Source of the DNA: Clostridia bacterium
GTDB taxonomy: Bacteria; Bacillota; Clostridia; Acetivibrionales; STF1-152
DNA length: 64,000 bases
Assembly (NCBI GenBank): GCA_028280575.1
Contig: JANQLN010000092.1
Coordinates: 16,812 to 80,811 of the forward strand
Direction: 5' to 3'
Every line of letters begins with the position of its first letter. Within the stretch, counting starts at the first letter, position 1. The notes below the pieces were generated by a model, which saw only the letters and a list, made by a program, of their open reading frames with translations, searched no databases and had not been told where the DNA came from. Positions 1-64,000 of this stretch are shown here, piece by piece. Made by a program: the position numbers and the translations under genes.

Positions 1-1
1 A

Positions 2-484
2 TTGCTTGAGGCGGTTTTAATCTTGTCAACAATTATGATGCTGAGAAAATATACAGGCGGAGCGCATGCTTCTTCTCCTACCGGTTGCAGCCTGATGAGC
101 GGAATATTTGTTATTTCACTGGCCTTGTTGACAAGGTTTTTCCAGCATTATGCAAACCCGTGGAACTTAATTGCCGTTATATTTTTAGGATTTACGGCTT
201 CATTTATAGCTATTTACAGGAGGGCTCCTGTTGACTCCCCCAACAAGCCCATTTCCGAAAAGCATGCCTTAAGTCTGAGAAAGGGAGCATTTGCCTTTTT
301 TGCTGTCTGCTTTGCATTTGCAGTTTTTTCCGCCTATTGTTACTTCCGTTACGGCAAAGCAGTCTATTACACAATATCAATATCTTTAACTTCAGGCTTT
401 TTGTGGCAATCCTTCACTTTGACTAAACCGGGGCAGGCTATCATTAAGACAATAGACACATTTTTAAAAAAAATATTTTTTTAG
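2..484 (+). CDS. agrB: AgrB-type accessory gene regulator protease (5' truncated)
   Basis: This is the C-terminal 160 residues of a membrane endopeptidase that processes the AgrD pro-peptide into a cyclic thiolactone autoinducer; the beginning lies outside the window. The motif RKYTGGAHA followed seven residues later by TGC supplies the catalytic His (visible residue 22) and Cys (residue 29) known for AgrB. Four hydrophobic stretches follow (about 33-45, 54-71, 93-113 and 121-137), as expected for the polytopic family. The first visible TTG at base 2 is probably an internal codon, not the start. agrD begins 14 bases downstream behind a GGGGGAGGAG site, so the two are co-transcribed. No agrC or agrA is visible; they may lie upstream of the window. 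Confidence 0.9.
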   Translation: MLEAVLILSTIMMLRKYTGGAHASSPTGCSLMSGIFVISLALLTRFFQHYANPWNLIAVIFLGFTASFIAIYRRAPVDSPNKPISEKHALSLRKGAFAFFAVCFAFAVFSAYCYFRYGKAVYYTISISLTSGFLWQSFTLTKPGQAIIKTIDTFLKKIFF

Positions 485-498
485 GGGGAGGAGATATT

Positions 499-621
499 AT
501 GAAAAGGAAAATCTTTATGGCGGCGGCATCTTTGATGACACTGTGTGCACTGGCTATATCGTCTTCGGCTTGTTTAATCGGCCTATACCAGCCGGAAGAG
601 CCAAAGCAGCTTCGTAAATGA
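499..621 (+). CDS. agrD: AgrD-like cyclic lactone autoinducer pro-peptide
   Basis: A 40-residue ORF directly after agrB, preceded by GGGGGAGGAG with good spacing. It has the family layout: a basic amphipathic leader (MKRKIFMAAASLMTLCALAI), a SSSAC motif, the core CLIGLYQP and a charged tail EEPKQLRK. In clostridial AgrD peptides the Cys in this position forms the thiolactone with a residue a few positions downstream, so the signalling ring probably lies within CLIGLY (Cys25 onward); the exact ring size is inference. Cleavage on the C-terminal side is done by AgrB and the N-terminal leader is removed at export. The gene is too short for standard ORF length cut-offs and is identified by context and motif. 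Confidence 0.88.
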   Translation: MKRKIFMAAASLMTLCALAISSSACLIGLYQPEEPKQLRK

Positions 622-637
622 GGATTGGGACCGGGGT

Positions 638-662
638 GCGGGGAGGAGCAGATCCTCCCCCG
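638..662. other. GC-rich hairpin after agrD
   Basis: GGGGAGGA (640-647) pairs with TCCTCCCC (653-660) around a five-base loop. No T-tract follows on the plus strand, so it is not a standard terminator. It lies between agrD and the ribosome-binding site of the cyclic-di-GMP gene and may affect mRNA stability or readthrough. Confidence 0.5.
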
Positions 663-700
663 TGCCAAATATTGAGATTGGGTTAAACAGGAGAGAATTT

Positions 701-2410
701 ATGCAAAGAATTGAAAAAGACAGGAAAAAGAAGCTGATTGAAATTGCAGGTGTTATTAAGCTTTTTTCCATTTTTTTATGCGGGATAATAGTATTCAATG
801 TTATGGGTAATCTATATCCCATTATAGGCCTAAAGGACTTAGCGAGGAAAAATTACGATATTTTTGTTATTACAGTTATAATAATATTTGTGGCCGCCTT
901 ATGCTACCAGGTGTGGGTATTTTCAGCAAGAAGGTCAAACAAGGAAGTGGAGAATGAAATAAAAAATAATATTGAGACCGTACTCTTCCTGATCCTTTAT
1001 TCGGCGCTTGTTATAGCTTCCGGGGCCCATGCCAGCCCTTACAAGTTTATTTACCTTTTTATCATTATTACAACAACCATACAGCTTGGCATGGGATATG
1101 GAATGCTTGTATCCGTAGTGTCCTCCGCCATAATACTTGCCATGGACCTTGTATCTATACCGCTGGTTGGCGTCAATAGGTATTTTGAGACTGATATTAT
1201 ACTGTCGGGTATTTTCATTTTAACAGCCTGGCTGTTAGGCTACTATGTCAAGATTGAAAAAGAATACAGGAACAGTGTGTCCGGCCTTGTCAGCAAGGAT
1301 GAGCTTACCGGGTTATATAATCACAGGTATTTCCAGGATTCCCTCAAGGCCCAGTTTGACCATTCCCGCAAATACAACAAAAAATTCTCACTTATCTTGA
1401 TCGATATAGATAATTTCAATTATTACAACAGGATGTACGGGTATGTCGCAGGAGATGAGGTAATAAAATCAGTAGGTAATTTGATCAGGGATAATATACG
1501 GGAGATTGATGTGCTCGCCAGGTATGGAGGAGAGGAATATACCGTAATACTTCCCAACACGGACAATAATGAAGCATTGAATATAGGAGAGAGGATAAGG
1601 AAAGCGGTTGAGAATACCAGGTTTCCGGGAGAAGAGAACCAGCCCAACGGAAAGCTTACGGTTTCGGTAGGTGTTACCACGTTTCCCGATAAGGCTAAAA
1701 CGGAAACGGAAATGATAAACAGTGTGGATGATGCCCTTTTAAAGGCCAAGTACATGAAAAAAAACAGGGTTGAAATATATCATTCCATTATGGAGGAATT
1801 AAGGCAGGATATTGATTCTGAGCATATGGACCTTGTGAATACCTTAAAAACGCTTTTAAGTATTATACACGCCAAGGATAATTATACCTATGCCCATACG
1901 GAAAGAGTTGTAAAGTACAGTATGAAAATTGCTACTAAAATGAACCTGACCGAAATGGAATTGAAAACAGTCCGGTACGGCGCTTATTTGCACGATATAG
2001 GCAAAATAGAAATACCGGGTGACCTTTTGAATAAAAAAATGCCGCTGGATGAAAGTGAATGGGATATTTTAAAAAAGCATCCTGAAAAAGGCATTGAAAT
2101 AATCAGGAATGTTGATGCCCTTATAGACGCTCTGCCCCTCATCAAGCACCATCATGAAAGATATGACGGTTCAGGCTACCCTTCCGGATTAAGCGGGGAG
2201 GAAATACCTTTGCTGGTGAGGATTCTTACTATTGCGGACAGCTTTGATGCCATGACTACAAACAGGCCGTATAAACCGGCTATGACTTTAAATGAAGCCA
2301 TAGAGGAAATTGAAAGATGTAAAAGGAGCCAGTTTGATCCCTTTATAGCTGAGGTTTTCCTGGAAATACTCAAAGAAGAATATGCCGAATTGCAGGAAGC
2401 CCTTTTATAA
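701..2410 (+). CDS. Membrane GGDEF / HD-GYP cyclic-di-GMP protein
   Basis: A 569-residue protein with an N-terminal membrane sensor of about five or six hydrophobic helices (roughly residues 15-205), then a GGDEF diguanylate cyclase domain and a C-terminal HD-GYP phosphodiesterase domain. The start at 701 is chosen over an upstream GTG at 662 because AGGAGAG sits 6 bases before it. The cyclase motif is GGEEY (276-280), a functional variant, after a DELTGLYNHRYF entry motif. The HD-GYP domain has HTERV, LHDIGK (H431, D432), HHERYDGSGYP (GYP at 492-494). Both active sites look intact, so it could make and degrade cyclic-di-GMP, or one domain could be regulatory. It follows agrBD on the same strand, which suggests but does not show a link between peptide signalling and cyclic-di-GMP. 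Confidence 0.92.
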   Translation: MQRIEKDRKKKLIEIAGVIKLFSIFLCGIIVFNVMGNLYPIIGLKDLARKNYDIFVITVIIIFVAALCYQVWVFSARRSNKEVENEIKNNIETVLFLILYSALVIASGAHASPYKFIYLFIIITTTIQLGMGYGMLVSVVSSAIILAMDLVSIPLVGVNRYFETDIILSGIFILTAWLLGYYVKIEKEYRNSVSGLVSKDELTGLYNHRYFQDSLKAQFDHSRKYNKKFSLILIDIDNFNYYNRMYGYVAGDEVIKSVGNLIRDNIREIDVLARYGGEEYTVILPNTDNNEALNIGERIRKAVENTRFPGEENQPNGKLTVSVGVTTFPDKAKTETEMINSVDDALLKAKYMKKNRVEIYHSIMEELRQDIDSEHMDLVNTLKTLLSIIHAKDNYTYAHTERVVKYSMKIATKMNLTEMELKTVRYGAYLHDIGKIEIPGDLLNKKMPLDESEWDILKKHPEKGIEIIRNVDALIDALPLIKHHHERYDGSGYPSGLSGEEIPLLVRILTIADSFDAMTTNRPYKPAMTLNEAIEEIERCKRSQFDPFIAEVFLEILKEEYAELQEALL

Positions 2411-2431
2411 GGCGAATTTTTAAATCAATCC

Positions 2432-2460
2432 TTGACAACATTTCTGTTTTAAAGTAATAT
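2432..2460 (+). promoter_or_regulatory. Sigma-A type promoter of the valS T-box transcript
   Basis: TTGACA (2432-2437) and TAATAT (2455-2460) are separated by 17 bases and lie just upstream of the T-box leader. A TATAAT at 2458-2463 overlaps the -10 but would give a 20-base spacer. Confidence 0.7.
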
Positions 2461-2469
2461 AATAAAAAA

Positions 2470-2717
2470 GTAAAAAGGCAATGATTAAGAGTAGTAAGCG
2501 GAGTGCTGTCCTTATAGAGAGGATTGGCCGACGGCTGGAAGCCTTTCCGGAAACAGGCCGCTGAAGTAGCTTATAAGTTTCGCATTTGAATTTACAAGTA
2601 GGATGCGGCGGGTATTTTCCGTTATCAGAATAAAAAGGAGCCCCTTCCGGGGGGAATTTTGGTGGTACCGCGAACATTAACCCTTTCGTCCAAAGCAGTG
2701 GATGAAGGGCTTTTTTT
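2470..2717 (+). promoter_or_regulatory. T-box riboswitch leader (valine specifier)
   Basis: A leader of about 250 bases that senses uncharged tRNA. It has the Stem I landmarks GAGAGGA (2517-2523) and GGCTGGAAGCC (2533-2543), a candidate specifier GTA (Val) at 2566-2568 within CTGAAGTAGC, and the nearly invariant T-box GGTGGTACCGCG (2661-2672) preceded by AATTTT. A rho-independent terminator follows at 2681. Binding of uncharged tRNA-Val to the T-box would form the antiterminator and allow transcription into the small membrane gene and valS. The specifier assignment is inference from position and from the downstream gene. Confidence 0.93.
2681..2717 (+). terminator. T-box regulated terminator
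   Basis: CCCTTTCGTCC pairs with GGATGAAGGG across a short loop and is followed by seven T. It overlaps the 3' side of the antiterminator, as in other T-box leaders. Confidence 0.9.
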
Positions 2718-2736
2718 ATTGGAAAGGGTGTAATAA

Positions 2737-2979
2737 ATGGTTTTTTTACAGGTATTGAGTATATTGTTTTTTGCTATTGCCGCCTTATTGGTATATTCCG
2801 CCGGCTTAATAGTCAAAAGGTTTAAGCTTGATGAAAAAGTGGAGTGCGGTTTTGAGCATTCCATGGATGAGGGGGAACTTGCGGAATACAAGTATAGAAA
2901 AGCTCTTGTAAGGGTAAAAATGATTGGAATGGTTTTGGCAATACCTGCAATAATCATGATTTTTCTTGTATTTAAGTAA
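2737..2979 (+). CDS. Small two-helix membrane protein between T-box and valS
   Basis: An 80-residue protein of unknown function with two hydrophobic segments (about residues 3-26 and 62-79) joined by a charged loop ([20 protein letters not shown]). GGAAAGGGTG precedes the start. It is the first gene behind the valine T-box and lies about 100 bases before valS, so its expression should follow valine-tRNA charging. I do not recognise a domain. Its placement between a T-box and its synthetase gene is unusual enough to suggest that it is a genuine gene, not a leader ORF. Confidence 0.8.
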
Positions 2980-3083
2980 AGCAATCTGCTTTGAAATCCA
3001 CTAAAACCTTTTTTGTATTTCAAAGACCAATGCAAGAAATAAAGCCTTTTCAAATAGTTACTTGCAAAAAAAGGAGATGGATT

Positions 3084-5729
3084 ATGGATATTATCATTGA
3101 AAAAACGTATGACCCGCGGAAGGTTGAGGACAGACTGTATAATATATGGATGGAAAAAGGATACTTCCATGCTGAAATAAACGGGGATAAAGAGCCTTTC
3201 ACCATAGTCATGCCACCCCCTAATATTACGGGATGTCTTCATATGGGGCATGCTCTTGACAATACTCTCCAGGACATATTGGCAAGGATGAAGAGAATGC
3301 AGGGATACTCGGCTTTATGGCTGCCGGGGACAGATCATGCCAGTATTGCCACAGAGGCCAGAATAGTTGAAGCTATGAAAGAGGATGGCATTACCAAGGA
3401 AATGGTCGGCAGGGAAAAATTCCTTGACAGGGCCTGGCAGTGGAAGGATAAATATGGGAATAAAATTGTGGAGCAGTTAAAGAAGCTGGGCAGCTCATGT
3501 GATTGGGACAGGGAAAGATTTACAATGGATGAGGGCCTTTCCGAGGCAGTTAGGGAAGTGTTCTTAAAGCTGTATGAAAAAGGGCTTATTTACAGGGGCG
3601 AAAGGATAATAAACTGGTGTCCCGGCTGCAACACATCCATTTCCGACGCGGAGGTAGAGCATGAGGAAAGGGAAGGCAGCTTCTGGCACATAATGTATCC
3701 CGTAAAGGACAGCGGCGAGCACATTGTTGTAGCCACAACAAGGCCTGAAACAATGCTGGGAGACACTGCCGTTGCCGTCCATCCTGGAGATGAAAGGTAC
3801 AGGCATTTGATCGGCGAAGCTGTTATACTGCCGCTTATGAACAGGGAAATTCCTGTGATTGCCGATGAGTATGTTGAAAAGGATTTTGGGACAGGAGCCG
3901 TAAAGATAACCCCGGCACACGACCCAAATGACTTTGAGGTTGGAATGAGGCATAATTTGGAACAGATAAATGTTATGGACATGAATGCGGTAATGAATGA
4001 AAACGCCGGGCAGTATGAGGGAATGGACAGGTATGAAGCCAGAAAACAAATAATTGGCGACTTGCAGGACCTGGACCTGCTCCTGAAAATTGAACCGCAC
4101 AGGCACAGTGTAGGGGCGTGCTACAGGTGTGGCAAGGTTATTGAACCTGTCATATCAAAACAATGGTTTGTTAAAATGCAGCCTCTTGCCGGGCCTGCCG
4201 TTGAAGCCGTCAGGAACGGGACCATTAAATTTGTGCCTGAAAGGTTTTCCAAGATATATTTTAACTGGATGGAAAACGTCCGGGACTGGTGTATTTCAAG
4301 GCAGCTCTGGTGGGGGCACAGGATTCCTGCATATTACTGCCTGGATTGTGACCATATGACGGTTGACCGCAAAATGCCTGTTAAATGCCCTGTTTGCAGC
4401 AGCAGCAGGATTGAACAGGATGAAGATACCCTGGACACATGGTTTAGTTCGGCATTATGGCCTTTTTCAACACTTGGCTGGCCGGAGGATACCGGGGAGC
4501 TTAAATACTTTTACCCTACCAGCGTAATTGTTACGGCCTACGATATTATATTTTTCTGGGTTGCAAGGATGATTTTTTCAGGTCTTGAGCATATGGGAAA
4601 GGAACCCTTCAAGCATGTTTTGATCCACGGTATTGTCAGGGACGCCCTTGGAATGAAAATGAGCAAATCACTGGACAACGGCATAGATCCGCTTGAAATA
4701 ATAGAAAGGTATGGAACCGATGCATTAAGGTATGCGCTTACTATCGGCAATTCTCCCGGCAATGACCTGAGATTTTCGGATGAAAAGGTTGAAGCCGGAA
4801 GGAATTTTGCCAACAAAATCTGGAATGCTTCCAGGTTTGTGCTCATGAACTTTGATGAAAGCCTTGATTTCAGCGATGTGGATGAGTCCGAATTCAGCCT
4901 TGAGGACAGATGGATATTGTCAAGGATTAATACACTGTCAAAAGAAGTAACCGAAAATATGGAAAGGTTTGAAACAGGAGTTGCCCTTCAAAAGCTGTAT
5001 GAATTTATATGGGAAGAGTTTTGCGACTGGTATATTGAACTTGTAAAGCCAAGGCTTTATGACAGGGAGAGCCAGGGAAGACTGGAAGCACAGTATGTGC
5101 TTAATTATGTACTTTCAAATTCCATGAAGCTTTTGCACCCTTATATGCCCTTCATTACGGAGGAAATTTACCTCCACCTGGCGGACCGTGATGAAAGCAT
5201 TATGATATCGTCATGGCCTGAATATAAGAAAAATTACAGCTTCCCCGAAGCTGAAAAGGATATGGAAGTTCTCATGAATGCTATAAGGAGCATCAGGAAT
5301 ATTCGTGCTGAGATGAATGTTCCCCCTTCAAGGAAAGCAAAAATACTTTTTGTAACTGAGAACAGTAAAATGAGCGGCATACTCAAATATGGAGAGTTGT
5401 TTTTCCGTACACTGGCCGGTGCGTCGGGCATAGAGATAAGCAAAAGCAAAGCGGGAATTGACGATGACGCCGTTTCTGCGGTAATTGAGAGTGCGGAAAT
5501 ATTTATCCCGTTAGCAGAGCTTTTAGATATCGAAAAGGAGCTGGAGCGGCTTCACAAGGAAAAAGAAAACCTCCTCGAAGAGCTTAACAGGGTAAACAAA
5601 AAGCTTGCCAATAAAGGTTTTATAACCAAAGCACCTGAAAAAGTAGTAGCGGCAGAAAAAGACAAACAGGTAAAATACCAGGAAATGTTCGATAAAGTAA
5701 CATCAAGAATCAAAAAACTGGGCAAGTAG
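3084..5729 (+). CDS. valS: Valyl-tRNA synthetase
   Basis: An 881-residue class I aminoacyl-tRNA synthetase that charges tRNA-Val in the cytoplasm. The start at 3084 follows AAGGAGATGG; an upstream in-frame ORF extension (from 2991) lacks a binding site and family similarity. Signature sequences are [13 protein letters not shown] (44-56) for the HIGH motif, GTDHASIAT, the editing-domain [17 protein letters not shown], and KMSKS (525-529). A CLDC...CPVC pair near the middle is a likely zinc knuckle. The C-terminal about 70 residues are a charged coiled-coil arm ([17 protein letters not shown]) typical of ValRS that contacts the tRNA. Length fits the bacterial family. It is under control of the upstream T-box. 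Confidence 0.98.
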
Positions 5730-5771
5730 TGGTGGTTCTTGACTTGCACGCAAAGTATTTTTTATCTGCAG

Positions 5772-5801
5772 CTTACTTTTTAAACTGAAATTGTGTATAA
5801 T
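5772..5801 (+). promoter_or_regulatory. Candidate promoter of the Rpn-family gene
   Basis: TATAAT (5796-5801) preceded by TGTG (extended -10) and a weak -35 CTTACT 18 bases upstream. It lies 20 bases before the start codon at 5821, behind which GGAGG is placed. Confidence 0.45.
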
Positions 5802-5820
5802 ATATATTGGAGGAAAACAA

Positions 5821-6753
5821 ATGGCAAGGTTAAAAGCAAAAAATGACTATATATTTCAACAGATATTTGGCAAGCCTGAAAACAAGGAACTTCTTGTAAG
5901 TTTTTTAAATGGAGTCCTTGAACTTGAAGGCAGGAGTGTCCTTACGGATATTATCATTGAAGAAAACACCAGGCTCCGTAAGGATAATCCTGAGGACAAA
6001 CTTGGAATATTGGATGTCAAAGCAAGAACATTGATGGGAGAAGTTGTAAACATTGAAGTTCAACTGGTGAATCAGTACAACATGGATAAAAGAACTTTGT
6101 GGTACTGGGCAAAACTCTTTTCGGAGCAGTTGAAGGAAGGACAGCCATACAGCGAATTGAAAAAAACCATCACAATAAATATACTTGATTTTAACTATAT
6201 TGCAATAGACAAATACCACTCAGCTTTTCATTTATGGGAAGATGGAAATAAGGAGTACAAGCTGACGGATGCATTGGAAATAAGGTTTATAGAGCTTCCA
6301 AAGTTTAGAAAGATATCGCCTGATTTTGGCAAATCTTTAGACCGGTGGTTAATATTTTTGGAAGATTCACCGGAGGAGGTGTTGGAAATGGCAATAAATT
6401 CAGATCCGGCAATAGCAAAAGCGGAATCCATACTGGAGCAATTGGGAAGTATAGATGAGGTTAAGAGGTATTATGATTACCGTGAAAAGCTTGTAAGAGA
6501 TGAAATTTCAAGACTGGAAGGTGCAAAAGCAGAAGGAAAAGCAGAAGGAAAAGCAGAAGGAAAAGCAGAAGGAAGAGCAGAAGGAAGAGCAGAAGGAAGA
6601 GCAGAAGGAAAAGCAGAAGGGGAACAGATTGGTATTGAGAAAGAAAGGCGCAATATGGCAAGGAACTTGATTGCCATGGGTCTTAGTATAGCAGATATTG
6701 TCAAGGCAACAGGCCTTGATAAAGAAGAAATATCAAAACTCAAATTTAAGTAA
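5821..6753 (+). CDS. Rpn family PD-(D/E)XK nuclease / putative transposase-like protein
   Basis: A 310-residue protein of the Rpn (recombination-promoting nuclease) family, often called PD-(D/E)XK family transposase. The N-terminus ARLKAKNDYIFQQIFG is the family signature. The nuclease core has LDVKA followed by VNIEVQ, which supplies the D...ExQ residues of the fold. The start is the ATG behind GGAGGAAAACAA. Residues 237-264 consist of seven perfect or near-perfect AEG(K/R) tetrapeptides, plus a partial eighth, encoded by 12-bp tandem repeats; a HTH-like tail follows (LIAMGLSIADIVKATGLDKEEI). Such linkers vary in copy number between relatives. Members promote RecA-independent recombination in enteric bacteria; the role here is not known. 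No inverted repeats or partner genes show it to be mobile. Confidence 0.88.
   Translation: MARLKAKNDYIFQQIFGKPENKELLVSFLNGVLELEGRSVLTDIIIEENTRLRKDNPEDKLGILDVKARTLMGEVVNIEVQLVNQYNMDKRTLWYWAKLFSEQLKEGQPYSELKKTITINILDFNYIAIDKYHSAFHLWEDGNKEYKLTDALEIRFIELPKFRKISPDFGKSLDRWLIFLEDSPEEVLEMAINSDPAIAKAESILEQLGSIDEVKRYYDYREKLVRDEISRLEGAKAEGKAEGKAEGKAEGRAEGRAEGRAEGKAEGEQIGIEKERRNMARNLIAMGLSIADIVKATGLDKEEISKLKFK
6529..6621 (+). repeat. 12-bp coding tandem repeat (AEGK/AEGR)
   Basis: Seven full copies of GCAGAAGGA(AAA/AGA) from 6529 to 6612 and a partial eighth. Units 4-6 carry AGA, the others AAA, which shows an internal duplication history. The unit is a multiple of three, so copy-number change keeps the reading frame. 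Confidence 0.95.
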
Positions 6754-6787
6754 ATTGCCCAATATGCAAGTCAAGGCCTTACCTTTT

Positions 6788-6823
6788 TATAACTGTTTTT
6801 TTTATTGACAGTTATATTTTTTT
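6788..6823 (+). terminator. Terminator after the Rpn-family gene
   Basis: TATAACTGT (6788-6796) and ACAGTTATA (6808-6816) form a perfect 9-bp AT-rich stem followed by seven T. The TTGACA inside the hairpin (6805-6810) could also serve as a -35 for the following gene. Confidence 0.65.
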
Positions 6824-6938
6824 GCATTAAACTATATACATATTATAATGTAATTGAAATGTTATCATCAGCATAATAAATGCATAACAATTATATTTAT
6901 AAATATTGCTTTAAGCAAACAGGGGGGGCAAACTTGGA

Positions 6939-9776
6939 ATGAATAAAACTCTTTTAAAAGCTAACGAATTAAAGGACAAATGTAAAGGATACTGGGCAAG
7001 CAGGATAATATGCCAGATTGGATATGCATTCAAGGTATCAGGTGTTAATGAATACAGGTTTAACAGCCTGATTGAAGATGCAGTCGAATACCTTTACAAG
7101 GGATATTGTGAAGAAGGTACAATTACCAGAAGTATGGCACAAAAAGCGGAAAGCATTATGGCTGAAATGTCAAAAGCTGCAAAGGATTTTAAAATGATTT
7201 GTGCCGCCCACGCTCACATAGACATGAACTGGATGTGGGGTTTTCCTGAAACTGTAGCCATTACACTTGATACTTTCAGGACCATGCTTGATTTAATGGA
7301 AGAGTATCCCCAATACAAATTTTCACAATCACAGGCTTCGGTTTACAGGATTGTTGAGGAATATAATCCTGCAATGCTGGAGGAGATTAAAAAAAGGATT
7401 AAGGAAGGGCGCTGGGAGGTCACGGCTTCCACATGGGTTGAGACGGACAAGAACATGCCAAATGGAGAGAGCCTTGCCAGGCATATACTATACACAAAAA
7501 AATATCTTTCAAAGCTTCTTGGCATTAATCCTGATTCACTAAAAATAGATTTTGAGCCGGATACCTTCGGGCATAGCCTTAATGTTCCGGAGATATTGAA
7601 TAAAGGCGGGGTTGAGTACTATTACCACTGCAGGGGATATGACGGGCATAATATTTACAGATGGAAATCTCCCTCGGGCAGCTCCGTAGTGGTTTACAGG
7701 GAACCTTCCTGGTACAATGCGGACATTGAACCTTCAATGGTGCTGTACGTACCTGAGTTCTGCACAAAATACGGGATTGATACGGCGCTGAAGGTTTATG
7801 GTGTGGGTGACCATGGTGGGGGACCTACCAGAAAGGATATAGAAAGGATAATCGACATGTCGGGCTGGCCTGTTTACCCTGAAATCAGCTTTGGAAGCTT
7901 TAGCCAATATTTTGATACACTTAAAAATATTAAGGATAAACTGCCTGTTGAAGATAAAGAGCTCAATTTTGTATTTACGGGCTGTTATACCAGCCAGTCC
8001 AGGATAAAGACGGCGAACAGGATTGGTGAGGCAAAGCTTAACGAGGCTGAAAGCTTTAGCAGCATATCCGCAGCTTTTGCAGGAGGAGGCTATAAAAGTG
8101 AATGCTTTAAAGAGGCATGGGAAAATGTGCTTTTCAATCATTTTCATGATATACTTCCAGGCTCTGGAGTAATTGACACAAGGGAATACGCAATGGGGCT
8201 TTTCCAGAAAACAGCTGCAATTGCCAATACCCAGACCGCTATGGCTCTTGGAAATATAGCTTCCAGGATTGATACGTCACAGCTTTTCAATATAAGGGAG
8301 GATATCAGTGAAACCAGATCTGAAGGGGCCGGGGTTGGTTATGGCATCATGGATTTCAGCCTGCCTCAGACTGAAAGGGGAAGTGGTATAAACAGGATTT
8401 TCCACCTGTTTAATCCTTCAGATTGTGAACGCAGGGAGTTGGTGGAAATAGTTGTATGGGATTGGGAAGGCAGCCCAGAGCGGATTCTTTTCAGAAACAG
8501 CAGCGGAGAAAAGGCAGAGCACCAGGTTGTTGAGAATAAAGAATTTCAGCACGGGGACAGCAGGTATTGGGGTCATAAGTATTTAAAACTGCTGGTAGAT
8601 GCTGTCGTACCTGCATATGGCTATAGTACATATACTTTATCGGAATTGGAACCGGATGGTGTATATTACGGGATGGACACTAATCCAAGGGTAGAGGTTT
8701 TAAAAAGTTATGTACTTGAAAATGAAAATTTAAGAGTTGAGTTTGATTCAAAAAATGCATCAATAATTTCCCTATATGATAAAAAGGATGGAAATGAATT
8801 GGTTGAATCCATGCGTCCTGCAGGTGTCTTCCGGCTGGTTGAAGAAGCTGACGGGAAGAAAATGACTTCCTGGGTTGTTGGAAGGTATATGGATGTACTG
8901 GATTTGAATTCAAATGAAAATGTAAAAATACTGGGTATAAATTCAGACGGCAAGTCATTAAGGCAGTGGATTGAATATGAGATAAAGTTTAGGGATTCGA
9001 GGCTGAAAGTAAATGTATCTCTAGCCAGGAACTGTACAAGAATCGATTTTAATGTTGAATGTGATTGGCAGGAAAGAGCAGTAAAGGGAGGGTTTGTGCC
9101 CCAGTTGAATTTTTATGTGCCCTTTGGCTATATGTGCAAAAATTATAAGTATGATATTCCTTTTGGCACTATTGAAAGACCTGGTATGGATATGGATGTA
9201 CCTGCAAACAGTTGGGCATTAGGAGTGCCCCGGGATAAAGGCAGCCGTGCCCTCATGCTTGTAACAGCTTCAAAATACGGGTTTAGAGGTAAGGATAATT
9301 CCCTTGCTGTTACATTGATTAGAAGCTCATATTACCCTGACCCATACCCTGAAAACAATATCCATAAATTCAGGTTTGCCCTGAATGCTTTGGACGGTTC
9401 TGCCAATATTATTCCGGTCAAGCAGGCATTTGACTATAATCACCCCATAAGCTTCCTCTCCGGTAAAGTGCATAAGGGGGACCTGCCCTTACAGAAAAGC
9501 TTCATTAATGCAGAAGGTGAAAATGCAGTTGTTTCCGCAGTCAAAATGCCTGAAAACGGCTCATCCGGATCATTGATAATCAGAGTATATGAAACGGAAG
9601 GAACCAGGACGGATATGGCTGTTGCTTTTGCAAAAAAGATAAAAAAAGCCTATTATGTGGACATTAATGAAAATGCTGTCCAGAACAGCTTGAAGATAGA
9701 TGTCCTGGATAAAAGAGTTAAATTTGAAATAGATGCTTTCAGCGTGGAAAATATCTGCGTGGAATTTGACTCATAA
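6939..9776 (+). CDS. Alpha-mannosidase, glycoside hydrolase family 38
   Basis: A 945-residue intracellular enzyme (no signal peptide) that hydrolyses alpha-mannosidic linkages. The GH38 catalytic domain begins at about residue 85 with AHAHIDMNWMW, which provides the zinc ligands H93 and D95, and the nucleophile is expected at D208 in DFEPDTFGHS. The central HFHDILPGSG motif is also typical of GH38. The C-terminal half is the beta-sandwich region of the family (ENLRVEFDSKNASIISLYDK). Length (about 900-1000) fits bacterial GH38 enzymes. The ATG at 6939 follows AGGGGGG with a longish spacer. Downstream lies a convergent glycosyltransferase operon. The substrate may be imported manno-oligosaccharide or N-glycan fragments; that is inference. 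Confidence 0.93.
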   Translation: MNKTLLKANELKDKCKGYWASRIICQIGYAFKVSGVNEYRFNSLIEDAVEYLYKGYCEEGTITRSMAQKAESIMAEMSKAAKDFKMICAAHAHIDMNWMWGFPETVAITLDTFRTMLDLMEEYPQYKFSQSQASVYRIVEEYNPAMLEEIKKRIKEGRWEVTASTWVETDKNMPNGESLARHILYTKKYLSKLLGINPDSLKIDFEPDTFGHSLNVPEILNKGGVEYYYHCRGYDGHNIYRWKSPSGSSVVVYREPSWYNADIEPSMVLYVPEFCTKYGIDTALKVYGVGDHGGGPTRKDIERIIDMSGWPVYPEISFGSFSQYFDTLKNIKDKLPVEDKELNFVFTGCYTSQSRIKTANRIGEAKLNEAESFSSISAAFAGGGYKSECFKEAWENVLFNHFHDILPGSGVIDTREYAMGLFQKTAAIANTQTAMALGNIASRIDTSQLFNIREDISETRSEGAGVGYGIMDFSLPQTERGSGINRIFHLFNPSDCERRELVEIVVWDWEGSPERILFRNSSGEKAEHQVVENKEFQHGDSRYWGHKYLKLLVDAVVPAYGYSTYTLSELEPDGVYYGMDTNPRVEVLKSYVLENENLRVEFDSKNASIISLYDKKDGNELVESMRPAGVFRLVEEADGKKMTSWVVGRYMDVLDLNSNENVKILGINSDGKSLRQWIEYEIKFRDSRLKVNVSLARNCTRIDFNVECDWQERAVKGGFVPQLNFYVPFGYMCKNYKYDIPFGTIERPGMDMDVPANSWALGVPRDKGSRALMLVTASKYGFRGKDNSLAVTLIRSSYYPDPYPENNIHKFRFALNALDGSANIIPVKQAFDYNHPISFLSGKVHKGDLPLQKSFINAEGENAVVSAVKMPENGSSGSLIIRVYETEGTRTDMAVAFAKKIKKAYYVDINENAVQNSLKIDVLDKRVKFEIDAFSVENICVEFDS

Positions 9777-9783
9777 TTTAAGG

Positions 9784-9822
9784 TAATATGGCTTTTGAAA
9801 AATCTTTTCGAGAGCCATATTA
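9784..9822. terminator. Hairpin between convergent genes
   Basis: TAATATGGCT (9784-9793) pairs with AGCCATATTA (9813-9822), and the pairing continues inward with two G-U pairs to an 18-bp stem and a three-base loop. It lies between the stop codons of two convergent genes and is a likely bidirectional terminator, though the T-tracts are weak. Confidence 0.6.
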
Positions 9823-9843
9823 CAACAATTAATGAAGGTCCGG

Positions 9844-10797
9844 TCATTTTCTTTCGTCTTCAAAGTTATTCATTTCCCTTATAATATAAAGTGGCCGGTT
9901 CTTTGCTTCATCGTATATTCTGCCGATGTATTCACCTATTATGCCAAGCATCATCAATATAATACCGTTGAATAAAAGGCTTACTGCAAGTGTTGATGTC
10001 CAGCCCGGTACTGTTCTTGCTGTGAATAATCTGAGGTAAAGTACATAAACCAGATAGATGAAGCTGAAAAAAGACAGAAGTATCCCTGCATAGGAAGCGA
10101 TTTTTAACGGCTTGTATGAAAATGATGTTATTGCATCAAAGGCAAATTTAACCATTTTTTTCAAAGGGTATTTAGTTACTCCCGCATATCTGGGCTGCCT
10201 TTCAAATTCTACCGACGTTTGTTTAAATCCCATCCAGCTTATCAATCCCCTCACAAACCTGTTCTTTTCATGTACTTTTTTTAGTGCGTCGCATACTTTC
10301 CTGTCTATCAAACGGAAATCACCGGCATCAACCGGTATGTCAACATCGGTCATAATTTTGAGAAACCTGTAGAAAAACATGGCTGTTGCTTTTTTGAAAA
10401 CTGTTTCTCCGCGGCGTTTGACCCTTTTTCCATATACTACATCATATCCTTTACGCCATTTTTCAAGCATTTCGAGCATGACTTCAGGGGGGTCCTGGAG
10501 GTCTGCGTCTATTACTATTACACATTCACCGCTGGAAAAATCCATACCTGCCGTTATTGCAACCTGATGTCCGAAATTCCTTGAAAAGTCAATAAGCCTG
10601 ACGGTTTTATCCACTTCACATATCTTATTTATAATGGAAACAGTTTTGTCACGGCTGCCGTCATTTATGAATATTATCTCATAAGAAACACCACTTGATT
10701 CCATAACTTCTTTAAGTCGTTTGTATGACTCATTTACAACAAGTTCTTCATTAAATACGGGTACAACAATCGAACAGACTATTTTATCATTTGCCAT
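9844..10797 (-). CDS. Family 2 glycosyltransferase, polyprenyl-phosphate sugar synthase (DPM/GtrB type)
   Basis: A 317-residue membrane-anchored glycosyltransferase that would transfer a sugar from a nucleotide donor to undecaprenyl phosphate. The GT-A domain has VVPVFNEE near the N-terminus, FINDGSRDKT, and the metal-binding DADLQDPPE. Two C-terminal transmembrane helices (about 232-255 and 268-292) follow, the GtrB/DPMS layout. GGGAGGT sits 6 bases before the ATG. It is the last gene of the five-gene minus-strand operon and resembles the first gene of that operon (16167-17123), so the cluster has two lipid-linked sugar donors. The sugar (mannose or glucose) cannot be told from sequence alone. 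Confidence 0.9.
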   Translation of the reverse strand: MANDKIVCSIVVPVFNEELVVNESYKRLKEVMESSGVSYEIIFINDGSRDKTVSIINKICEVDKTVRLIDFSRNFGHQVAITAGMDFSSGECVIVIDADLQDPPEVMLEMLEKWRKGYDVVYGKRVKRRGETVFKKATAMFFYRFLKIMTDVDIPVDAGDFRLIDRKVCDALKKVHEKNRFVRGLISWMGFKQTSVEFERQPRYAGVTKYPLKKMVKFAFDAITSFSYKPLKIASYAGILLSFFSFIYLVYVLYLRLFTARTVPGWTSTLAVSLLFNGIILMMLGIIGEYIGRIYDEAKNRPLYIIREMNNFEDERK

Positions 10798-10870
10798 TTA
10801 AATACCTCCCAAAAATAATTTCTTTCCTGTGAGCAATCTCACAAGCATTAATAAAAATGTATTTATCACA

Positions 10871-13441
10871 TTAAAAATACCATCCCTTTCCCCACTTTAG
10901 CAATTCCACATATTTTAGGGGCACAGCCATTCCTGATAACACAGGATAAAACATTATGAAAAGCAGTGCCACAAGGGCAAGATAACAGTAAACCGTATAC
11001 TTGCTGTATGGAATTTCATCCATTACATATTTAATTATATACACAATGCATATTATTATAAATGGCACTATTGAAAAGTAGTGGTATATAAAGGCGATTC
11101 TCGGTACAAGCATCCACGGCAGATATTGTGAGGCAATGGCAATGAATATAACTATCATAGCCTTATCTTTCCGTGCCAGCGCAATAGCCAAGCTTAAAAA
11201 AAAGGCCGCTATTCCGGTCCACCAGATTGCCGGATTGCCCAGGGAGACAATTGTTGAATGCATGCCGTGAGGAACATTGCTCCCGGAATAATACCAGATT
11301 GGCTTGGTCATAACAGGCCATTGATACCATTTTGAAGAAAAACTGTGAGTGTCCTCAAGGTTATTATGGTAATTGTACATATGCTCCTGCAGCTTAAACA
11401 CATTTTCAATTTCATGGCCCGGACCCGGTACATTCATAAAAGGAATGTAGGACAATAGATATATTACAAAGGGAATTATTACGAAAAATAATACACAGGC
11501 AGCAAAGGTTTTATTCAGGTTGGGAATAAAGTCCTTCACCCATTTTAATTTCCTGGCCTGTTTCTCTTTAAGAGCAGTATTATATTTTGCATATTCAACT
11601 ATTCTTGATATGAAAAAAACCAGTGCCAGGCCTGCACCTCCGTAAAGGGCTATCCACTTTGACGCAGCTCCCAGGCCAAACATCAAGCCGCTTAAAAATA
11701 AAGGTTTAAGAGCATTTTTTAAACTGGTTTCATATGTTTTCATCATAAAGTAGTCATACATGTAATAAAACATCAGGATAACAAAAAATGTAACATAAAC
11801 ATCAATAGTGGCTATTCGGGTCTGTACAAAGTGCATGAAATCAAACATTATGAGAAAGCCGCAGCAAAACGCATAAAACCTCTTCCCGAAAACCTTTTTG
11901 CCGAACATGTACATAACAGGAATCATTGCTGCTCCTACAAGTGTCCCCACTATTCTCCAGCCAAAGGGATTCATGCCAAAGATCATTATGCCTATGGAGA
12001 TAAACAGCTTCCCCAAAGGAGGATGGGTACTTTCAAAGGGTTCTATTCTATGTATGTGCTCATAGGCAGTTCTTGCATGGTAGATTTCGTCAAAATACGT
12101 TCCGTTAAGGTATGACGGGGCATATGCCGATTTGTGCTGTTCATCAAGGAGATTGGACGGAGTTCCTGTACTGCCCGGGCCGGTCTCGGAATGTAATATT
12201 GTAATATTTTCTAATGGCCTGCCGGAGCCTTTCTCATATATAGATATTTCATTAAGCTCGCCACCAGGAGTCTCTGCTGTTATCTTCATAGTATTTGCGG
12301 CAACATTTGCACTTATGTACTTCCATATAAAAACATTGTCCTTTTGCAGGGTCGCCGTATATACCCTATTCCCATTCAAATCAAAGAGCTCCAGTTTGTA
12401 TGAACCTGTTGCGCTCCAGCCTTTGCCCCTTCCACAATAATAGGATACCCTGTCAATATTGATTTCACCGCCCAGGTCAAAGGTTGCATATTCGCCGCTG
12501 GCAGCAGGAGTCCAGCCCTTTTCGGGAGAATTGAAGCCTCCAAGGTTGATAAGTGCCGCAACAAGGTAGACAAATGTCATTATACCCATTATTAAAAGGT
12601 CTTTTTTGTCTGTTATATTCACACGTGTTGATTCCGATATGTTTTCCGGATTGCTTTTTTCCTGTGCATCCGGAGGATATACTTTTTCCGCTTCAGCACC
12701 TGGGCTTTCATCCTCTCCATCAAAAATACGGGGCTGCGTAAGCTTTTTATGACGGTAATGCATAAATGTCCCCGTTGCAGTAAAAAGTGCCAGGATTAAA
12801 AGCCAAAAAGGCCTTTTATATTTGACATCCTGGGAGGCTTCTTTACCTTGACTATCCGATTGCTTTTCAATAACTGCTGTCCTTGCCCCTGGAGGTATTT
12901 TTGCAGCTTTGACCAGCTCCACATCGTCAAAATAAGCCGTTCCTTTGTTAATGCTGCCATATCCTCCAAGTCCTAAGGTGAGGGTAAGAGTGTTTATTCC
13001 ACTACCTGTTTTTATGTAAAGCTCTACCTGCTGCCATGTGCTGCTTGTGCCTTTAACATCAACGGAGGCCTCCAGCCTCCCTTCAATTGATATATTGGCA
13101 CCCATGTTGTTAGAGCCTGTATTTTCTGTTCTTATCCAGCAGGAATATTTGTATATTGAGTTTTCTTCTACGGGAACCTTTTGCATTAACCGGGCATCGT
13201 TTTTTATATTATTGGTTATTGTGACATACCTTTTCCCCGTTCTGGGAAAAAGTGAGTCAATACTAAATCGTGTTGAATCTTCAGAGGTATCCCAATACCA
13301 TTTATTCCACATATCTGGTAATGCCCCGTCACCATTTTCAAAGGACGGATTTCTGATAAGGTTTTCAGGCTCTGCATATGCAGCGGAAGCTATGGACAGC
13401 AAAATTGCAATTAGGACAACATATCTTATAACACCATTCAT
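10871..13441 (-). CDS. Protein O-mannosyltransferase (PMT, GT39) with N-terminal carbohydrate-binding domains
   Basis: An 856-residue protein of unusual build. A signal peptide (residues 1-23, ending AAYA) is followed by a jelly-roll module resembling carbohydrate-binding family 4/9 (NLIRNPSFENGDGALPDMW, to about 185), a transmembrane helix near 212-228, a charged linker, a further helix, and an F5/8-type-C-like stretch (about 305-420, ATFDLGGEINIDRVSYYCG). The PMT catalytic region starts with TYFDEIYHARTAYEH, where the acidic DE pair is the conserved catalytic motif of PMTs, and STHPPLGK. About ten membrane helices follow. It transfers a sugar from a polyprenyl-phosphate donor to proteins at the outer face of the membrane. 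Adjacent GT2 genes probably make the donor. AGGAGG precedes the ATG by 9 bases. Confidence 0.88.
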   Translation of the reverse strand: MNGVIRYVVLIAILLSIASAAYAEPENLIRNPSFENGDGALPDMWNKWYWDTSEDSTRFSIDSLFPRTGKRYVTITNNIKNDARLMQKVPVEENSIYKYSCWIRTENTGSNNMGANISIEGRLEASVDVKGTSSTWQQVELYIKTGSGINTLTLTLGLGGYGSINKGTAYFDDVELVKAAKIPPGARTAVIEKQSDSQGKEASQDVKYKRPFWLLILALFTATGTFMHYRHKKLTQPRIFDGEDESPGAEAEKVYPPDAQEKSNPENISESTRVNITDKKDLLIMGIMTFVYLVAALINLGGFNSPEKGWTPAASGEYATFDLGGEINIDRVSYYCGRGKGWSATGSYKLELFDLNGNRVYTATLQKDNVFIWKYISANVAANTMKITAETPGGELNEISIYEKGSGRPLENITILHSETGPGSTGTPSNLLDEQHKSAYAPSYLNGTYFDEIYHARTAYEHIHRIEPFESTHPPLGKLFISIGIMIFGMNPFGWRIVGTLVGAAMIPVMYMFGKKVFGKRFYAFCCGFLIMFDFMHFVQTRIATIDVYVTFFVILMFYYMYDYFMMKTYETSLKNALKPLFLSGLMFGLGAASKWIALYGGAGLALVFFISRIVEYAKYNTALKEKQARKLKWVKDFIPNLNKTFAACVLFFVIIPFVIYLLSYIPFMNVPGPGHEIENVFKLQEHMYNYHNNLEDTHSFSSKWYQWPVMTKPIWYYSGSNVPHGMHSTIVSLGNPAIWWTGIAAFFLSLAIALARKDKAMIVIFIAIASQYLPWMLVPRIAFIYHYFSIVPFIIICIVYIIKYVMDEIPYSKYTVYCYLALVALLFIMFYPVLSGMAVPLKYVELLKWGKGWYF

Positions 13442-13487
13442 AAATCTTTTCCTCCTAAGGCTCCTTAAGGCTTCAATGCTTTATTTT

Positions 13488-14804
13488 TTAAGATGTAACC
13501 GGGATGGAGTGCTTGTCTATAAATCCGGCTGCTTCTATTCCCAATTTTACCGAGTAATTCTGGCCCCTGTCTTCAGGATAAATATTTGCCATGGAAGCAG
13601 TATAAACATTTCTTATGGGTGTTTCAAAACCCGGCTTTATTTTAGAATAGCCCACAGTGACTACAGGTTGAGTATATCTGCTTTTGAATATTCGAACATT
13701 AATTAACCCGGAGCTATCCCATTTTGGAAATAGTTTATTAAAATACTTGATAAACTCTCTTTCAATCAATTCATTTTCTGAAATATATGGTGGTTTGAGA
13801 GCATCGGCATATTTTGAAAGATATACTATATTACAGCCATAACGGCTCTTACCGGTCATATTTGTATGCTCCACCATAAGGACAAAAGGGGCATCATTTT
13901 CTGCTACCGTAATCCAATAATATGGGGAGATGCTCTCTTTAAGCTCAAGAACGGCACATACGTTTGCCATGTATTTTATTGAATTCAATTTTTCTTTATA
14001 ATCTACCGGCAGATGTTTGTTCGCCAGTCCGGCAAATATCCCCGGGGAAGCTGTAAACAAAACACAATCATAGCTTTCAACACACTTTTCCGTCCGGATT
14101 GATACGGACCCGTCACTACCCGGTATTATTTCATCTGCCTGTGTATTTAAAAGGACTTGACCGTTCATATCAATGATTAGCCTGCACAATTTGTCATATA
14201 TAACTCCAAAGCTTTTGTCCATATACCCCAGAAGCTCACCTTTGCCGTTTTTGTTCCGTGAGCTTCCCCTGAGCTTGAATTTGTTCCATAACCAGGCGGC
14301 AGAGATTTTTTCACAATAAACATCAAATTTAGATTTGAGCAGCGGTCCCCACAGCTTAATATATACGGCCTTGCCTGCTTTATCGGTTAACCACTGCTTT
14401 GCAGTGATATTTTCAAGGTAATTCCAACTTTCTATTTTATTGGATTTCAATATTAAAAGGCCTAGCCTGACTCTTTGAAATAGCGGAACCGCATCGAACA
14501 TAAGCAGGTCAAATGGAGTTGTAAAAGGGTAAAATTTGTTATTTATATAAATACCGTTAGAAGGAGGATACCATTTTAAATTATCAGAAAGGCCAAGCTC
14601 ATTGACAAGTAATATTAATTCACTGTCCGAAGTGAAAATATGGTGATAGTACTTTTCTATGTCCGTTCCACCGATTTGGAATGTGGACGCAAGGCCTCCT
14701 ATAATACTGCTTTTTTCATATACGGTCAAAAAGTGTCCTGCTTTGGCAAGCTCATATCCTGCGGTAAGTCCGGTTGCTCCCGCTCCTACTATAGCAATTT
14801 TCAT
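13488..14804 (-). CDS. FAD-dependent amine-oxidase-like oxidoreductase
   Basis: A 438-residue flavoprotein. The N-terminus MKIAIVGAGATGLTAGYELAKAG is a textbook FAD-binding Rossmann fold (GxGxxG) with the acidic residue (YEKS) 20 residues later. Motifs further on (GGLASTFQIGGTDIEKYYHHIF) resemble the NAD(P)/FAD protoporphyrinogen-oxidase or UDP-galactopyranose-mutase-like family. The start at 14804 is chosen because AAGGGA lies 8 bases upstream; a longer in-frame ORF to 14918 overlaps only intergenic sequence and shows no binding site. Such genes are commonly clustered with polyprenyl-linked glycosyltransferases, where they are thought to act on a sugar or lipid carrier; the substrate here is unknown. 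Confidence 0.85.
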   Translation of the reverse strand: MKIAIVGAGATGLTAGYELAKAGHFLTVYEKSSIIGGLASTFQIGGTDIEKYYHHIFTSDSELILLVNELGLSDNLKWYPPSNGIYINNKFYPFTTPFDLLMFDAVPLFQRVRLGLLILKSNKIESWNYLENITAKQWLTDKAGKAVYIKLWGPLLKSKFDVYCEKISAAWLWNKFKLRGSSRNKNGKGELLGYMDKSFGVIYDKLCRLIIDMNGQVLLNTQADEIIPGSDGSVSIRTEKCVESYDCVLFTASPGIFAGLANKHLPVDYKEKLNSIKYMANVCAVLELKESISPYYWITVAENDAPFVLMVEHTNMTGKSRYGCNIVYLSKYADALKPPYISENELIEREFIKYFNKLFPKWDSSGLINVRIFKSRYTQPVVTVGYSKIKPGFETPIRNVYTASMANIYPEDRGQNYSVKLGIEAAGFIDKHSIPVTS

Positions 14805-14865
14805 TAAACCAAATCCCTTCAATCTTTTACTTGAACAATTTGCATTACTTGTAAACTTTGACCCG

Positions 14866-16170
14866 TTACAACTTGATAAAAATTCCCTTTTCAAATGCTT
14901 GTACATCTTCAACTGCATACCTGTATCCTTTAAAGGCGCAAAATAAAAAAACAGCTAAGGAAGCCCCGGCTGTTACAAGAGCTACGGTGTCGTATCTGGA
15001 AATCCATATGGTTCCCCTGCGCGCCATGTCATAAATATACCAGTGATTGACCAGGATGCAAAGGCTTAAAACAGACATGGGTATAAGAAGGCTTTTGTCC
15101 CATAAGGAACAAACAGTTATAAAAATAATTGCAGGCAGTAAGTACCTTTCATGCATCCTTGTTGCAAAAAGGAAAAAACCCGACAGGGTCAGGAAAGATG
15201 CAAAATATAACATGAAAGCTGTCCTTTTCTTCAGTACAAGGTATATACAATATGCCGCTACCCCGAAAGATAATAAAAGCCCCCAGGCAGAGTAGCTTAT
15301 GCCTATGAACCTTTGACCGTCGAAAACAGCCTGTCCGCCAAGCAGGGTCCACAAATTAAAAGCATTGGCTGTCGCATACGGATAGTCGTCAAGACTTTTC
15401 CTATAAAGGTAATACATCCAATAAAAAACATCTCCCAAGGAGTAAAATATCTTTTCAAACAGGTATTGTGGATTTGCATCCTTGTATAAAGGAGTGGGAT
15501 AATAAAAGGGTACTACTGCCATAATGTAAAGGCAAATACCTCCTATGGCTGAATAAACCAGCTTCAGCCTGTAAAGGGTATTTTTCAGGTTGAATTCCCT
15601 AAAAATCATTGCCAGCAGGATTGGAGCCAAGAGCCCGCTCTGGGGCTTTGTCAATACTGCCGATGCGAATACCAGTATTGCCAAGGTATGCTTTTTGTTT
15701 AAAAACAAATAGATGACGGCAAGGAGCAATGTTGCAGGAATTGAATCAAACTGTCCCCAGACGGAAGAATTAAAAAAAACTCCCGGATTAAGTATATATA
15801 ATATTCCAAGGATTATACCCAGGTTGTCTTTTTTATGCTTTGCTGCTATTGAGTATATCAGGCAGCCTCCAATAATATCTGAAAAAACGGCCCACATTTT
15901 AACAAGCAGCTCCAAAAGGACAGGGCCGGCTGACAGCAATAGGGATAATTTGCCTGTAATCCACAAAAGGTAAATGTATGCAGGCGCATATACTACATGG
16001 TATGTTCTGTAGAAGTCCTTAAAACCTTGATTTGCAAGGTATTGGCTCCATATAGTATAACCATTCATATCTATGGTATAACTGGGAAGGAGACTTAAAA
16101 GCATCCTGATTACAAGCAAACAGCCCAGGCCTGTTAACAAAACACGGCTGCCGGGCTTTGAAGGATTCAT
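14866..16170 (-). CDS. GT-C fold membrane glycosyltransferase (DUF2029/GT87-like)
   Basis: A 434-residue polytopic membrane protein with about ten to eleven hydrophobic helices. The first extracytoplasmic loop carries DMNGYTIWSQYLANQGFKDFY, where the acidic residue matches the catalytic loop Asp of GT-C enzymes that use lipid-phosphate sugars. TKPQSGLL and the aromatic-rich loops (FYYPTPLYKDANPQYLFEKI) are typical of bacterial mannosyltransferase-like GT-C proteins. The start codon overlaps the 3' end of the upstream GT2 gene by 4 bases, which indicates translational coupling. It probably uses the lipid-linked sugar made by that partner. Confidence 0.8.
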   Translation of the reverse strand: MNPSKPGSRVLLTGLGCLLVIRMLLSLLPSYTIDMNGYTIWSQYLANQGFKDFYRTYHVVYAPAYIYLLWITGKLSLLLSAGPVLLELLVKMWAVFSDIIGGCLIYSIAAKHKKDNLGIILGILYILNPGVFFNSSVWGQFDSIPATLLLAVIYLFLNKKHTLAILVFASAVLTKPQSGLLAPILLAMIFREFNLKNTLYRLKLVYSAIGGICLYIMAVVPFYYPTPLYKDANPQYLFEKIFYSLGDVFYWMYYLYRKSLDDYPYATANAFNLWTLLGGQAVFDGQRFIGISYSAWGLLLSFGVAAYCIYLVLKKRTAFMLYFASFLTLSGFFLFATRMHERYLLPAIIFITVCSLWDKSLLIPMSVLSLCILVNHWYIYDMARRGTIWISRYDTVALVTAGASLAVFLFCAFKGYRYAVEDVQAFEKGIFIKL

Positions 16171-17123
16171 TTTTCTACCACCCCGCCATCAGTATCTTTT
16201 ATATTAAGCCTTTCCGAAATTATATACCTGGGTCTTCCCTTAACTTCATCATATATTTTGGCTATATAGGTCCCAATGATTCCTAAGCTGATCATTAGAG
16301 CACTGCCAATTATAAGCTGCAGTAAAATAACCGTAGTAAAACCTGTTAAAGCTTGACCTGCAAATTTCCTGGCAAGAGTTTGCACACCCAGGATAAATGC
16401 TCCGGCTAAAAAACCTATTCCTAAAAAGGTAACAAGATGAAGAGGCAACGAAGAAAACGATGTTACGGCGTTTATGGCCAGCTTAAATAGGCCCAATATA
16501 GACCATTTTGATTCACCGCAAGCTCTTTCGGGAACAGAAAATGGAAGGCTTGTCCTGTTAAAACCAACCCATGAAGACATTCCCCGGAAGAATGTATTCT
16601 TTTCATTCATGAGCCGCCAGGCATCAACAACTTTTTTGTCAAGAAGCTTAAAATCCGATGCGTTTTCTAGGTTGTAACCCGATAGTTTTTTTAGTAATTT
16701 ATAAAAAAGGTAAGCACTGGCCTTGCTGAAAAGGCTCTCTTTACCCCTATGCGTTTTTATGCACTCTACAACATGGTAACCCTCATTCCACAGCCTTACC
16801 ATACCAGGTATTAAAGACGGCGGATGCTGAAGGTCGGCATCCATTGTTATGACGGCATCTGCATTTGAGTGTTCCAGTCCTGCACAGATTGCGGCTTCCT
16901 TTCCAAAGTTCCTGCTGAGCTTGATTGCTTTTATATGTATATTTTTTTCACATATGTTTTTAACCATATCCCAGGTTGCATCAGTCGAACCGTCGTCTAC
17001 AAGGATAAAGCCGTACCCTATTTTACTCTCCTTTAGAGTATTTTCAATAGCGGCTATGTTTTGCTCAAACTGCCTGCACTCATTATATAGAGGTATGATT
17101 ATATTAATATAGTAATTATCCAT
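16167..17123 (-). CDS. Family 2 glycosyltransferase, polyprenyl-phosphate sugar synthase
   Basis: A 318-residue GtrB/DPMS-like protein, first gene of the operon. The N-terminal GT-A domain has IIPLYNECRQF, VDDGSTDATW and the DXD region TMDADLQHPPS; ENASDFKLLD and RGMSSWVGF are further family blocks. Two C-terminal transmembrane helices lie at about residues 226-250 and 262-288. The start at 17123 is preferred to 17147 because AGAGGT lies about 8 bases before it and the upstream ATG has no binding site. It is a paralogue of the gene at 9844-10797, with about the same length and domain order. Confidence 0.9.
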   Translation of the reverse strand: MDNYYINIIIPLYNECRQFEQNIAAIENTLKESKIGYGFILVDDGSTDATWDMVKNICEKNIHIKAIKLSRNFGKEAAICAGLEHSNADAVITMDADLQHPPSLIPGMVRLWNEGYHVVECIKTHRGKESLFSKASAYLFYKLLKKLSGYNLENASDFKLLDKKVVDAWRLMNEKNTFFRGMSSWVGFNRTSLPFSVPERACGESKWSILGLFKLAINAVTSFSSLPLHLVTFLGIGFLAGAFILGVQTLARKFAGQALTGFTTVILLQLIIGSALMISLGIIGTYIAKIYDEVKGRPRYIISERLNIKDTDGGVVEK

Positions 17124-17399
17124 GACTTTTTGACCTCTTACAAACATTTATTCAGCGTATAAAATAAAACAACAAAAAACTACTGAAGAATCATCATCCA
17201 ACCAGCAAAGAAGGGCAACCCAACACCATATTTCTATAAATTGTATTACACCAACACCGTAATCATTATATCATGAAGTTAAAATCTGTGCAATATAATC
17301 ATTGAATCTGTTATTTGGCCTCATTTTTTGTGACAAAAAGAATTATAATCCTTTAGAATTAATGTTATAATAATTTAATATTGAGGGAGGAATTATTAA

Positions 17400-18992
17400 A
17401 TGGAAAAAGTTAAATTCAAAGATCTTGTAATATCAGATAACATATTGAAAGCTGTAGACGATATGGGGTTTGAGGAAGCGACTGCAATTCAGACGAAAAG
17501 CATTCCGCTTGTAAAATCAGGCAGAGATGTAATCGGCCATTCACAAACCGGAACGGGAAAAACTGCCGCATTTGGGATTCCTGCATTGGAAATGGTTGAT
17601 ACTGAAACAAGGGGAGTCCAGGTACTGGTACTGTGCCCGACAAGGGAGCTTGCCATCCAGGTATGCGAAGAAATGAGGAAGTTTGCCAAATATATGCATG
17701 GAATAATGATATTCCCCATATATGGAGGGCAGCCAATAGACAGGCAGATAAAAGCATTAAAAAAGGATGTAAAGGTTATTATCGGTACACCGGGGCGTAT
17801 AATGGACCATATGAGAAGAAGAACCTTAAAGCTGGATAAGGTAAAAATGGTGGTTTTGGACGAAGCCGACGAGATGTTAAGCATGGGTTTTAGAGAAGAT
17901 ATTGAAACCATACTTGAGGATATACGGGACGAGAGGCAGACTATTTTATTTTCAGCTACCATGTCCAAAGAGATATTAAAACTGACAAGGACATATCAAA
18001 AAGATCCGGAGGTAGTTAAGGTCGTACACAAGCAGCTTACTGTTCCGGGTATTAACCAATATTATTATGAAGTGTCTAAAGGCAACAAGCTGGAGCTTCT
18101 AAGCAGGTTGATAGATATGCACAATCCCAGGCTGTCATTGGTGTTTTGCAATACTAAAAAACAGGTTGACCAGCTTGTGGGCCAGTTACAGTTAAGGGGA
18201 TACTTTGCAGAAGGGCTGCACGGCGATATCAAGCAATCGGGAAGAACGAGAATAATGGATATGTTCAAAAAAAATATGATTGATATTTTAGTAGCTACCG
18301 ATGTTGCAGCAAGAGGCATTGATGTTGAAGACATAGAGGCTGTTTTTAATTATGATGTGCCCCAGGATGAAGAGTATTACGTGCATAGAATAGGGAGAAC
18401 CGGAAGGGCGGGAAAAACAGGAAATGCCTATACATTTGTTTCAGGAAGAAAACAGATTTATGCGCTGAAGGACATACAGAGGTATACAAACACAAAAATA
18501 CACATACAACCCATACCTACTGTACGCGAAGTGGAAGAAAACAAGATAAGCAAAGTGCTGGATGATGTAAAATCAACTATTAATAATGAAAACCTGGACA
18601 AATATATAGGTCTGGTGGACCAATTGATTGAGGACGATTATACTTCTATTGATACGGCTGCCGCGCTGCTTAAGATTGTTACGGATACCAGCAAGGAAGA
18701 TAAGCACCAATATGATATTGAATCTTTTGGAGACTCAGGAGCCGAATCCGGTATGGTAAGGCTTTTTATAAATGCGGGTAAAAAGGATAATATAAGAGCC
18801 AGGGATGTGGTTGGCGCAATTGCAAATGAAACGGGAATACATGGTAAAGTCATAGGAAAAATTGATTTATACGACAACTATACATTTGTTGAAGTACCGA
18901 AGGAAAACACCGGTGAAGTTTTATCCGTAATGAAAAATTCACAGATAAAGGGCAGGAAGATCAATATTGAACCTGCAAAGGGTAAAAAGTGA
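17400..18992 (+). CDS. DEAD-box ATP-dependent RNA helicase with DbpA-type RNA-binding domain
   Basis: A 530-residue cytoplasmic helicase. The Q motif (FEEATAIQ), motif I GHSQTGTGKT (46-55), PTRELA, TPGR, DEAD (154-157), SAT, and motif VI HRIGRTGRAG are all present, so ATPase and helicase cores are intact. The C-terminal about 75 residues (MVRLFINAGKKDNIRARDVV...) form a DbpA/CsdA RNA-binding domain that targets structured rRNA. It is the type involved in ribosome assembly or cold-shock mRNA unwinding; CshA/DeaD and DbpA cannot be separated with certainty. GGGAGG precedes the ATG. AT-rich upstream sequence holds TATAAT-like hexamers at about 17341-17346 and 17364-17369. Confidence 0.93.
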   Translation: MEKVKFKDLVISDNILKAVDDMGFEEATAIQTKSIPLVKSGRDVIGHSQTGTGKTAAFGIPALEMVDTETRGVQVLVLCPTRELAIQVCEEMRKFAKYMHGIMIFPIYGGQPIDRQIKALKKDVKVIIGTPGRIMDHMRRRTLKLDKVKMVVLDEADEMLSMGFREDIETILEDIRDERQTILFSATMSKEILKLTRTYQKDPEVVKVVHKQLTVPGINQYYYEVSKGNKLELLSRLIDMHNPRLSLVFCNTKKQVDQLVGQLQLRGYFAEGLHGDIKQSGRTRIMDMFKKNMIDILVATDVAARGIDVEDIEAVFNYDVPQDEEYYVHRIGRTGRAGKTGNAYTFVSGRKQIYALKDIQRYTNTKIHIQPIPTVREVEENKISKVLDDVKSTINNENLDKYIGLVDQLIEDDYTSIDTAAALLKIVTDTSKEDKHQYDIESFGDSGAESGMVRLFINAGKKDNIRARDVVGAIANETGIHGKVIGKIDLYDNYTFVEVPKENTGEVLSVMKNSQIKGRKINIEPAKGKK

Positions 18993-19011
18993 TTAAATCG
19001 GGGAGCCTTTG

Positions 19012-20547
19012 TTAAAAAACCACCTCAAAGGGACGCATCATCTCATGGTCCTCATGTTCCAGTATGTGGCAGTGCCATGGATAGAGACCCGTATAAGGTG
19101 CAAATCTGGCTATAATCCTGGTAATTTCACCAGGGTTTGCCTTGACGGTATCTTTCCACCCCATTTCATTTAAATCAGGCGGTGCTGTATTTCCCGTGGC
19201 AAGGACCTTGCCCGTTTCTTCATAGTATTCGGTATCAAAGGGCTGCCTTCCCAAAATCTGAAAATTCACCAGATGCAAGTGTATGGGATGGCTGGCTCTT
19301 GTCAGGTTTAGTATGTTCCATATTTCAATATTTCCCAGTTGAGGCTTGGTTGTGATTGGGTCGTCCCAGGTTTTATTTTCAAGAAGGTGTATGGATCTTC
19401 CATATATATCGGGTTTTGTAGACAGTGTGAGATTTCTTTGGATTATTGCTTTTTTTTCTTTCAGGTAAGTAATGGTGCTTAAACGGTAAGGGATAGTGCT
19501 ATAATCTTGTTTTGAAAGAGGAAGACAAACTCTGAACTGCATAATTTGACCTGCTGTGCCCGGATCAGGCAGATTCCCTTGTGGAAATGGAGCTGGGGCA
19601 TTGTTTGTGAGCAGGACATTTTGCCCCCGCAATCCGGAAAAATCAATTATCACATCTGCGCGCTCTGCCGGAGCCAGCATGATTTCCTTTGTAACCACAG
19701 GCTTTTCAAAAAGTCCGCCGTCAGTGCCTATTTGATAAAAATTTGATTTGGAAGACAGCTTCATTTTATAAAATCTTGAGTTTGAGCCGTTTATAATGCG
19801 AAACCTGTATTTTCTAGGCTCCAATTCCAGGTATGGCCATACCTTGCCGTTTACAAGTATTGTATCACCAAAAAAATCGGGAAGCACCGAAGGATTCACA
19901 CCGGGCACAGGCGGATCAGGCTGGCTGGGATAATACAGGGAACCGTCTTCATTAAAAGATCTGTCCTGTATTAAAAGAGGTATTTCATACCGTCTTTTTG
20001 GCAAATTCAGATGTTTTTGCATAGGGTCGCGGATAATATATATCCCTGCCAGTCCTGCATATACGTTAAGCCTGGTAATGCCTATGGCATGAGCATGGTA
20101 CCACAGGGTTGCCGCACGCTGCCTGTTGGGATAGGTATAGACCTTTGTTGTGAAATGAGGCCCTACCTGTTTGTAGTCTCTTGTGAACCAGGCGTCGGGA
20201 TAACCGTCGCTTTCTGGGCGCACCACAGCCCCGTGCAGGTGTATGACCGTACGTACCCTGGGTTGGCCGGGTCCCGCCCCATGTACTGTCGTATCCACAG
20301 GAAGCAGATGCTTTGAGGGAAGATGGTTGATCCATTTAACCTTAATGCTCTGGTAGTTATTTGTTTCAATTGTTGGCCCTGGATATACTCCTTCAAATCC
20401 CCACACCACAGTTGCAGGAATATCTCTATGCAGTATTTGCTTGAATTGCTGCATCCTGGCTTCATAATATGGCATCCCGTCAATAATACAATCAGGTTTT
20501 AGAATTTTTGGTATGGGTAGCTTATCAACATATTTTTTTATTAACAT
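19012..20547 (-). CDS. cotA: CotA-like spore coat multicopper oxidase
   Basis: A 511-residue three-cupredoxin laccase without a signal peptide, matching the length and layout of Bacillus CotA (513 residues). All copper ligands are visible: HLHG (103-106), WYHAHA (H151, H153), HPIHLH, and the last cluster HCHILEHEDHEMM (492-504) with the T1 Cys493, His498 and Met503. CotA resides in the outer spore coat, oxidises phenolics and bilirubin and makes a brown pigment. A sporulation-type promoter is seen upstream (see 20625-20652). Presence of an oxygen-using enzyme fits spores, not anaerobic growth. The gene is convergent with the helicase, their stop codons being 19 bases apart. Confidence 0.92.
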   Translation of the reverse strand: MLIKKYVDKLPIPKILKPDCIIDGMPYYEARMQQFKQILHRDIPATVVWGFEGVYPGPTIETNNYQSIKVKWINHLPSKHLLPVDTTVHGAGPGQPRVRTVIHLHGAVVRPESDGYPDAWFTRDYKQVGPHFTTKVYTYPNRQRAATLWYHAHAIGITRLNVYAGLAGIYIIRDPMQKHLNLPKRRYEIPLLIQDRSFNEDGSLYYPSQPDPPVPGVNPSVLPDFFGDTILVNGKVWPYLELEPRKYRFRIINGSNSRFYKMKLSSKSNFYQIGTDGGLFEKPVVTKEIMLAPAERADVIIDFSGLRGQNVLLTNNAPAPFPQGNLPDPGTAGQIMQFRVCLPLSKQDYSTIPYRLSTITYLKEKKAIIQRNLTLSTKPDIYGRSIHLLENKTWDDPITTKPQLGNIEIWNILNLTRASHPIHLHLVNFQILGRQPFDTEYYEETGKVLATGNTAPPDLNEMGWKDTVKANPGEITRIIARFAPYTGLYPWHCHILEHEDHEMMRPFEVVF

Positions 20548-20624
20548 ATTTAAAATTACCTAATACTGCAGGGAGAAATTTTATTAATAAGTTTTTTCCC
20601 TGTACCAATCTAAGTTTCCAGTTA

Positions 20625-20652
20625 TATAGTATGAGATATTTTAGCCTTATGT
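20625..20652 (-). promoter_or_regulatory. Candidate SigK-type promoter of cotA
   Basis: On the minus strand AC and CATACTATA are separated by 17 bases, matching the SigK consensus AC-N(16/17)-CATANNNTA. It lies about 80 bases before the cotA start. In Bacillus cotA is transcribed by SigK; the assignment here is by pattern. Confidence 0.5.
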
Positions 20653-20687
20653 GTATAGAATTTTCCAGGCTGGAGATGGCTTAAACG

Positions 20688-21557
20688 CTACTTCCAGTAT
20701 TTACGGTATTTATGGGGTGTTATTTCCTCCAATCTTTTAAATGTGCTGATAAAGTTGCTGGTGCTGCTGTAACCTACCCTTTGGGCAATGTCGTCAAGTA
20801 CCCTGTCTGTTTCTCTCAAGAGCTTTTTTGACTGGGTTACCCTGTATTTTACAAGGTATTCGTAGGGACTAAAGCCCGTATATTTTTTAAATTCCCTGGA
20901 AAAATGGTAAGGGCTCATGCAAGCAGCCTGTGCCAATTTTCCAATATTAATTTGATCCTGGTAATTGCCTTCAATATATTCAAGGCAGTTTTGAATGGAA
21001 GTGCAAGGGGAACTGCCGGCAGGATTTTCTTTTGTTTTTGGGGAAGCTGTTAGAATATCGGTTAGCATGGCAACAATAAGGGCCGATGATTTTACTTCCA
21101 GATTCAGATCGTTTTCCGACAGCATGTGCAAAATTTCATCAATTATATAAGGTATTCTGTTCCGAAGATCCATTCCTATGACAGGGCCGCAGTTATTATA
21201 TATGAGATTGTAATATTCCCTGCTGCTGCTCCCGTTAAAATGCAGCCATTTTATTTCCCAGAGGTCTTTTTTATCGGTATGGTATTCCTGGTATTCATAA
21301 CAGTCCAGGATGAGAACGTCGCCGCTTGCAAGTGTGTATTTCCTGTCCCTGTAGATAGCGCAGCCTTTGCCCTTTACAGTATAAATAACAAGAAAGCTTT
21401 TATAGCCTTCACGCTTTGTATAGTAGCTTCTGTCACAGTAGAAATGACCGGCACTTTGAGGGTAAAAAAAGGTTGAGCGTGCGGTAATACTTGGTGTATG
21501 AGCTTTTGATACGCCCCTGTTTTTTTTGTAGTATGAGCTTGACCATTTCTTTTTCAT
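20688..21557 (-). CDS. AraC family transcriptional regulator
   Basis: A 289-residue regulator. The N-terminal half (to about residue 160) is a cupin-like effector domain (VIYTVKGKGCAIYRDRKYTL) and the C-terminal 100 residues are the double HTH of the AraC family (QINIGKLAQAACMSPYHFSR, then DDIAQRVGYSSTSNFISTFK). The start at 21557 follows AGAGGAT by about 7 bases; an upstream ATG at 21614 lacks a site. It is divergent from the uroporphyrinogen-decarboxylase-like gene, with a 10-bp inverted repeat between them, so that gene is its probable target. The ligand is unknown. Confidence 0.9.
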   Translation of the reverse strand: MKKKWSSSYYKKNRGVSKAHTPSITARSTFFYPQSAGHFYCDRSYYTKREGYKSFLVIYTVKGKGCAIYRDRKYTLASGDVLILDCYEYQEYHTDKKDLWEIKWLHFNGSSSREYYNLIYNNCGPVIGMDLRNRIPYIIDEILHMLSENDLNLEVKSSALIVAMLTDILTASPKTKENPAGSSPCTSIQNCLEYIEGNYQDQINIGKLAQAACMSPYHFSREFKKYTGFSPYEYLVKYRVTQSKKLLRETDRVLDDIAQRVGYSSTSNFISTFKRLEEITPHKYRKYWK

Positions 21558-21680
21558 GTTTATCCTCTCTATCCTGATAGCAAGATATTTATATATTTCA
21601 GCAATGATTTGCATTTAATCCTTATTCAAATATTATATAATTAATTATATAAAAGAGCAAATATTTGATATGTGTAACAA

Positions 21681-21720
21681 TTTGCTTATGTATCGGTTTA
21701 AAAATCATAACATAAGCAAA
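21681..21720. promoter_or_regulatory. Inverted repeat, candidate AraC operator
   Basis: TTTGCTTATG (21681-21690) and its exact reverse complement CATAAGCAAA (21711-21720) lie in the divergent promoter region, 30 bases between arm starts, about three helical turns. That spacing suits two sites on one face of the DNA. Confidence 0.55.
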
Positions 21721-21742
21721 ATGCTCATGGGGAGGAATTATT

Positions 21743-22861
21743 ATGACGGTAAAACCAATAAGAAGCAAATGGAAGTCGGGTATGACCGACAGGGAAAGGT
21801 TTAAAAACCAGATGCACTACAAGGAGGCAGACCGCTGCTTCAACATGGAGTTCGGGTACTGGAAGGACAATTACAGGCAGTGGAGGATCTTTACCGATAA
21901 CAACATAAAAAATGAGCGTGAAGCAAATATATTTTTTAATTTCGATAAAATAATGGCTGTAGGAGGAAATGTATGGCTGAGCCCTATTTTTCCGAGTACG
22001 GTTGTCGCCCAGACAGAAAAGACAAAAATACTTATGAATCGCGACGGTCTTTTGGCTGAAGTTCCCAAAGATGGTCATGAGACAATACCCCACTATATCA
22101 AGGCCAGCATTGTAACTCCCGACGACTGGGAAAAGTGTAAGGAAGAGAGGTTAAGAAGGGATGATCCGGCAAGGCTGGTAGATATTCAAGCATTAAAAAA
22201 CAGGCATTCCGACAGCCGGGACTATCCCCTGGGAGTCTACTGCGGTTCCATGATAGGCAAGATAAGGGATATGCTTACATTTGAGGGGCTGGCATATGCG
22301 TGCTACGATTATCCTGATATGGTTGAGGATATGGTTGAAACAAGCTGTGTGCTTGTAGAGGATTTTCTTGATCAGGTGCTTCCTCATTTTAATTTTGACT
22401 ATGCTTCAGGCTGGGAGGATATTTGCTTTAAAAACGGGCCCATAGTTTCAGTGGATTTTTTTAAAAACGTTGTAATGCCCAGGTATAAAAGAATAAGCAA
22501 AAAGCTCCATAGTGCGGGTATTGACCTATGGTACACTGATTGCGACGGTGATGTAAGGCCCATACTTCCTTATATGCTGGAGGGAGGAATAAACTGCCTT
22601 TTTCCCTTTGAGGTTAATGGATGTGCACACCCGGGAGAGCTTCTTAGTGAATATGGAAATGAACTCAGGATCATGGGCGGCGTGGATAAAATACAACTGA
22701 AAAAGGGCAAAAAGGCGATAAAGGAATACCTTGAAACCCTGGTTCCGCTGGTGAAGCGGGGAGGGTATATACCCTTTTGTGACCATAGGTGTCCGCCTGA
22801 TGTAAAGGAATCCGACTATTTATACTATCTGGATTTAAAGGAAAAAATGTTTGGGATGTAA
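21743..22861 (+). CDS. Uroporphyrinogen decarboxylase (URO-D) family protein
   Basis: A 372-residue TIM-barrel protein of the URO-D superfamily. Blocks such as MTDRERFKNQMHYKEADRC at the N-terminus and SAGIDLWYTDCDGD and GGINCLFPFEV near the C-terminus resemble the methyltransferase-like clade (MtaA/CmuA relatives) found in anaerobes, rather than HemE, and no other haem genes lie nearby. It may act in corrinoid-dependent methyl transfer or on an unknown methylated substrate; this is inference. GGGGAGGAATT precedes the ATG. It is divergent from an AraC regulator and is followed by a terminator, so it forms a single-gene transcript. Confidence 0.82.
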   Translation: MTVKPIRSKWKSGMTDRERFKNQMHYKEADRCFNMEFGYWKDNYRQWRIFTDNNIKNEREANIFFNFDKIMAVGGNVWLSPIFPSTVVAQTEKTKILMNRDGLLAEVPKDGHETIPHYIKASIVTPDDWEKCKEERLRRDDPARLVDIQALKNRHSDSRDYPLGVYCGSMIGKIRDMLTFEGLAYACYDYPDMVEDMVETSCVLVEDFLDQVLPHFNFDYASGWEDICFKNGPIVSVDFFKNVVMPRYKRISKKLHSAGIDLWYTDCDGDVRPILPYMLEGGINCLFPFEVNGCAHPGELLSEYGNELRIMGGVDKIQLKKGKKAIKEYLETLVPLVKRGGYIPFCDHRCPPDVKESDYLYYLDLKEKMFGM

Positions 22862-22893
22862 ATGAATTTTGGAATGGTTTTATTTTTTATAAA

Positions 22894-22928
22894 AGCCGGA
22901 AGATTTTAATAATTTTCCGGTTTTCTTA
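22894..22928 (+). terminator. Rho-independent terminator after the URO-D family gene
   Basis: CCGGAA (22896-22901) pairs with TTCCGG (22915-22920), extended by A-T pairs, followed by TTTTCTT. Confidence 0.75.
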
Positions 22929-22956
22929 TCAAATCAAAATATGTCTTCCCCTATAA

Positions 22957-22985
22957 TTGTATATATTAAATAGTTATTGTATAAT
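22957..22985 (+). promoter_or_regulatory. Promoter of the acetyltransferase-like gene
   Basis: TTGTAT (22957-22962), a 17-base spacer and TATAAT (22980-22985), 22 bases upstream of the start codon and of its AGGGAGG site. Confidence 0.65.
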
Positions 22986-23007
22986 ACATGAATAGGGAGG
23001 AAAGAAC

Positions 23008-24165
23008 ATGGTAAAAACAGAAGGGCTGCCGGAAAAAAATATTCCAATAACTGTTGTGAAAGCTGAAAGCAGTCATGACATAAGGGAATTTGTAAATTTT
23101 CAATATAGACATTATAAAGGCAATAAAAATTTTGTCCCGCCTTTAAGAAAAGATATGAAAAGCATGGTTACCGGTAAAACAAACCCATTGTTTAAAAGAG
23201 GACCGGTAAGCCTGTTTATTGCAAGAAAAAATGGTCAAACCGCAGGCAGGATAGCAGCAGGCATAGATGAGGACCTAAATGCCGGGAAGAATAGCATGAA
23301 TGGTTATATAACCCTGTTTGAATCCGTTGATGATTATGAAGTTGCCAAAATGCTTTTTGACAGGAGCACAGGGTGGCTAAAGGAAATGGGGATGACCATG
23401 GTTAAAGGGCCTGTTTCACCAACTGGAGGAGATGATACAAAAGGTTTGTTAATAGACTGTTTTGACCGTCCTCCTGTTTTAATGAATTCTTATAATTACT
23501 CCTATTACCCTGATTTTTTTGAAAAGTATGGATTTTGCAAGGACCTTGACTTATATGCATATTATTATGACGTTGAGAAATGTACTCACAAAAGCAGGAA
23601 GAAGGTAGTTGAATATGCAATGAAAAGATATGAGTTCAAGGTTGACAGTATAGATCTTGATAATGTTGAAAAGGAAATTGTTGATATAAAGAGAATTCTG
23701 GATATAGCAATGCCGGAGGATTGGGATGACCTTGTCCCGCCTTCGCTTGATGAAATAAGGGGTTTTGCCGGCAGCTACAGGAAGCTGGCAGAACCGAGGA
23801 TTATTTGTATTGCAAGGTCAAATGAAGGTACGCCGGTAGGTTTTCTGGTATCACTTCCTAATTTTAATGAGGTATTTATAAAAATGAATGGAAGGCTATT
23901 TCCATTTGGATTTTTAAAATTGTTAAATTATAAAAAGCATATCAAAAGCGGAAGGACTTTTATATTGTTTGTAATACCTGAGTATAGAAAAAAAGGCGTA
24001 TCGGGAGCCATGTTTTATAAGGTTATGAATGAGGCAAAAAATATGGATTATATATATGGGGAAGGTTCCACAATCGGAGAAACCAATTATACCATGAGAA
24101 GGGATGCGGACAGGGCCGGGGGAGAGCATTATAAAACCTACAGGATATATGGGCTGGAAATATGA
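23008..24165 (+). CDS. GNAT-fold N-acetyltransferase-like protein (YghO type)
   Basis: A 385-residue protein with an N-terminal block (DIREFVNFQYRHYKGNKNFVPPL) and a C-terminal GNAT-like region (FILFVIPEYRKKGVSGAMFYKVMNEAKN) that resemble the YghO family of acyl-CoA-dependent acetyltransferases. The segment VKGPVSPTGGDDTKGLLIDCF is a conserved feature of that group. AGGGAGG lies 9 bases before the ATG. It is followed by proB after 36 bases, so the two may share a transcript from the promoter at 22957. The substrate is unknown and the family is poorly characterised. Confidence 0.75.
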   Translation: MVKTEGLPEKNIPITVVKAESSHDIREFVNFQYRHYKGNKNFVPPLRKDMKSMVTGKTNPLFKRGPVSLFIARKNGQTAGRIAAGIDEDLNAGKNSMNGYITLFESVDDYEVAKMLFDRSTGWLKEMGMTMVKGPVSPTGGDDTKGLLIDCFDRPPVLMNSYNYSYYPDFFEKYGFCKDLDLYAYYYDVEKCTHKSRKKVVEYAMKRYEFKVDSIDLDNVEKEIVDIKRILDIAMPEDWDDLVPPSLDEIRGFAGSYRKLAEPRIICIARSNEGTPVGFLVSLPNFNEVFIKMNGRLFPFGFLKLLNYKKHIKSGRTFILFVIPEYRKKGVSGAMFYKVMNEAKNMDYIYGEGSTIGETNYTMRRDADRAGGEHYKTYRIYGLEI

Positions 24166-24201
24166 GATAGGATTTACGGGTTAAAAGGAGATGCTTGGAG
24201 A

Positions 24202-25008
24202 ATGAGGAGAAGTTTGAAAGAGGCAAAGAGGATAGTTATAAAGGTAGGGACTTCAACCCTGACTTACAATACAGGTAAAATGAATTTCACCCTTATAGAC
24301 AGGCTTTCAAGAGTAATTTCCGATCTTATGAATCAGGATAAAGAGATTATACTTGTGTCGTCCGGAGCCATTGGAGTTGGTGCGGGCAGGCTCAATTTGA
24401 AAAAAATGCCTGTTACAATAATGGAAAAACAAGCGGCTGCGGCTGTTGGACAGAGTGAATTGATGCATATTTACAGTAAATTTTTTTCCGAATACAGTCG
24501 TATAGTTGCCCAAATTCTCCTTACCCGGGATATAGTAAGCAAAAAAACTGGAAGAAAAAATGTTATAAATACTTTTGAAGCACTTATTAAAAATGGTATT
24601 TTACCGATTGTAAACGAAAACGATTCCGTATCTGTTGATGAAATCAGGGCGGGAGAGCAGGATACATTCAGTGAAAATGATACATTGTCGGCTCTGGTAA
24701 GCAAGCTGATAAAGGCTGACCTTCTTATTATACTTTCGGACATAGACGGTTTGTATGAAGGCGACCCAAGGACTAACGGAAATTCTAAATTTATATCCAC
24801 TGTTTTTGAAATTACTCCTGAAATAGTCAATGGTGCAACTGGAAATAAAACCGGCCGGGGAACCGGTGGAATGAAGACAAAATTGGATGCTGCCAATTTA
24901 GCAACATCAGCCGGGATTAATGTTGTAATTGCAAATGGAAATAACCCCAAAGCTATTGTGTCCGTACTGGAAGGCAATGATGTAGGAACACTGTTCGTCA
25001 AACGTTAG
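24202..25008 (+). CDS. proB: Glutamate 5-kinase without PUA domain
   Basis: A 268-residue amino-acid kinase that phosphorylates glutamate in the first step of proline synthesis. Visible motifs are IVIKVGTSTLT (ATP loop), VSSGAIGVGAGRL, NENDSVSVDEI, LSDIDGLYEGDPR and GTGGMKTKLDAA. Typical ProB is about 365-370 residues with a C-terminal PUA domain; this protein ends right after the kinase domain, as in several clostridia. An AAAAGGAGATGC site precedes the ATG. No proA is nearby in this window. The stop codon lies 6 bases before an inverted-repeat element. Confidence 0.93.
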   Translation: MRRSLKEAKRIVIKVGTSTLTYNTGKMNFTLIDRLSRVISDLMNQDKEIILVSSGAIGVGAGRLNLKKMPVTIMEKQAAAAVGQSELMHIYSKFFSEYSRIVAQILLTRDIVSKKTGRKNVINTFEALIKNGILPIVNENDSVSVDEIRAGEQDTFSENDTLSALVSKLIKADLLIILSDIDGLYEGDPRTNGNSKFISTVFEITPEIVNGATGNKTGRGTGGMKTKLDAANLATSAGINVVIANGNNPKAIVSVLEGNDVGTLFVKR

Positions 25009-25014
25009 GGTACC

Positions 25015-25175
25015 AGTACCTCATTTCACATCAAAATGCGGGTAGATTACTGCATATTTTTTCACAATGCTGCGTTGTCGTCAATCGCAATATCCAGATA
25101 TTACTCAATCCTCCGCCTTGCCTTGTGAAAAAATCTACAGCAATCTACCCGTAAGTTGACATGAAATGAGGTACT
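25015..25175. repeat. 161-bp imperfect palindrome, MITE/REP-like element
   Basis: Arms AGTACCTCATTTCA (25015-25028) and its exact complement (25162-25175), then CGGGTAGATT (25039-25048) with AATCTACCCG (25142-25151), then ATTTTTTCACAA (25056-25067) with TTGTGAAAAAAT (25123-25134). A smaller palindrome AATATC-CA-GATATT lies at 25089-25102 in the loop. It fills the space between convergent proB and a penicillin-binding protein gene and its right end overlaps the stop codon of the latter. No ORF is inside. Confidence 0.8.
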
Positions 25176-27543
25176 AGTGATTCGGACAATACTCTGCTTC
25201 AGGTATTTCAAATTTCCAATCCAGCGGATAGGGTTCACCAGGAAATGAAGGAGTATAAGGTATTGGCCTTTTTATGAGTATTTTTTCCAGTACCGACTGC
25301 GGCGGACATGTTTCATTGGCAAGAAGAGGTCTGCCCCAGATGTCTTTACTTGCAGTGCATACCTTTGTTTTTACGTGAACATCACAAAGCTCGCCATATC
25401 CGGGTTCTGTGCCCTTGATAAAATACTCGTTCCTGACAGCACTTCCTCTTGGGTCGTTGGCACACAGACTGGTTGCTATTTTACCCGAATATATACATAT
25501 TTTCCTCTTTACAATCCCGGGAGGCTCTGTAAAATCTTTGGCAGGAAGCCCCATATGTATATCATTCATGACGGCGGTCCATATTTGCTTGGCTTTTCCG
25601 CGTTCCTCACCATATGCAATTTCAATTCTTTCATTTTTATTATCATATCCGTACCAGGTTGCAGCAACATAATATGGAGTGTATCCGACAAACCATTTAT
25701 CAATGTTGTCACTTGTGGTTCCCGTTTTTCCTGCGGTAGGTATTTCCTTTCCGTTGCCAATTACACATTCGGGAGCTGTTCCGCCGGACCTGGTTACCTC
25801 CTTCATCATGTCTACCATAAGAAAAGCTGTAGTTGAATCATAGACAGTGTCGTATTCGGGTATGTTCTCAAGCAGCACCTTACCGTCACTGGATTCCACC
25901 TTGGTATATGTAACCGGTTTGATATATACGCCTTTATTTGCAAACGGTATGTAGGAAGCTGCCATTTCAAGAGGGCTAACCCCCTTTTCCAGACCGCCCA
26001 TAGCTATAGAAAGGTATCTTTCGTTTTCCCTGTCAATTCCAACTTTTTTAAGGTAGCTCAAGGAATTGTCAGGTCCCAATATATCCATCCAAACCCTTGC
26101 GGCAACTACATTTACTGATCTTTTCAGAGCATTGCGCACCGTTGTGAGCCCCCCATAATTATGGTCAAAGTTTGTGGGATATCGGGCCCTTTTATTTTGT
26201 GAATCCAAATAAACCGGAATATCATCAATAACAGTACCAGGTGTGATAAGCCTTAAATCAATGGCAGGAGCATAAACAGCAGTAGGTTTGATACTTGAGC
26301 CTGGCTGGCGCTCCGACTGGGTAGCCCTGTTGAATATCCTGCTTGCTTTCTTTTCACCGTATCCACCATAAAGTGCCTTGGTATGACCTGTTTGATGATC
26401 AATTACAACCATTGCCGCCTGGGGAACTTCATTGTTTTTAATTGCATTTTTGTTGTCCTTATAAAAATACTTGTCATCTGTAAATACACTGTCCATTATA
26501 CCCTGCATATTGGAATCCTGGGTTGTATATATCCTGAGGCCGTAATTGAAAAGCTTTGTAGTAGCATAATCCCTGGACATACCTGTTTCCATAAAATCAT
26601 TAATTACATCTTCTATTACCTGGTCGACAAAATATGATTGTATTTTGGAACTGTCATTAAACTCACCGCGCTTTGCAAAGTGCAGGTCTTCCTTTTTAGC
26701 CTGTTCATATTCCCTTTCATCTATATGCCCGAGCTCCAGCATTTTATAAAGGATGGTTTCCTGTCTTTCCTTTGCATTTTTTTGCCCTTTTTCCGTAAAG
26801 GGATTATAGGTAAAGGGTTCATTTGTAATGCCTGCCAATAAAGCACACTCTGCTAAGGACAGCTCGGAAACATCCTTTCCGAAATAAGCCTTAGATGAAG
26901 ATTGTACACCATAATAGCTGTTTCCCATATAAAGTATATTAAGGTATATTTCAAGAATCTGCCATTTTTCGAGCTCCCGTTCCAGCCTGACAGCCCTGAA
27001 CCACTCTTTTATTTTTCTATCCATACTAATGTCAAATTCACCTGTCAGATTTTTTACAACCTGTTGTGTTATAGTGCTTGCACCGTGCATACGGCTCGAG
27101 GGATTTTTTATTTTAAGCCAGACAGCCCTGAACAAGCCTATTATATCTACTCCAAAATGATCTTCAAACCTTTCGTCCTCTATAGAGATAATTGCCTTCT
27201 TAAGGTGTTCGGGAATATCTTTATATAATACCTGTTCCCTATTCTGGGTCTCATTTCCGATCAAGGATGCTATTTCATTTCCTTCGTCATCATAAATATA
27301 GGTAGTTTCGATTTTAACCTGAATGTCGTCATAATTCAAAGAGCGTGTGGTTGTTGCAAATCCGTACATTATTCCTGCAACTATCCCTACCGAAGCAAGA
27401 CCTAAAATAATACCGGTAATAAGCACGAATTTTAAAAGGAATTTAATAATCCCCAATTTTTTCTTGTTTTTAGTTTTTTTTCTCACTGCTTTTTTCTTTG
27501 TAGCTGCGGTTTTTTTTACGGTTTGCCTTCTCTTTCTTTTCAT
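25174..27543 (-). CDS. Class A penicillin-binding protein (PBP1A type), copy 1
   Basis: A 789-residue bifunctional peptidoglycan synthase. A very basic cytoplasmic tail (KRKRRQTVKKTAATKKKAVRK) precedes one membrane helix (about 38-63). The glycosyltransferase domain (GT51) shows EDERFEDHFGVD, GASTITQQVVKNLT and the following helix ILEIYLNILYMGNSYYG. The transpeptidase domain has the SxxK in PGSSIKP, SVN and KTGT. The start at 27543 is chosen because GGAGG overlaps the upstream ATG at 27576 frame and sits 5 bases before it. The end overlaps the right arm of the 161-bp palindrome by 2 bases. A paralogue of similar length lies immediately upstream in the same orientation. Confidence 0.95.
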   Translation of the reverse strand: MKRKRRQTVKKTAATKKKAVRKKTKNKKKLGIIKFLLKFVLITGIILGLASVGIVAGIMYGFATTTRSLNYDDIQVKIETTYIYDDEGNEIASLIGNETQNREQVLYKDIPEHLKKAIISIEDERFEDHFGVDIIGLFRAVWLKIKNPSSRMHGASTITQQVVKNLTGEFDISMDRKIKEWFRAVRLERELEKWQILEIYLNILYMGNSYYGVQSSSKAYFGKDVSELSLAECALLAGITNEPFTYNPFTEKGQKNAKERQETILYKMLELGHIDEREYEQAKKEDLHFAKRGEFNDSSKIQSYFVDQVIEDVINDFMETGMSRDYATTKLFNYGLRIYTTQDSNMQGIMDSVFTDDKYFYKDNKNAIKNNEVPQAAMVVIDHQTGHTKALYGGYGEKKASRIFNRATQSERQPGSSIKPTAVYAPAIDLRLITPGTVIDDIPVYLDSQNKRARYPTNFDHNYGGLTTVRNALKRSVNVVAARVWMDILGPDNSLSYLKKVGIDRENERYLSIAMGGLEKGVSPLEMAASYIPFANKGVYIKPVTYTKVESSDGKVLLENIPEYDTVYDSTTAFLMVDMMKEVTRSGGTAPECVIGNGKEIPTAGKTGTTSDNIDKWFVGYTPYYVAATWYGYDNKNERIEIAYGEERGKAKQIWTAVMNDIHMGLPAKDFTEPPGIVKRKICIYSGKIATSLCANDPRGSAVRNEYFIKGTEPGYGELCDVHVKTKVCTASKDIWGRPLLANETCPPQSVLEKILIKRPIPYTPSFPGEPYPLDWKFEIPEAEYCPNH

Positions 27544-27670
27544 TCCGTCCTCCATAAATTGTGGCAGGTAAAACACATTACTTTAAAACAACTTACTTTA
27601 CTGATTTTTGATATCTTCCATAATATATTATTTCCAATATTTTAATTTAAATTAATTTGGAATATGCATA

Positions 27671-30133
27671 TCAATCACTTTCTTCCATTAATTCCTGGCG
27701 ATGTCCGTCACCTGATTGTTGTGACGTATCTGCGGGGGGTTCATGCTCCCCTTCCTGGCTGTGTAAGGTGCAGTACTCTGCTGCCGGCAGCTCATATATC
27801 CAATCTTGCGGATAAGGATCTCCAGGCTTTTCGGGTACATAAGGTTCTTTTCTTTGAATAAATACCTTTTCCACCACCGTAGCTCCGGGACATTCTTCTG
27901 TTGCCAGGAGAGGACGATTCCAAATGTCGGTTGAGGCTGTACAAACCTTTGCCTTTACATGGACATCACAGAAATCATCATAATAGGGGGCGGTTCCTTT
28001 CAGGAAATATTCTACTCTGGCAGCATTTCCCCGTGGGTCCTGGCGGCATAAGTCTGTAGCTATTTTACCTGAATATTTGCAGATTGTTCTTGTGTCAAAT
28101 ATCCGGTCGGGAATATCAAAATCCCTGGCAGCAAGATTTTGATGTACCTTCTCCATTACTGCTCTCCATATGCGCTGGGCTTTCATCCTTTCCTCGCCTT
28201 TTTGTATTTCAATTCTCTCCACTTTGTTATCATATCCATACCATGTTGCAGCTATATAATATGGAGTATAGCCGATAAACCATTTATCTATAAAGTCACT
28301 TGATGTTCCGGTTTTACCCCCTATGGGGATAACCCCGTCCTCAACTTCAAAATTTTCACCTATCCCACTATAGGCAGTACCTCCCGGACTGGTAACTTCT
28401 CTCATCATATCTGTCATTAGATACGATGATGCTTCATCATAAGCAACATTATATGCGGGATTTTTCTCAAGCACGATGTTGCCGTTTTCATCGGTAACCT
28501 TTGTATATGCAATTGGGCTGATATAAACACCCTTGTTAACAAATGCGGTATAAGACCCTGCCATGGTAAGCGGACTAACGCCTTTTGCAAGGCCGCCCAG
28601 TGCCAGGGAAACGTAGCGTTCGTTATGCCTGTCTATTCCAACTTTTTCCAAATACTCCAGGGAAATATCAGGGCCCAATATGTCTCTCCACAGCTTTGCA
28701 GCAGTAACATTTATTGACTTTTTGAGTGCATCACGTACACTCACAAGCCCCCAATATTTCCTTGAAAAATTTAAAGGATAAAGCTCTTCCATTAATTCTT
28801 CACCGTCATATTCCGTATACATACGGACCGGGGTATCGTCTATTATTGTTGCAGAAGTAACAATTTTAGAATCAATTGCAGGAGCATAAACAGCTATAGG
28901 CTTTATACTGGATCCGGGATGCCTTTCAAGCTGCGTAGCCCTGTTGTATGTCCTGTTACCCTTCTTTTCTCCTGCACCACCGTACATTCCGGCAATTTCG
29001 CCTGTATAAGGGTCTACAATTACCATGGCAGCCTGGGGTTTTTCACCGTATTTAATTGCTTTTGCATTCTCTATCGAAAAATGGTCATTATTGGTAAATT
29101 CTTCATCCATATACCTTTGTACATCAGGGTCCTGTGTGGTATAAACCTTATATCCGTCATTATAAAGCTTTAAGGATGCGGTCTCCCTGGATACATCAAG
29201 CTTTTCGGCCAGGTCTTTAATAACCTGCTCAATTACATGGTCTACAAAGTATGTCTGGACGGATATTATCTTTTTATTCTCGTTCGGATCAGAATACAAA
29301 AGGGTTTCATTTACTGCCTGTACATACTGGCGTTCATTTATATAACCTTGCTCCTTCATCAAAAGAAGTATAAGCTCCTGTCTTTCCTTTGCATTTTCGC
29401 GCCCATCTTCCGTAAAGGGATTATATAATCCCGGTTTATTTGTAATGCCGGCAAGAAGTGCACACTCTGCCAGCGAAAGCTCCCATACATTTTTTCCAAA
29501 GTATGTCCTGGACGCCGCCTGGACGCCGTAACAGCTGTTTCCCATATATATCATGTTAAGATAGCTGCTTAGTATTTGCCATTTTTCTATTTGTTTTTCA
29601 AGCTGTAGGGCGTTCCACTGTTCTTGAACCTTTCTTTGGGGAGTCTGGTCAAGCTTTCCCGTAAGGTTTTTTACAAGCTGTTGGGTAATGGTGCTGCCGC
29701 CGTGCTTTGAACCTATTCCGGTAAAGTAATAGACAACTGCGCTGGTAGTTCTTTTAAGGTCAACTCCCGAGTGTTCATAAAAACGTTCATCCTCTACCGC
29801 AACCAGCGCATATTTAAGGTTATCAGGAATTTTAGATGATTCTACCAGCTCTCTATTCTGGTTGTCACTGCCCGTAAGCTTGGCTATTATGTTGCCTTTT
29901 CTGTCATAGATAAAAGAAGTAAGCCCTTTATTGTCTATTTTAAGCTGCTCGAAGCTTATGGGCTCCGCTGTTTTTACAAATGCATATGCAGCTCCGGCAA
30001 GTATACCTGTTATTAAAGAAATTACTATTAGAACTGCTATAAGTATGACTTTAAGACTTGCACATGCAGCTTTAACAAAAGGATATGTATTTAATTGGTT
30101 TTTCTCGGTAATATTTATTGTTTTTCCTTTCAT
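27671..30133 (-). CDS. Class A penicillin-binding protein (PBP1A type), copy 2
   Basis: An 820-residue bifunctional peptidoglycan synthase, collinear with copy 1. It has one N-terminal membrane helix (about 23-50) but lacks the Lys/Arg-rich tail of its neighbour. GT51 motifs are EDERFYEHSGVD, GGSTITQQLVKNLT and LNMIYMGNSCYG; transpeptidase motifs are PGSSIKP, SIN and KTGTSSD. The C-terminus carries an acidic, Gln/Asp-rich tail (EGEHEPPADTSQQSGDGHRQE) absent in copy 1. GGAGGT is 5 bases before the ATG at 30133, preferred to the longer ORF at 30145. The two genes probably arose by tandem duplication and may act at different stages, such as growth and spore cortex formation; that is inference. 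Confidence 0.95.
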   Translation of the reverse strand: MKGKTINITEKNQLNTYPFVKAACASLKVILIAVLIVISLITGILAGAAYAFVKTAEPISFEQLKIDNKGLTSFIYDRKGNIIAKLTGSDNQNRELVESSKIPDNLKYALVAVEDERFYEHSGVDLKRTTSAVVYYFTGIGSKHGGSTITQQLVKNLTGKLDQTPQRKVQEQWNALQLEKQIEKWQILSSYLNMIYMGNSCYGVQAASRTYFGKNVWELSLAECALLAGITNKPGLYNPFTEDGRENAKERQELILLLMKEQGYINERQYVQAVNETLLYSDPNENKKIISVQTYFVDHVIEQVIKDLAEKLDVSRETASLKLYNDGYKVYTTQDPDVQRYMDEEFTNNDHFSIENAKAIKYGEKPQAAMVIVDPYTGEIAGMYGGAGEKKGNRTYNRATQLERHPGSSIKPIAVYAPAIDSKIVTSATIIDDTPVRMYTEYDGEELMEELYPLNFSRKYWGLVSVRDALKKSINVTAAKLWRDILGPDISLEYLEKVGIDRHNERYVSLALGGLAKGVSPLTMAGSYTAFVNKGVYISPIAYTKVTDENGNIVLEKNPAYNVAYDEASSYLMTDMMREVTSPGGTAYSGIGENFEVEDGVIPIGGKTGTSSDFIDKWFIGYTPYYIAATWYGYDNKVERIEIQKGEERMKAQRIWRAVMEKVHQNLAARDFDIPDRIFDTRTICKYSGKIATDLCRQDPRGNAARVEYFLKGTAPYYDDFCDVHVKAKVCTASTDIWNRPLLATEECPGATVVEKVFIQRKEPYVPEKPGDPYPQDWIYELPAAEYCTLHSQEGEHEPPADTSQQSGDGHRQELMEESD

Positions 30134-30288
30134 GCCGACCTCCACAGGCTAAACTCACAAATACTGATGTAAATAGTTTTTAAGGTTATCTTATCACAAA
30201 GTTCCACACCGAAAAGCTAAGAGTACTCAAAAAGCATGAGCGATTAAAACTCTTCGCTTTGAGAAAGCCTTAGTTTATCCAATTTATC

Positions 30289-30323
30289 CCACTGCTTCCA
30301 TACTGCCAGCCCATAAGCAGTGG
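30289..30323. other. Stem-loop in the PBP / XRE divergent region
   Basis: CCACTGCTT (30289-30297) pairs exactly with AAGCAGTGG (30315-30323) around a 17-base loop. It lies in the 345-base gap between the divergent penicillin-binding protein and XRE genes, in what should be the 5' leader of the former. No T-tract flanks it on either strand. Nothing else was recognised in the gap. Confidence 0.5.
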
Positions 30324-30478
30324 TCAAAGTTATTATAGCATAAAAAATACAATTTGAGTATAAAACAAATTGTAACAAATTTTATGTGAATATTACATAC
30401 TTGAATTTAAAATGATATACTTAGAAAGATAGTAATTTAAACCTGGTTTTTGACATCTATATGGAATGGAGAGATAAG

Positions 30479-30949
30479 ATGGAAATTAAAGTGGGTGAAA
30501 TAATCAAGGCAAAAAGGGAAGAGAAGGATTATTCACTTGTCGGATTTGCTAAAAGATTGGGAATATCACCCGGGTATTTGTCTCAACTGGAAAACGGCAG
30601 AAAAAATAATCCAAAGCTTGAAATAGTTTTAAAAATAATTAAGGAGCTGGAAATAGATATTGACATGCTCCTTGGAGTAAAAAGGGGAGAAGGTAATTTT
30701 GCTGTAAAAATACCTTCACTTTTAAAGCTTGTTCTGGCTAAGGACAGAAATATAAAAGTGCTGGAAGACAAGGATGTTCTAAGGAAATTAACAGAAACCA
30801 TAAACAGTATTCTTGAAAGCAGGTACTATATTGAAAATAGGGAATTATATCTGCTTTTTTTAGAAGACATATCAATACATACCGATACAATACTCAAAAG
30901 ATATATGGGGCTTCAAGTAATAGGAGAAGCCGATAAAAATAAATTGTAA
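30479..30949 (+). CDS. XRE family HTH regulator
   Basis: A 156-residue DNA-binding protein. The N-terminal about 65 residues form a Cro/C1-type HTH (VGEIIKAKREEKDYSLVGFAKRLGISPGYLSQLENGRK). The C-terminal about 90 residues are helical and charged and match nothing I recognise. The start at 30479 is preferred to 30461 because GGAGAG precedes it by 6 bases. It is divergent from the penicillin-binding protein genes and is followed by a tiny membrane ORF and convergent bactofilin, so a role linked to cell envelope genes is possible but unproven. Confidence 0.85.
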   Translation: MEIKVGEIIKAKREEKDYSLVGFAKRLGISPGYLSQLENGRKNNPKLEIVLKIIKELEIDIDMLLGVKRGEGNFAVKIPSLLKLVLAKDRNIKVLEDKDVLRKLTETINSILESRYYIENRELYLLFLEDISIHTDTILKRYMGLQVIGEADKNKL

Positions 30950-30992
30950 CCAAATAAAGCTCTACTCCATATACTGTAGTGGTGGGGTTGAT

Positions 30993-31130
30993 ATGTTCAA
31001 AAGCAGTAAATTCTACCACAGGATGTGGTATGTAAAAAAAAGGAATATAAGATTCTATAACGCTCTTTTCAGATTCATCCTTATTATATTTATATTAGGG
31101 ATAATGTCATATTATATAAGGGTTTTTTAG
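30993..31130 (+). CDS. 45-residue small membrane protein
   Basis: A short ORF with a basic N-terminal half (about 28 residues with KSSK, KKRNIR) and one hydrophobic helix (ILIIFILGIMSYYI) near the C-terminus. GTGGTGGGG lies 5-10 bases before the ATG. The last 22 bases form the left arm of a perfect inverted repeat that also contains the stop codon. No domain is recognised; the single helix with a positively charged cytoplasmic side is typical of small membrane regulators, but the ORF could be fortuitous. Confidence 0.5.
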   Translation: MFKSSKFYHRMWYVKKRNIRFYNALFRFILIIFILGIMSYYIRVF

Positions 31131-31160
31131 AGTTGTTCCTAAAAAACCCTTATATAATAT
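31109..31160. terminator. Perfect 22-bp inverted repeat, likely bidirectional terminator
   Basis: Bases 31109-31130 and 31139-31160 are exact reverse complements around an 8-base loop. The core is GGGTTTTTTAG / CTAAAAAACCC, giving T-runs on both strands. It lies between the convergent small ORF and bactofilin gene. Confidence 0.8.
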
Positions 31161-31163
31161 TAT

Positions 31164-31568
31164 TTATTTTTCCGTTTCATTGTCTTCGTTTTCAGCAGTC
31201 ACACTGCTTTTTTTATCTTGCCCGTTATCATAATCAAGCATTCGGCATTGACCCTGGAAAACAGCACCTTCATCTGCCACAAAGCTTTTGACCAGAACAT
31301 CTCCCAAAAGCTTTGTTGAAGATTGTATTTTCAATATACCCGTAGCTGTTATGTTACCTTCAACAGTTCCGGATAAATGAACATTTATAGCCTTTATGTT
31401 ACCGCAGACTTTACCTTCCTTGCCTATTAATATGTCACTTTCGACTTCCACATCTCCAACTATAAGGCCATCTACTCTTAATCCGCCTTTTGATTCTATA
31501 TTTCCTTTAAATGTCGAGTTTTTTCCAATAACTGTATCATATCCTGTAGGTATTTTTTTCCTTCCCAT
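31164..31568 (-). CDS. Bactofilin (polymer-forming cytoskeletal protein)
   Basis: A 134-residue protein with the bactofilin beta-helix core: repeated GNIESKGGLRVDGLIVGDVEVES, ILIGKEGKVCGNIKAINVHLSGTVEGNI and similar blocks of about 18 residues (residues 14-105). Disordered tails flank it, with an Asp/Glu-rich C-terminus (SVTAENEDNETEK). Bactofilins form nucleotide-free filaments on the inner membrane and often scaffold peptidoglycan enzymes. It is encoded 21 bases downstream of an M23 peptidase on the same strand, a pairing known in other bacteria where bactofilin and M23 hydrolase shape the cell. Confidence 0.92.
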   Translation of the reverse strand: MGRKKIPTGYDTVIGKNSTFKGNIESKGGLRVDGLIVGDVEVESDILIGKEGKVCGNIKAINVHLSGTVEGNITATGILKIQSSTKLLGDVLVKSFVADEGAVFQGQCRMLDYDNGQDKKSSVTAENEDNETEK

Positions 31569-31589
31569 ATGTACCTCCTGTTTTTTTAA

Positions 31590-32561
31590 TTACGGTTTTT
31601 CCTCTAAAAATTCCAAAGGGTCTACGGCATTTCCGTTAATTTTTATTTCAAAGTGGCAGTGGACACCAGTGCTGACTCCTGTGTTTCCGGCTTTGGCTAT
31701 GGGGTCTCCCCTTTTAACATGGGTACCTTTTTTTACAAGCAGCTTGGAATTATGGCCGTAAAGTGATACCAGGCCATGTCCGTGGTCTATTTCTATACAG
31801 TAGCCATACCCTCCGTTGTATTTACTCACTGTTACAACACCGTCTCCTGAAGCATATACAGTTTGACCGTACTTTACGCCGATATCCAATCCGTAGTGAA
31901 ATTTACGCGTGCGTGTTATCGGATGGATCCTGTAACCATAATGGGAAGTTATTTCTCCTTCGGCAGGCCATGAGGTAGGGATGCATGCCAGGTAATTTTC
32001 AAGCTTTTCGGTGCTTTCCGACAAATCGAAAACTTCATTTGTATCATCCTTGTAAAGTGTATTCAGGTCCTTTAGCATTTCCCTCAGACTCTTAACATCA
32101 TTTGCGAATGTAGTTGTTTGACTCCTGTCAGTTCCTGAACGGCTTGCCAGGTTTGTGTCTATTCTGCCCAGAATATATTGGTTTGTGATTTCCTTGTATT
32201 TATTCAAAACCTCATCTATTTTAGTACCTATGAATTGATCTCTTTCATCTATCTCAGATTGAAGGCTTTCTATTGACCGATTTTTATTATCAATAATATC
32301 ATTTTGTTGGAAAAGCAGGTCTTTTTGCTCAAAATTCAGTTCATAAAGTGCTGTAATATCTTCTTTCAGCTTGTGATTTTCTTCAACCGCATTTTTTATA
32401 TATAAGCCAACACAGGCTGCTATGATAGTCAGTAAAAGTAATAGTGTTGAGATTTTTCCATATAAAGAAGAAACATTTATCGTCTTTATTCTGGAAGGAT
32501 AATGTGGGACAAGCATTATTGAAATAAACTTTCTTTTCTTTTTATCCTTGCCTTTAGTCAT
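31590..32561 (-). CDS. Membrane-anchored M23 family peptidase (LytM domain)
   Basis: A 323-residue protein with a basic start, one membrane helix (about 36-52), a coiled-coil stretch (about 55-130, LKEDITALYELNFEQKDLLFQ), and a C-terminal LytM/M23 zinc peptidase domain. The metal ligands are in HYGLDIG (His, Asp) and HCHFEI, with HGHGLVSLYGH between them; the active site looks complete. It would cut peptide cross-links in peptidoglycan, outside the membrane. It precedes bactofilin by 21 bases, so the pair is an operon. The ATG has a weak GGGTGA site. Confidence 0.93.
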   Translation of the reverse strand: MTKGKDKKKRKFISIMLVPHYPSRIKTINVSSLYGKISTLLLLLTIIAACVGLYIKNAVEENHKLKEDITALYELNFEQKDLLFQQNDIIDNKNRSIESLQSEIDERDQFIGTKIDEVLNKYKEITNQYILGRIDTNLASRSGTDRSQTTTFANDVKSLREMLKDLNTLYKDDTNEVFDLSESTEKLENYLACIPTSWPAEGEITSHYGYRIHPITRTRKFHYGLDIGVKYGQTVYASGDGVVTVSKYNGGYGYCIEIDHGHGLVSLYGHNSKLLVKKGTHVKRGDPIAKAGNTGVSTGVHCHFEIKINGNAVDPLEFLEEKP

Positions 32562-32927
32562 TAAAAATCACCCGTAATATACTTAATAATAAACTATGTG
32601 TAAATAAATATTTAAAAATAATTTACAATTATTTTACCTTATTAAACCAATTAAAGCAACAGCATTTGCTTAACAAAAAAATAAATATATAAAAAGCTTT
32701 TAATTCAAATAATACATAATATGCTTTATTACCAAAAAATTCTTCTCCGCCGAGCTTTTATATTATATCAAGTATTGATTTATTTTTTAAGTCCTATTTT
32801 TAAGTTATTTGAAGGTAAAATATCTGAAATTCCGGAAAAAACCGGGAAATAATACAAAAAGGGTTTATTTATATAGAAAAATATGTCATAATAATTATAA
32901 GGCAATCTGATTCAATATTACTGTGTT

Positions 32928-32962
32928 CCCCCTTGAATATATGGTTCAGGGGGGATTTTTTT
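32928..32962 (+). terminator. Orphan rho-independent terminator
   Basis: CCCCCTTGAA (32928-32937) pairs with TTCAGGGGGG (32945-32954) around a 7-base loop and is followed by ATTTTTTTG. The 504-base gap 32562-33065 between divergent M23 and DUF819 genes has no ORF upstream of it, so this may end a small RNA or a leader of the DUF819 gene. The rest of the gap is AT-rich with no further feature recognised. Confidence 0.7.
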
Positions 32963-33065
32963 GAAAAAAAACCAACACTCATTAATTAAATATGATATAC
33001 TGATATGAGCAGATAATAGATAAGGTTATAAAATATGCAAAATGTTATTATAGCGGGGTAATGAG

Positions 33066-34172
33066 TTGACAGTAGTATTGGTATTGTTTTTGATATTTTT
33101 TCCAATGGTATTAGTTAAATTATCGGCATTATTGGATAAAAGGATTGGGATATTAAGTCCTGTATTATTGTGTTATATTACAGGCATAATTGTTGGCAAC
33201 ATTAAATTTTTTAATATTGAAAAGGGAGTTTCCCTGCTTATTGCTGAAGTTTCCGTATCCTTGGCCGTCCTCCTTATTCTGTTTTCAACCGATTTTGTAA
33301 AATGGCTGGCTCTTGCCAGAAAGACCATTCTATCCTTTGCCCTTTTGATACTTAGTGTAGTTATAAGCTCGGGTGCGGCAAAATTTATATTTGCAAACAC
33401 GGTTGAAAATTCAGATATAGTTTCCGGCATGCTTGCAGGAGTTTATATTGGAGATACGCCAAATCTTGTGGCAATAGGAACAAAGTTTAATATACCTGGA
33501 GAAACCCTTGTATTTGTCAATACTTCTGATTCCATAATGGGAGGACTGTACTTTTTATTTTTGATAACCGCCGGAAAATGGTTATTGGGAAATATTTTGC
33601 CTGCGTATAAAAGAATTTGGTTATCTAAGACAGAATATAATGACAGTTTAGAATCTTCACCTGATAGAAAAATCATACCTGTTTTAATTATTTCAGCTAT
33701 TATTGCTGGAATTAGCATACTTGCGTCCATAATGATAACAGGTGAAATGGAAATTAGGATAGTTATGCTTCTGGTAACTGTATCCGGGATTTTGATATCC
33801 TTTAACAAGAGGATTACAAATGTAAGAGGTACATATAAAACAGGACAATATTTAATTTGTATATTTTCACTTGCAATAGGTACACAGGCGGATTTCAACG
33901 GATTTTTCAATATAAATCCCGGAATATTTGCGTATACGGCGTTTGTTATGATGGTATCCATAGTAATCAATCTTATATTTGCCTTCGTATTCAAAATTGA
34001 CAGAGATACTGCCATAGCCATATCGGTGGCAGGAATATACGGACCGGGCTTTATTTTGCCTGTTGCAGATTTACTAAGAAACAGGGAAGTTGTATTATCA
34101 GGCTTTGTAAGCGGCCTTGCAGGTTATGCCGTTGGAAATTTTTTAGGGTATTTGATTGTATATATATTATGA
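33066..34172 (+). CDS. DUF819 family membrane protein
   Basis: A 368-residue polytopic protein with about ten membrane helices. Conserved blocks of the DUF819 (YjcL-like) family are visible: GIIVGNIKFFNI, the Gly/Asp-rich GVYIGDTPNLVAIG and NTSDSIMGG, and the C-terminal IAVSVAGIYGPGFILPVAD. Such proteins are thought to be transporters, perhaps of amino acids or organic acids, but the substrate is unknown. The reading frame opens with TTG at 33066; a short ATG AGT TGA overlaps it 5 bases upstream, with GCGGGG before both. An alternative start is the ATG at codon 14. Start assignment is uncertain. Confidence 0.85.
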   Translation: MTVVLVLFLIFFPMVLVKLSALLDKRIGILSPVLLCYITGIIVGNIKFFNIEKGVSLLIAEVSVSLAVLLILFSTDFVKWLALARKTILSFALLILSVVISSGAAKFIFANTVENSDIVSGMLAGVYIGDTPNLVAIGTKFNIPGETLVFVNTSDSIMGGLYFLFLITAGKWLLGNILPAYKRIWLSKTEYNDSLESSPDRKIIPVLIISAIIAGISILASIMITGEMEIRIVMLLVTVSGILISFNKRITNVRGTYKTGQYLICIFSLAIGTQADFNGFFNINPGIFAYTAFVMMVSIVINLIFAFVFKIDRDTAIAISVAGIYGPGFILPVADLLRNREVVLSGFVSGLAGYAVGNFLGYLIVYIL

Positions 34173-34233
34173 GCAAGTATGTATAAAATATTATTATATC
34201 CTCCACTGTATCTTATAAGGAAGAGAGTAAAAA

Positions 34234-35595
34234 ATGGTTGTAAAAAATCAGGAATACATACTGGACATAAAAGGAATGACCCACGAAGGTTTGGGGGTCG
34301 GCAAGGTAAATGATTTTGCAGTATTTGTAAAGGATGCTATTGCCGGTGAAACCGTAAAAACAAAAATATTAGCGGTAAAAAAAAGCTATGCCATTGGAAG
34401 GCTTGAGGAAATCATCAGGAAATCTTCAGCACGCATACAGTCGTTTTGTCCGGTTTTTAAAAGATGTGGAGGATGTACATTCCAGCACGTAGACTACAAT
34501 AAGCAGCTGGAGTTCAAAGAAAATCAAGTAAGGGAAAATATTGTTCGAATTGGGGGATTGGACAGCGCAAAAATTTATCCTGTAATCGGTATGGCAAATC
34601 CCAAATCCTATAGAAACAAGGCCCAGTACCCTGTAGGACAAAATCCTCAAGGCCCTGTCATGGGATTTTATGCCCCGCGCAGCCATGAAATAATAGATAC
34701 GCCTCATTGCGGTATACAGCATGACCTCAGCGAAAAGGTTAAAAAAATTGCAATGGAGTTTATAAGGAAGTTCAATATAAGTATTTATGATGAAAAAACA
34801 GGCAGGGGTCTTTTAAGGCATGTAGTAATAAAAGTTGGATTTAATACGGGTGAAGTTATGGTTTTGCTGGTGGTTAACGGGGAGGAAATGCCATATTCCG
34901 TGTATCTTCTGGAAAGCTTAAAGCTCCATGTTGCAGGTTTGAAAAGTGTAATACTTAATATTAACAATAAAAAGACCAATGTAATACTGGGCAAAGAGAA
35001 TAAGGTACTGTATGGCAGAAATTATATCTTTGATATACTGGACAAATACACTTTTAAAATTTCACACCTGTCATTTTATCAGGTCAATCCCGTGCAGACC
35101 AAAATATTATATGGCAAGGCAGTTGAATATGCTTCCCTTACCGGTCACGAGACTGTACTTGATATATATTGCGGTATTGGAACAATATCCGTATTCATGT
35201 CCGGAAAAGCATACAGGGTATATGGCATAGAAGAAGTACCGGAAGCCATAGAGGATGCAAGGCAGAATGCCAAGCTTAATAAAATTGCCAATACAAAATT
35301 TATTTGCGGCAAAGGGGAAGAAGTACTTCCCACGCTGGTCGAACAGGGTATAAAAGCGGATGTGATAATTATGGACCCACCTCGAAAAGGATGCGATAAA
35401 AAAGTACTTGAGGCTGCTGCAATGGCAAAGCCCAAAAGAATCGTATATATATCCTGCAACCCGGCAACACTGGCAAGAGACTTGAAAATTCTTTCTGAGC
35501 TGGGATACAGCATTAATAAAGTACAGCCATTGGATATGTTCCCCTATACCACGCACGTTGAGTGCGTGGTATTGATGTCACTTAAAGATAAATGA
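34234..35595 (+). CDS. rlmD: 23S rRNA (uracil-C5)-methyltransferase, RlmD/RumA type
   Basis: A 453-residue iron-sulfur methyltransferase. An N-terminal TRAM domain (MTHEGLGVGKVNDF...) is followed by the [4Fe-4S] Cys set C72, C78, C81 (FCPVFKRCGGC) and C159. The SAM-binding motif is DIYCGIGT (310-317), DPPRKG (381-386) binds substrate, and C408 in YISCNPATLA is the catalytic nucleophile. It methylates a uracil of 23S rRNA; the exact position (U747 or U1939) is not resolved by sequence in Firmicutes, where one enzyme may do both. GGAAGAGAG precedes the ATG. It is the last host-like gene before the accessory island. Confidence 0.93.
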   Translation: MVVKNQEYILDIKGMTHEGLGVGKVNDFAVFVKDAIAGETVKTKILAVKKSYAIGRLEEIIRKSSARIQSFCPVFKRCGGCTFQHVDYNKQLEFKENQVRENIVRIGGLDSAKIYPVIGMANPKSYRNKAQYPVGQNPQGPVMGFYAPRSHEIIDTPHCGIQHDLSEKVKKIAMEFIRKFNISIYDEKTGRGLLRHVVIKVGFNTGEVMVLLVVNGEEMPYSVYLLESLKLHVAGLKSVILNINNKKTNVILGKENKVLYGRNYIFDILDKYTFKISHLSFYQVNPVQTKILYGKAVEYASLTGHETVLDIYCGIGTISVFMSGKAYRVYGIEEVPEAIEDARQNAKLNKIANTKFICGKGEEVLPTLVEQGIKADVIIMDPPRKGCDKKVLEAAAMAKPKRIVYISCNPATLARDLKILSELGYSINKVQPLDMFPYTTHVECVVLMSLKDK

Positions 35596-35707
35596 ATAGG
35601 TCCCAAGTAGCCTGAAATGATAGGTTTTCAGACTTTCGGTAACAATCACCGATTGCGGGAAACCTTATTTTTTATCTTTGAAAAGTAGAATAGGATTTAA
35701 AAGCAGT

Positions 35708-35791
35708 ATAGGGTTGAGGTTAGAGAACTGCTTTTTATACCGAGAGACAAGGGAACTACTGTTTTTAGGATAGGTTGAAACTAGAGAATTG
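35708..35791. repeat. Imperfect direct repeats at the left edge of the island
   Basis: ATAGGGTTGAGGTTAGAGAACTG (35708-35730) recurs as a degenerate copy at 35770-35791. The 247-base stretch 35596-35842 has no ORF; a terminator for the minus-strand gene closes it at 35807-35835. Confidence 0.35.
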
Positions 35792-35806
35792 TTGTAATGA
35801 TTATAA

Positions 35807-35835
35807 GGCGGCAGTGCCGTTGTGGAACTACCGCC
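35807..35835 (-). terminator. Terminator of the sigma-like regulator gene
   Basis: GGCGGCAGT (35807-35815) and ACTACCGCC (35827-35835) pair with one G-U, 8 bases after the stop codon on the minus strand, followed there by TTATAATC. Confidence 0.6.
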
Positions 35836-35842
35836 GCGTTCT

Positions 35843-36469
35843 TTATATTCCTAAATCTTTACGACCAACATGCTGCTGGAGTATCATGCGCATACGTTTT
35901 ACCATATAATTGACAGTCGTTTGTGGCTTGCCAATTAGCTCGGCTATTGTGTGCTGAGATTTCCCATCATAGAGCATCTCAAAAATGCTTGCTAAATCTG
36001 GTGCTTGCTGATGTAGCTTTTCGAGAAGGTCTTCAAAGAGCATTGCAGCTAGGATTACTTCGCACTGATTAGCGTCGGGGTCCTCGAATTCAAGTTCTGT
36101 TTCCTCGAAGAAATATTCAAGAGAAAGAGGAGCTCCGTCCTTCATATTCTTGCAGTTCTTACAGTCCAATTCACAACGTTTGAGCTTCCCGCTACCATCA
36201 CTAACCGTGCAGCGGCGGCTACGCTCCTCACGCTTTATTTCCGCCCATAGGGGTCGCATGTACGCATCGTATTGTTCTTTGGTCGCCGGAATCATGATAG
36301 CGGATACAATTTTGTTTCCGATTTTTGCTGGCACTACTTGCGAACTATCTAAGTTGAAATCTTTGATTGTTTCTACGGTGACTTCCAATGGGATTAAGTG
36401 CTTTTGATTGATGTTGCAGTCGTCAATACATATTTTTTTGCACACCTTGTCCTTGCTTTCTTTTTCCAT
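35843..36469 (-). CDS. Sigma-70 region 4-like HTH protein (island regulator)
   Basis: A 208-residue protein. The C-terminal about 70 residues (LLEKLHQQAPDLASIFEMLYDGKSQHTIAELIGKPQTTVNYMVKRM) look like sigma-70 region 4 HTH. The middle part carries paired cysteines (C88, C99, C103, C106) in RCTVSDGSG...CELDCKNCKNM, suggesting a metal site. Related proteins occur on conjugative and defence elements of Firmicutes. GGAGG lies 7 bases before the ATG. It is divergent from the NACHT gene, and its intergenic region has two copies of GAATTAATAG. It most likely controls the island; this is inference. Confidence 0.65.
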   Translation of the reverse strand: MEKESKDKVCKKICIDDCNINQKHLIPLEVTVETIKDFNLDSSQVVPAKIGNKIVSAIMIPATKEQYDAYMRPLWAEIKREERSRRCTVSDGSGKLKRCELDCKNCKNMKDGAPLSLEYFFEETELEFEDPDANQCEVILAAMLFEDLLEKLHQQAPDLASIFEMLYDGKSQHTIAELIGKPQTTVNYMVKRMRMILQQHVGRKDLGI

Positions 36470-36514
36470 TTCATTTCCTCCTTGTTTGACATTTGTGAAG
36501 CTCCGTGTTAAGAT

Positions 36515-36537
36515 GAATTAATAGGAATTAATAGGAA
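36515..36537. repeat. Tandem 10-bp repeat in the divergent regulatory region
   Basis: GAATTAATAG occurs twice in tandem (36515-36534) and is followed by GAA. The 10-bp period equals one helical turn, so both copies face the same side of DNA; it is a candidate regulator-binding site. Confidence 0.5.
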
Positions 36538-36559
36538 CTGCTTTTATTTCAAAATAAAA

Positions 36560-36590
36560 AAGCTGATACCAGAACTCCTGACATCAGCTT
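36560..36590. other. Stem-loop upstream of the NACHT gene
   Basis: AAGCTGAT (36560-36567) pairs with ATCAGCTT (36583-36590) around a 15-base loop, flanked by A-rich and T-rich sequence on the two sides. It could attenuate the NACHT transcript or end the divergent one. Confidence 0.5.
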
Positions 36591-36686
36591 ATTTCTAAAG
36601 GGATTTGCGTCGAAATTGAGCAGAATATACTTCTCATTTGCAGTGAGTTGCATCCACTTGCTTATGAGTTGCAAGGGAGTAAAACT

Positions 36687-39527
36687 ATGACAAAACTTTG
36701 TTTTGGGACATTTTCACAGGTTCTCCGTTTGTGCAAATTAGAGAATGTTACAGATCGTATACTTGTTGGGACGATGACACGGACGGTAGACCCAACTTGC
36801 CAATACATACACAAAGACAATGCATCAGCCGTTTCGCGACTGTTTAGTTGTACTGGGAATCTTTCGAATGGAAATATTACAGACAGTGGAAGTGCTGCAG
36901 TAAAGAAACCTGGGGAAAGTATCAGCAATGTTGTTAATGCTTCCCAGAAAGCCAATAAAGAGGATGTAGTTCAAGAGTTCCGTAAAAATGTGATTCCTTT
37001 ATTAGATGAAGACAAAAAAGAGCTGATCGTTCTCGCGCTGCTTGATATTATTGAAAAAGATGATGTCCTTGATGATGACAAGAAACTAAGCTTTGAAAAA
37101 TATATTGGACAAACAAAAAACGCCCTGCTTTCACAGGGCGATTTTGCGTTGGATGAATTTTTAGCTGGTATCTTTCTTTATACTGTTGCGGCTGGAGTGA
37201 TGAATACTGTAGGGAAGGGACCCGTGAAGCAAATAACTCCTGACTATATAAATGGGTTAAAGAATACAAAAAGAGTTAATGTCGTTGACCAAGCTACTAG
37301 AGAACTTGAAGTTCCTTCAGATATAAAAGTGCCTGGAGAAACCTATCTTGCCAAGTCACATAATTCTTTTGATCAGCAAGTTGATGACTTAGAAAATACA
37401 ATGCAACTTATAGTAGATAGTTTAGGTAAGAGTGCTACGAGAAAAATTAACAAAGATGATTGGGAATCTTTTTATAACGCTCTTTTTGAAACTGTCCGTT
37501 TAGGACGGTTACAAAGTAATGCCACGGGAGAGTTAAAAACCTTTATTGATAACATCACAAGTCTCTATAAAGATTGGGAAGAGGTTATGATAAGAAGTCG
37601 TTCAAATCTATCTGTTGATAATGCCAGTGATGTATTTGGCAAAATAGTAAAAGAAGTGGACTGTTATATTACATTTAGAGGGATTCTAGTGAGTTCAGAA
37701 TCTGACTCACCTCAAGAAGTGACTAAACAAAACTTTAAAGCGTACCTTCAAAGTGCGAAAGATAAATATAGCTCTATTAAGACATTACTTTATAACGACC
37801 AGCCTAAGCCTTTTTATGATTTCTACGTGTGCAATGATATTGAACGACGAATTCCTGTACATGGAAGATTCGGTACATCATACAAGTTGTCTACAATAGG
37901 AAATGTAACAATTAATAGTCTTTCAAAATGCTCTCGTTTTGTAATTCTTGCAGGAACGGGCGGACTTGGTAAATCGATGATGATGCGGCACCTGTTGTTA
38001 AATTCCGTGGATAATTATGAAGAGATGCATATGATCCCTGTTTTCATACCACTCAAAGATTTTGATGAGATGTTTGACACTTTATTTGACTACGCTTATT
38101 CAAAGGTTACGAGCCTTAGCAGTGAAATCACAGAGGATCAATTTGATGAAGCATTGAATAAAGGTAAGTGTTTGTTGTTATTTGACGGATTAGATGAAAT
38201 AGGGTCATCAAGTGCAAAGCGATTTGAACGTGATTTGGAATACTTTACCGACATGTATCCTAACAATTTTTTTGTGATTTCTTCACGCCCCTATCAGTCC
38301 TTTGTTTCATATTCGCGGTTTACTGTTCTGCAATTGAAACCTTTTTCAAAGAAGCAGGCTTTAATGCTGGTTGATAACTTAGAATTCAGGCCTGATGAAC
38401 CAATTATTAAAGAAAAGTTTCGAACGGAATTGGACAATAACTTACATCGAACTCATAGAGCATTTATTGAAAATCCACTTTTGTTAACTATTATGTTGAT
38501 TACATTTGAGCAGTATGCAGAGGTGCCTTCAAAAATGCATGTGTTTTATAGAGAGGCATTCGGTGCTTTAGCCGTAAAACATGATGCTAGTAAAGGTGCC
38601 TATAAACGAATATTAAAGACTGGATTAAGTGCAGATAGATTTGCTGATTATTTCGCTGAAATCTGTTCACGTTCATATCATGACGAGAAATTTGAGTTAA
38701 CAGAGGAGGAGTTTGCGAAATACTACTATGTTTTAAAAGAGAGAGAAAAGTCAGGTGATAGTACTACTATTGCAAGTGATTATGTGTATGATCTATGCTC
38801 CAACATGTGCCTGATGTATTTTGAAAGTGGGAAATATCATTTTACACACAGATCCTTTCAAGAGTATTTTTGTGCACTATATTTCTCAAAACAAAAGGAC
38901 AAGACGCTAGAAAGTATCGGGAACTTTTTTGAAAATAGGCGTAGTCGTATGTTTGGAGATAAGACTTTCAACATGCTTTACGATATGATCCCTGATAAAG
39001 TGGAAGAATATATATTTCTCCCTTTTTTAACTAAGCTTTATGAAGAATGTGATCGTGAAGAGGGTTACTGGACATTCCTAGAAAAGCTGTATCCTACTCT
39101 GAGATATGAAAATGGGGAAACAGATGAATATGTATCTAATTCATCGGAATCTTACTTGTTTGATTTCATTCAACAAATTAATCGTCTATGGTTTCTAAGA
39201 TGTGAAAATTTTCCACATTACGATTCCATAGTTTCAAATGAGTATGTCTATGTGATAGATGAAAACGAGAGCGAAACCCTCGTTAATGCTGAAGATGTGG
39301 ATTCGGATTATAAGTATGAATACGGAGATCCTAATGTAGTCGGTTGGGTATATGAGATTGATGTTGAAGAAGTACGTAGAAATCCATTGGAATACTCAGA
39401 ACTAATAAATCGCCTAGATGATGATGAGTTTGATGCTAAGAAATGCTATGTGCAGATGAGAGAATATCTTAGAGAACTTCAGGTAAAGCAAAGGCCAACC
39501 GGTGATAGTCTCTTTGATTTGTTTTAG
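36687..39527 (+). CDS. NACHT domain NTPase (STAND), probable antiphage protein
   Basis: A 946-residue protein. The ATG at 36687 is behind AAGGGAG with 7 bases spacing; the longer frame from TTG at 36648 is less likely. The N-terminal about 420 residues hold a Cys-containing block (TKLCFGTFSQVLRLCKLENV, then SRLFSCTGNLSNG) unlike known effectors that I recognise. The NACHT domain starts at about residue 416 with Walker A GTGGLGKS (423-430) and Walker B LLLFDGLDEIG (F499-E504), followed by SSRPY. The C-terminal half contains a helical HRSFQEYFCALYF block and an acidic tail, but no LRR, TPR or WD repeats visible. NACHT proteins of this size act as pattern-recognition antiphage effectors (Avs-like); whether this one does is inference. 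Confidence 0.85.
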   Translation: MTKLCFGTFSQVLRLCKLENVTDRILVGTMTRTVDPTCQYIHKDNASAVSRLFSCTGNLSNGNITDSGSAAVKKPGESISNVVNASQKANKEDVVQEFRKNVIPLLDEDKKELIVLALLDIIEKDDVLDDDKKLSFEKYIGQTKNALLSQGDFALDEFLAGIFLYTVAAGVMNTVGKGPVKQITPDYINGLKNTKRVNVVDQATRELEVPSDIKVPGETYLAKSHNSFDQQVDDLENTMQLIVDSLGKSATRKINKDDWESFYNALFETVRLGRLQSNATGELKTFIDNITSLYKDWEEVMIRSRSNLSVDNASDVFGKIVKEVDCYITFRGILVSSESDSPQEVTKQNFKAYLQSAKDKYSSIKTLLYNDQPKPFYDFYVCNDIERRIPVHGRFGTSYKLSTIGNVTINSLSKCSRFVILAGTGGLGKSMMMRHLLLNSVDNYEEMHMIPVFIPLKDFDEMFDTLFDYAYSKVTSLSSEITEDQFDEALNKGKCLLLFDGLDEIGSSSAKRFERDLEYFTDMYPNNFFVISSRPYQSFVSYSRFTVLQLKPFSKKQALMLVDNLEFRPDEPIIKEKFRTELDNNLHRTHRAFIENPLLLTIMLITFEQYAEVPSKMHVFYREAFGALAVKHDASKGAYKRILKTGLSADRFADYFAEICSRSYHDEKFELTEEEFAKYYYVLKEREKSGDSTTIASDYVYDLCSNMCLMYFESGKYHFTHRSFQEYFCALYFSKQKDKTLESIGNFFENRRSRMFGDKTFNMLYDMIPDKVEEYIFLPFLTKLYEECDREEGYWTFLEKLYPTLRYENGETDEYVSNSSESYLFDFIQQINRLWFLRCENFPHYDSIVSNEYVYVIDENESETLVNAEDVDSDYKYEYGDPNVVGWVYEIDVEEVRRNPLEYSELINRLDDDEFDAKKCYVQMREYLRELQVKQRPTGDSLFDLF

Positions 39528-39636
39528 AATTGCTATGATCCATAAGAGAGAACAGAACTAATTACTAAAATCTCAGAAATACTAGGAAGTGAGCATTTAT
39601 GAAATTACTTGGTTATTCTAATAGGAGGAACGAAAA

Positions 39637-39828
39637 ATGACGAATGAACCTGAAAGATGGTCAAGCCTTGAAAAAATTGCTGAACATCTCGGTGTAAGCA
39701 AGGATACAATCCGAAGTTGGATTAAAAAAGAGGCCATTCCGTATAAGAAGATAGGTAGACAATACAAATTCAAAATATCTGAAGTAGACGCTTGGGTGGA
39801 GAGTGGAAAAAGTGCGGAGATTGAGTAA
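39637..39828 (+). CDS. Excisionase-like HTH protein
   Basis: A 63-residue protein with a winged-helix/MerR-like DNA-binding domain of the excisionase (HTH_17) type: SLEKIAEHLGVSKDTIRSWIKKEAIPYKKIGRQYKFKISEVDAWV. AGGAGG precedes the ATG by 7 bases. It is the first gene of the helicase-DUF4391-Mod-Res run, 35 bases before the SNF2 gene. In type III-like defence loci such proteins occur as regulators or as remnants of mobile elements; no integrase is seen within this island. Confidence 0.85.
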   Translation: MTNEPERWSSLEKIAEHLGVSKDTIRSWIKKEAIPYKKIGRQYKFKISEVDAWVESGKSAEIE

Positions 39829-39863
39829 AGATATGTAAATCCGCATAGATAAGGGGGAAAGAT

Positions 39864-42800
39864 ATGCAAGTTCTCGATAATGTGAATAAAACAGTCAAGG
39901 ATGATCTGGCCAAAACGGTTTCAAAGGGGGATAAAATTTCAATAGCTGCTGCTTGTTTTTCGATATATGCTTATGAAACTTTAAAAAAGCAATTGGACAA
40001 CGTCGAAGAGCTGCGTTTTGTATTCACATCCCCTACATTTCTACAAGAGAAAGCTTCGAGAGAAAAACGGGAATTCTATATTCCGCAGCTTAATCGAGAG
40101 CGTTCTTTGTATGGAACTGAATTTGAAGTAAAGCTACGAAATGAATTGAATCAAAAGGCAATTGCTAAGGAATGTGCTGAGTGGATCAAAAAGAAAGTCT
40201 GCTTTCGTTCTAATGTTACTGGTGGGTCGATAGGAAGCTTTCTGAGCGTAGTCAAGCCAGACGAATCCATAGCTTATTCTCCACTAATCTCATTTACCAC
40301 TGCAGATTTGGGGTGTGAACGCGGCAACAATATAATTAGCCTTGTCAATCGTATAGATGCACCCCTTGCTGATGAATATATAAAAATATTTGATCAGATT
40401 TGGAATGACAAGAATCTTTTACAGGATGTTACGGACCAGGTAATTGATGGCATCACTGCTGCTTATAATGAAAACTCTCCTGAGTTTGTATATTTTGTAG
40501 CAATTTACAATATTTTTAATGAATTTCTATCTGATATCAGTGAGGACGTGTTACCTAACGAAGCTACTGGATTTAAAGAATCCAAGATTTGGGGGAAACT
40601 CTATGATTTTCAACAGGATGCTACGCTTGCAATCATTAACAAGTTGGAAAATTTTAATGGCTGTATTCTTGCGGACAGCGTTGGTTTAGGTAAAACTTTT
40701 ACAGCGCTTGCTGTTATCAAATATTACGAACTGAGAAATCGAAATGTACTTGTATTATGCCCCAAGAAGCTGGGAGATAACTGGCTGACATTTAAAGAGA
40801 ACTATCTCAATAATCCTATTGCAGCAGATCGATTGAGATATGATGTTCTCTATCACACCGACTTGTCGCGCGAACGTGGAAAATCAGGGAACATTGATCT
40901 GGCTAAAATAAATTGGAGTAATTACGATCTAGTTGTTATTGATGAAAGTCATAATTTCCGTAATGGTGGTGATTATTCAGGGCGTGGCGAAAATAAACGT
41001 GAAAACCGTTATCTGCAATTATTAAATAAAGTAATCAGACAGGGCGTAAAAACCAAAGTGCTTATGCTTTCGGCAACGCCTGTAAATAATGGTTTTTTTG
41101 ACTTAAGACATCAGCTTGAATTAGCATACGAAGGCGATCCTTCACTTATAAATGACAAGCTGGACACTGCAAAGCCAATTGATGTTATATTCCGAGGTGC
41201 ACAAACAGCATTCAATAAATGGAGTAAACTGGACCCCGAAGAACGAACCACACAAAATCTCTTACGGTCACTTGATTTTGATTTCTTTACAATGCTTGAT
41301 AGTGTTACAATAGCTCGTTCAAGAAAGCATATAGAACAATATTATAATATCGAAGCGATAGGGAAATTCCCTGAACGGCTTAAACCACTTGCGCTACGTC
41401 CAAAGCTTACTGATTTATTAAATGCAATTGATTACGATGAAATCTACGATTTATTAATGAAGCTTAATCTTGCTGTGTACATACCGACTGACTTTTTGCT
41501 TGATAGTAAAAGATATAAGTACATTGATTCAAACGTAAACATTGATCGTGCAGGGCGTGAAATAGGGATTCGCAGGTTGATGTCTATTAATCTCTTAAAA
41601 AGGCTTGAGAGTTCAGTTGTTTCTTTTCGTATTACACTTGATCGTGTTCGGGATATTATAAATGGAACCATTGAAGCTATTGATGCATATGAAAAGGGAA
41701 ATAGAAAAATCCTAAATACTCAAGAAATCGTAGAAACTGACTTTGACGGAGATGACCGAAATACCACTTTCTTTGGAAATAATACTAAGAAGATTGATAT
41801 TGATGTAGGGGATATGGACTATGTTACATGGCGGGAAAAGCTATCAGAGGATTCTGAAATACTGCAACTCATATCATCTATGATTCATGACATTACCCCG
41901 GATCATGATACCAAATTACAAACTCTTATTGATTTGATTGCTGAAAAGATTCAGAATCCTTTTAATGATGGAAATAAAAAAGTGCTTATTTTTTCAGCAT
42001 TCTCTGATACGGTAGATTATTTATATGCTGGGGTAGCACCAATTATTGAAGAACGATTTGGACTCCATACAGCAATGATCACAGGAACAACTCAGGGAAG
42101 AACCACTGTGAAGCTTCCACGTAAGGACATGAATACAATCCTTACGCTGTTTTCACCTCGGTCCAAAGACAAAGAGCTATTGATGCCGAACAAACCAGTA
42201 GAAATAGATATTTTAATTGCGACGGATTGTATATCCGAGGGTCAAAACCTGCAGGATTGTGACTATTGTGTGAACTATGATATTCACTGGAATCCTGTTC
42301 GAATTATTCAGCGTTTTGGGCGTGTTGACCGTATTGGCAGTCAAAATGAGACAATCCAGCTTGTGAATTTCTGGCCAAATATTGGACTGGATAAATATCT
42401 TGAGTTAAAAGGCCGTGTAGAAACACGTATGAAAGCCTCTGTTATGACTTCCACAGGTGATGATAATCCCATTGATTCAGATGAACTGGGGGATTTGGAA
42501 TATCGTAAAATGCAGCTAGAGCGGCTTCAGAATGAGGTTGTAGATATTGAGGATATGCAGAATGGTGTTTCCATAATGGATCTAGGTTTAAATGAGTTTA
42601 GGCTGGATCTTCTCGATTATGTTAAGACGCATGATAATCTGGACAAAGTACCTTTTGGACTTCACGCAGTAGTGAATGGAAATGAGAGCGCACCAAAAGG
42701 TACAATTTTTATCCTGAAAAATATAAACACGAATATAGACCACCATAATAAAAACCAACTCCATCCATTCTATATGGTATATGTACGGGATGGTTCTGTA

Positions 42801-43094
42801 GTTCATATTGACCATCTGCAACCGAAAAAGCTTCTTGATGTTTTTAGACAGCTATGTAAGGGAAAATCAGAACCACTGCTTGACCTTTGCAAACAGTTCA
42901 ATGATGAAACGAAAGATGGAAGAAATATGAGACATTATTCAGACCTTTTATATTTTGCTGTCAAAGCAATTGTGGATCTCAATGAAGATGATTCTATCGA
43001 TAGCTTCCTATCCGGCAAGCAGATATCCTTAGCAGAGAATACAATTGATGGGTTGGATGATTTCGAATTGGTCTGCTTTGTGAATGTGAGGTGA
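39864..43094 (+). CDS. SNF2/SF2 helicase with N-terminal extension
   Basis: A 1076-residue cytoplasmic SF2 helicase. An N-terminal about 240-residue region (SIAAACFSIYAYETLKKQLD...) resembles the phospholipase D-like domain seen in this helicase family, but I find no HKD motif, so it is probably non-catalytic. The helicase core has motif I ADSVGLGKT (270-278), DESH (360-363), LSATPVNN, and in the second RecA domain SEGQNLQDCDYCVNYD and QRFGRVDRIGS. All ATPase motifs look intact. The C-terminal region (from about 860) is of unknown function. A stop-to-start gap of 10 bases leads into DUF4391. Arginine codons are mostly CGN, unlike flanking genes. Confidence 0.88.
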   Translation: MQVLDNVNKTVKDDLAKTVSKGDKISIAAACFSIYAYETLKKQLDNVEELRFVFTSPTFLQEKASREKREFYIPQLNRERSLYGTEFEVKLRNELNQKAIAKECAEWIKKKVCFRSNVTGGSIGSFLSVVKPDESIAYSPLISFTTADLGCERGNNIISLVNRIDAPLADEYIKIFDQIWNDKNLLQDVTDQVIDGITAAYNENSPEFVYFVAIYNIFNEFLSDISEDVLPNEATGFKESKIWGKLYDFQQDATLAIINKLENFNGCILADSVGLGKTFTALAVIKYYELRNRNVLVLCPKKLGDNWLTFKENYLNNPIAADRLRYDVLYHTDLSRERGKSGNIDLAKINWSNYDLVVIDESHNFRNGGDYSGRGENKRENRYLQLLNKVIRQGVKTKVLMLSATPVNNGFFDLRHQLELAYEGDPSLINDKLDTAKPIDVIFRGAQTAFNKWSKLDPEERTTQNLLRSLDFDFFTMLDSVTIARSRKHIEQYYNIEAIGKFPERLKPLALRPKLTDLLNAIDYDEIYDLLMKLNLAVYIPTDFLLDSKRYKYIDSNVNIDRAGREIGIRRLMSINLLKRLESSVVSFRITLDRVRDIINGTIEAIDAYEKGNRKILNTQEIVETDFDGDDRNTTFFGNNTKKIDIDVGDMDYVTWREKLSEDSEILQLISSMIHDITPDHDTKLQTLIDLIAEKIQNPFNDGNKKVLIFSAFSDTVDYLYAGVAPIIEERFGLHTAMITGTTQGRTTVKLPRKDMNTILTLFSPRSKDKELLMPNKPVEIDILIATDCISEGQNLQDCDYCVNYDIHWNPVRIIQRFGRVDRIGSQNETIQLVNFWPNIGLDKYLELKGRVETRMKASVMTSTGDDNPIDSDELGDLEYRKMQLERLQNEVVDIEDMQNGVSIMDLGLNEFRLDLLDYVKTHDNLDKVPFGLHAVVNGNESAPKGTIFILKNINTNIDHHNKNQLHPFYMVYVRDGSVVHIDHLQPKKLLDVFRQLCKGKSEPLLDLCKQFNDETKDGRNMRHYSDLLYFAVKAIVDLNEDDSIDSFLSGKQISLAENTIDGLDDFELVCFVNVR

Positions 43095-43104
43095 GGGAAG
43101 GACA

Positions 43105-43713
43105 ATGTTTGGACTACCTAAATCTACTAAAATAAGTAAGCAATTACCCAAGAAAGCAATATTTCAGAAGTTTAAACCAAGCACCGCTGATAGAAAATTA
43201 TTTGATGAGCAAATAAACCGTCTTTCAATCGTTTCGGAGATATCTCCACAAACGGTCAGTATAGCAGCTAGTGAAGAAGTTACAGCAATTTATATTATTT
43301 TGGTTCAGATGAAGACGGTGGAGTGTGATAAAAAGAACATCAAACTACTATCAAAGCTCATAGACCAGAATATGCTCTTTGCTTTGCAATATGAAGACAC
43401 TGTAAAGTTTGCTGTATTTTTTGCAGATAGAGTGTTGATGTCTGAAAGTAAACCTATTAGCGAGTGGGTTCTCAAATTAAAAGGTCTTGATCTAGAAGCC
43501 ACATGGGATATGCTCATTGCTGATATTTGTGGAATTGAATCTACAGATGGTAAAGACATAGATGAAATCATTATTCATAATGCATTGAAAGAGAAACTTA
43601 AGAAACAAATTGCTAGACTTGAAAAAAAAGCTATGAATGAAAGGCAGCCTAGACGTAAATGGGATCTGGCTGAACAAATAAAACAGTTGAAAGAAGAACT
43701 AAAAGGAGTGTAA
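43105..43713 (+). CDS. DUF4391 family protein
   Basis: A 202-residue protein recognisable as DUF4391 from its start (MFGLPKSTKISKQLPKKAIFQKF) and middle blocks (NMLFALQYEDTVKFAVF). The C-terminus is a basic coiled coil (LKKQIARLEKKAMNERQPRRKWDLAEQIKQLKEELKG). Its function is unknown. It always appears in my experience next to a SNF2-like helicase and type III Mod/Res genes, which is the arrangement here, so it is probably a structural or DNA-binding subunit of that assembly. Its TAA stop overlaps the ATG of Mod (TAATG), which indicates translational coupling. Confidence 0.8.
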   Translation: MFGLPKSTKISKQLPKKAIFQKFKPSTADRKLFDEQINRLSIVSEISPQTVSIAASEEVTAIYIILVQMKTVECDKKNIKLLSKLIDQNMLFALQYEDTVKFAVFFADRVLMSESKPISEWVLKLKGLDLEATWDMLIADICGIESTDGKDIDEIIIHNALKEKLKKQIARLEKKAMNERQPRRKWDLAEQIKQLKEELKGV

Positions 43714-45647
43714 TGATGGATAAACAAGAGAGATTAACAATGCATACATCGAATCTTGCAGACAATAATTTTAGTGTCCTTGCTAAAATGTTTCCCAATG
43801 CAGTGACAGAGACAATAACAGGTTATGATGAGGATGGCGAGCCTATAGTTGAAAGAGCGATTGATGCAGATGTACTGGCCCAGGAAATAAACACACATGT
43901 AGTTTCAGGGAAAGAAGAGCGCTATCAGTTTACATGGCCGGATAAGAAAAAATCAGTCCTATTGGCAAATGCACCAATAGCTGCTAATTTACGTCCTTGT
44001 CGTGAGGAAAGTGTTGACTTTGATAAGACTGAGAACCTTTATATAGAAGGTGACAATCTTGATGTATTGAAGTTGCTCAGAGAAACATATTTGAATCGAG
44101 TGAAAATGATCTATATAGATCCCCCATATAACACAGGAAAAGATTTTGTTTATGAGGATGATTTTGGTGAAGAAACTGGTCAGTTCCTACGTCGTGATAA
44201 TCAATATGATGAGCAAGGCAATCGTCTAACTTCAAACTTTGACAGCAACGGGCGTTTCCATACTGACTGGCTAAACATGATGTATTCAAGATTGAGAGTT
44301 GCGCGGGATTTGTTAACTGATGATGGTGTAATATTTATTAGTATAGATGATAATGAAGTTGAAAATTTGAAAAAGATATGCAACGAGATGTTTGGGAAAT
44401 CTAATTTTGAAGGACATATTCACTGGCGTAGAAGGCATAACCAGCCAAATGATAAAACTAAAATGATAGGTTTAGTAGCAGAGCATATTCTTGCCTATGC
44501 AAAAAATAGTAGATTTCTTAGAGAAAGTGGTGTAGGGAAAATTGATATTACCGGTGATTTCTCAAATCCTGATAATGACCCACGTGGAGATTGGGCAAGT
44601 AAACCTTAGAAAGTAGGATCGGATCAATCGGGTAGCAGATATATAATTACTACACCAACTGGTATTCAACTAGATGAAGAATGGATGGGAGAAGAAACGA
44701 CATATAAGTCTTTGCTTTCTGATGGTAGAATCATTTTTCCGAGAGGTAGAGATGGCATGCCTCGAAAAAAGTATTATCGATCTGAACGCGAAGAGGAAGG
44801 GCAGTGTGCAACAAATTGGTGGACACATGATATGTTTGGACACAATCAAGGAGCTAATGATTGTATTACAAGTCTTTTTGGTGTGAAAAATGTTTTTAGC
44901 AATCCAAAACCTATAGAACTTATAAGAGGGCTTATTCAAGTAGCTAATGTAAAAGATAATGATATAGTTTTAGATTTTTTCTCTGGTGCGGCAACAACAG
45001 CCCATGCAGTTATGCAAATTAATAATGAAGATAGAAAAAATAGACGCTTTATCATGGTTCAATTACAGGAAAATTTAGATAAAACTATATTATCGGCTGA
45101 TGCTAAAACTAAAAAATCTATAAAAGTGGCCATTGACTTTTTGGACTCGATTAACAAGCCACATTACATTACTGAAATTGGTAAAGAACGTATTCGTCGT
45201 GCTGGAGCGAAAATAAAAGAAGAAATAGGTTTGACAGCACAAAATCTTGATACGGGATTCCGTGTTCTCAAACTAGATAGCAGTAACATGAAAGAAGTTT
45301 ACTACACACCTGAAGAATATTCACAAACGGGTTTCAATTTGGAAGGATTTATGGATAACATTAAATCTGATCGTTCAGATGAAGATTTATTGTTCCAAGT
45401 AATGTTAGATCTTGGCATTCCCCTTTCAGCTAAAATTGAACAGGATGGGAAAATATTTAAAGTTAATGATAACTACCTAATTGCTTGCTTCGATAGAGTT
45501 GATACATCTATGATTACTGAAATTGCTCAAAAACAACCTTATTATGCTGTTTTCAGAGATAGCAGCTTTGTAAACGACAGTTCTCTAGTAAATATTGAAC
45601 AGATTTTCAACACATACAGTTCAAGTACCATAAGGAGGGTAGTGTAA
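43713..45647 (+). pseudogene. Type III methyltransferase (Mod), interrupted by an in-frame TAG
   Basis: A 644-codon beta-type N6-adenine DNA methyltransferase whose reading frame continues on both sides of one TAG codon at 44607-44609 (codon 299). The DPPY catalytic motif (136-139) lies in the first part (43713-44609) and the SAM-binding DFFSGAATT motif (from codon 421) in the second, so neither part alone can methylate. The sequence around the stop reads DPRGDWASKP-stop-KVGSDQSGSRY, and the frame is fully conserved on both sides, so no frameshift is involved. A TGG-to-TAG change at a conserved aromatic position is the likely cause. An internal ATG at 44685 could restart translation but has a poor site. 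Without suppression the system cannot methylate. Confidence 0.85.
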
Positions 45648-48600
45648 ATGAAGTTTAAATTTAAAATACAACCTTTCCAGTCAGAGGCTGCAGAAAGCAT
45701 TGTAAAAGTATTTTCTGGTCAACCAAAACAAGGGTTCTTAAAATATCGTCGAGATATTGGTAAACGAAAAGCTCAGGCTACTATCTATGAACAGGATACT
45801 GAGTTTGTAACAGGTTACCGTAATGCCAATGTAGAGCTAAGCAAAGATCAATTACTCAAAAACATTCGTGTTGTGCAGACAGTTAACAATATAAAGAATT
45901 CCACTGCTTTAGAAAAAGGACTTGGTCTGGTATCACTAGATGTTGAGATGGAAACTGGTACGGGTAAGACATATGTGTATATTAAGACAATGTTTGAGCT
46001 CTATCAGGCGTACGGCTGGAGTAAATTTATTGTTGTTGTGCCAAGCATAGCTATTCGTGAAGGCGTTAAGAAATCATTTGAAATGACTCAAGAACACTTT
46101 ATGGAGCTTTACGGCATGAAGGCTCGGTTCTTTGTGTATAACTCTTCAAACTTACATCAACTAGATGAATATTCACAGAGCTCCGGTATAAATGTAATGA
46201 TCATTAATACGCAAGCCTTCAATACAACGATGAATGAGAAGAAAAATGTTGAAGGCAGATTTGGAAATCAGGCGGCTCGTATCATCTATACCAAACGTGA
46301 CGAGTTTGGGTCACGTAGACCAATTGATGTTATAAAGGCGAATCGCCCGATAATTATTTTAGATGAACCACAAAAGATGGGTGGAACAGCAACCCAGAGT
46401 GCACTAAAGAAGAATTTTAATCCCCTCTTTTCTTTGAATTATTCGGCAACCCATAAAACATCACATAATCTTGTTTATGTTCTTGATGCTCTGGATGCCT
46501 TTAAAAAGAAGCTTGTCAAGAAAATAGAGGTAAAAGGATTTGAACTCAAAAATCTAAGTGGAACCAATAGATATATGTATCTAGCTGCCATTGTCATTGA
46601 TCGCAAGAAGCCACCTCGCGCTCGCTTGGAGTTTGAAGTAAAACGCGGAAGTGGGATTAGACGAGAAATGCAGCTACTGGAAGTTGGCGATAGCTTATAT
46701 ACTTCATCTAAAGGTTTGGAGGAATATAAAGGCATCTCAATTGCCGAAGTCGATCCCATATGTTCGATAGTTACTTTTTCAAATGGAGACACTTTGGAAC
46801 CTGGTGAAGCAAGCGGAAATATAAATGAAGATGATATTCGCCGTATACAAATCCATGAAACAATAGCTTCACATTTTGATAAAGAAGAAAAGTTATTCGA
46901 GCAAGGCATCAAATGTCTTTCTCTGTTCTTTATTGATGAGGTGGCCAAGTATCGTCAGTACGATGAGGATGGCAACGAAATTGTAATTGAATATGGCCGG
47001 ATATTTGAAGAAGAATACACCGCTACTTTAAATGAGCGTTTGACGCTTTTTCCTACTGAATACCAAAAATATCTAAGAGAAATTGAAACTTCAGAAACCC
47101 ATCGGGGCTATTTCTCCATAGATAAAAAAGGTAGAGCGATCAATAGTAAGGTAAAACGTGGAAGCGAGTTTTCAGATGATATTACCGCTTATGATCTCAT
47201 TCTAAAAAACAAGGAGCGATTACTTTCTTTTGAGGAACCCACAAGGTTCATCTTCTCTCACTCTGCTTTGCGAGAAGGCTGGGACAATCCAAATGTGTTT
47301 CAGATATGTACTTTAAAGCATTCCGATAATGCAACTGCAAAAAGACAGGAAGTGGGACGAGGACTGCGTATATGTGTTGATGAAACTGGTGAGAGACAAG
47401 ATGTTGATGCATGTGGAGAAACACTTGTACATGGCTTGAATGTATTAACTGTTGTTGCGAGTGAAAGCTATGCAGGATTCGTAGCTAATTTGCAGAGAGA
47501 AATTAAGTCCGACCTTTATGAGCGACCTACAAAGGCTAGTGTAGATTATTTTACTGGTAAGAATGTTGTGGTTGGGGATGATATGCATTCAATTACTGCA
47601 GCAGAAGCAACTGCTATATATAACTATCTCGTTCGTAATTATTATGTTAATGATAACGGTGGGGTGACCGATACTTATCGAGCCGCAGCTGAATTAGGTA
47701 GTTTTGAGCCGTTAAAGCCAGAGTTAGAGCCTATGGGTGAAAACATCCATAAACTTGTGCAGGCAATATTTGATCCAAGCATACTTAAAGAAATAGCAGG
47801 CAATGCACATGAAACTAAAGTCAAAGAAAATCCATTGAATGAAAACTGGAAGGATTTCAAGGAACTCTGGGAGAGGATCAATAAAAAATACGCTTACATT
47901 GTGGACTTTAGCAGTGAAGAGCTAATTAAAAATTCAATTGAGGTTATCAATAGAGAATTGAGAGTTGCAAAACTAACATACACATTAACCACGGGAGGGC
48001 AAACAGGCATCAATTTTGTTAGAGAACATACTGAAACAAAAAAAATTGATCGTGCACAAGGAAGTTTTACAGAGTATGATCTCATTGGAAAGATTGCTGA
48101 AGCTACAACATTAACACGTCGTTCAGCAACTGTAATCTTATCTGGGCTGGACCAGGACAAAATATGGCTATTTAAAGAGAATCCTGAAGTATTCATTATC
48201 AAAGTAGCTGCAATTATTAATCAACAAAAAGCATCTATAGTTGTAGATCATATCACTTACACACCAAGTGCAGAAGAGCCCTACTCACAAGATATTTTCA
48301 ATATGAGCCGTGCTTCTGATGAGTATGCAAAAGCCTTTAAAGCTAAACACGCCATACAGGATTATGTTTTTACAGATGGAACAGCAGCAGATAGTATCGA
48401 GAGAAGGTTTGCTGAAGACTTGGATAATGCTGATGAAGTAGTCGTTTACGCAAAACTCCCAAAGGGACCACGTGGTTTTTATATCCCTACTCCAGTTGGG
48501 AAATATTCACCAGATTGGGCGATTTCGTTCAAGAAAGGTGCTGTAAAACATATTTTCTTCATAGCGGAAACAAAAGGAACAATGGATAGTCTTCAACTTC

Positions 48601-48725
48601 GTCCGATTGAACAGGCTAAGATTACCTGCGCGAAAAAGTTGTTTAATGAGATCTCCACAAGTGAAGTGAAGTACCACGATATAGATACCTATCAGAATTT
48701 ATTAACGGTTATAGATTCATTATAG
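45648..48725 (+). CDS. Type III restriction subunit (Res), helicase-endonuclease
   Basis: A 1025-residue protein that would form the cleavage subunit with Mod. It has SF2 motif I METGTGKT (E102-T108), a DEPQ Walker B (239-242), SATHK, and motif VI QEVGRGLRI. The C-terminal PD-(D/E)XK nuclease is visible as SPDWA (D956) and AETKG (E974, K976). The start codon directly follows the Mod stop (TAAATG), so expression is coupled to Mod. Helicase and nuclease motifs look complete. Type III Res needs Mod for site recognition, so a broken Mod would make it inactive but not toxic. Confidence 0.9.
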   Translation: MKFKFKIQPFQSEAAESIVKVFSGQPKQGFLKYRRDIGKRKAQATIYEQDTEFVTGYRNANVELSKDQLLKNIRVVQTVNNIKNSTALEKGLGLVSLDVEMETGTGKTYVYIKTMFELYQAYGWSKFIVVVPSIAIREGVKKSFEMTQEHFMELYGMKARFFVYNSSNLHQLDEYSQSSGINVMIINTQAFNTTMNEKKNVEGRFGNQAARIIYTKRDEFGSRRPIDVIKANRPIIILDEPQKMGGTATQSALKKNFNPLFSLNYSATHKTSHNLVYVLDALDAFKKKLVKKIEVKGFELKNLSGTNRYMYLAAIVIDRKKPPRARLEFEVKRGSGIRREMQLLEVGDSLYTSSKGLEEYKGISIAEVDPICSIVTFSNGDTLEPGEASGNINEDDIRRIQIHETIASHFDKEEKLFEQGIKCLSLFFIDEVAKYRQYDEDGNEIVIEYGRIFEEEYTATLNERLTLFPTEYQKYLREIETSETHRGYFSIDKKGRAINSKVKRGSEFSDDITAYDLILKNKERLLSFEEPTRFIFSHSALREGWDNPNVFQICTLKHSDNATAKRQEVGRGLRICVDETGERQDVDACGETLVHGLNVLTVVASESYAGFVANLQREIKSDLYERPTKASVDYFTGKNVVVGDDMHSITAAEATAIYNYLVRNYYVNDNGGVTDTYRAAAELGSFEPLKPELEPMGENIHKLVQAIFDPSILKEIAGNAHETKVKENPLNENWKDFKELWERINKKYAYIVDFSSEELIKNSIEVINRELRVAKLTYTLTTGGQTGINFVREHTETKKIDRAQGSFTEYDLIGKIAEATTLTRRSATVILSGLDQDKIWLFKENPEVFIIKVAAIINQQKASIVVDHITYTPSAEEPYSQDIFNMSRASDEYAKAFKAKHAIQDYVFTDGTAADSIERRFAEDLDNADEVVVYAKLPKGPRGFYIPTPVGKYSPDWAISFKKGAVKHIFFIAETKGTMDSLQLRPIEQAKITCAKKLFNEISTSEVKYHDIDTYQNLLTVIDSL

Positions 48726-48739
48726 TTATGTTAAAAGCT

Positions 48740-48769
48740 CACGGTCCTTTCTGAATTGTCATGACCGTG
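48740..48769 (+). terminator. Terminator of the type III operon
   Basis: CACGGTC (48740-48746) pairs with GACCGTG (48763-48769), followed by GGCTAATAATTTTTA. It lies 15 bases after the Res stop codon. Confidence 0.65.
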
Positions 48770-48819
48770 GGCTAATAATTTTTAAAATAAATAAAGAAGG
48801 CATTGAATTTGGAGGTGTT

Positions 48820-48927
48820 ATGAAAGATATTGAGTTGTTTGATAATGCTAAAAAACTTTATGACATTCTGGTTTTTTTTCTAAGTTCGGTTACTACATTA
48901 TGTACAGCAGCCATTCCCATCCTGTAG
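48820..48927 (+). pseudogene. Truncated ORF at the right edge of the island
   Basis: GGAGG lies 6 bases before an ATG that opens a normal-looking protein start (MKDIELFDNAKKLYDIL), but after about 17 codons the frame enters the antisense of the dehydrogenase 3' end and stops at 48927. It is best explained as the 5' end of a further island gene cut off at the junction near base 48855. I cannot tell what the full gene was. Confidence 0.55.
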
Positions 48928-49820
48928 TTCGCTTCCATTGTGTGAGTACCGATATGCGGAGTTGCTATAACATTGTCCAATTCGAGCAGCGGGTTACCTA
49001 CAGGCGGTTCTGTAGAAAAAACGTCAACACCTGCAAACTTTACTTTCCCCGCAATCAATGCTTCATTTAAAGCACTTTCGTCAATTAGCCCTCCGCGGGA
49101 AGTGTTGATAATTATTACCCCGTCTTTCATTTTTCCAAACGCTTTCCCATTAATCATATGCTTGGATTGAGGGTTTAAAGGCGCATGAAGTGTAATAATA
49201 TCGGACTGGGATAATAGCTCATTCAGCTCCACTTTTTTTATATCCAGCCCATTGACTTTTAAGCTGGTACTAACCATCGGATCAAATACCAATACCCTGT
49301 TATCAAAACCCATACCTCTTCTAGCTACCGCAGCTCCGATTTTTCCATACCCAATAATCCCAATGGTTTTTTTATAAACTTCATTGGTCAAAGGGCTTAC
49401 CTTCCAGTCAAAAGTCTTGGGTGAAACAATATTTTTCAATAAATTTCTTGAGGCAGCCAGAATCAACAGCCAAGTTAAATCTGCAACAGATTGATGATTG
49501 GCATCTGGGGTATTTGTCACAATGATATTTCTTTCCTTTGCCCCGCAAAGATCTACACTGTCTAGTCCTACACCATGTTTAGAAATGACTTTCAAGTTTT
49601 TACACCTGCTGAAAACAACCTCACCTATCCTCTCAGAGCCAATAATAACAGCGTCGGCATCTCCAATCATTTCAGCAATTTTTTCTTCATTTTCCGGCTC
49701 ATTGTTTCTCTTCAGAGCATAATCAATTCCGCTGTCCTTAAGAAGTATCAACGGCTTATCTGTTGATTTTGCAAAAGAGCGGGAAAGAATAACCAGTTTA
49801 AACCTTTTTTTCATTTTCAT
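48858..49820 (-). CDS. D-2-hydroxyacid dehydrogenase (phosphoglycerate dehydrogenase-like)
   Basis: A 320-residue NAD-dependent oxidoreductase. It has the Rossmann motif IGIIGYGKIGAAVARR, the substrate-binding Arg in NTSRGGLID, the Glu in FSTEPP and the catalytic His in ATPHIGTHT, all intact. The start at 49820 has AGGGGGC six bases upstream; a longer ORF to 49907 overlaps the upstream gene. It is the last gene of the minus-strand sugar-acid operon, so the substrate is probably a 2-keto or 2-hydroxy sugar acid (glyoxylate or hydroxypyruvate-type), not 3-phosphoglycerate for serine synthesis. Its 3' end abuts the island junction. Confidence 0.88.
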   Translation of the reverse strand: MKMKKRFKLVILSRSFAKSTDKPLILLKDSGIDYALKRNNEPENEEKIAEMIGDADAVIIGSERIGEVVFSRCKNLKVISKHGVGLDSVDLCGAKERNIIVTNTPDANHQSVADLTWLLILAASRNLLKNIVSPKTFDWKVSPLTNEVYKKTIGIIGYGKIGAAVARRGMGFDNRVLVFDPMVSTSLKVNGLDIKKVELNELLSQSDIITLHAPLNPQSKHMINGKAFGKMKDGVIIINTSRGGLIDESALNEALIAGKVKFAGVDVFSTEPPVGNPLLELDNVIATPHIGTHTMEANYRMGMAAVHNVVTELRKKTRMS

Positions 49821-49890
49821 ATATTGCCCCCTGTGAATCTTAAGTAATCTCATAATTAAACTGTCGATTTTTCCAATAATGTAACTAACT

Positions 49891-51261
49891 TTATAAATGA
49901 TGTTCATATAATTTTATTAGCTGTTTTGCTGTTTGGCTCCACTTTTTATACTCATTCTTGAAACAATTTGTGGGTTCAAAGATTTCCTTGTAATGCAGTA
50001 CGTTTTTCAATTCAACCCCGAGTGCTTCAGCCGCCGACATAGCAGCTCCATATGATGCAAGGAAATCATATTCGTTTAGAAATCCCAGCTTCACCGGCAC
50101 CACTCCGGAAATAATTTCTACCAATCCTTTGCAGTGAGCGCCGCCACCTCCTAAAACAAGAACATCGTCATAATCAATATATCTTTCAAGCTCTTCCACA
50201 ATTGCAGCAAATGTAAATGCTACGGACTTTAGCACTGCACCTTCCATCATGCTTTTGTCTATATCTATTCCCAGTCCGGCAAAAGTACCTTTTATATCTG
50301 ACGACCAATAGGGTGTTCTCTCTCCATGTATCCAGGGGAAAAACATCACATCTCCCGTTTGTTTTATCCCCTTATCACTTTTAATTCCCAATCTGTCCGC
50401 CCAATGAAATACAGAGCAGCTATTTGATGATATCCCACCGGTAATGTACCTTTCTTCATCCAGGGCAAAAGTCCACAACATTGAACGGCATTCTTCATTT
50501 TCTTTTTTACTAACTGTCCTTACAGCCATTGAAGTACCAAGATTACCACATATTTTACTTAAGTTTGAGCACGCATAACTGGCAGATATTCCATCCCCCA
50601 GAGCCGGAACCAGCGCTGTTTTACCTTGCACATGCCCGGTAATGTCTTCTTTCACATATCCAATAATCCTGTTGTGATTTAATACCCTTGGTGTAAGGCA
50701 ATTTGAAAAACCTAAAGAGCTGATGAACTCTTCATTCCATTTTCTGTTTTTTATGTCAAACATCCCGCTTGCAGATGCGGTAGAATAGTCAGTAGCTAAT
50801 TCTCCGGTTAAAAAGTCAATAATGTGCTCCTTCAATCCATACGGTACAAACGAAATCCTTTTTTCATCTTCAACAGTACTCAGTTTATATGCCGGAAACA
50901 GGGTGTCCAAGGGACATCCGGATTTTTTCATTTGAGCTTTTAAATATTCTTCCTTCTCCCGGCGCCTATCCCATAACGAATTCCATTGGTATACTATCCT
51001 TCCGTCCTCTGTGTCCTCACAGAAAGAGTACATCTGTGTAGAAATACCCATACCTTTAATTAAGTATCTTTCAGACGCACTTCTTATGGCTCTCACTACC
51101 GCGTCTTCATATATTGAAACCGGAATAACACCAGGGCGTATTTCATTCATGCTATAACCATTTCTCCGATTATTTATTATTTCCCCGCTTTCAAAGTCCG
51201 CGATGGTCATTTTAAGCGAACTTGTTCCAATATCCAATCCGATTATTACTTCCCTATTCAT
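49891..51261 (-). CDS. FGGY family carbohydrate kinase
   Basis: A 456-residue sugar kinase of the xylulokinase/gluconokinase type. The N-terminal phosphate loop is IGLDIGTSSLKMTI, the catalytic Asp is expected in LVPALGDGISASYA, and the C-terminal adenosine motif is VLGGGGAHCKGL. It would phosphorylate a sugar or sugar acid in the cytoplasm. It is in the operon with LarA-like, DapA-like and dehydrogenase genes. GGAGG lies 5-6 bases before the ATG. Substrate specificity within FGGY is not readable; gluconate-like acids are suggested by the neighbours. Confidence 0.88.
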   Translation of the reverse strand: MNREVIIGLDIGTSSLKMTIADFESGEIINNRRNGYSMNEIRPGVIPVSIYEDAVVRAIRSASERYLIKGMGISTQMYSFCEDTEDGRIVYQWNSLWDRRREKEEYLKAQMKKSGCPLDTLFPAYKLSTVEDEKRISFVPYGLKEHIIDFLTGELATDYSTASASGMFDIKNRKWNEEFISSLGFSNCLTPRVLNHNRIIGYVKEDITGHVQGKTALVPALGDGISASYACSNLSKICGNLGTSMAVRTVSKKENEECRSMLWTFALDEERYITGGISSNSCSVFHWADRLGIKSDKGIKQTGDVMFFPWIHGERTPYWSSDIKGTFAGLGIDIDKSMMEGAVLKSVAFTFAAIVEELERYIDYDDVLVLGGGGAHCKGLVEIISGVVPVKLGFLNEYDFLASYGAAMSAAEALGVELKNVLHYKEIFEPTNCFKNEYKKWSQTAKQLIKLYEHHL

Positions 51262-51287
51262 AGTTCGCCTCCAATCGAAATTGGTTT

Positions 51288-51379
51288 TTAGCGCTTATTC
51301 TAAATCTAATTAGAAGCAGCATTTAGAGGTGCGTGAATTCCTAAATCACTTAGGCGTATCAACACCTCTAAATAGCTGC
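51288..51379 (-). promoter_or_regulatory. Hairpin in the operon between the aldolase and kinase genes
   Basis: GCAGCATTTAGAGGTG (51316-51331) pairs with CACCTCTAAATAGCTGC (51363-51379) with a single bulged base, and CCTAA/TTAGG pair inside the loop. A TTAGCGCTTA palindrome lies at 51288-51297. No T-run follows on the minus strand, so it is more likely an mRNA processing or stability element, or an attenuator, than a terminator. Confidence 0.5.
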
Positions 51380-51454
51380 ATATGTATTAAAGCTGCTCTA
51401 TTTTACTAATCTTCAAAACCGTCCATACCTATAATTGTTAACTGCACAATATAC

Positions 51455-52369
51455 CTACTTTATTTCATCCAGCCCCTTTAATGCCTTATCGATAGCCAGT
51501 TTTACTTCCTTATATTTTGAATCATTTAAAGGAGGCAGCTGCATTGGCTTTCTGGGGTATCCCGCTTCATATCCCCTGGCATATAAAGCCATATGTGATG
51601 CTATTGTACTGTCGGTAAATTTAATTTTTTTACTTAAATCCATCATTATCTGATATGCCTTTTCAGCCTTTTCAGTCTGTCCGTTTACTGTGTACCTGTA
51701 CATATCCGAAATAATTTCAGGAGCATAGTTGCACATTCCTGCAATCATTGTATCTATACCCATGTAATAAAATGGAAGCCAACCCGTGGAAGTGCCTATA
51801 ATCACCTTAAAATCCTTGCCTGATAACTTCGCATCATAGTATACCGTACTTAGAAAGCCTACATTCATTGAGCTGTCCTTTACACCCTTTACTCCCACTT
51901 CCTGAAGCTTCTCCACTGTTTTTAAACTAAATCCGAATCTGGTTGTAAATGGATTATTATACGCATATACTGGTAAGCTCACACCGTCAACTATATCTTT
52001 ATAATACTGAACAATCTTATCCTCCTCATATTTATAGTAGAAAGGCGGTACTGCACCAATCGCTTCCACACCTGCTTCTTCTGCTCTTTTTGCAAGTTCA
52101 ACGGTAGACTTTGTATCGGCACACCCTACATGTGCAATCAGATACTTGTCTGAAAAATCTGTCACCACGTTCTTTGCCAGTTTGAAAACAGCGCTTCTCT
52201 CTTCATTGCTCAATAAAGGACCCGCTCCATATGAGCCGGTTAAAAACAAACCGTCAACTCCTCTTTCAAACATCCATCTCATATGCCATTCCGTTTTTTT
52301 GAAATCAATACTGCCCTCCCTGTCGAATATCGTAATATTCGGTACTAATGAACCTTTTACTATTGCCAT
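51455..52369 (-). CDS. DapA/N-acetylneuraminate lyase family aldolase
   Basis: A 304-residue class I aldolase with a TIM barrel. The Schiff-base Lys lies in GVKGVKDSSMN and the catalytic Tyr in VYAYNNPFTTRFG; the GSYGAGPLLSNEER region matches the GTTGE-like substrate loop of the family. The start at 52369 with GAGGG six bases upstream is preferred to a longer ORF. Its place in a sugar-acid operon rather than with lysine genes suggests that it cleaves or dehydrates a 2-keto-3-deoxy sugar acid, not dihydrodipicolinate synthesis. Confidence 0.85.
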   Translation of the reverse strand: MAIVKGSLVPNITIFDREGSIDFKKTEWHMRWMFERGVDGLFLTGSYGAGPLLSNEERSAVFKLAKNVVTDFSDKYLIAHVGCADTKSTVELAKRAEEAGVEAIGAVPPFYYKYEEDKIVQYYKDIVDGVSLPVYAYNNPFTTRFGFSLKTVEKLQEVGVKGVKDSSMNVGFLSTVYYDAKLSGKDFKVIIGTSTGWLPFYYMGIDTMIAGMCNYAPEIISDMYRYTVNGQTEKAEKAYQIMMDLSKKIKFTDSTIASHMALYARGYEAGYPRKPMQLPPLNDSKYKEVKLAIDKALKGLDEIK

Positions 52370-52459
52370 CTCAATCCCTCCACTAAAAAATATATATTTT
52401 TGCCGCCAAAAAAGAGCGCACAAATTCTTGAAACATTAACCGTCGTTGCTGTAATTTCA

Positions 52460-53692
52460 CTAATCAATGATCTGCATGGATTTATTATCAAAAATGTCTG
52501 TAATCATATTTTCTGAGAGAAAAATATGTTCTAAATGCAATGTATCTTTTATTCTAACTATTTTCGGGCTGTCTTGGTCTATTTGAGGACAGCATTTTAT
52601 TGCGGCAATTACCGATTCCCTTTCATTGTCCATGACAACAGGTATTCTACCGGCCTCCGGATTGCCGGAAGCAATCACATTGGCATATGTAGACACATAA
52701 TCTATACCATTAACGGCTTTCTTTGTGGTAAAATCCGCTAAACCTATGCCGCAGGCATTGCCATGGGACGCCTTTGACAATCCCGATACCACTATACGCT
52801 TTATTTCCGGACCGTTGAATCCTTCCAGAGGGCCTTTTGTTGTTCTTCCAATGATATTGGGGTCCATGCCCGCTCCGGAAATATCCTTCCCCAGTTGTTC
52901 CACAATAAGTACATCTATTGACGGAAGCATTATACAGGGCATAAGTTTTTTTGCTAACTTCAGCAGTTCCGGCTCATCTTTTAAAAAATCACCGGCGGGT
53001 ACGGCTCTGATTAGCGCTGTTCTATCATAAGCATTCTCCACTATAGCAATTCCAAAGCCCACCGGAGCTCTACATAAAAATACTTTTGCTACTTCCGGGA
53101 TAATTGTGTCAAAGCGCTCAAAGCCTTCCTGGTGAAGCCTTGAGCAGCCTTCATGTTTTCCCAGGCCAATTGCAAGCATTTTGCACAGCCCGCTTTCAAT
53201 TACACCTTTAAAATCGGTGTGAGGCTTTATCCTAGCTATTGGCACTACCATATCAGCGTTATAGGCCAGCTTATCCATAAATACCGGAACACCGTCTTTT
53301 GTCTTGCCTAGCTTTATTACCTCCATGGAAGATTTTATTGGCATTTCCATGCTTGACTCATCTATACCATACCCTTTTAGCACTTCTTTCTGCCCTTTGC
53401 TTGTAGCACCTCCATGACTGCCCATTGCCGGCACTATAAACGGTTTTGCTCCCAGGCTCTTCAAACATTTGCCCACTGTTCTTACTATAATATCAAGATT
53501 ACCTATGCCCCTGCTGCCCACTGCAACAGCCACTTTACAGCCAGGTTTGACTGTGCTGTTTATCCGTATCCTATTCAACTGTTCAAATATTGTTGCTTCA
53601 ACATTTTTAATTTCAGTATTATCAAATATTTGTTTGACCTTTATCATTTTGGGCAACTCCATGTTTAAAGCACTATCCGTTAATATCGGCAT
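52460..53692 (-). CDS. LarA-like nickel-pincer racemase family protein (DUF2088)
   Basis: A 410-residue protein of the lactate racemase LarA superfamily. Characteristic blocks are MGSHGGATSKGQ and RIKPHTDFKGVIESG, which supply His and Lys residues used by LarA in 2-hydroxyacid racemisation. LarA proper needs the nickel-pincer cofactor made by LarB, LarC and LarE; none is in this window. In this operon it is likely to act on another 2-hydroxy sugar acid. GGAGGGAGGTTATTGAT precedes the ATG. It is the first gene of the operon. Confidence 0.8.
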   Translation of the reverse strand: MPILTDSALNMELPKMIKVKQIFDNTEIKNVEATIFEQLNRIRINSTVKPGCKVAVAVGSRGIGNLDIIVRTVGKCLKSLGAKPFIVPAMGSHGGATSKGQKEVLKGYGIDESSMEMPIKSSMEVIKLGKTKDGVPVFMDKLAYNADMVVPIARIKPHTDFKGVIESGLCKMLAIGLGKHEGCSRLHQEGFERFDTIIPEVAKVFLCRAPVGFGIAIVENAYDRTALIRAVPAGDFLKDEPELLKLAKKLMPCIMLPSIDVLIVEQLGKDISGAGMDPNIIGRTTKGPLEGFNGPEIKRIVVSGLSKASHGNACGIGLADFTTKKAVNGIDYVSTYANVIASGNPEAGRIPVVMDNERESVIAAIKCCPQIDQDSPKIVRIKDTLHLEHIFLSENMITDIFDNKSMQIID

Positions 53693-53744
53693 ATCAATAA
53701 CCTCCCTCCGCCGGTTTCATAAGTCCGTTAATGTGTATAATGCT

Positions 53745-53760
53745 TGCAAAAGCGCTTCCT
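53745..53760. promoter_or_regulatory. AAGCGCTT palindrome upstream of the LarA-like gene
   Basis: AAGCGCTT at 53750-53757 is a perfect palindrome about 60 bases before the start of the operon. A related core, TTAGCGCTTA, is at 51288-51297. It could be an operator or a catabolite-control-like site; the match to the cre consensus is not exact. Confidence 0.35.
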
Positions 53761-53922
53761 TCCTAAGTCAATATTGTAGTCCAAACATTAAATTATATGG
53801 GCCCACCTCCCCTTTTGCTCTCTATGCCACTGGTAATTCCTTGTTATTTTTTTTCATATTATTACTAAGTTATGTAATTTTGATACACAAGCGGGTAAAA
53901 AAATTTGCAGTTTTTAAAGAAT

Positions 53923-54783
53923 TCAATACCGTTTTGATATTAAAGCTTTTCTTGCCTTATTTAAATTACCTATAACTATGTCCTTTCTTTTTAATGCTAC
54001 TCCAACTGAAAGTACATCAATTACTGCAAGCTGGCTAATTCGTGAAGCCATGGGCTCTGTCCTGTATGCAAGCTCTTTTGCCGATACTATCAGTTTTATA
54101 TCTGAGACATTTGTTACGGGTGACTTCAAACTACTGGTAATACATATTGTTTTTGCCCCTGCTTTTGCGGCAATTTCAAGAGATCGGACAATATCCTTTG
54201 TGCTTCCGCTATGTGAAATGCCGATAACCACATCATTGTTACCTAATATTGATGCCGACATTACCTGCATATGTGAGTCATTATAAGCAATACAGGGAAT
54301 ACCAAGCTTAAAAAATTTGTGTTGGGCGTCAAAAGCCATCATTCCTGAGCCGCCTAGACCATAAAATTCAATTTTATTTGCCTGCGCAAGTGCATTAACC
54401 GCCTTCTCCACTTCACTATTGTCAATAGTGCACAGAGTATCTTCAATTGCTTTCATATCAGCCACCATTACCTTGTGGATTATCTTGGAAATATCATCTG
54501 TTTCTTCTATCTCTTCATGAATATACTTAACAGGCTCTATTAAAGTTCTAGCCATATTTATCTTCAATTCCTGATAACCTTCAAATCCCAAGACTTTACA
54601 AAGTCTTATGACGGAAGTCTCAGATACACGGCACTTTTCAGCCAGTGTATTAATATTCAAATAAATTACTTCATCGGGATGTCCCTCAATATAGTCGGCA
54701 ACTTTTTTCTCCGATGCACGCAGAGAGCTGTATAGGCTTCGTATTTTGATTAGTGGGTCCACATTTTGATTAACGACATTCAT
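53923..54783 (-). CDS. RpiR family transcriptional regulator (HTH-SIS)
   Basis: A 286-residue regulator. The N-terminal HTH_6 domain (about residues 8-80, VADYIEGHPDEVIYLNINTLAEKCRVSETSVIRLCKVLG) is followed by a SIS sugar-phosphate-binding domain (about 125-260, FYGLGGSGMMAFDAQHKFFKLG, ISHSGSTKDIV). RpiR proteins sense phosphorylated sugars and usually repress or activate adjacent catabolic genes. It is the first gene after the operon in reading order on the minus strand, and divergent from the inositol-monophosphatase-like gene; its target is probably both. AGAGGT lies 8 bases before the ATG. Confidence 0.88.
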   Translation of the reverse strand: MNVVNQNVDPLIKIRSLYSSLRASEKKVADYIEGHPDEVIYLNINTLAEKCRVSETSVIRLCKVLGFEGYQELKINMARTLIEPVKYIHEEIEETDDISKIIHKVMVADMKAIEDTLCTIDNSEVEKAVNALAQANKIEFYGLGGSGMMAFDAQHKFFKLGIPCIAYNDSHMQVMSASILGNNDVVIGISHSGSTKDIVRSLEIAAKAGAKTICITSSLKSPVTNVSDIKLIVSAKELAYRTEPMASRISQLAVIDVLSVGVALKRKDIVIGNLNKARKALISKRY

Positions 54784-54923
54784 ATCATTTACCTCTTAAC
54801 CAATTAATCCTGTAGTATATATGGAGTATCAGAGTGGTTTGTAATAAATATACACAAATTAATCTTTATTTGTATCTTGCATACATATTTTATCTTCATT
54901 CTGAAATTTTGTCAAGTGAAATT

Positions 54924-54941
54924 GCATTTTAATCGAAATGC
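54924..54941. promoter_or_regulatory. Near-palindrome GCATTTTAATCGAAATGC, candidate RpiR operator
   Basis: An 18-base imperfect palindrome (7 of 9 pairs) in the 266-base divergent region between rpiR-like and the IMPase-like genes. RpiR regulators often bind GAAA/TTTC-containing palindromes. A shorter copy of the half AATCGAAAT occurs at 51273-51281 upstream of the kinase gene. Confidence 0.45.
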
Positions 54942-55049
54942 CTCATATCCTTACATTTATTGTGGAATGTAGAAAGAATTTGAGGTATAATGTGGTAAAT
55001 AAATTGTTCATTTAGGATACTTGCCAAAAGAGGAAGTCGGGGTGGAAAA

Positions 55050-55805
55050 GTGTTAAATAAATCTGAACTGAGAGATATTGTTGAAAAAGCAGGCCTTATA
55101 TTAAAGTCAAAATATTTCAGCAGCTTCTCAATCCGTGAAAAAGAAAGAGGGCATCTTGTATCAAATACGGATTTGGAAGTTGAAATGTTTTTAAAGAAAC
55201 AACTTAAAAAAATTGATTCATCAATTGGCTTTTATGGTGAGGAAACTGGTGGAGATGAAGAATGTCTGCAAAGATGGATTGTTGATTCTTTGGATGGTAC
55301 AGCCAATTTTATTTTTGGTGTGCCATATTTTTGCACTTCAATAGCATTGGAAAAAAATAAAAGGATCGTATGCGGTTTGATTTATAGCCCGATAACGGAA
55401 GAAATTTTTGAAGCATATGAGGATGAAAATTCAGCTTTTTGCAATGGGAAAGAAATATATGTTTCAACAGTCTCGAAGCTAAATGAGTCAAAAACTGTTT
55501 TCGGATTCAGTGCAAATTATAAAAATATAAATAGATACCATTCTGAATGGAGGCTTGCCTTTGAAGGCTGTTTGAAGGGTATGGGGCTTCTTTCGCCTGC
55601 CATGAATCTATGTAATGTTGCACGAGGCCGAACGGATGCATTTATTGATTTTGGAGCAAGTATGGAAGGACAGGCGGCCGGAGGTTTTATTCTTCAAAAA
55701 GCCGGAGGGGCTTTGCTGGACTATGACGGAAGCCCATGGAATCATCATAAAACCGGAATTGTTGGAACGAATGGACATTTGGAGGTTATACAGTTAAGAG
55801 CATAG
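55050..55805 (+). CDS. Inositol monophosphatase family protein
   Basis: A 251-residue Mg-dependent phosphatase. The first metal motif is complete (GEETGGDE and WIVDSLDGTANF), but the usual C-terminal WDxAAG motif reads SMEGQAAGG, so the position of the third metal-binding Asp is Gly or shifted to Glu. The protein may therefore have altered activity. The GTG start follows GGAAGTCGGGGTGG. It is divergent from the RpiR regulator and opposite to the sugar-acid operon, so it may remove phosphate from an intermediate of that pathway. Confidence 0.82.
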   Translation: MLNKSELRDIVEKAGLILKSKYFSSFSIREKERGHLVSNTDLEVEMFLKKQLKKIDSSIGFYGEETGGDEECLQRWIVDSLDGTANFIFGVPYFCTSIALEKNKRIVCGLIYSPITEEIFEAYEDENSAFCNGKEIYVSTVSKLNESKTVFGFSANYKNINRYHSEWRLAFEGCLKGMGLLSPAMNLCNVARGRTDAFIDFGASMEGQAAGGFILQKAGGALLDYDGSPWNHHKTGIVGTNGHLEVIQLRA

Positions 55806-55831
55806 CTGGTTTAACCTGGTAAATTGTTCCT

Positions 55832-55978
55832 GATGTTCTTTGGGATATGCATTCAAATACATGGGATAAATAGGCAGAAAACGGAAGTGGATGGGCTGTT
55901 TTAATTAATTCTGTGCTAAATCCGCATACACGACTTTTCGAGTGGGCTCCTGGAAAAGTAAGAGAAGATGGTATATAA
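55832..55978 (+). pseudogene. Decayed coding fragment
   Basis: In one frame the bases encode DVLWDMHSNTWDK, a TAG, then AENGSGWAVLINSV...TRLFEWAPGKVREDGI and a stop. The composition looks like protein (Trp-rich, no repeats), with one internal stop and no start codon or binding site. The remainder of the 339-base gap 55806-56144 holds nothing recognised. I cannot name the parent gene. Confidence 0.35.
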
Positions 55979-56144
55979 TATAAATTAGAAATCTAAAATA
56001 AAAATTAAGGTATATCTGTGTGGTATATAAGAGGGTGTTGATCAATTAGGCAGTGGTATGTCCCATGCCCATATAGCGGAAATGTTGGAATGTAACACTA
56101 TGTAAGATAATGGGAAATAAGAAGTATTTATAAAGAAGGAGCTG

Positions 56145-56972
56145 GTGAGTAAGATGTATGCAGCAGACTTGGATCAGATTCTAGCTACACGGCATGACAA
56201 CGGTGCAGACTTTTGGGCAACTCCTGACGGGCGTATTGGCGTGGGAGGGCCATTTAGCACCTTGGATTCGCTCCTTATCCTCAGTGAGCTGGGAGTATCG
56301 AAGTCTCACGAAGCGCTAAGGGGTGCTGCAGAACTTGTTCTCAATGCTTGTCGAAAAGATGGCCGGGTGCGTGTGGCGCCCAAGGGTTCAATCTATCCAT
56401 GCCATACAGCTGTATCTGCTGCTGCACTGTGCAGAAACGGATATGAAAGTGACAGCCGCGTAAAAACAATGCTCAATTATTTATTGACGAACCGATTTGA
56501 AGATGGAGGATGGCGCTGCAACAAGTTTTCTTATGGACGTGGACCGGAGACTAACTACTCCAACCCAGGAGTAACGCTATATGCCCTGGATGCTTTTAGA
56601 TGTGCAGGTATGAACGAGGGCTCTGACCTTTCCCGGGCGGTTGAAACCCTTCTCAATCACTGGACTGTTCGCGTGCCGACGGGTCCCTGTCACTTTGGGA
56701 TTGGTAAATTGTTCATGCAAGTAGAATATCCGTTTCTAAGATATAATCTCTTTTACTATACTTACGTGCTTTCTTTCTACCCCGAGGCTCGAAAAGATGA
56801 GCGTTTCATTGAAGCTTTTTCAGTTTTGAAAGATAAGCTGGACGATGAGAATAGGCTGATTGTTGAAAGACCGAATCGCAAGCTGGCCAAACTGCAATTC
56901 TGCAAAAAAGGTGAACCATCTGAAGCAGCTACGAAACGCTATTGTGAAATCGCTGCTAATATGGAAAAATGA
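56145..56972 (+). CDS. Alpha/alpha-toroid (prenyltransferase / squalene-cyclase-like) protein
   Basis: A 275-residue protein whose repeated helical blocks (TLDSLLILSELG, HTAVSAAALCRNGY, FEDGGWRCNKFSYGRGPETNYSNPGVTLYALDAF) resemble the alpha/alpha toroid of prenyltransferases and terpene cyclases. Motifs such as DGGW are typical of that fold. No DxDD or other catalytic cyclase motif is seen, so it is probably not a terpene cyclase. GTG at 56145 is 3 bases after AAGGAG, ATG at 56154 is 12 bases after; the true start is uncertain. Arginine codons are mostly CGN, unlike its neighbours. Function unknown. Confidence 0.7.
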   Translation: MSKMYAADLDQILATRHDNGADFWATPDGRIGVGGPFSTLDSLLILSELGVSKSHEALRGAAELVLNACRKDGRVRVAPKGSIYPCHTAVSAAALCRNGYESDSRVKTMLNYLLTNRFEDGGWRCNKFSYGRGPETNYSNPGVTLYALDAFRCAGMNEGSDLSRAVETLLNHWTVRVPTGPCHFGIGKLFMQVEYPFLRYNLFYYTYVLSFYPEARKDERFIEAFSVLKDKLDDENRLIVERPNRKLAKLQFCKKGEPSEAATKRYCEIAANMEK

Positions 56973-57135
56973 GTCTCTCATTTAATTAATGCAGGCTGTA
57001 GGATAGAAAGATTTGATGACGTAACTTATTAGACAGCTGGCAGCACAACACCCTTGGATATCTGCTGCAAGAACAGCGTGTTCCTTATTGCTTAAAATCC
57101 TCTTAAAGCTTTATATGTATATCTGACTAATATAA

Positions 57136-58788
57136 TTACTCATTACGCCATACAACTGTACAAAGCCTTTTGGCTTCTTCATCAGTAGGGTAGCGTAGAA
57201 AATCATTGTCAGTCAGCCAATATAAAACGGCATACTGGGGGTAGATCTTATATTTGTGATAAACCCTTTCTTCTGATGAAATAAAGTCCGGTATTTCCTT
57301 TTCAAATGAATTTGCATATTTCTCAATATAATCTATAAATATTTCTTCTCCAAGCTCTGCAAGGATTTCATCTAAAATATTACTTAAACTACTAAATTCT
57401 GGCTTGTTGAAATAAGGCACAAGTATTTTAGGCTTTCCGTCAATCATCCTTACATATCCTTCTTCTGCTTCCCTGGCAATGACAAGTTTATCATGTTCGT
57501 TTGGAACCTCATTTTTATAAATAATTTGTGCAATGCGGTATATATTACTTAAATTGGGAGAATCAAAGTTGCGCCAATGAATTCCTATGTTTATAGTTGC
57601 TCTGCTATCAAGCTGTAAAGATGAGTTCCCCAAATCATCATACCTTGTCTTAATTCCATTTCCGGTTGATTTTTTATAAAAATCTATTTCTTCTCCTGTG
57701 AATTCTGTTTGTGTATCAAAATAGCTATCATCACAAAGGGTTGCGCATACCCAATGCTGTGAACCATCTTTGCGTTTCGGAGTATCTATATTGATATTGT
57801 TTTTACGAAGAACAGTACTCATTGATTTGTAATAAAGTTTGTTTGTTACAATTGGCATAATTGCCCAAAGCACAAAATCTTTATCTAGATCACTGCCTAA
57901 AAATCTGATATCTCTAATCTGATCATACCTTTTATTAAATGCGTTATATATCTTTTGGGCATATGGGCCTATATTATAATAATGATATTTACCTGCAAGC
58001 ACATTGTGCCTTATGTTTGCAATGAAGAAATTTGTAGTGTATTTGTTTTTATTGACTACACACATATAATCCATATATACCAGACATTTTATATGGTTTT
58101 CTATATACCCTGCCGCTACCATAAGCGTTCTTGCGATTTCTTCTATTGTGAGCGTTTTTCCATAGCATGCAAGGCAAATGTTATCTACCAGCCGGTCAGA
58201 ACCAAGTCCACACTGGTCGTATTCCTTATTTTTGTATCCATCATGCCCTGCCATGATTCTTTTTGGAGTATAATTTAAATTGTTATTTGTCATTTCCATC
58301 CCTACTTTCAATTTCTTTTTTATTTTACTTAAGTGCCAACGGACAGTAGAAGGCAGAATACCAAGCAATTTTGATATTTCATCACCAGTTTTGTTTTCAT
58401 AATAAAACATAAGTGTTATCTGCCTGTGTAGTTTGGTGAGATAAGCGATTTCAGTTTTCAATCTTTTGATTAAAAATTTATGATTTACCTCTTCTTCGAT
58501 ATTGCTGCTATCTTGCAAATCAAACAAAGAATTTACATCAAGGTTGTTCCAATGCTTTTTATTGCTTCGCAGGAATTTTGACCAAGTATAGCAACAGATA
58601 GTGTAAACAAAACTATCAAGGTTATCAATCTTCTCTTGACGTCTTAGGGAAGTTGATAAAGATAATAGTATATCCTGTGATAAATCTTCGGCTATCTGTA
58701 AATTATGCGTCTTTGAATACGCAAATCCCATGATTTTTCTTGCATAGCTATGTACAACATCATCACTTAGTTTAATTTTATCCACCAT
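57136..58788 (-). CDS. ECF-like sigma factor with long C-terminal extension
   Basis: A 550-residue protein. The first about 165 residues are a complete ECF-type sigma-70: region 2 (DVVHSYARKIMGFAYSKTH...AEDLSQDILLSLS) and region 4 (LTKLHRQITLMFYYENKTGDEISKLLGILPSTVRWHLSKIKKK). A further about 380 residues follow with Cys (DNICLACYGKTLTIEEIA), aromatic-rich and charged segments but no domain I recognise. Typical ECF factors are about 170-200 residues; C-terminal extensions of this size occur in a few families and may act as a sensor or fused anti-sigma. AAAGG precedes the ATG directly, which is a poor spacing. Divergent BlaI/BlaR1-like genes lie beyond. Confidence 0.72.
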   Translation of the reverse strand: MVDKIKLSDDVVHSYARKIMGFAYSKTHNLQIAEDLSQDILLSLSTSLRRQEKIDNLDSFVYTICCYTWSKFLRSNKKHWNNLDVNSLFDLQDSSNIEEEVNHKFLIKRLKTEIAYLTKLHRQITLMFYYENKTGDEISKLLGILPSTVRWHLSKIKKKLKVGMEMTNNNLNYTPKRIMAGHDGYKNKEYDQCGLGSDRLVDNICLACYGKTLTIEEIARTLMVAAGYIENHIKCLVYMDYMCVVNKNKYTTNFFIANIRHNVLAGKYHYYNIGPYAQKIYNAFNKRYDQIRDIRFLGSDLDKDFVLWAIMPIVTNKLYYKSMSTVLRKNNINIDTPKRKDGSQHWVCATLCDDSYFDTQTEFTGEEIDFYKKSTGNGIKTRYDDLGNSSLQLDSRATINIGIHWRNFDSPNLSNIYRIAQIIYKNEVPNEHDKLVIAREAEEGYVRMIDGKPKILVPYFNKPEFSSLSNILDEILAELGEEIFIDYIEKYANSFEKEIPDFISSEERVYHKYKIYPQYAVLYWLTDNDFLRYPTDEEAKRLCTVVWRNE

Positions 58789-58988
58789 CCTTTAAACACT
58801 TCACTATATAAGTACCAATATAAAAAGAAATGTTGGTAAGGTATTGAGTTTATTTTTAATTACAGCATAAAATCAATAGTATTATAACATAAGATAAAAT
58901 TTTACAGTGAAACTCCACCTGGGTTAATACATTTAAGCTTTTTTTTCGTTTGACTTGCAAAGTATTGGATTATTCTAAAAAGTTATTA

Positions 58989-59046
58989 TTGACATTTTGG
59001 TCTATAGAGTATAGACTAGTAATACCAGGTCGATATTATATAGACC
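58989..59046 (+). promoter_or_regulatory. BlaI-type promoter with two operator palindromes
   Basis: TTGACA (58989-58994) is a clear -35. Two 19-bp palindromes follow: GGTCTATAGAGTATAGACT (58999-59017) and GGTCGATATTATATAGACC (59028-59046), consensus GGTCTATA-N3-TATAGACC, with centres 29 bases apart. The first overlaps the -10 region. They are the expected binding sites of the BlaI-like repressor encoded just downstream. Confidence 0.8.
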
Positions 59047-59059
59047 AAGGAGGTTTATC

Positions 59060-59422
59060 ATGAAAGAATATAAACTTACAGAAAGTGAAGAAAAGTTTGC
59101 AGAGTTAATATGGCAGAGTGAGCCGATTGGTTCCGGCAATCTTGTGAAGCTATGTGAAAAAGAAATGAGCTGGAAAAAGTCTACAACATATACAGTACTA
59201 AAAAAACTATGTGAAAAAGGTATTTTCCAAAATGAAAATGCTATTGTTTCATCTTCGATTCATAAGGATGAATATTACGCAAAGCAAAGTATACGTTTCG
59301 TTGAGGACACCTTTGGAGGATCGTTGCCAAAATTTCTGACAGCTTTTATCAGAGCAAGAAAGTTAAGCAAACACCAGGCTGAAGAGTTGAAAAAATTAAT
59401 TGACGAGCACAAGGAGGTGTAG
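59060..59422 (+). CDS. BlaI/MecI/CopY family repressor
   Basis: A 120-residue winged-helix repressor. The N-terminal DNA-binding part (about 1-75) has LTESEEKFAELIWQSEP and ELAGL-type recognition helix KKSTTYTVLKKLCEKGIF, and the C-terminal helices dimerise. Two matching palindromes lie in its promoter, so it represses its own operon. GGAGG lies 8 bases before the ATG. The stop is separated from the following M56 peptidase gene by two bases, the usual BlaI-BlaR1 pairing. Cleavage by the partner protease would release repression. Confidence 0.9.
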   Translation: MKEYKLTESEEKFAELIWQSEPIGSGNLVKLCEKEMSWKKSTTYTVLKKLCEKGIFQNENAIVSSSIHKDEYYAKQSIRFVEDTFGGSLPKFLTAFIRARKLSKHQAEELKKLIDEHKEV

Positions 59423-59424
59423 TT

Positions 59425-61446
59425 ATGAGTGAACTATTTCTTTCTGTTTTAAATATGAGCCTTACGGCAAGCTATGTAATCATTTTTGTAATACTTATCA
59501 GGCTGCCGCTCAAAAAAGCTCCAAAATTTATCTCCTATGTCATATGGGGAGTAGTTGCTTTTCGTTTGATAATTCCATTCTCCTTTGAAAGCATGTTTAG
59601 TCTTATGCCAAGGAATACGAATGCTGTTCCAATCCCGCATGACATTATCTATCAGCAAAGTCCCCGGATTAATAGTGGGATAGAAGCAGTTGATTTTTTT
59701 ATAAGTGAAGCACTTCCGGCACCGACTATTGGGGCTAGCGTAAATCCACTGCAGATTTATACAGAAATAGGGTCATATATCTGGGTTTTAGGCATAATAG
59801 CATTGCTTGTGTACGGCATTGTATCTATTTTTATCTTAAAAAGACAGCTAAAAAGTGCAAAATTAATAGAGAAGAATATCTTCAAAGCCAAGAATCTGAG
59901 AACTCCATTTGTGATTGGATTAATAAGACCAAAGATATATTTACCGGTTGGACTTAGCGTTGAAGAAAGAGGTTATATTTTGTTACATGAAAAGACCCAT
60001 ATCCGTCGAAAAGACCATATCATTAAAATATTGGCTTTCTTAATATTATCCATACATTGGTTTAATCCCCTTGTGTGGATTGGTTTCATATTAATGGGTA
60101 CGGATATGGAGCTTTCCTGTGATGAACAGGTACTGAAAGAAATGAATAAAGATATTAAAAAGCCTTATGCTAATTCGTTATTGTCCCTTGCTGCCGGAAG
60201 GCATATCTTAAATGGTAGTCCGCTTGCATTTGGTGAGGGGAATGTAAAAGGGAGGATTAAAAATATCTTAAATTATAGGAAACGCTCATTTTGGATTATT
60301 ATGTCAGCTGTGGTCGCCGCAGCTGCAGTAAGTATTGGGTTACTCACAAATCCTAAAGAACAGGAACCTATGCTAAATGCTGAAGATTCTATATATTATG
60401 AGCTTATCCAGCTTGTTAACGAGGAAGTCAAATATACAATATCACCATTATCAGGTGACAACGCCCAGCTTGCTAAAGATGCCATTACGGATTATTTATT
60501 AAAATCAGCTGCATGGCCGGGTATTAATATTAGAACTCTGGAGGAGTGTTACCTGTTACGCGAAAACTATTCTGACGGTACAACATCTGACTATTACGTG
60601 TTTTTGCATGATGGTAAAGCCGTGATACAGCAGGGCACGGAAGGTCGTTACAGCCTCATAGATGATGGGCTCTATGAAAAGCTCGTCAAACTGTTAAATA
60701 GTAGTAAAACAACAGTTGAGCCTGCTGCCCCGGAGTTGTCCCTGGAGCAAACCCTCGGTATCAGTGTGCCAGAACTTGACTACGCTTCGGATGATATTGT
60801 AATATTCCACAGTTATTTTGGATTATTTGTGTATGATCTCAATGCGCTTCAAATTATTCGCAGTATAGACTTAAAACCCCTCAATTGTCACCAACTGCAA
60901 GGAAGCAACGCCTGCGATGTTTCGGTCAGTATGGATGGTAACACTGTGTATTTATACCCTAGGGAAAGCGAAAATATGTATATATATACAGTTTCAAGCC
61001 ATACCTTACAGGAAGCACCCTATCAGCGAATGGAGGAGCGTTTTGACACCGTTCCGATAGAAGATGTGATTGATTCTACAAAGCTTGGAATCTACAGCTA
61101 TAATGCAGTCAGTTTTGATACGGGTGAATATGGATATTTGCATGCTTCCGGCTGGACACTGGGTGCACTTTCTTATGTACGCGGTGATAAGGTGTATGCC
61201 TTGTTTAAAAATATAGAAAATATAAAAGTTACAAATATTATAGATAATATAGATGAAATAAAGTATTTTGATAAAATTGGGATCACGATTCAGTTGACTG
61301 AAAATAAAAATTGGATTGGAAATCCTACTTATAGCATAATTGATGAAACGGCTGCACAAGTGAAATACTATGATAAATTAGTAAAAACAGATATGATTAA
61401 AGGCCTTGGCAAGTGTTGCTGTAAAGAGGATATCCACTTAACATGA
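59425..61446 (+). CDS. BlaR1-like M56 membrane metallopeptidase with non-PBP sensor
   Basis: A 673-residue integral membrane zinc protease. Four helices (about 3-26, 33-50, 113-135, 200-222, and a further one near 287-306) surround the M56 active site: HEKTH (H188-H192) and the acidic cluster ELSCDE (from E229). In BlaR1 and MecR1 the C-terminal sensor is a penicillin-binding domain with an acylated Ser; here no SxxK or KTG motif is visible in the C-terminal about 350 residues. Instead, that region has an (NTF2/DUF4829-like) segment and then beta-propeller-like repeats (SDDIVIFHSYFGLFVYDLN, VSVSMDGNTVYLYPRESENMYIYTVSS). The signal is therefore probably not a beta-lactam. Cleavage of the adjacent BlaI-like repressor is the likely output. 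Confidence 0.85.
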   Translation: MSELFLSVLNMSLTASYVIIFVILIRLPLKKAPKFISYVIWGVVAFRLIIPFSFESMFSLMPRNTNAVPIPHDIIYQQSPRINSGIEAVDFFISEALPAPTIGASVNPLQIYTEIGSYIWVLGIIALLVYGIVSIFILKRQLKSAKLIEKNIFKAKNLRTPFVIGLIRPKIYLPVGLSVEERGYILLHEKTHIRRKDHIIKILAFLILSIHWFNPLVWIGFILMGTDMELSCDEQVLKEMNKDIKKPYANSLLSLAAGRHILNGSPLAFGEGNVKGRIKNILNYRKRSFWIIMSAVVAAAAVSIGLLTNPKEQEPMLNAEDSIYYELIQLVNEEVKYTISPLSGDNAQLAKDAITDYLLKSAAWPGINIRTLEECYLLRENYSDGTTSDYYVFLHDGKAVIQQGTEGRYSLIDDGLYEKLVKLLNSSKTTVEPAAPELSLEQTLGISVPELDYASDDIVIFHSYFGLFVYDLNALQIIRSIDLKPLNCHQLQGSNACDVSVSMDGNTVYLYPRESENMYIYTVSSHTLQEAPYQRMEERFDTVPIEDVIDSTKLGIYSYNAVSFDTGEYGYLHASGWTLGALSYVRGDKVYALFKNIENIKVTNIIDNIDEIKYFDKIGITIQLTENKNWIGNPTYSIIDETAAQVKYYDKLVKTDMIKGLGKCCCKEDIHLT

Positions 61447-61681
61447 CAAACAAGGAAATACAGTTAATGCATATATGGTTTCTTGACCAATGTGGGTAAT
61501 AGTAGTATCATATAACCATAAAATAAATAGGGAGTATACTGTAAAATGATTTTTAACCTTTAATGTTCATTTATCAATAGGAAAAGCAAAGGACGCCTGA
61601 TTTGAGGTTGTTTGTGTTATGCTTTCTCAATTTATGAAATATGTTAAAAGGGATATATAATTACAGTATGCGGATTTATCT

Positions 61682-61725
61682 TACGAACAAAACTTGAATT
61701 TTGAATGTATCATGTTTTGTTCGTA
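61682..61725. repeat. 12-bp perfect inverted repeat
   Basis: TACGAACAAAAC (61682-61693) and GTTTTGTTCGTA (61714-61725) are exact complements with a 20-base spacer, in the 400-base gap 61447-61846. It may be an operator or a stem; nothing else is recognised between 61447 and 61681. Confidence 0.6.
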
Positions 61726-61737
61726 CAATGATTACAA

Positions 61738-61778
61738 GGCTGTAAAGGTATTCCATTACCTTACAGCCTTTATTTTTG
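61738..61778 (+). terminator. Rho-independent terminator
   Basis: GGCTGTAAAGGTA (61738-61750) pairs with TACCTTACAGCC (61757-61768) with one bulged A, followed by TTTATTTTTGG. It may end the blaI-blaR1-like transcript or a small RNA within the gap. Confidence 0.8.
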
Positions 61779-61846
61779 GAGGTGGTTTTCTCACTTTGAT
61801 TATTTATTCATCTTTTATGTGAAAACTAAAATTTGAAAGGAGGGAT

Positions 61847-61948
61847 ATGATGATTGGTGTTTTTGATTTCGTACTTGACAGTGCTCCATGCAAAGTCTGC
61901 AATATGGACAATGGCGGTTGCTTGCATGGAGCAGTAAGATTGGAATAA
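61847..61948 (+). CDS. 33-residue Cys-containing peptide
   Basis: A very short ORF with a strong site (GAAAGGAGGG) close before the ATG. Its sequence MMIGVFDFVLDSAPCKVCNMDNGGCLHGAVRLE carries CxxC followed by CxH, a pattern that could bind one zinc ion. It is 93 bases upstream of the CD3324-like gene. No homologue is recognised. It could be a small regulatory or metal-binding peptide, or a spurious frame; coding status rests on the ribosome-binding site and the Cys pattern. Confidence 0.5.
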   Translation: MMIGVFDFVLDSAPCKVCNMDNGGCLHGAVRLE

Positions 61949-62041
61949 TAATCGCCGTCATTCTAACTTTTAAAATTAAAAAAATGTCTATAACGTAGAC
62001 TTTGCTTCTTTAATGCAAAAAAATTAAAGGAGCGGGTTAGA

Positions 62042-62314
62042 ATGAAATACGTTAAAGCAGGTACTGTTTTTCCAGATAAATTACTAAAAGAAATCCAAAA
62101 GTATGTTCAGGGTGAACTTGTTTATATTCCCAATCCCAATGGCATAAGAAAAAAATGGGGTGAACGTTCAGGGAGCAGGGAATCCTTGAAGCATAGAAAC
62201 AAAATTATCTATGATAGTTTCAAATCAGGAACCAGCATTGACAAGCTTTCTGATGAGTTTTATTTATCTTTAGACAGTATCAAAAAAATAGTTTATAAAA
62301 AAGCTGAAGCCTGA
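62042..62314 (+). CDS. CD3324 family (Mor-like) DNA-binding protein
   Basis: A 90-residue protein recognisable as the CD3324 family of Clostridia: MKYVKAGTVFPDKLLKEIQKYVQGELVYIPN, a basic KKWGERSGSRESLKHRN segment and a C-terminal HTH (SGTSIDKLSDEFYLSLDSIKKIVYK). The fold resembles the phage Mor transcription activator. AAAGGAGCGGG precedes the ATG. It is followed by a terminator hairpin, so it is a single-gene unit or the end of one beginning at the 33-residue peptide. The target genes are unknown. Confidence 0.85.
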   Translation: MKYVKAGTVFPDKLLKEIQKYVQGELVYIPNPNGIRKKWGERSGSRESLKHRNKIIYDSFKSGTSIDKLSDEFYLSLDSIKKIVYKKAEA

Positions 62315-62354
62315 GTACTAGTGCACCGGTATTTATGCAAGGGTGCAGCCTTAG

Positions 62355-62401
62355 ACTGCTGCAAAACTAATTGAAGTGTTAGTATTGCAGCAGTTCCTTT
62401 T
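62355..62401 (+). terminator. Terminator after the CD3324 family gene
   Basis: ACTGCTGCAAAACTAA (62355-62370) pairs with TTAGTATTGCAGCAGT (62379-62394), one mismatch, 8-base loop, followed by TCCTTTT. Confidence 0.75.
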
Positions 62402-62496
62402 ATGCAGAAAACCAATATTAAAAATTTTTTATATATTATCTCATGCCCACTGTTTGTATAATCAAGCATATATAAAGAAAGTGGTATGTTAAGAAC

Positions 62497-63483
62497 ATGG
62501 ATACAGCTTCAAACAGGCAGAAAGCCTTTGTAAGTTTTCTAATAAGAAATGACAATTACCTTCCAGGAGCCCTTGCATTTGCTTATGGCATAAGAAAGCA
62601 GAATATAGTTGCTGATTTGATTTGTATTGTTTCTGAAAATATAACATTAAAAGCAAAAAAAGCATTAAATATCTTATATGATGACATTATTGAAATGAAG
62701 GAGGTATTCGTTCGTCATAAATATTGTAATAACAGGCAGGACTGCTCATATCTTTTCAGCCGGTTCAATGCTCTGCTGCTTGGCTGTGACGGTCCATACA
62801 AAAAAAGCTATAAAAAAATAGTTATAGCAGATAGTGATATTTTACCGCTTTCCCATTACAGGGAACTGTTTTCGTTGAATACGCCTGCCGGAATCATAAA
62901 TGAAAGGAAAGAAAATTGTATTGTTTCTGTAAATAATAGATTTATTGTTCCCAGGTCATTCCGCTTGAAAAATGAGTGGAAGTGGCATGAAATATATAAT
63001 CCCATATGTCCCCACAGCAGTAAAATACCAAAGAATATAACTGACAGGGTTATGTATGATATTGACAATATGGGGGTAAATTCCGGATTATATGTTTTAG
63101 CTCCATCTCAAAAATTATACGACAATATATTAAGTGATTTGGAAAATGATAATATTTTAAAGCTGATTGAAAGGTTCAGGTGGCCGGAAATGCAGTATCT
63201 GACAATGAAGTTATCAGGCAGCTGGCATAATATAGATATAAAATATGCAAGCTTCAACGGCTATCCTGACATATCAGGAGTATACGGTATTCATTTTGCC
63301 GGACTAAAACCGTGGTGTTTTAACAATAAATCAGTAAAGCATTACTCAAAATACAATGATTTCAAGCTGTGGCATTCAGTTTATTTATCCATGCTTTATG
63401 AATATAAGGAACTGTTTGAAAACAAAAGGTTGAAAAAATTGTTTGACAATATAATTACATTGCGAAAATCAAATAAATATTAG
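62497..63483 (+). CDS. GT8-like (glycogenin-type) glycosyltransferase
   Basis: A 328-residue cytoplasmic protein that matches the GT8 layout: N-terminal VSFLIRNDNYLPGALAFAYGIRKQN (nucleotide-sugar binding), the metal-binding DxD in IVIADSDILPLSHYR, and GVNSGLYVLAPS before a C-terminal GIHFAGLKPWCFNNKSVKHY block, a typical HxxGxxKPW motif of the family. It would add a sugar from UDP-sugar to an unknown acceptor. The ribosome-binding site is weak. It precedes a glycosidase-like gene that continues past the window, but they are separated by 174 bases. Confidence 0.85.
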   Translation: MDTASNRQKAFVSFLIRNDNYLPGALAFAYGIRKQNIVADLICIVSENITLKAKKALNILYDDIIEMKEVFVRHKYCNNRQDCSYLFSRFNALLLGCDGPYKKSYKKIVIADSDILPLSHYRELFSLNTPAGIINERKENCIVSVNNRFIVPRSFRLKNEWKWHEIYNPICPHSSKIPKNITDRVMYDIDNMGVNSGLYVLAPSQKLYDNILSDLENDNILKLIERFRWPEMQYLTMKLSGSWHNIDIKYASFNGYPDISGVYGIHFAGLKPWCFNNKSVKHYSKYNDFKLWHSVYLSMLYEYKELFENKRLKKLFDNIITLRKSNKY

Positions 63484-63506
63484 CTCGCTTTTTTAAAATA
63501 AACTTT

Positions 63507-63665
63507 TTGGAGACTATAGAAGGGATAAACAAGGAATATTTTTTGCTTTTTGAAAAAATTATTGATAAAATGAAGGAAAAAAGGATGACAGGTGATACAT
63601 CCCAATATTTCCTCATGGAGAAAAGCTTACAACGATTAAAAAAGGAGAAAACTGTTTATGGTTAA
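63507..63665 (+). CDS. Possible small ORF overlapping the next gene
   Basis: A 52-codon frame that begins with TTG at 63507 and ends at 63665 inside the next gene's start (ATG at 63658). It contains a charged helix-like sequence (LLFEKIIDKMKEKRMTGD) and has no ribosome-binding site at TTG; ATG at 63570 or 63585 with AAGGA-like sites are alternatives. The 8-base overlap could couple it to the downstream gene, but it may be chance. Confidence 0.25.
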   Translation: METIEGINKEYFLLFEKIIDKMKEKRMTGDTSQYFLMEKSLQRLKKEKTVYG

Positions 63666-64000
63666 AGAAGGTAATGCTAAAAGGAATGAGAATAGAATAG
63701 GGTATTATTCAAAGAATGTACGCTATTGGCAATACAAAGGTCAGCCTGTATTGCTTTTGGGAGGAAGTAAGACGGACCATATTTTCCTGCTGGATGATTT
63801 AAAGGAACATCTTGATGAGATACATCATGCAGGAGGCAATTACGTGAGAAACACCATGAGCCAGCGTGAGGGTGCAGAGATGAAACCTTACAGGCTGTTG
63901 GCAGATGGCAAGTTTGACATGGACCTGTGGAATGATGATTACTGGAACCGGTTTCAAAATATGCTTGAGTGGACGTATGAGAGGGATATCATAGTACAGA
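63658..64000 (+). CDS. Glycoside hydrolase-like protein (3' truncated by window)
   Basis: The first 114 residues of a protein with a TIM-barrel glycosidase-like start: RYWQYKGQPVLLLGGSKTDHIFLLDDLKEHLDEIHHAGGNYVRNTMSQREGAEMKPYRL. This matches the N-terminus of DUF4038/cellulase-like putative glycosidases. AAAGGAGAAAACTGTTT precedes the ATG. The active-site acids lie beyond the window edge, so catalytic competence cannot be judged. Confidence 0.7.
   Translation, partial: MVKEGNAKRNENRIGYYSKNVRYWQYKGQPVLLLGGSKTDHIFLLDDLKEHLDEIHHAGGNYVRNTMSQREGAEMKPYRLLADGKFDMDLWNDDYWNRFQNMLEWTYERDIIVQ

What the first reader, a model, noticed from the sequence alone, without database searches (positions are those of the whole stretch)
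35843..48857. Accessory defence island: NACHT NTPase plus SNF2/DUF4391/type III module with dedicated regulators
About 13 kb between rlmD and a sugar-acid operon holds a sigma-like regulator, a divergent NACHT protein, an excisionase-like HTH, SNF2 helicase, DUF4391 and Mod-Res. The combination of a STAND sensor with a helicase-augmented type III system sharing one island and possibly one regulator does not match a named system that I can recall. The SNF2 and DUF4391 genes are translationally close to Mod (10-base gap, then TAATG), so they probably form one complex.
Basis: partly seen in the sequence, partly recalled or inferred. Interest (0 to 1): 0.8.

Follow-up and report, generated by a model that had tools for sequence, protein, structure and literature searches.

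The report
NLR-like sensor heading swappable phage defences
A block of genes of a kind that dormant viruses carry puts a gene resembling animal immune sensors (NLRs) and a tiny regulator gene in front of a DNA-cutting defence, and viral contigs carry relatives of that front pair before quite different defences, so the sensor is likely a backup that would act when the first defence is beaten; in this genome one gene of the cutting defence is interrupted by a stop codon.

Summary
The genes are there, with three corrections: Mod is split by an in-frame TAG inside its specificity region; the "sigma-like regulator" is a phage-family gene (phrog_13787); and the NACHT protein is a clade-14 bNACHT carried as prophage cargo. 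A single-contig chromosome (G299) holds the same order beside phage replication genes, 82% identical in DNA from just upstream of NACHT to the end of Res, with Mod intact. SNF2-DUF4391-Mod-Res is a conserved unit (45 of 45 loci with room) that often holds inserted genes, some of known defence families. NACHT is not tied to type III: on viral contigs NACHT-HTH also precedes BREX and type II genes; 14 of 15 readable followers are methylation-based, three judged by SNF2 alone. The HTH stays 79-87% identical in 7 of 11 type III, 6 of 6 BREX and the DpnII cassette. A tandem 10-bp repeat at the NACHT promoter occurs in 12 of 19 NACHT loci with the HTH and 0 of 43 without. Likely mechanism: one HTH-controlled operon, restriction first, NACHT-driven shutdown as backup. 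The backup step is inferred; here the restriction arm is probably off.

The parts
35843..36469 (-). Sigma-like ORF, 208 aa; phage family phrog_13787. In prophage relatives it lies at the end of the replication operon that faces the cargo
   Evidence: phrog_13787 E 1.4e-21; TIGR02937 25.1 bits vs cut-off 42.9; neighbours DNA_pol_A, ssDNA-binding protein and DUF2800 in L004
36486..36514 (+). Predicted promoter of the cargo operon: TTGACA - 17 bases - TAAGAT
   Evidence: Sequence; similar layout, spacer 17-18, in L118, L004 and L122
36508..36537 (+). Predicted operator: three tandem 10-bp units (TTAAGATGAA TTAATAGGAA TTAATAGGAA), overlapping the -10
   Evidence: 2 overlapping matches in the window against 0.03 expected; tracks with the HTH
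36687..39527 (+). NACHT protein, 946 aa: helical N-terminal domain (about 1-200), helical linker, NLR-like NTPase, SNaCT14 C-terminus
39637..39828 (+). MAD1-like / excisionase-type HTH, 63 aa, predicted regulator of the cassette
   Evidence: HTH_17 52.2 bits; NF047737 54.9 bits, below its cut-off of 80; 79-87% identical before 7 of 11 type III, 6 of 6 BREX and the DpnII cassette
39864..43094 (+). SNF2 helicase, 1076 aa, N-terminus of PLD ('HKD') type without the catalytic His
   Evidence: PADLOC C3a139 HKD+Snf2 E 5.1e-121; no His in residues 1-239 of the window protein
43105..43713 (+). DUF4391 protein, 202 aa: alpha/beta domain plus C-terminal helical hairpin
   Evidence: PF14335 105.4 bits; model pLDDT 88.7; no PDB match at E 0.001
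43713..44609 (+). Mod, N-terminal piece (DPPY motif), ended by an in-frame TAG at 44607-44609 inside the specificity region
   Evidence: type III MTase E 9.1e-117
44685..45647 (+). Mod, C-terminal piece (AdoMet-binding region), same frame as the N-terminal piece
   Evidence: type III MTase E 6.7e-88
45648..48725 (+). Res, 1025 aa, EcoP15I-like: helicase plus PD-(D/E)XK nuclease
   Evidence: E 1.6e-66 to 4zcf_C; PF19778 and PF04851; D956, E974, K976 conserved in at least 97% of 58 sequences
48737..48772 (+). Terminator-like hairpin after Res
   Evidence: Inverted repeat GCTCACGGTC / GACCGTGGGC read in the sequence

Best explanation
This is a prophage-type defence cassette in which a NACHT (NLR-like) gene and a small excisionase-like HTH gene head a type III restriction-modification unit (SNF2 - DUF4391 - Mod - Res), and it likely works as two layers under one HTH-controlled promoter: restriction first, with the NACHT protein predicted to shut the cell down when restriction fails. 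Shown here: the gene order and its recurrence beside phage replication genes; the conserved four-gene unit; the exchangeability of whatever follows NACHT-HTH (type III, BREX type 1 and type 3-like, type II); an HTH that stays 79-87% identical before most of them; and a tandem repeat that tracks with the HTH. Inferred: that the HTH binds these repeats, that it represses the NACHT promoter (the first repeat overlaps the -10), that NACHT senses restriction failure or an anti-restriction protein, and that its output is growth arrest. SNF2-DUF4391 probably acts as a DNA translocase accessory to Mod-Res rather than as a nuclease, because the HKD histidine is missing. In this genome the TAG in Mod most likely leaves the restriction layer off and the NACHT layer possibly on.
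Against: No call tests sensing or cell death, and no effector domain was recognised in the NACHT protein. 7 of 19 HTH-positive NACHT loci lack the operator at 2 mismatches or fewer, as do the 6 loci with only the N-terminal-domain gene. Only 17 of 68 viral NACHT loci have the HTH. Related type III units mostly lack NACHT (51 of 54), and Res relatives occur without SNF2 in 19 of 49 genomes (my count). PARIS, the precedent, does not need an RM or BREX partner (same passages), so it supports anti-restriction sensing but not guarding. The broken Mod means that this copy cannot be assumed to work.
Confidence: 0.5

Rival explanations
1. Independent tenants of a prophage cargo slot: the NACHT and the type III unit only share a mobile address and a promoter, with no functional link.
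For: NACHT in only 3 of 54 type III loci; the slot also holds NACHT-less pairs, AAA_13 and other ATPases; prophage defence hotspots with swapped cargo are known (PMC9122126, passages).
Against: The HTH is well conserved while the system behind it changes, and the operator follows the HTH; 14 of 15 readable followers are of one functional class, DNA-methylation defence (three by SNF2 alone).
Confidence: 0.33
2. One physical complex: NACHT, SNF2, DUF4391, Mod and Res act as a single machine.
For: Tight spacing and TAATG coupling of DUF4391 to Mod; DUF4391 downstream of SNF2 in 70 of 70 loci.
Against: NACHT occurs with BREX and type II genes; type III units mostly lack it.
Confidence: 0.06
3. Decaying relic: a prophage remnant whose RM arm is dead in this genome; only the NACHT, or nothing, still works.
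For: TAG in Mod; no second N6/N4 MTase of type III size found in the genome, though one 366-aa MTase ORF near a contig end was not classified; DUF2800 not found in the genome (control silent); no phage gene other than the sigma-like ORF was recognised between rlmD and the dehydrogenase.
Against: The other cargo ORFs are open; a base-calling or assembly error is not excluded.
Confidence: 0.4

Closest known systems
bNACHT clade 14 (bNACHT02, 11, 12; PMC12169576 passages)
   Same: NACHT plus SNaCT, no discernible effector domain
   Different: Sits in a run with an HTH and a methylation-based system; N-terminal helical domain also found fused to ABC-3C CTD11 and NB-ARC-TPR and matching part of a HamA profile
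Type III R-M, EcoP15I (4zcf)
   Same: Mod-Res pair, Res 228 bits to EcoP15I
   Different: Constant SNF2 and DUF4391 partners upstream in this subfamily; inserted genes; Mod interrupted here
PARIS (PMC9122126 passages) and PrrC-type guards (recalled)
   Same: Proposed logic: a lethal second layer set off when restriction is attacked
   Different: NLR-like sensor instead of AriAB or PrrC; trigger untested; PARIS needs no RM partner
P2/P4 prophage defence hotspots (PMC9122126 passages)
   Same: Prophage slot with swapped defence cargo
   Different: Hosts of the named genome loci are Anaerocolumna, Syntrophomonas and a Bacillota MAG; a NACHT-HTH header with an operator; cargo as large as BREX
MADS (MAD1) and DISARM (DrmD)
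   Same: Small HTH before a methylation system; SNF2 helicase
   Different: Both below the curated cut-offs (54.9 vs 80; 134.2 vs 610)

Membership tests
bNACHT clade 14 | NACHT NTPase domain | tested here: met
bNACHT clade 14 | SNaCT14 C-terminal domain | tested here: met
   PF22720 272 bits, cut-off 27
bNACHT clade 14 | No recognised effector domain | tested here: met
   No Pfam effector at E 0.001; in PADLOC only the first 170 of 490 positions of a HamA profile match
bNACHT clade 14 | Phage defence activity | not testable with these tools
   Needs an assay
Type III R-M (EcoP15I type) | Res with SF2 helicase and PD-(D/E)XK nuclease | tested here: met
   PF04851 and PF19778; E 1.6e-66 to 4zcf
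Type III R-M (EcoP15I type) | Intact Mod methyltransferase | tested here: not met
   TAG at residue 299 of 644; intact in L128
DISARM | DrmD above curated cut-off | tested here: not met
   134.2 vs 610 bits
Hachiman | HamA nuclease domain (DUF1837) | tested here: not met
   Only positions 1-170 of a 490-position HamA profile match; no DUF1837 Pfam hit at E 0.001
MADS | MAD1 above curated cut-off | tested here: not met
   54.9 vs 80 bits
ECF sigma factor | TIGR02937 above cut-off | tested here: not met
   25.1 vs 42.9 bits
PLD (HKD) nuclease | HxK catalytic motif in the SNF2 N-terminus | tested here: not met
   No His in residues 1-239 of the window protein
Prophage (this copy) | Structural genes and integrase around the cassette | tested here: inconclusive
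   Neighbouring ORFs were listed but not all scanned; DUF2800 0 of 1 in the own genome with a silent control

The most novel reading that the evidence does not exclude
A general plug-in immune header carried by prophages: an NLR-like NACHT sensor and a highly conserved excisionase-type HTH, both under a tandem-repeat operator, placed in front of whichever methylation-based defence the phage carries (type III with SNF2-DUF4391, BREX, type II). The NACHT guards that defence: it fires when an incoming phage disables it, for example with a DNA-mimic anti-restriction protein.
Probability: 0.3. Interest if true: 0.88.

Novelty: new variant of a known kind. Interest (0 to 1): 0.62.

Why it matters
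What triggers clade-14 bNACHT proteins, relatives of animal inflammasome sensors, is not stated in the passages read here. If they are wired to restriction and BREX systems by a common regulator, the trigger becomes a short list of testable candidates (anti-restriction proteins, failed restriction). It would also give an NLR-based counterpart to the anti-restriction sensing known from PARIS, and show how prophages swap whole defence systems behind one control switch. Separately, the SNF2-DUF4391-Mod-Res unit is widespread, was not found described in the searches made here, and often holds inserted genes, some of them of known defence families.

Tried and rejected

Limits of the counts: the genome loci are the best 80 of 165 found with SNF2. 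The script checked presence downstream, not order; order is from the listing. The operator pattern was written after reading the window, L118, L128, L004, L122, L132, L140 and L135, then tested with and without them. In some searches, L102, L103, L111, L114 and L004 were dropped as duplicates of L119, L120, L118 and L163; 8 of 76 loci were dropped for want of downstream DNA. The first count (12 of 25 vs 0 of 43) included 6 loci with only the N-terminal-domain gene; one search leaves them out. Gene calls on loci are mechanical (longest ORFs), so starts are approximate.

Full report
What is there. The window holds rlmD (34234-35595), a minus-strand ORF of 208 aa (35843-36469), and then a plus-strand run of NACHT, HTH, SNF2, DUF4391, Mod and Res up to 48725, followed by a terminator-like hairpin and minus-strand sugar-acid-type genes. 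The domain calls are firm: NACHT and SNaCT14 (272 bits) for the first gene, HTH_17, SNF2/Helicase_C, DUF4391, N6_N4 MTase, and ResIII plus RE_endonuc. Res is EcoP15I-like. The stop lies in the middle region, where the 21 best of 72 relatives are only 11-32% identical to the window, against 69-82% before it and 49-59% after it, so it falls in the likely specificity region. No base-level remedy is proposed; relatives have an open frame (for example L128).

Where it comes from. A scan of viral contigs with SNF2 gave 16 loci and with NACHT 5. On contigs L102/L119, L103/L120 and L111/L118 both genes lie together, next to a leftward operon that reaches the sigma-like gene. Its genes, named by Pfam in the matching chromosomal locus L004, are DNA polymerase A, an ssDNA-binding protein and DUF2800; L118 also has a phage helicase/primase, an exonuclease and an antirepressor-like regulator, and the sigma-like genes of the window and L118 both belong to phrog_13787. 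Ten of 18 such contigs hold a large terminase. In the same-phylum single-contig chromosome G299 the whole arrangement recurs with an intact Mod. DNA similarity between that copy and the window starts at 36463, at the sigma gene's start codon, and ends at 48724, the end of Res, at 82%, and is lost only in the Mod middle (44408-45172, apart from 133 bases at 71%). The transferable unit is therefore NACHT to Res, and the window's sigma gene comes from a more distant phage. No att repeats of 11 bases or more were found.

The type III unit. Among the 80 genome loci kept of 165, DUF4391 lies downstream of SNF2 in 70 of 70, Mod in 57 of 57, and all three genes in 45 of 45 loci with enough DNA (order from the listing). 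In 398 genomes of the phylum, 32 have SNF2 (E 1e-100), 49 have Res (E 1e-60) and 34 have DUF4391 (E 1e-5). By my count from the coordinates, 25 of the 32 SNF2 genomes have Res less than 7.1 kb away on the same contig, 5 have it on another contig, 2 lack it, and 19 of the 49 Res genomes lack SNF2. SNF2-DUF4391 thus looks like an add-on that rarely occurs without a type III pair. The SNF2 N-terminus is called HKD by PADLOC but has no histidine in its first 239 residues in the window protein, so a PLD nuclease is unlikely. The unit often hosts other genes: 27 of 45 loci carry more than 300 bases between DUF4391 and Mod, 13 between Mod and Res, 6 between SNF2 and DUF4391, and 13 carry none. Of 85 inserted plus-strand ORFs of 100 aa or more in 48 loci, Pfam gives 34 families, of which the tool shows 25: among them RhuM (6 ORFs), Schlafen AlbA_2 (6), TIR (3), DUF2971 (3), AAA_13, SIR2, HerA, YhcG, Abi_C and AbiEii-type AAA (2 each), and single Fic, HEPN, AbiJ and AbiGi hits. 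How many of the 85 match no family is not known.

The regulator. Among 23 HTH proteins compared, identity to the window's is 79-87% in 7 of 11 type III, 6 of 6 BREX and the DpnII cassette, 81% in the cut locus L144, and 56-69% in four type III loci without true NACHT (L047, L104, L107, L110), the two C5 cases, L129 and L160. The NACHT promoter carries three 10-bp tandem repeats, the first overlapping the -10 (36508-36537; 2 overlapping matches against 0.03 expected). One helical turn between copies suits an excisionase-type protein (recalled from lambda Xis). At 2 mismatches or fewer the element occurs in 12 of 19 NACHT loci with the HTH and 0 of 43 without (Fisher 2e-8); after clustering the NACHT proteins at 80% identity, 9 of 15 against 0 of 40; leaving out the loci used to write the pattern, 7 of 14 against 0 of 43. 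Counting also 6 HTH loci that have only the N-terminal-domain gene, it is 12 of 25. Within loci that have the sigma gene it is 12 of 17 against 0 of 6, so it tracks the HTH and not the sigma gene. Twenty dinucleotide shuffles of the HTH-positive regions gave no hit against 8 observed. In 72 loci without HTH or NACHT, 1.2 Mb, there are 2 hits. In all six BREX cassettes a copy in the opposite orientation lies between NACHT and HTH, and in five of them a weaker copy (1-3 mismatches) lies upstream of NACHT. Deeper relatedness is not corrected, and 7 of 19 loci lack the element at this stringency.

Mechanism. I commit to a two-layer cassette: HTH-controlled expression, restriction as first layer, NACHT-driven arrest as second. 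The control step rests on the operator statistics. The sensing and arrest steps rest on analogy with tested clade-14 bNACHT proteins (PMC12169576, passages) and with PARIS, which fires on the anti-restriction protein Ocr but needs no RM partner (PMC9122126, passages); they are untested here. In this genome the first layer is probably off because of the stop in Mod.

Verdict on the finding. The genes and their closeness are real, and the four-gene unit is real and, as far as these searches go, unnamed. The idea of one NACHT-plus-type III system is replaced by a modular prophage header that also fronts BREX and type II genes.

Noticed in passing
window 44607-44609; L011:2726; L080:9168; G385, G218, G224: Isolated in-frame stops seen inside core genes of this unit were all TAG; the other stops found (TGA, TGA, TAA) lie in one frameshifted gene, L007. 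Small numbers, unexplained.
   Followed up: partly
L007, L041, L051, L052, L053 and window 34234-35595: A TrmA-family rRNA methyltransferase gene (RlmD-like) ends within 1.5 kb upstream of the SNF2 gene in 5 of 54 loci, and rlmD also flanks the island in the window; rumA/rlmD is a known mobile-element site.
   Followed up: partly
L019, L035, L042, L071: SIR2-HerA pairs sit inside or right behind the same SNF2 type III unit (PADLOC for L019; the others by similarity cluster).
   Followed up: no
L107, L110, L113, L040: A gene of 765-768 aa sits between the HTH and SNF2 in cassettes without true NACHT; in L110 it is an AAA_13 ATPase, the others by length and place.
   Followed up: no
window 39599-39640: A 13-codon ORF overlaps the HTH start codon (ATGA), a possible leader; not seen in the relatives printed.
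   Followed up: partly
window 48820-48860: An ORF start behind GGAGG (ATGAAAGATATTGAG...) runs into the 3' end of the dehydrogenase gene and may be the stump of a truncated gene at the right edge of the island.
   Followed up: no
window 2472-2696: T-box leader, 112 bits.
   Followed up: no
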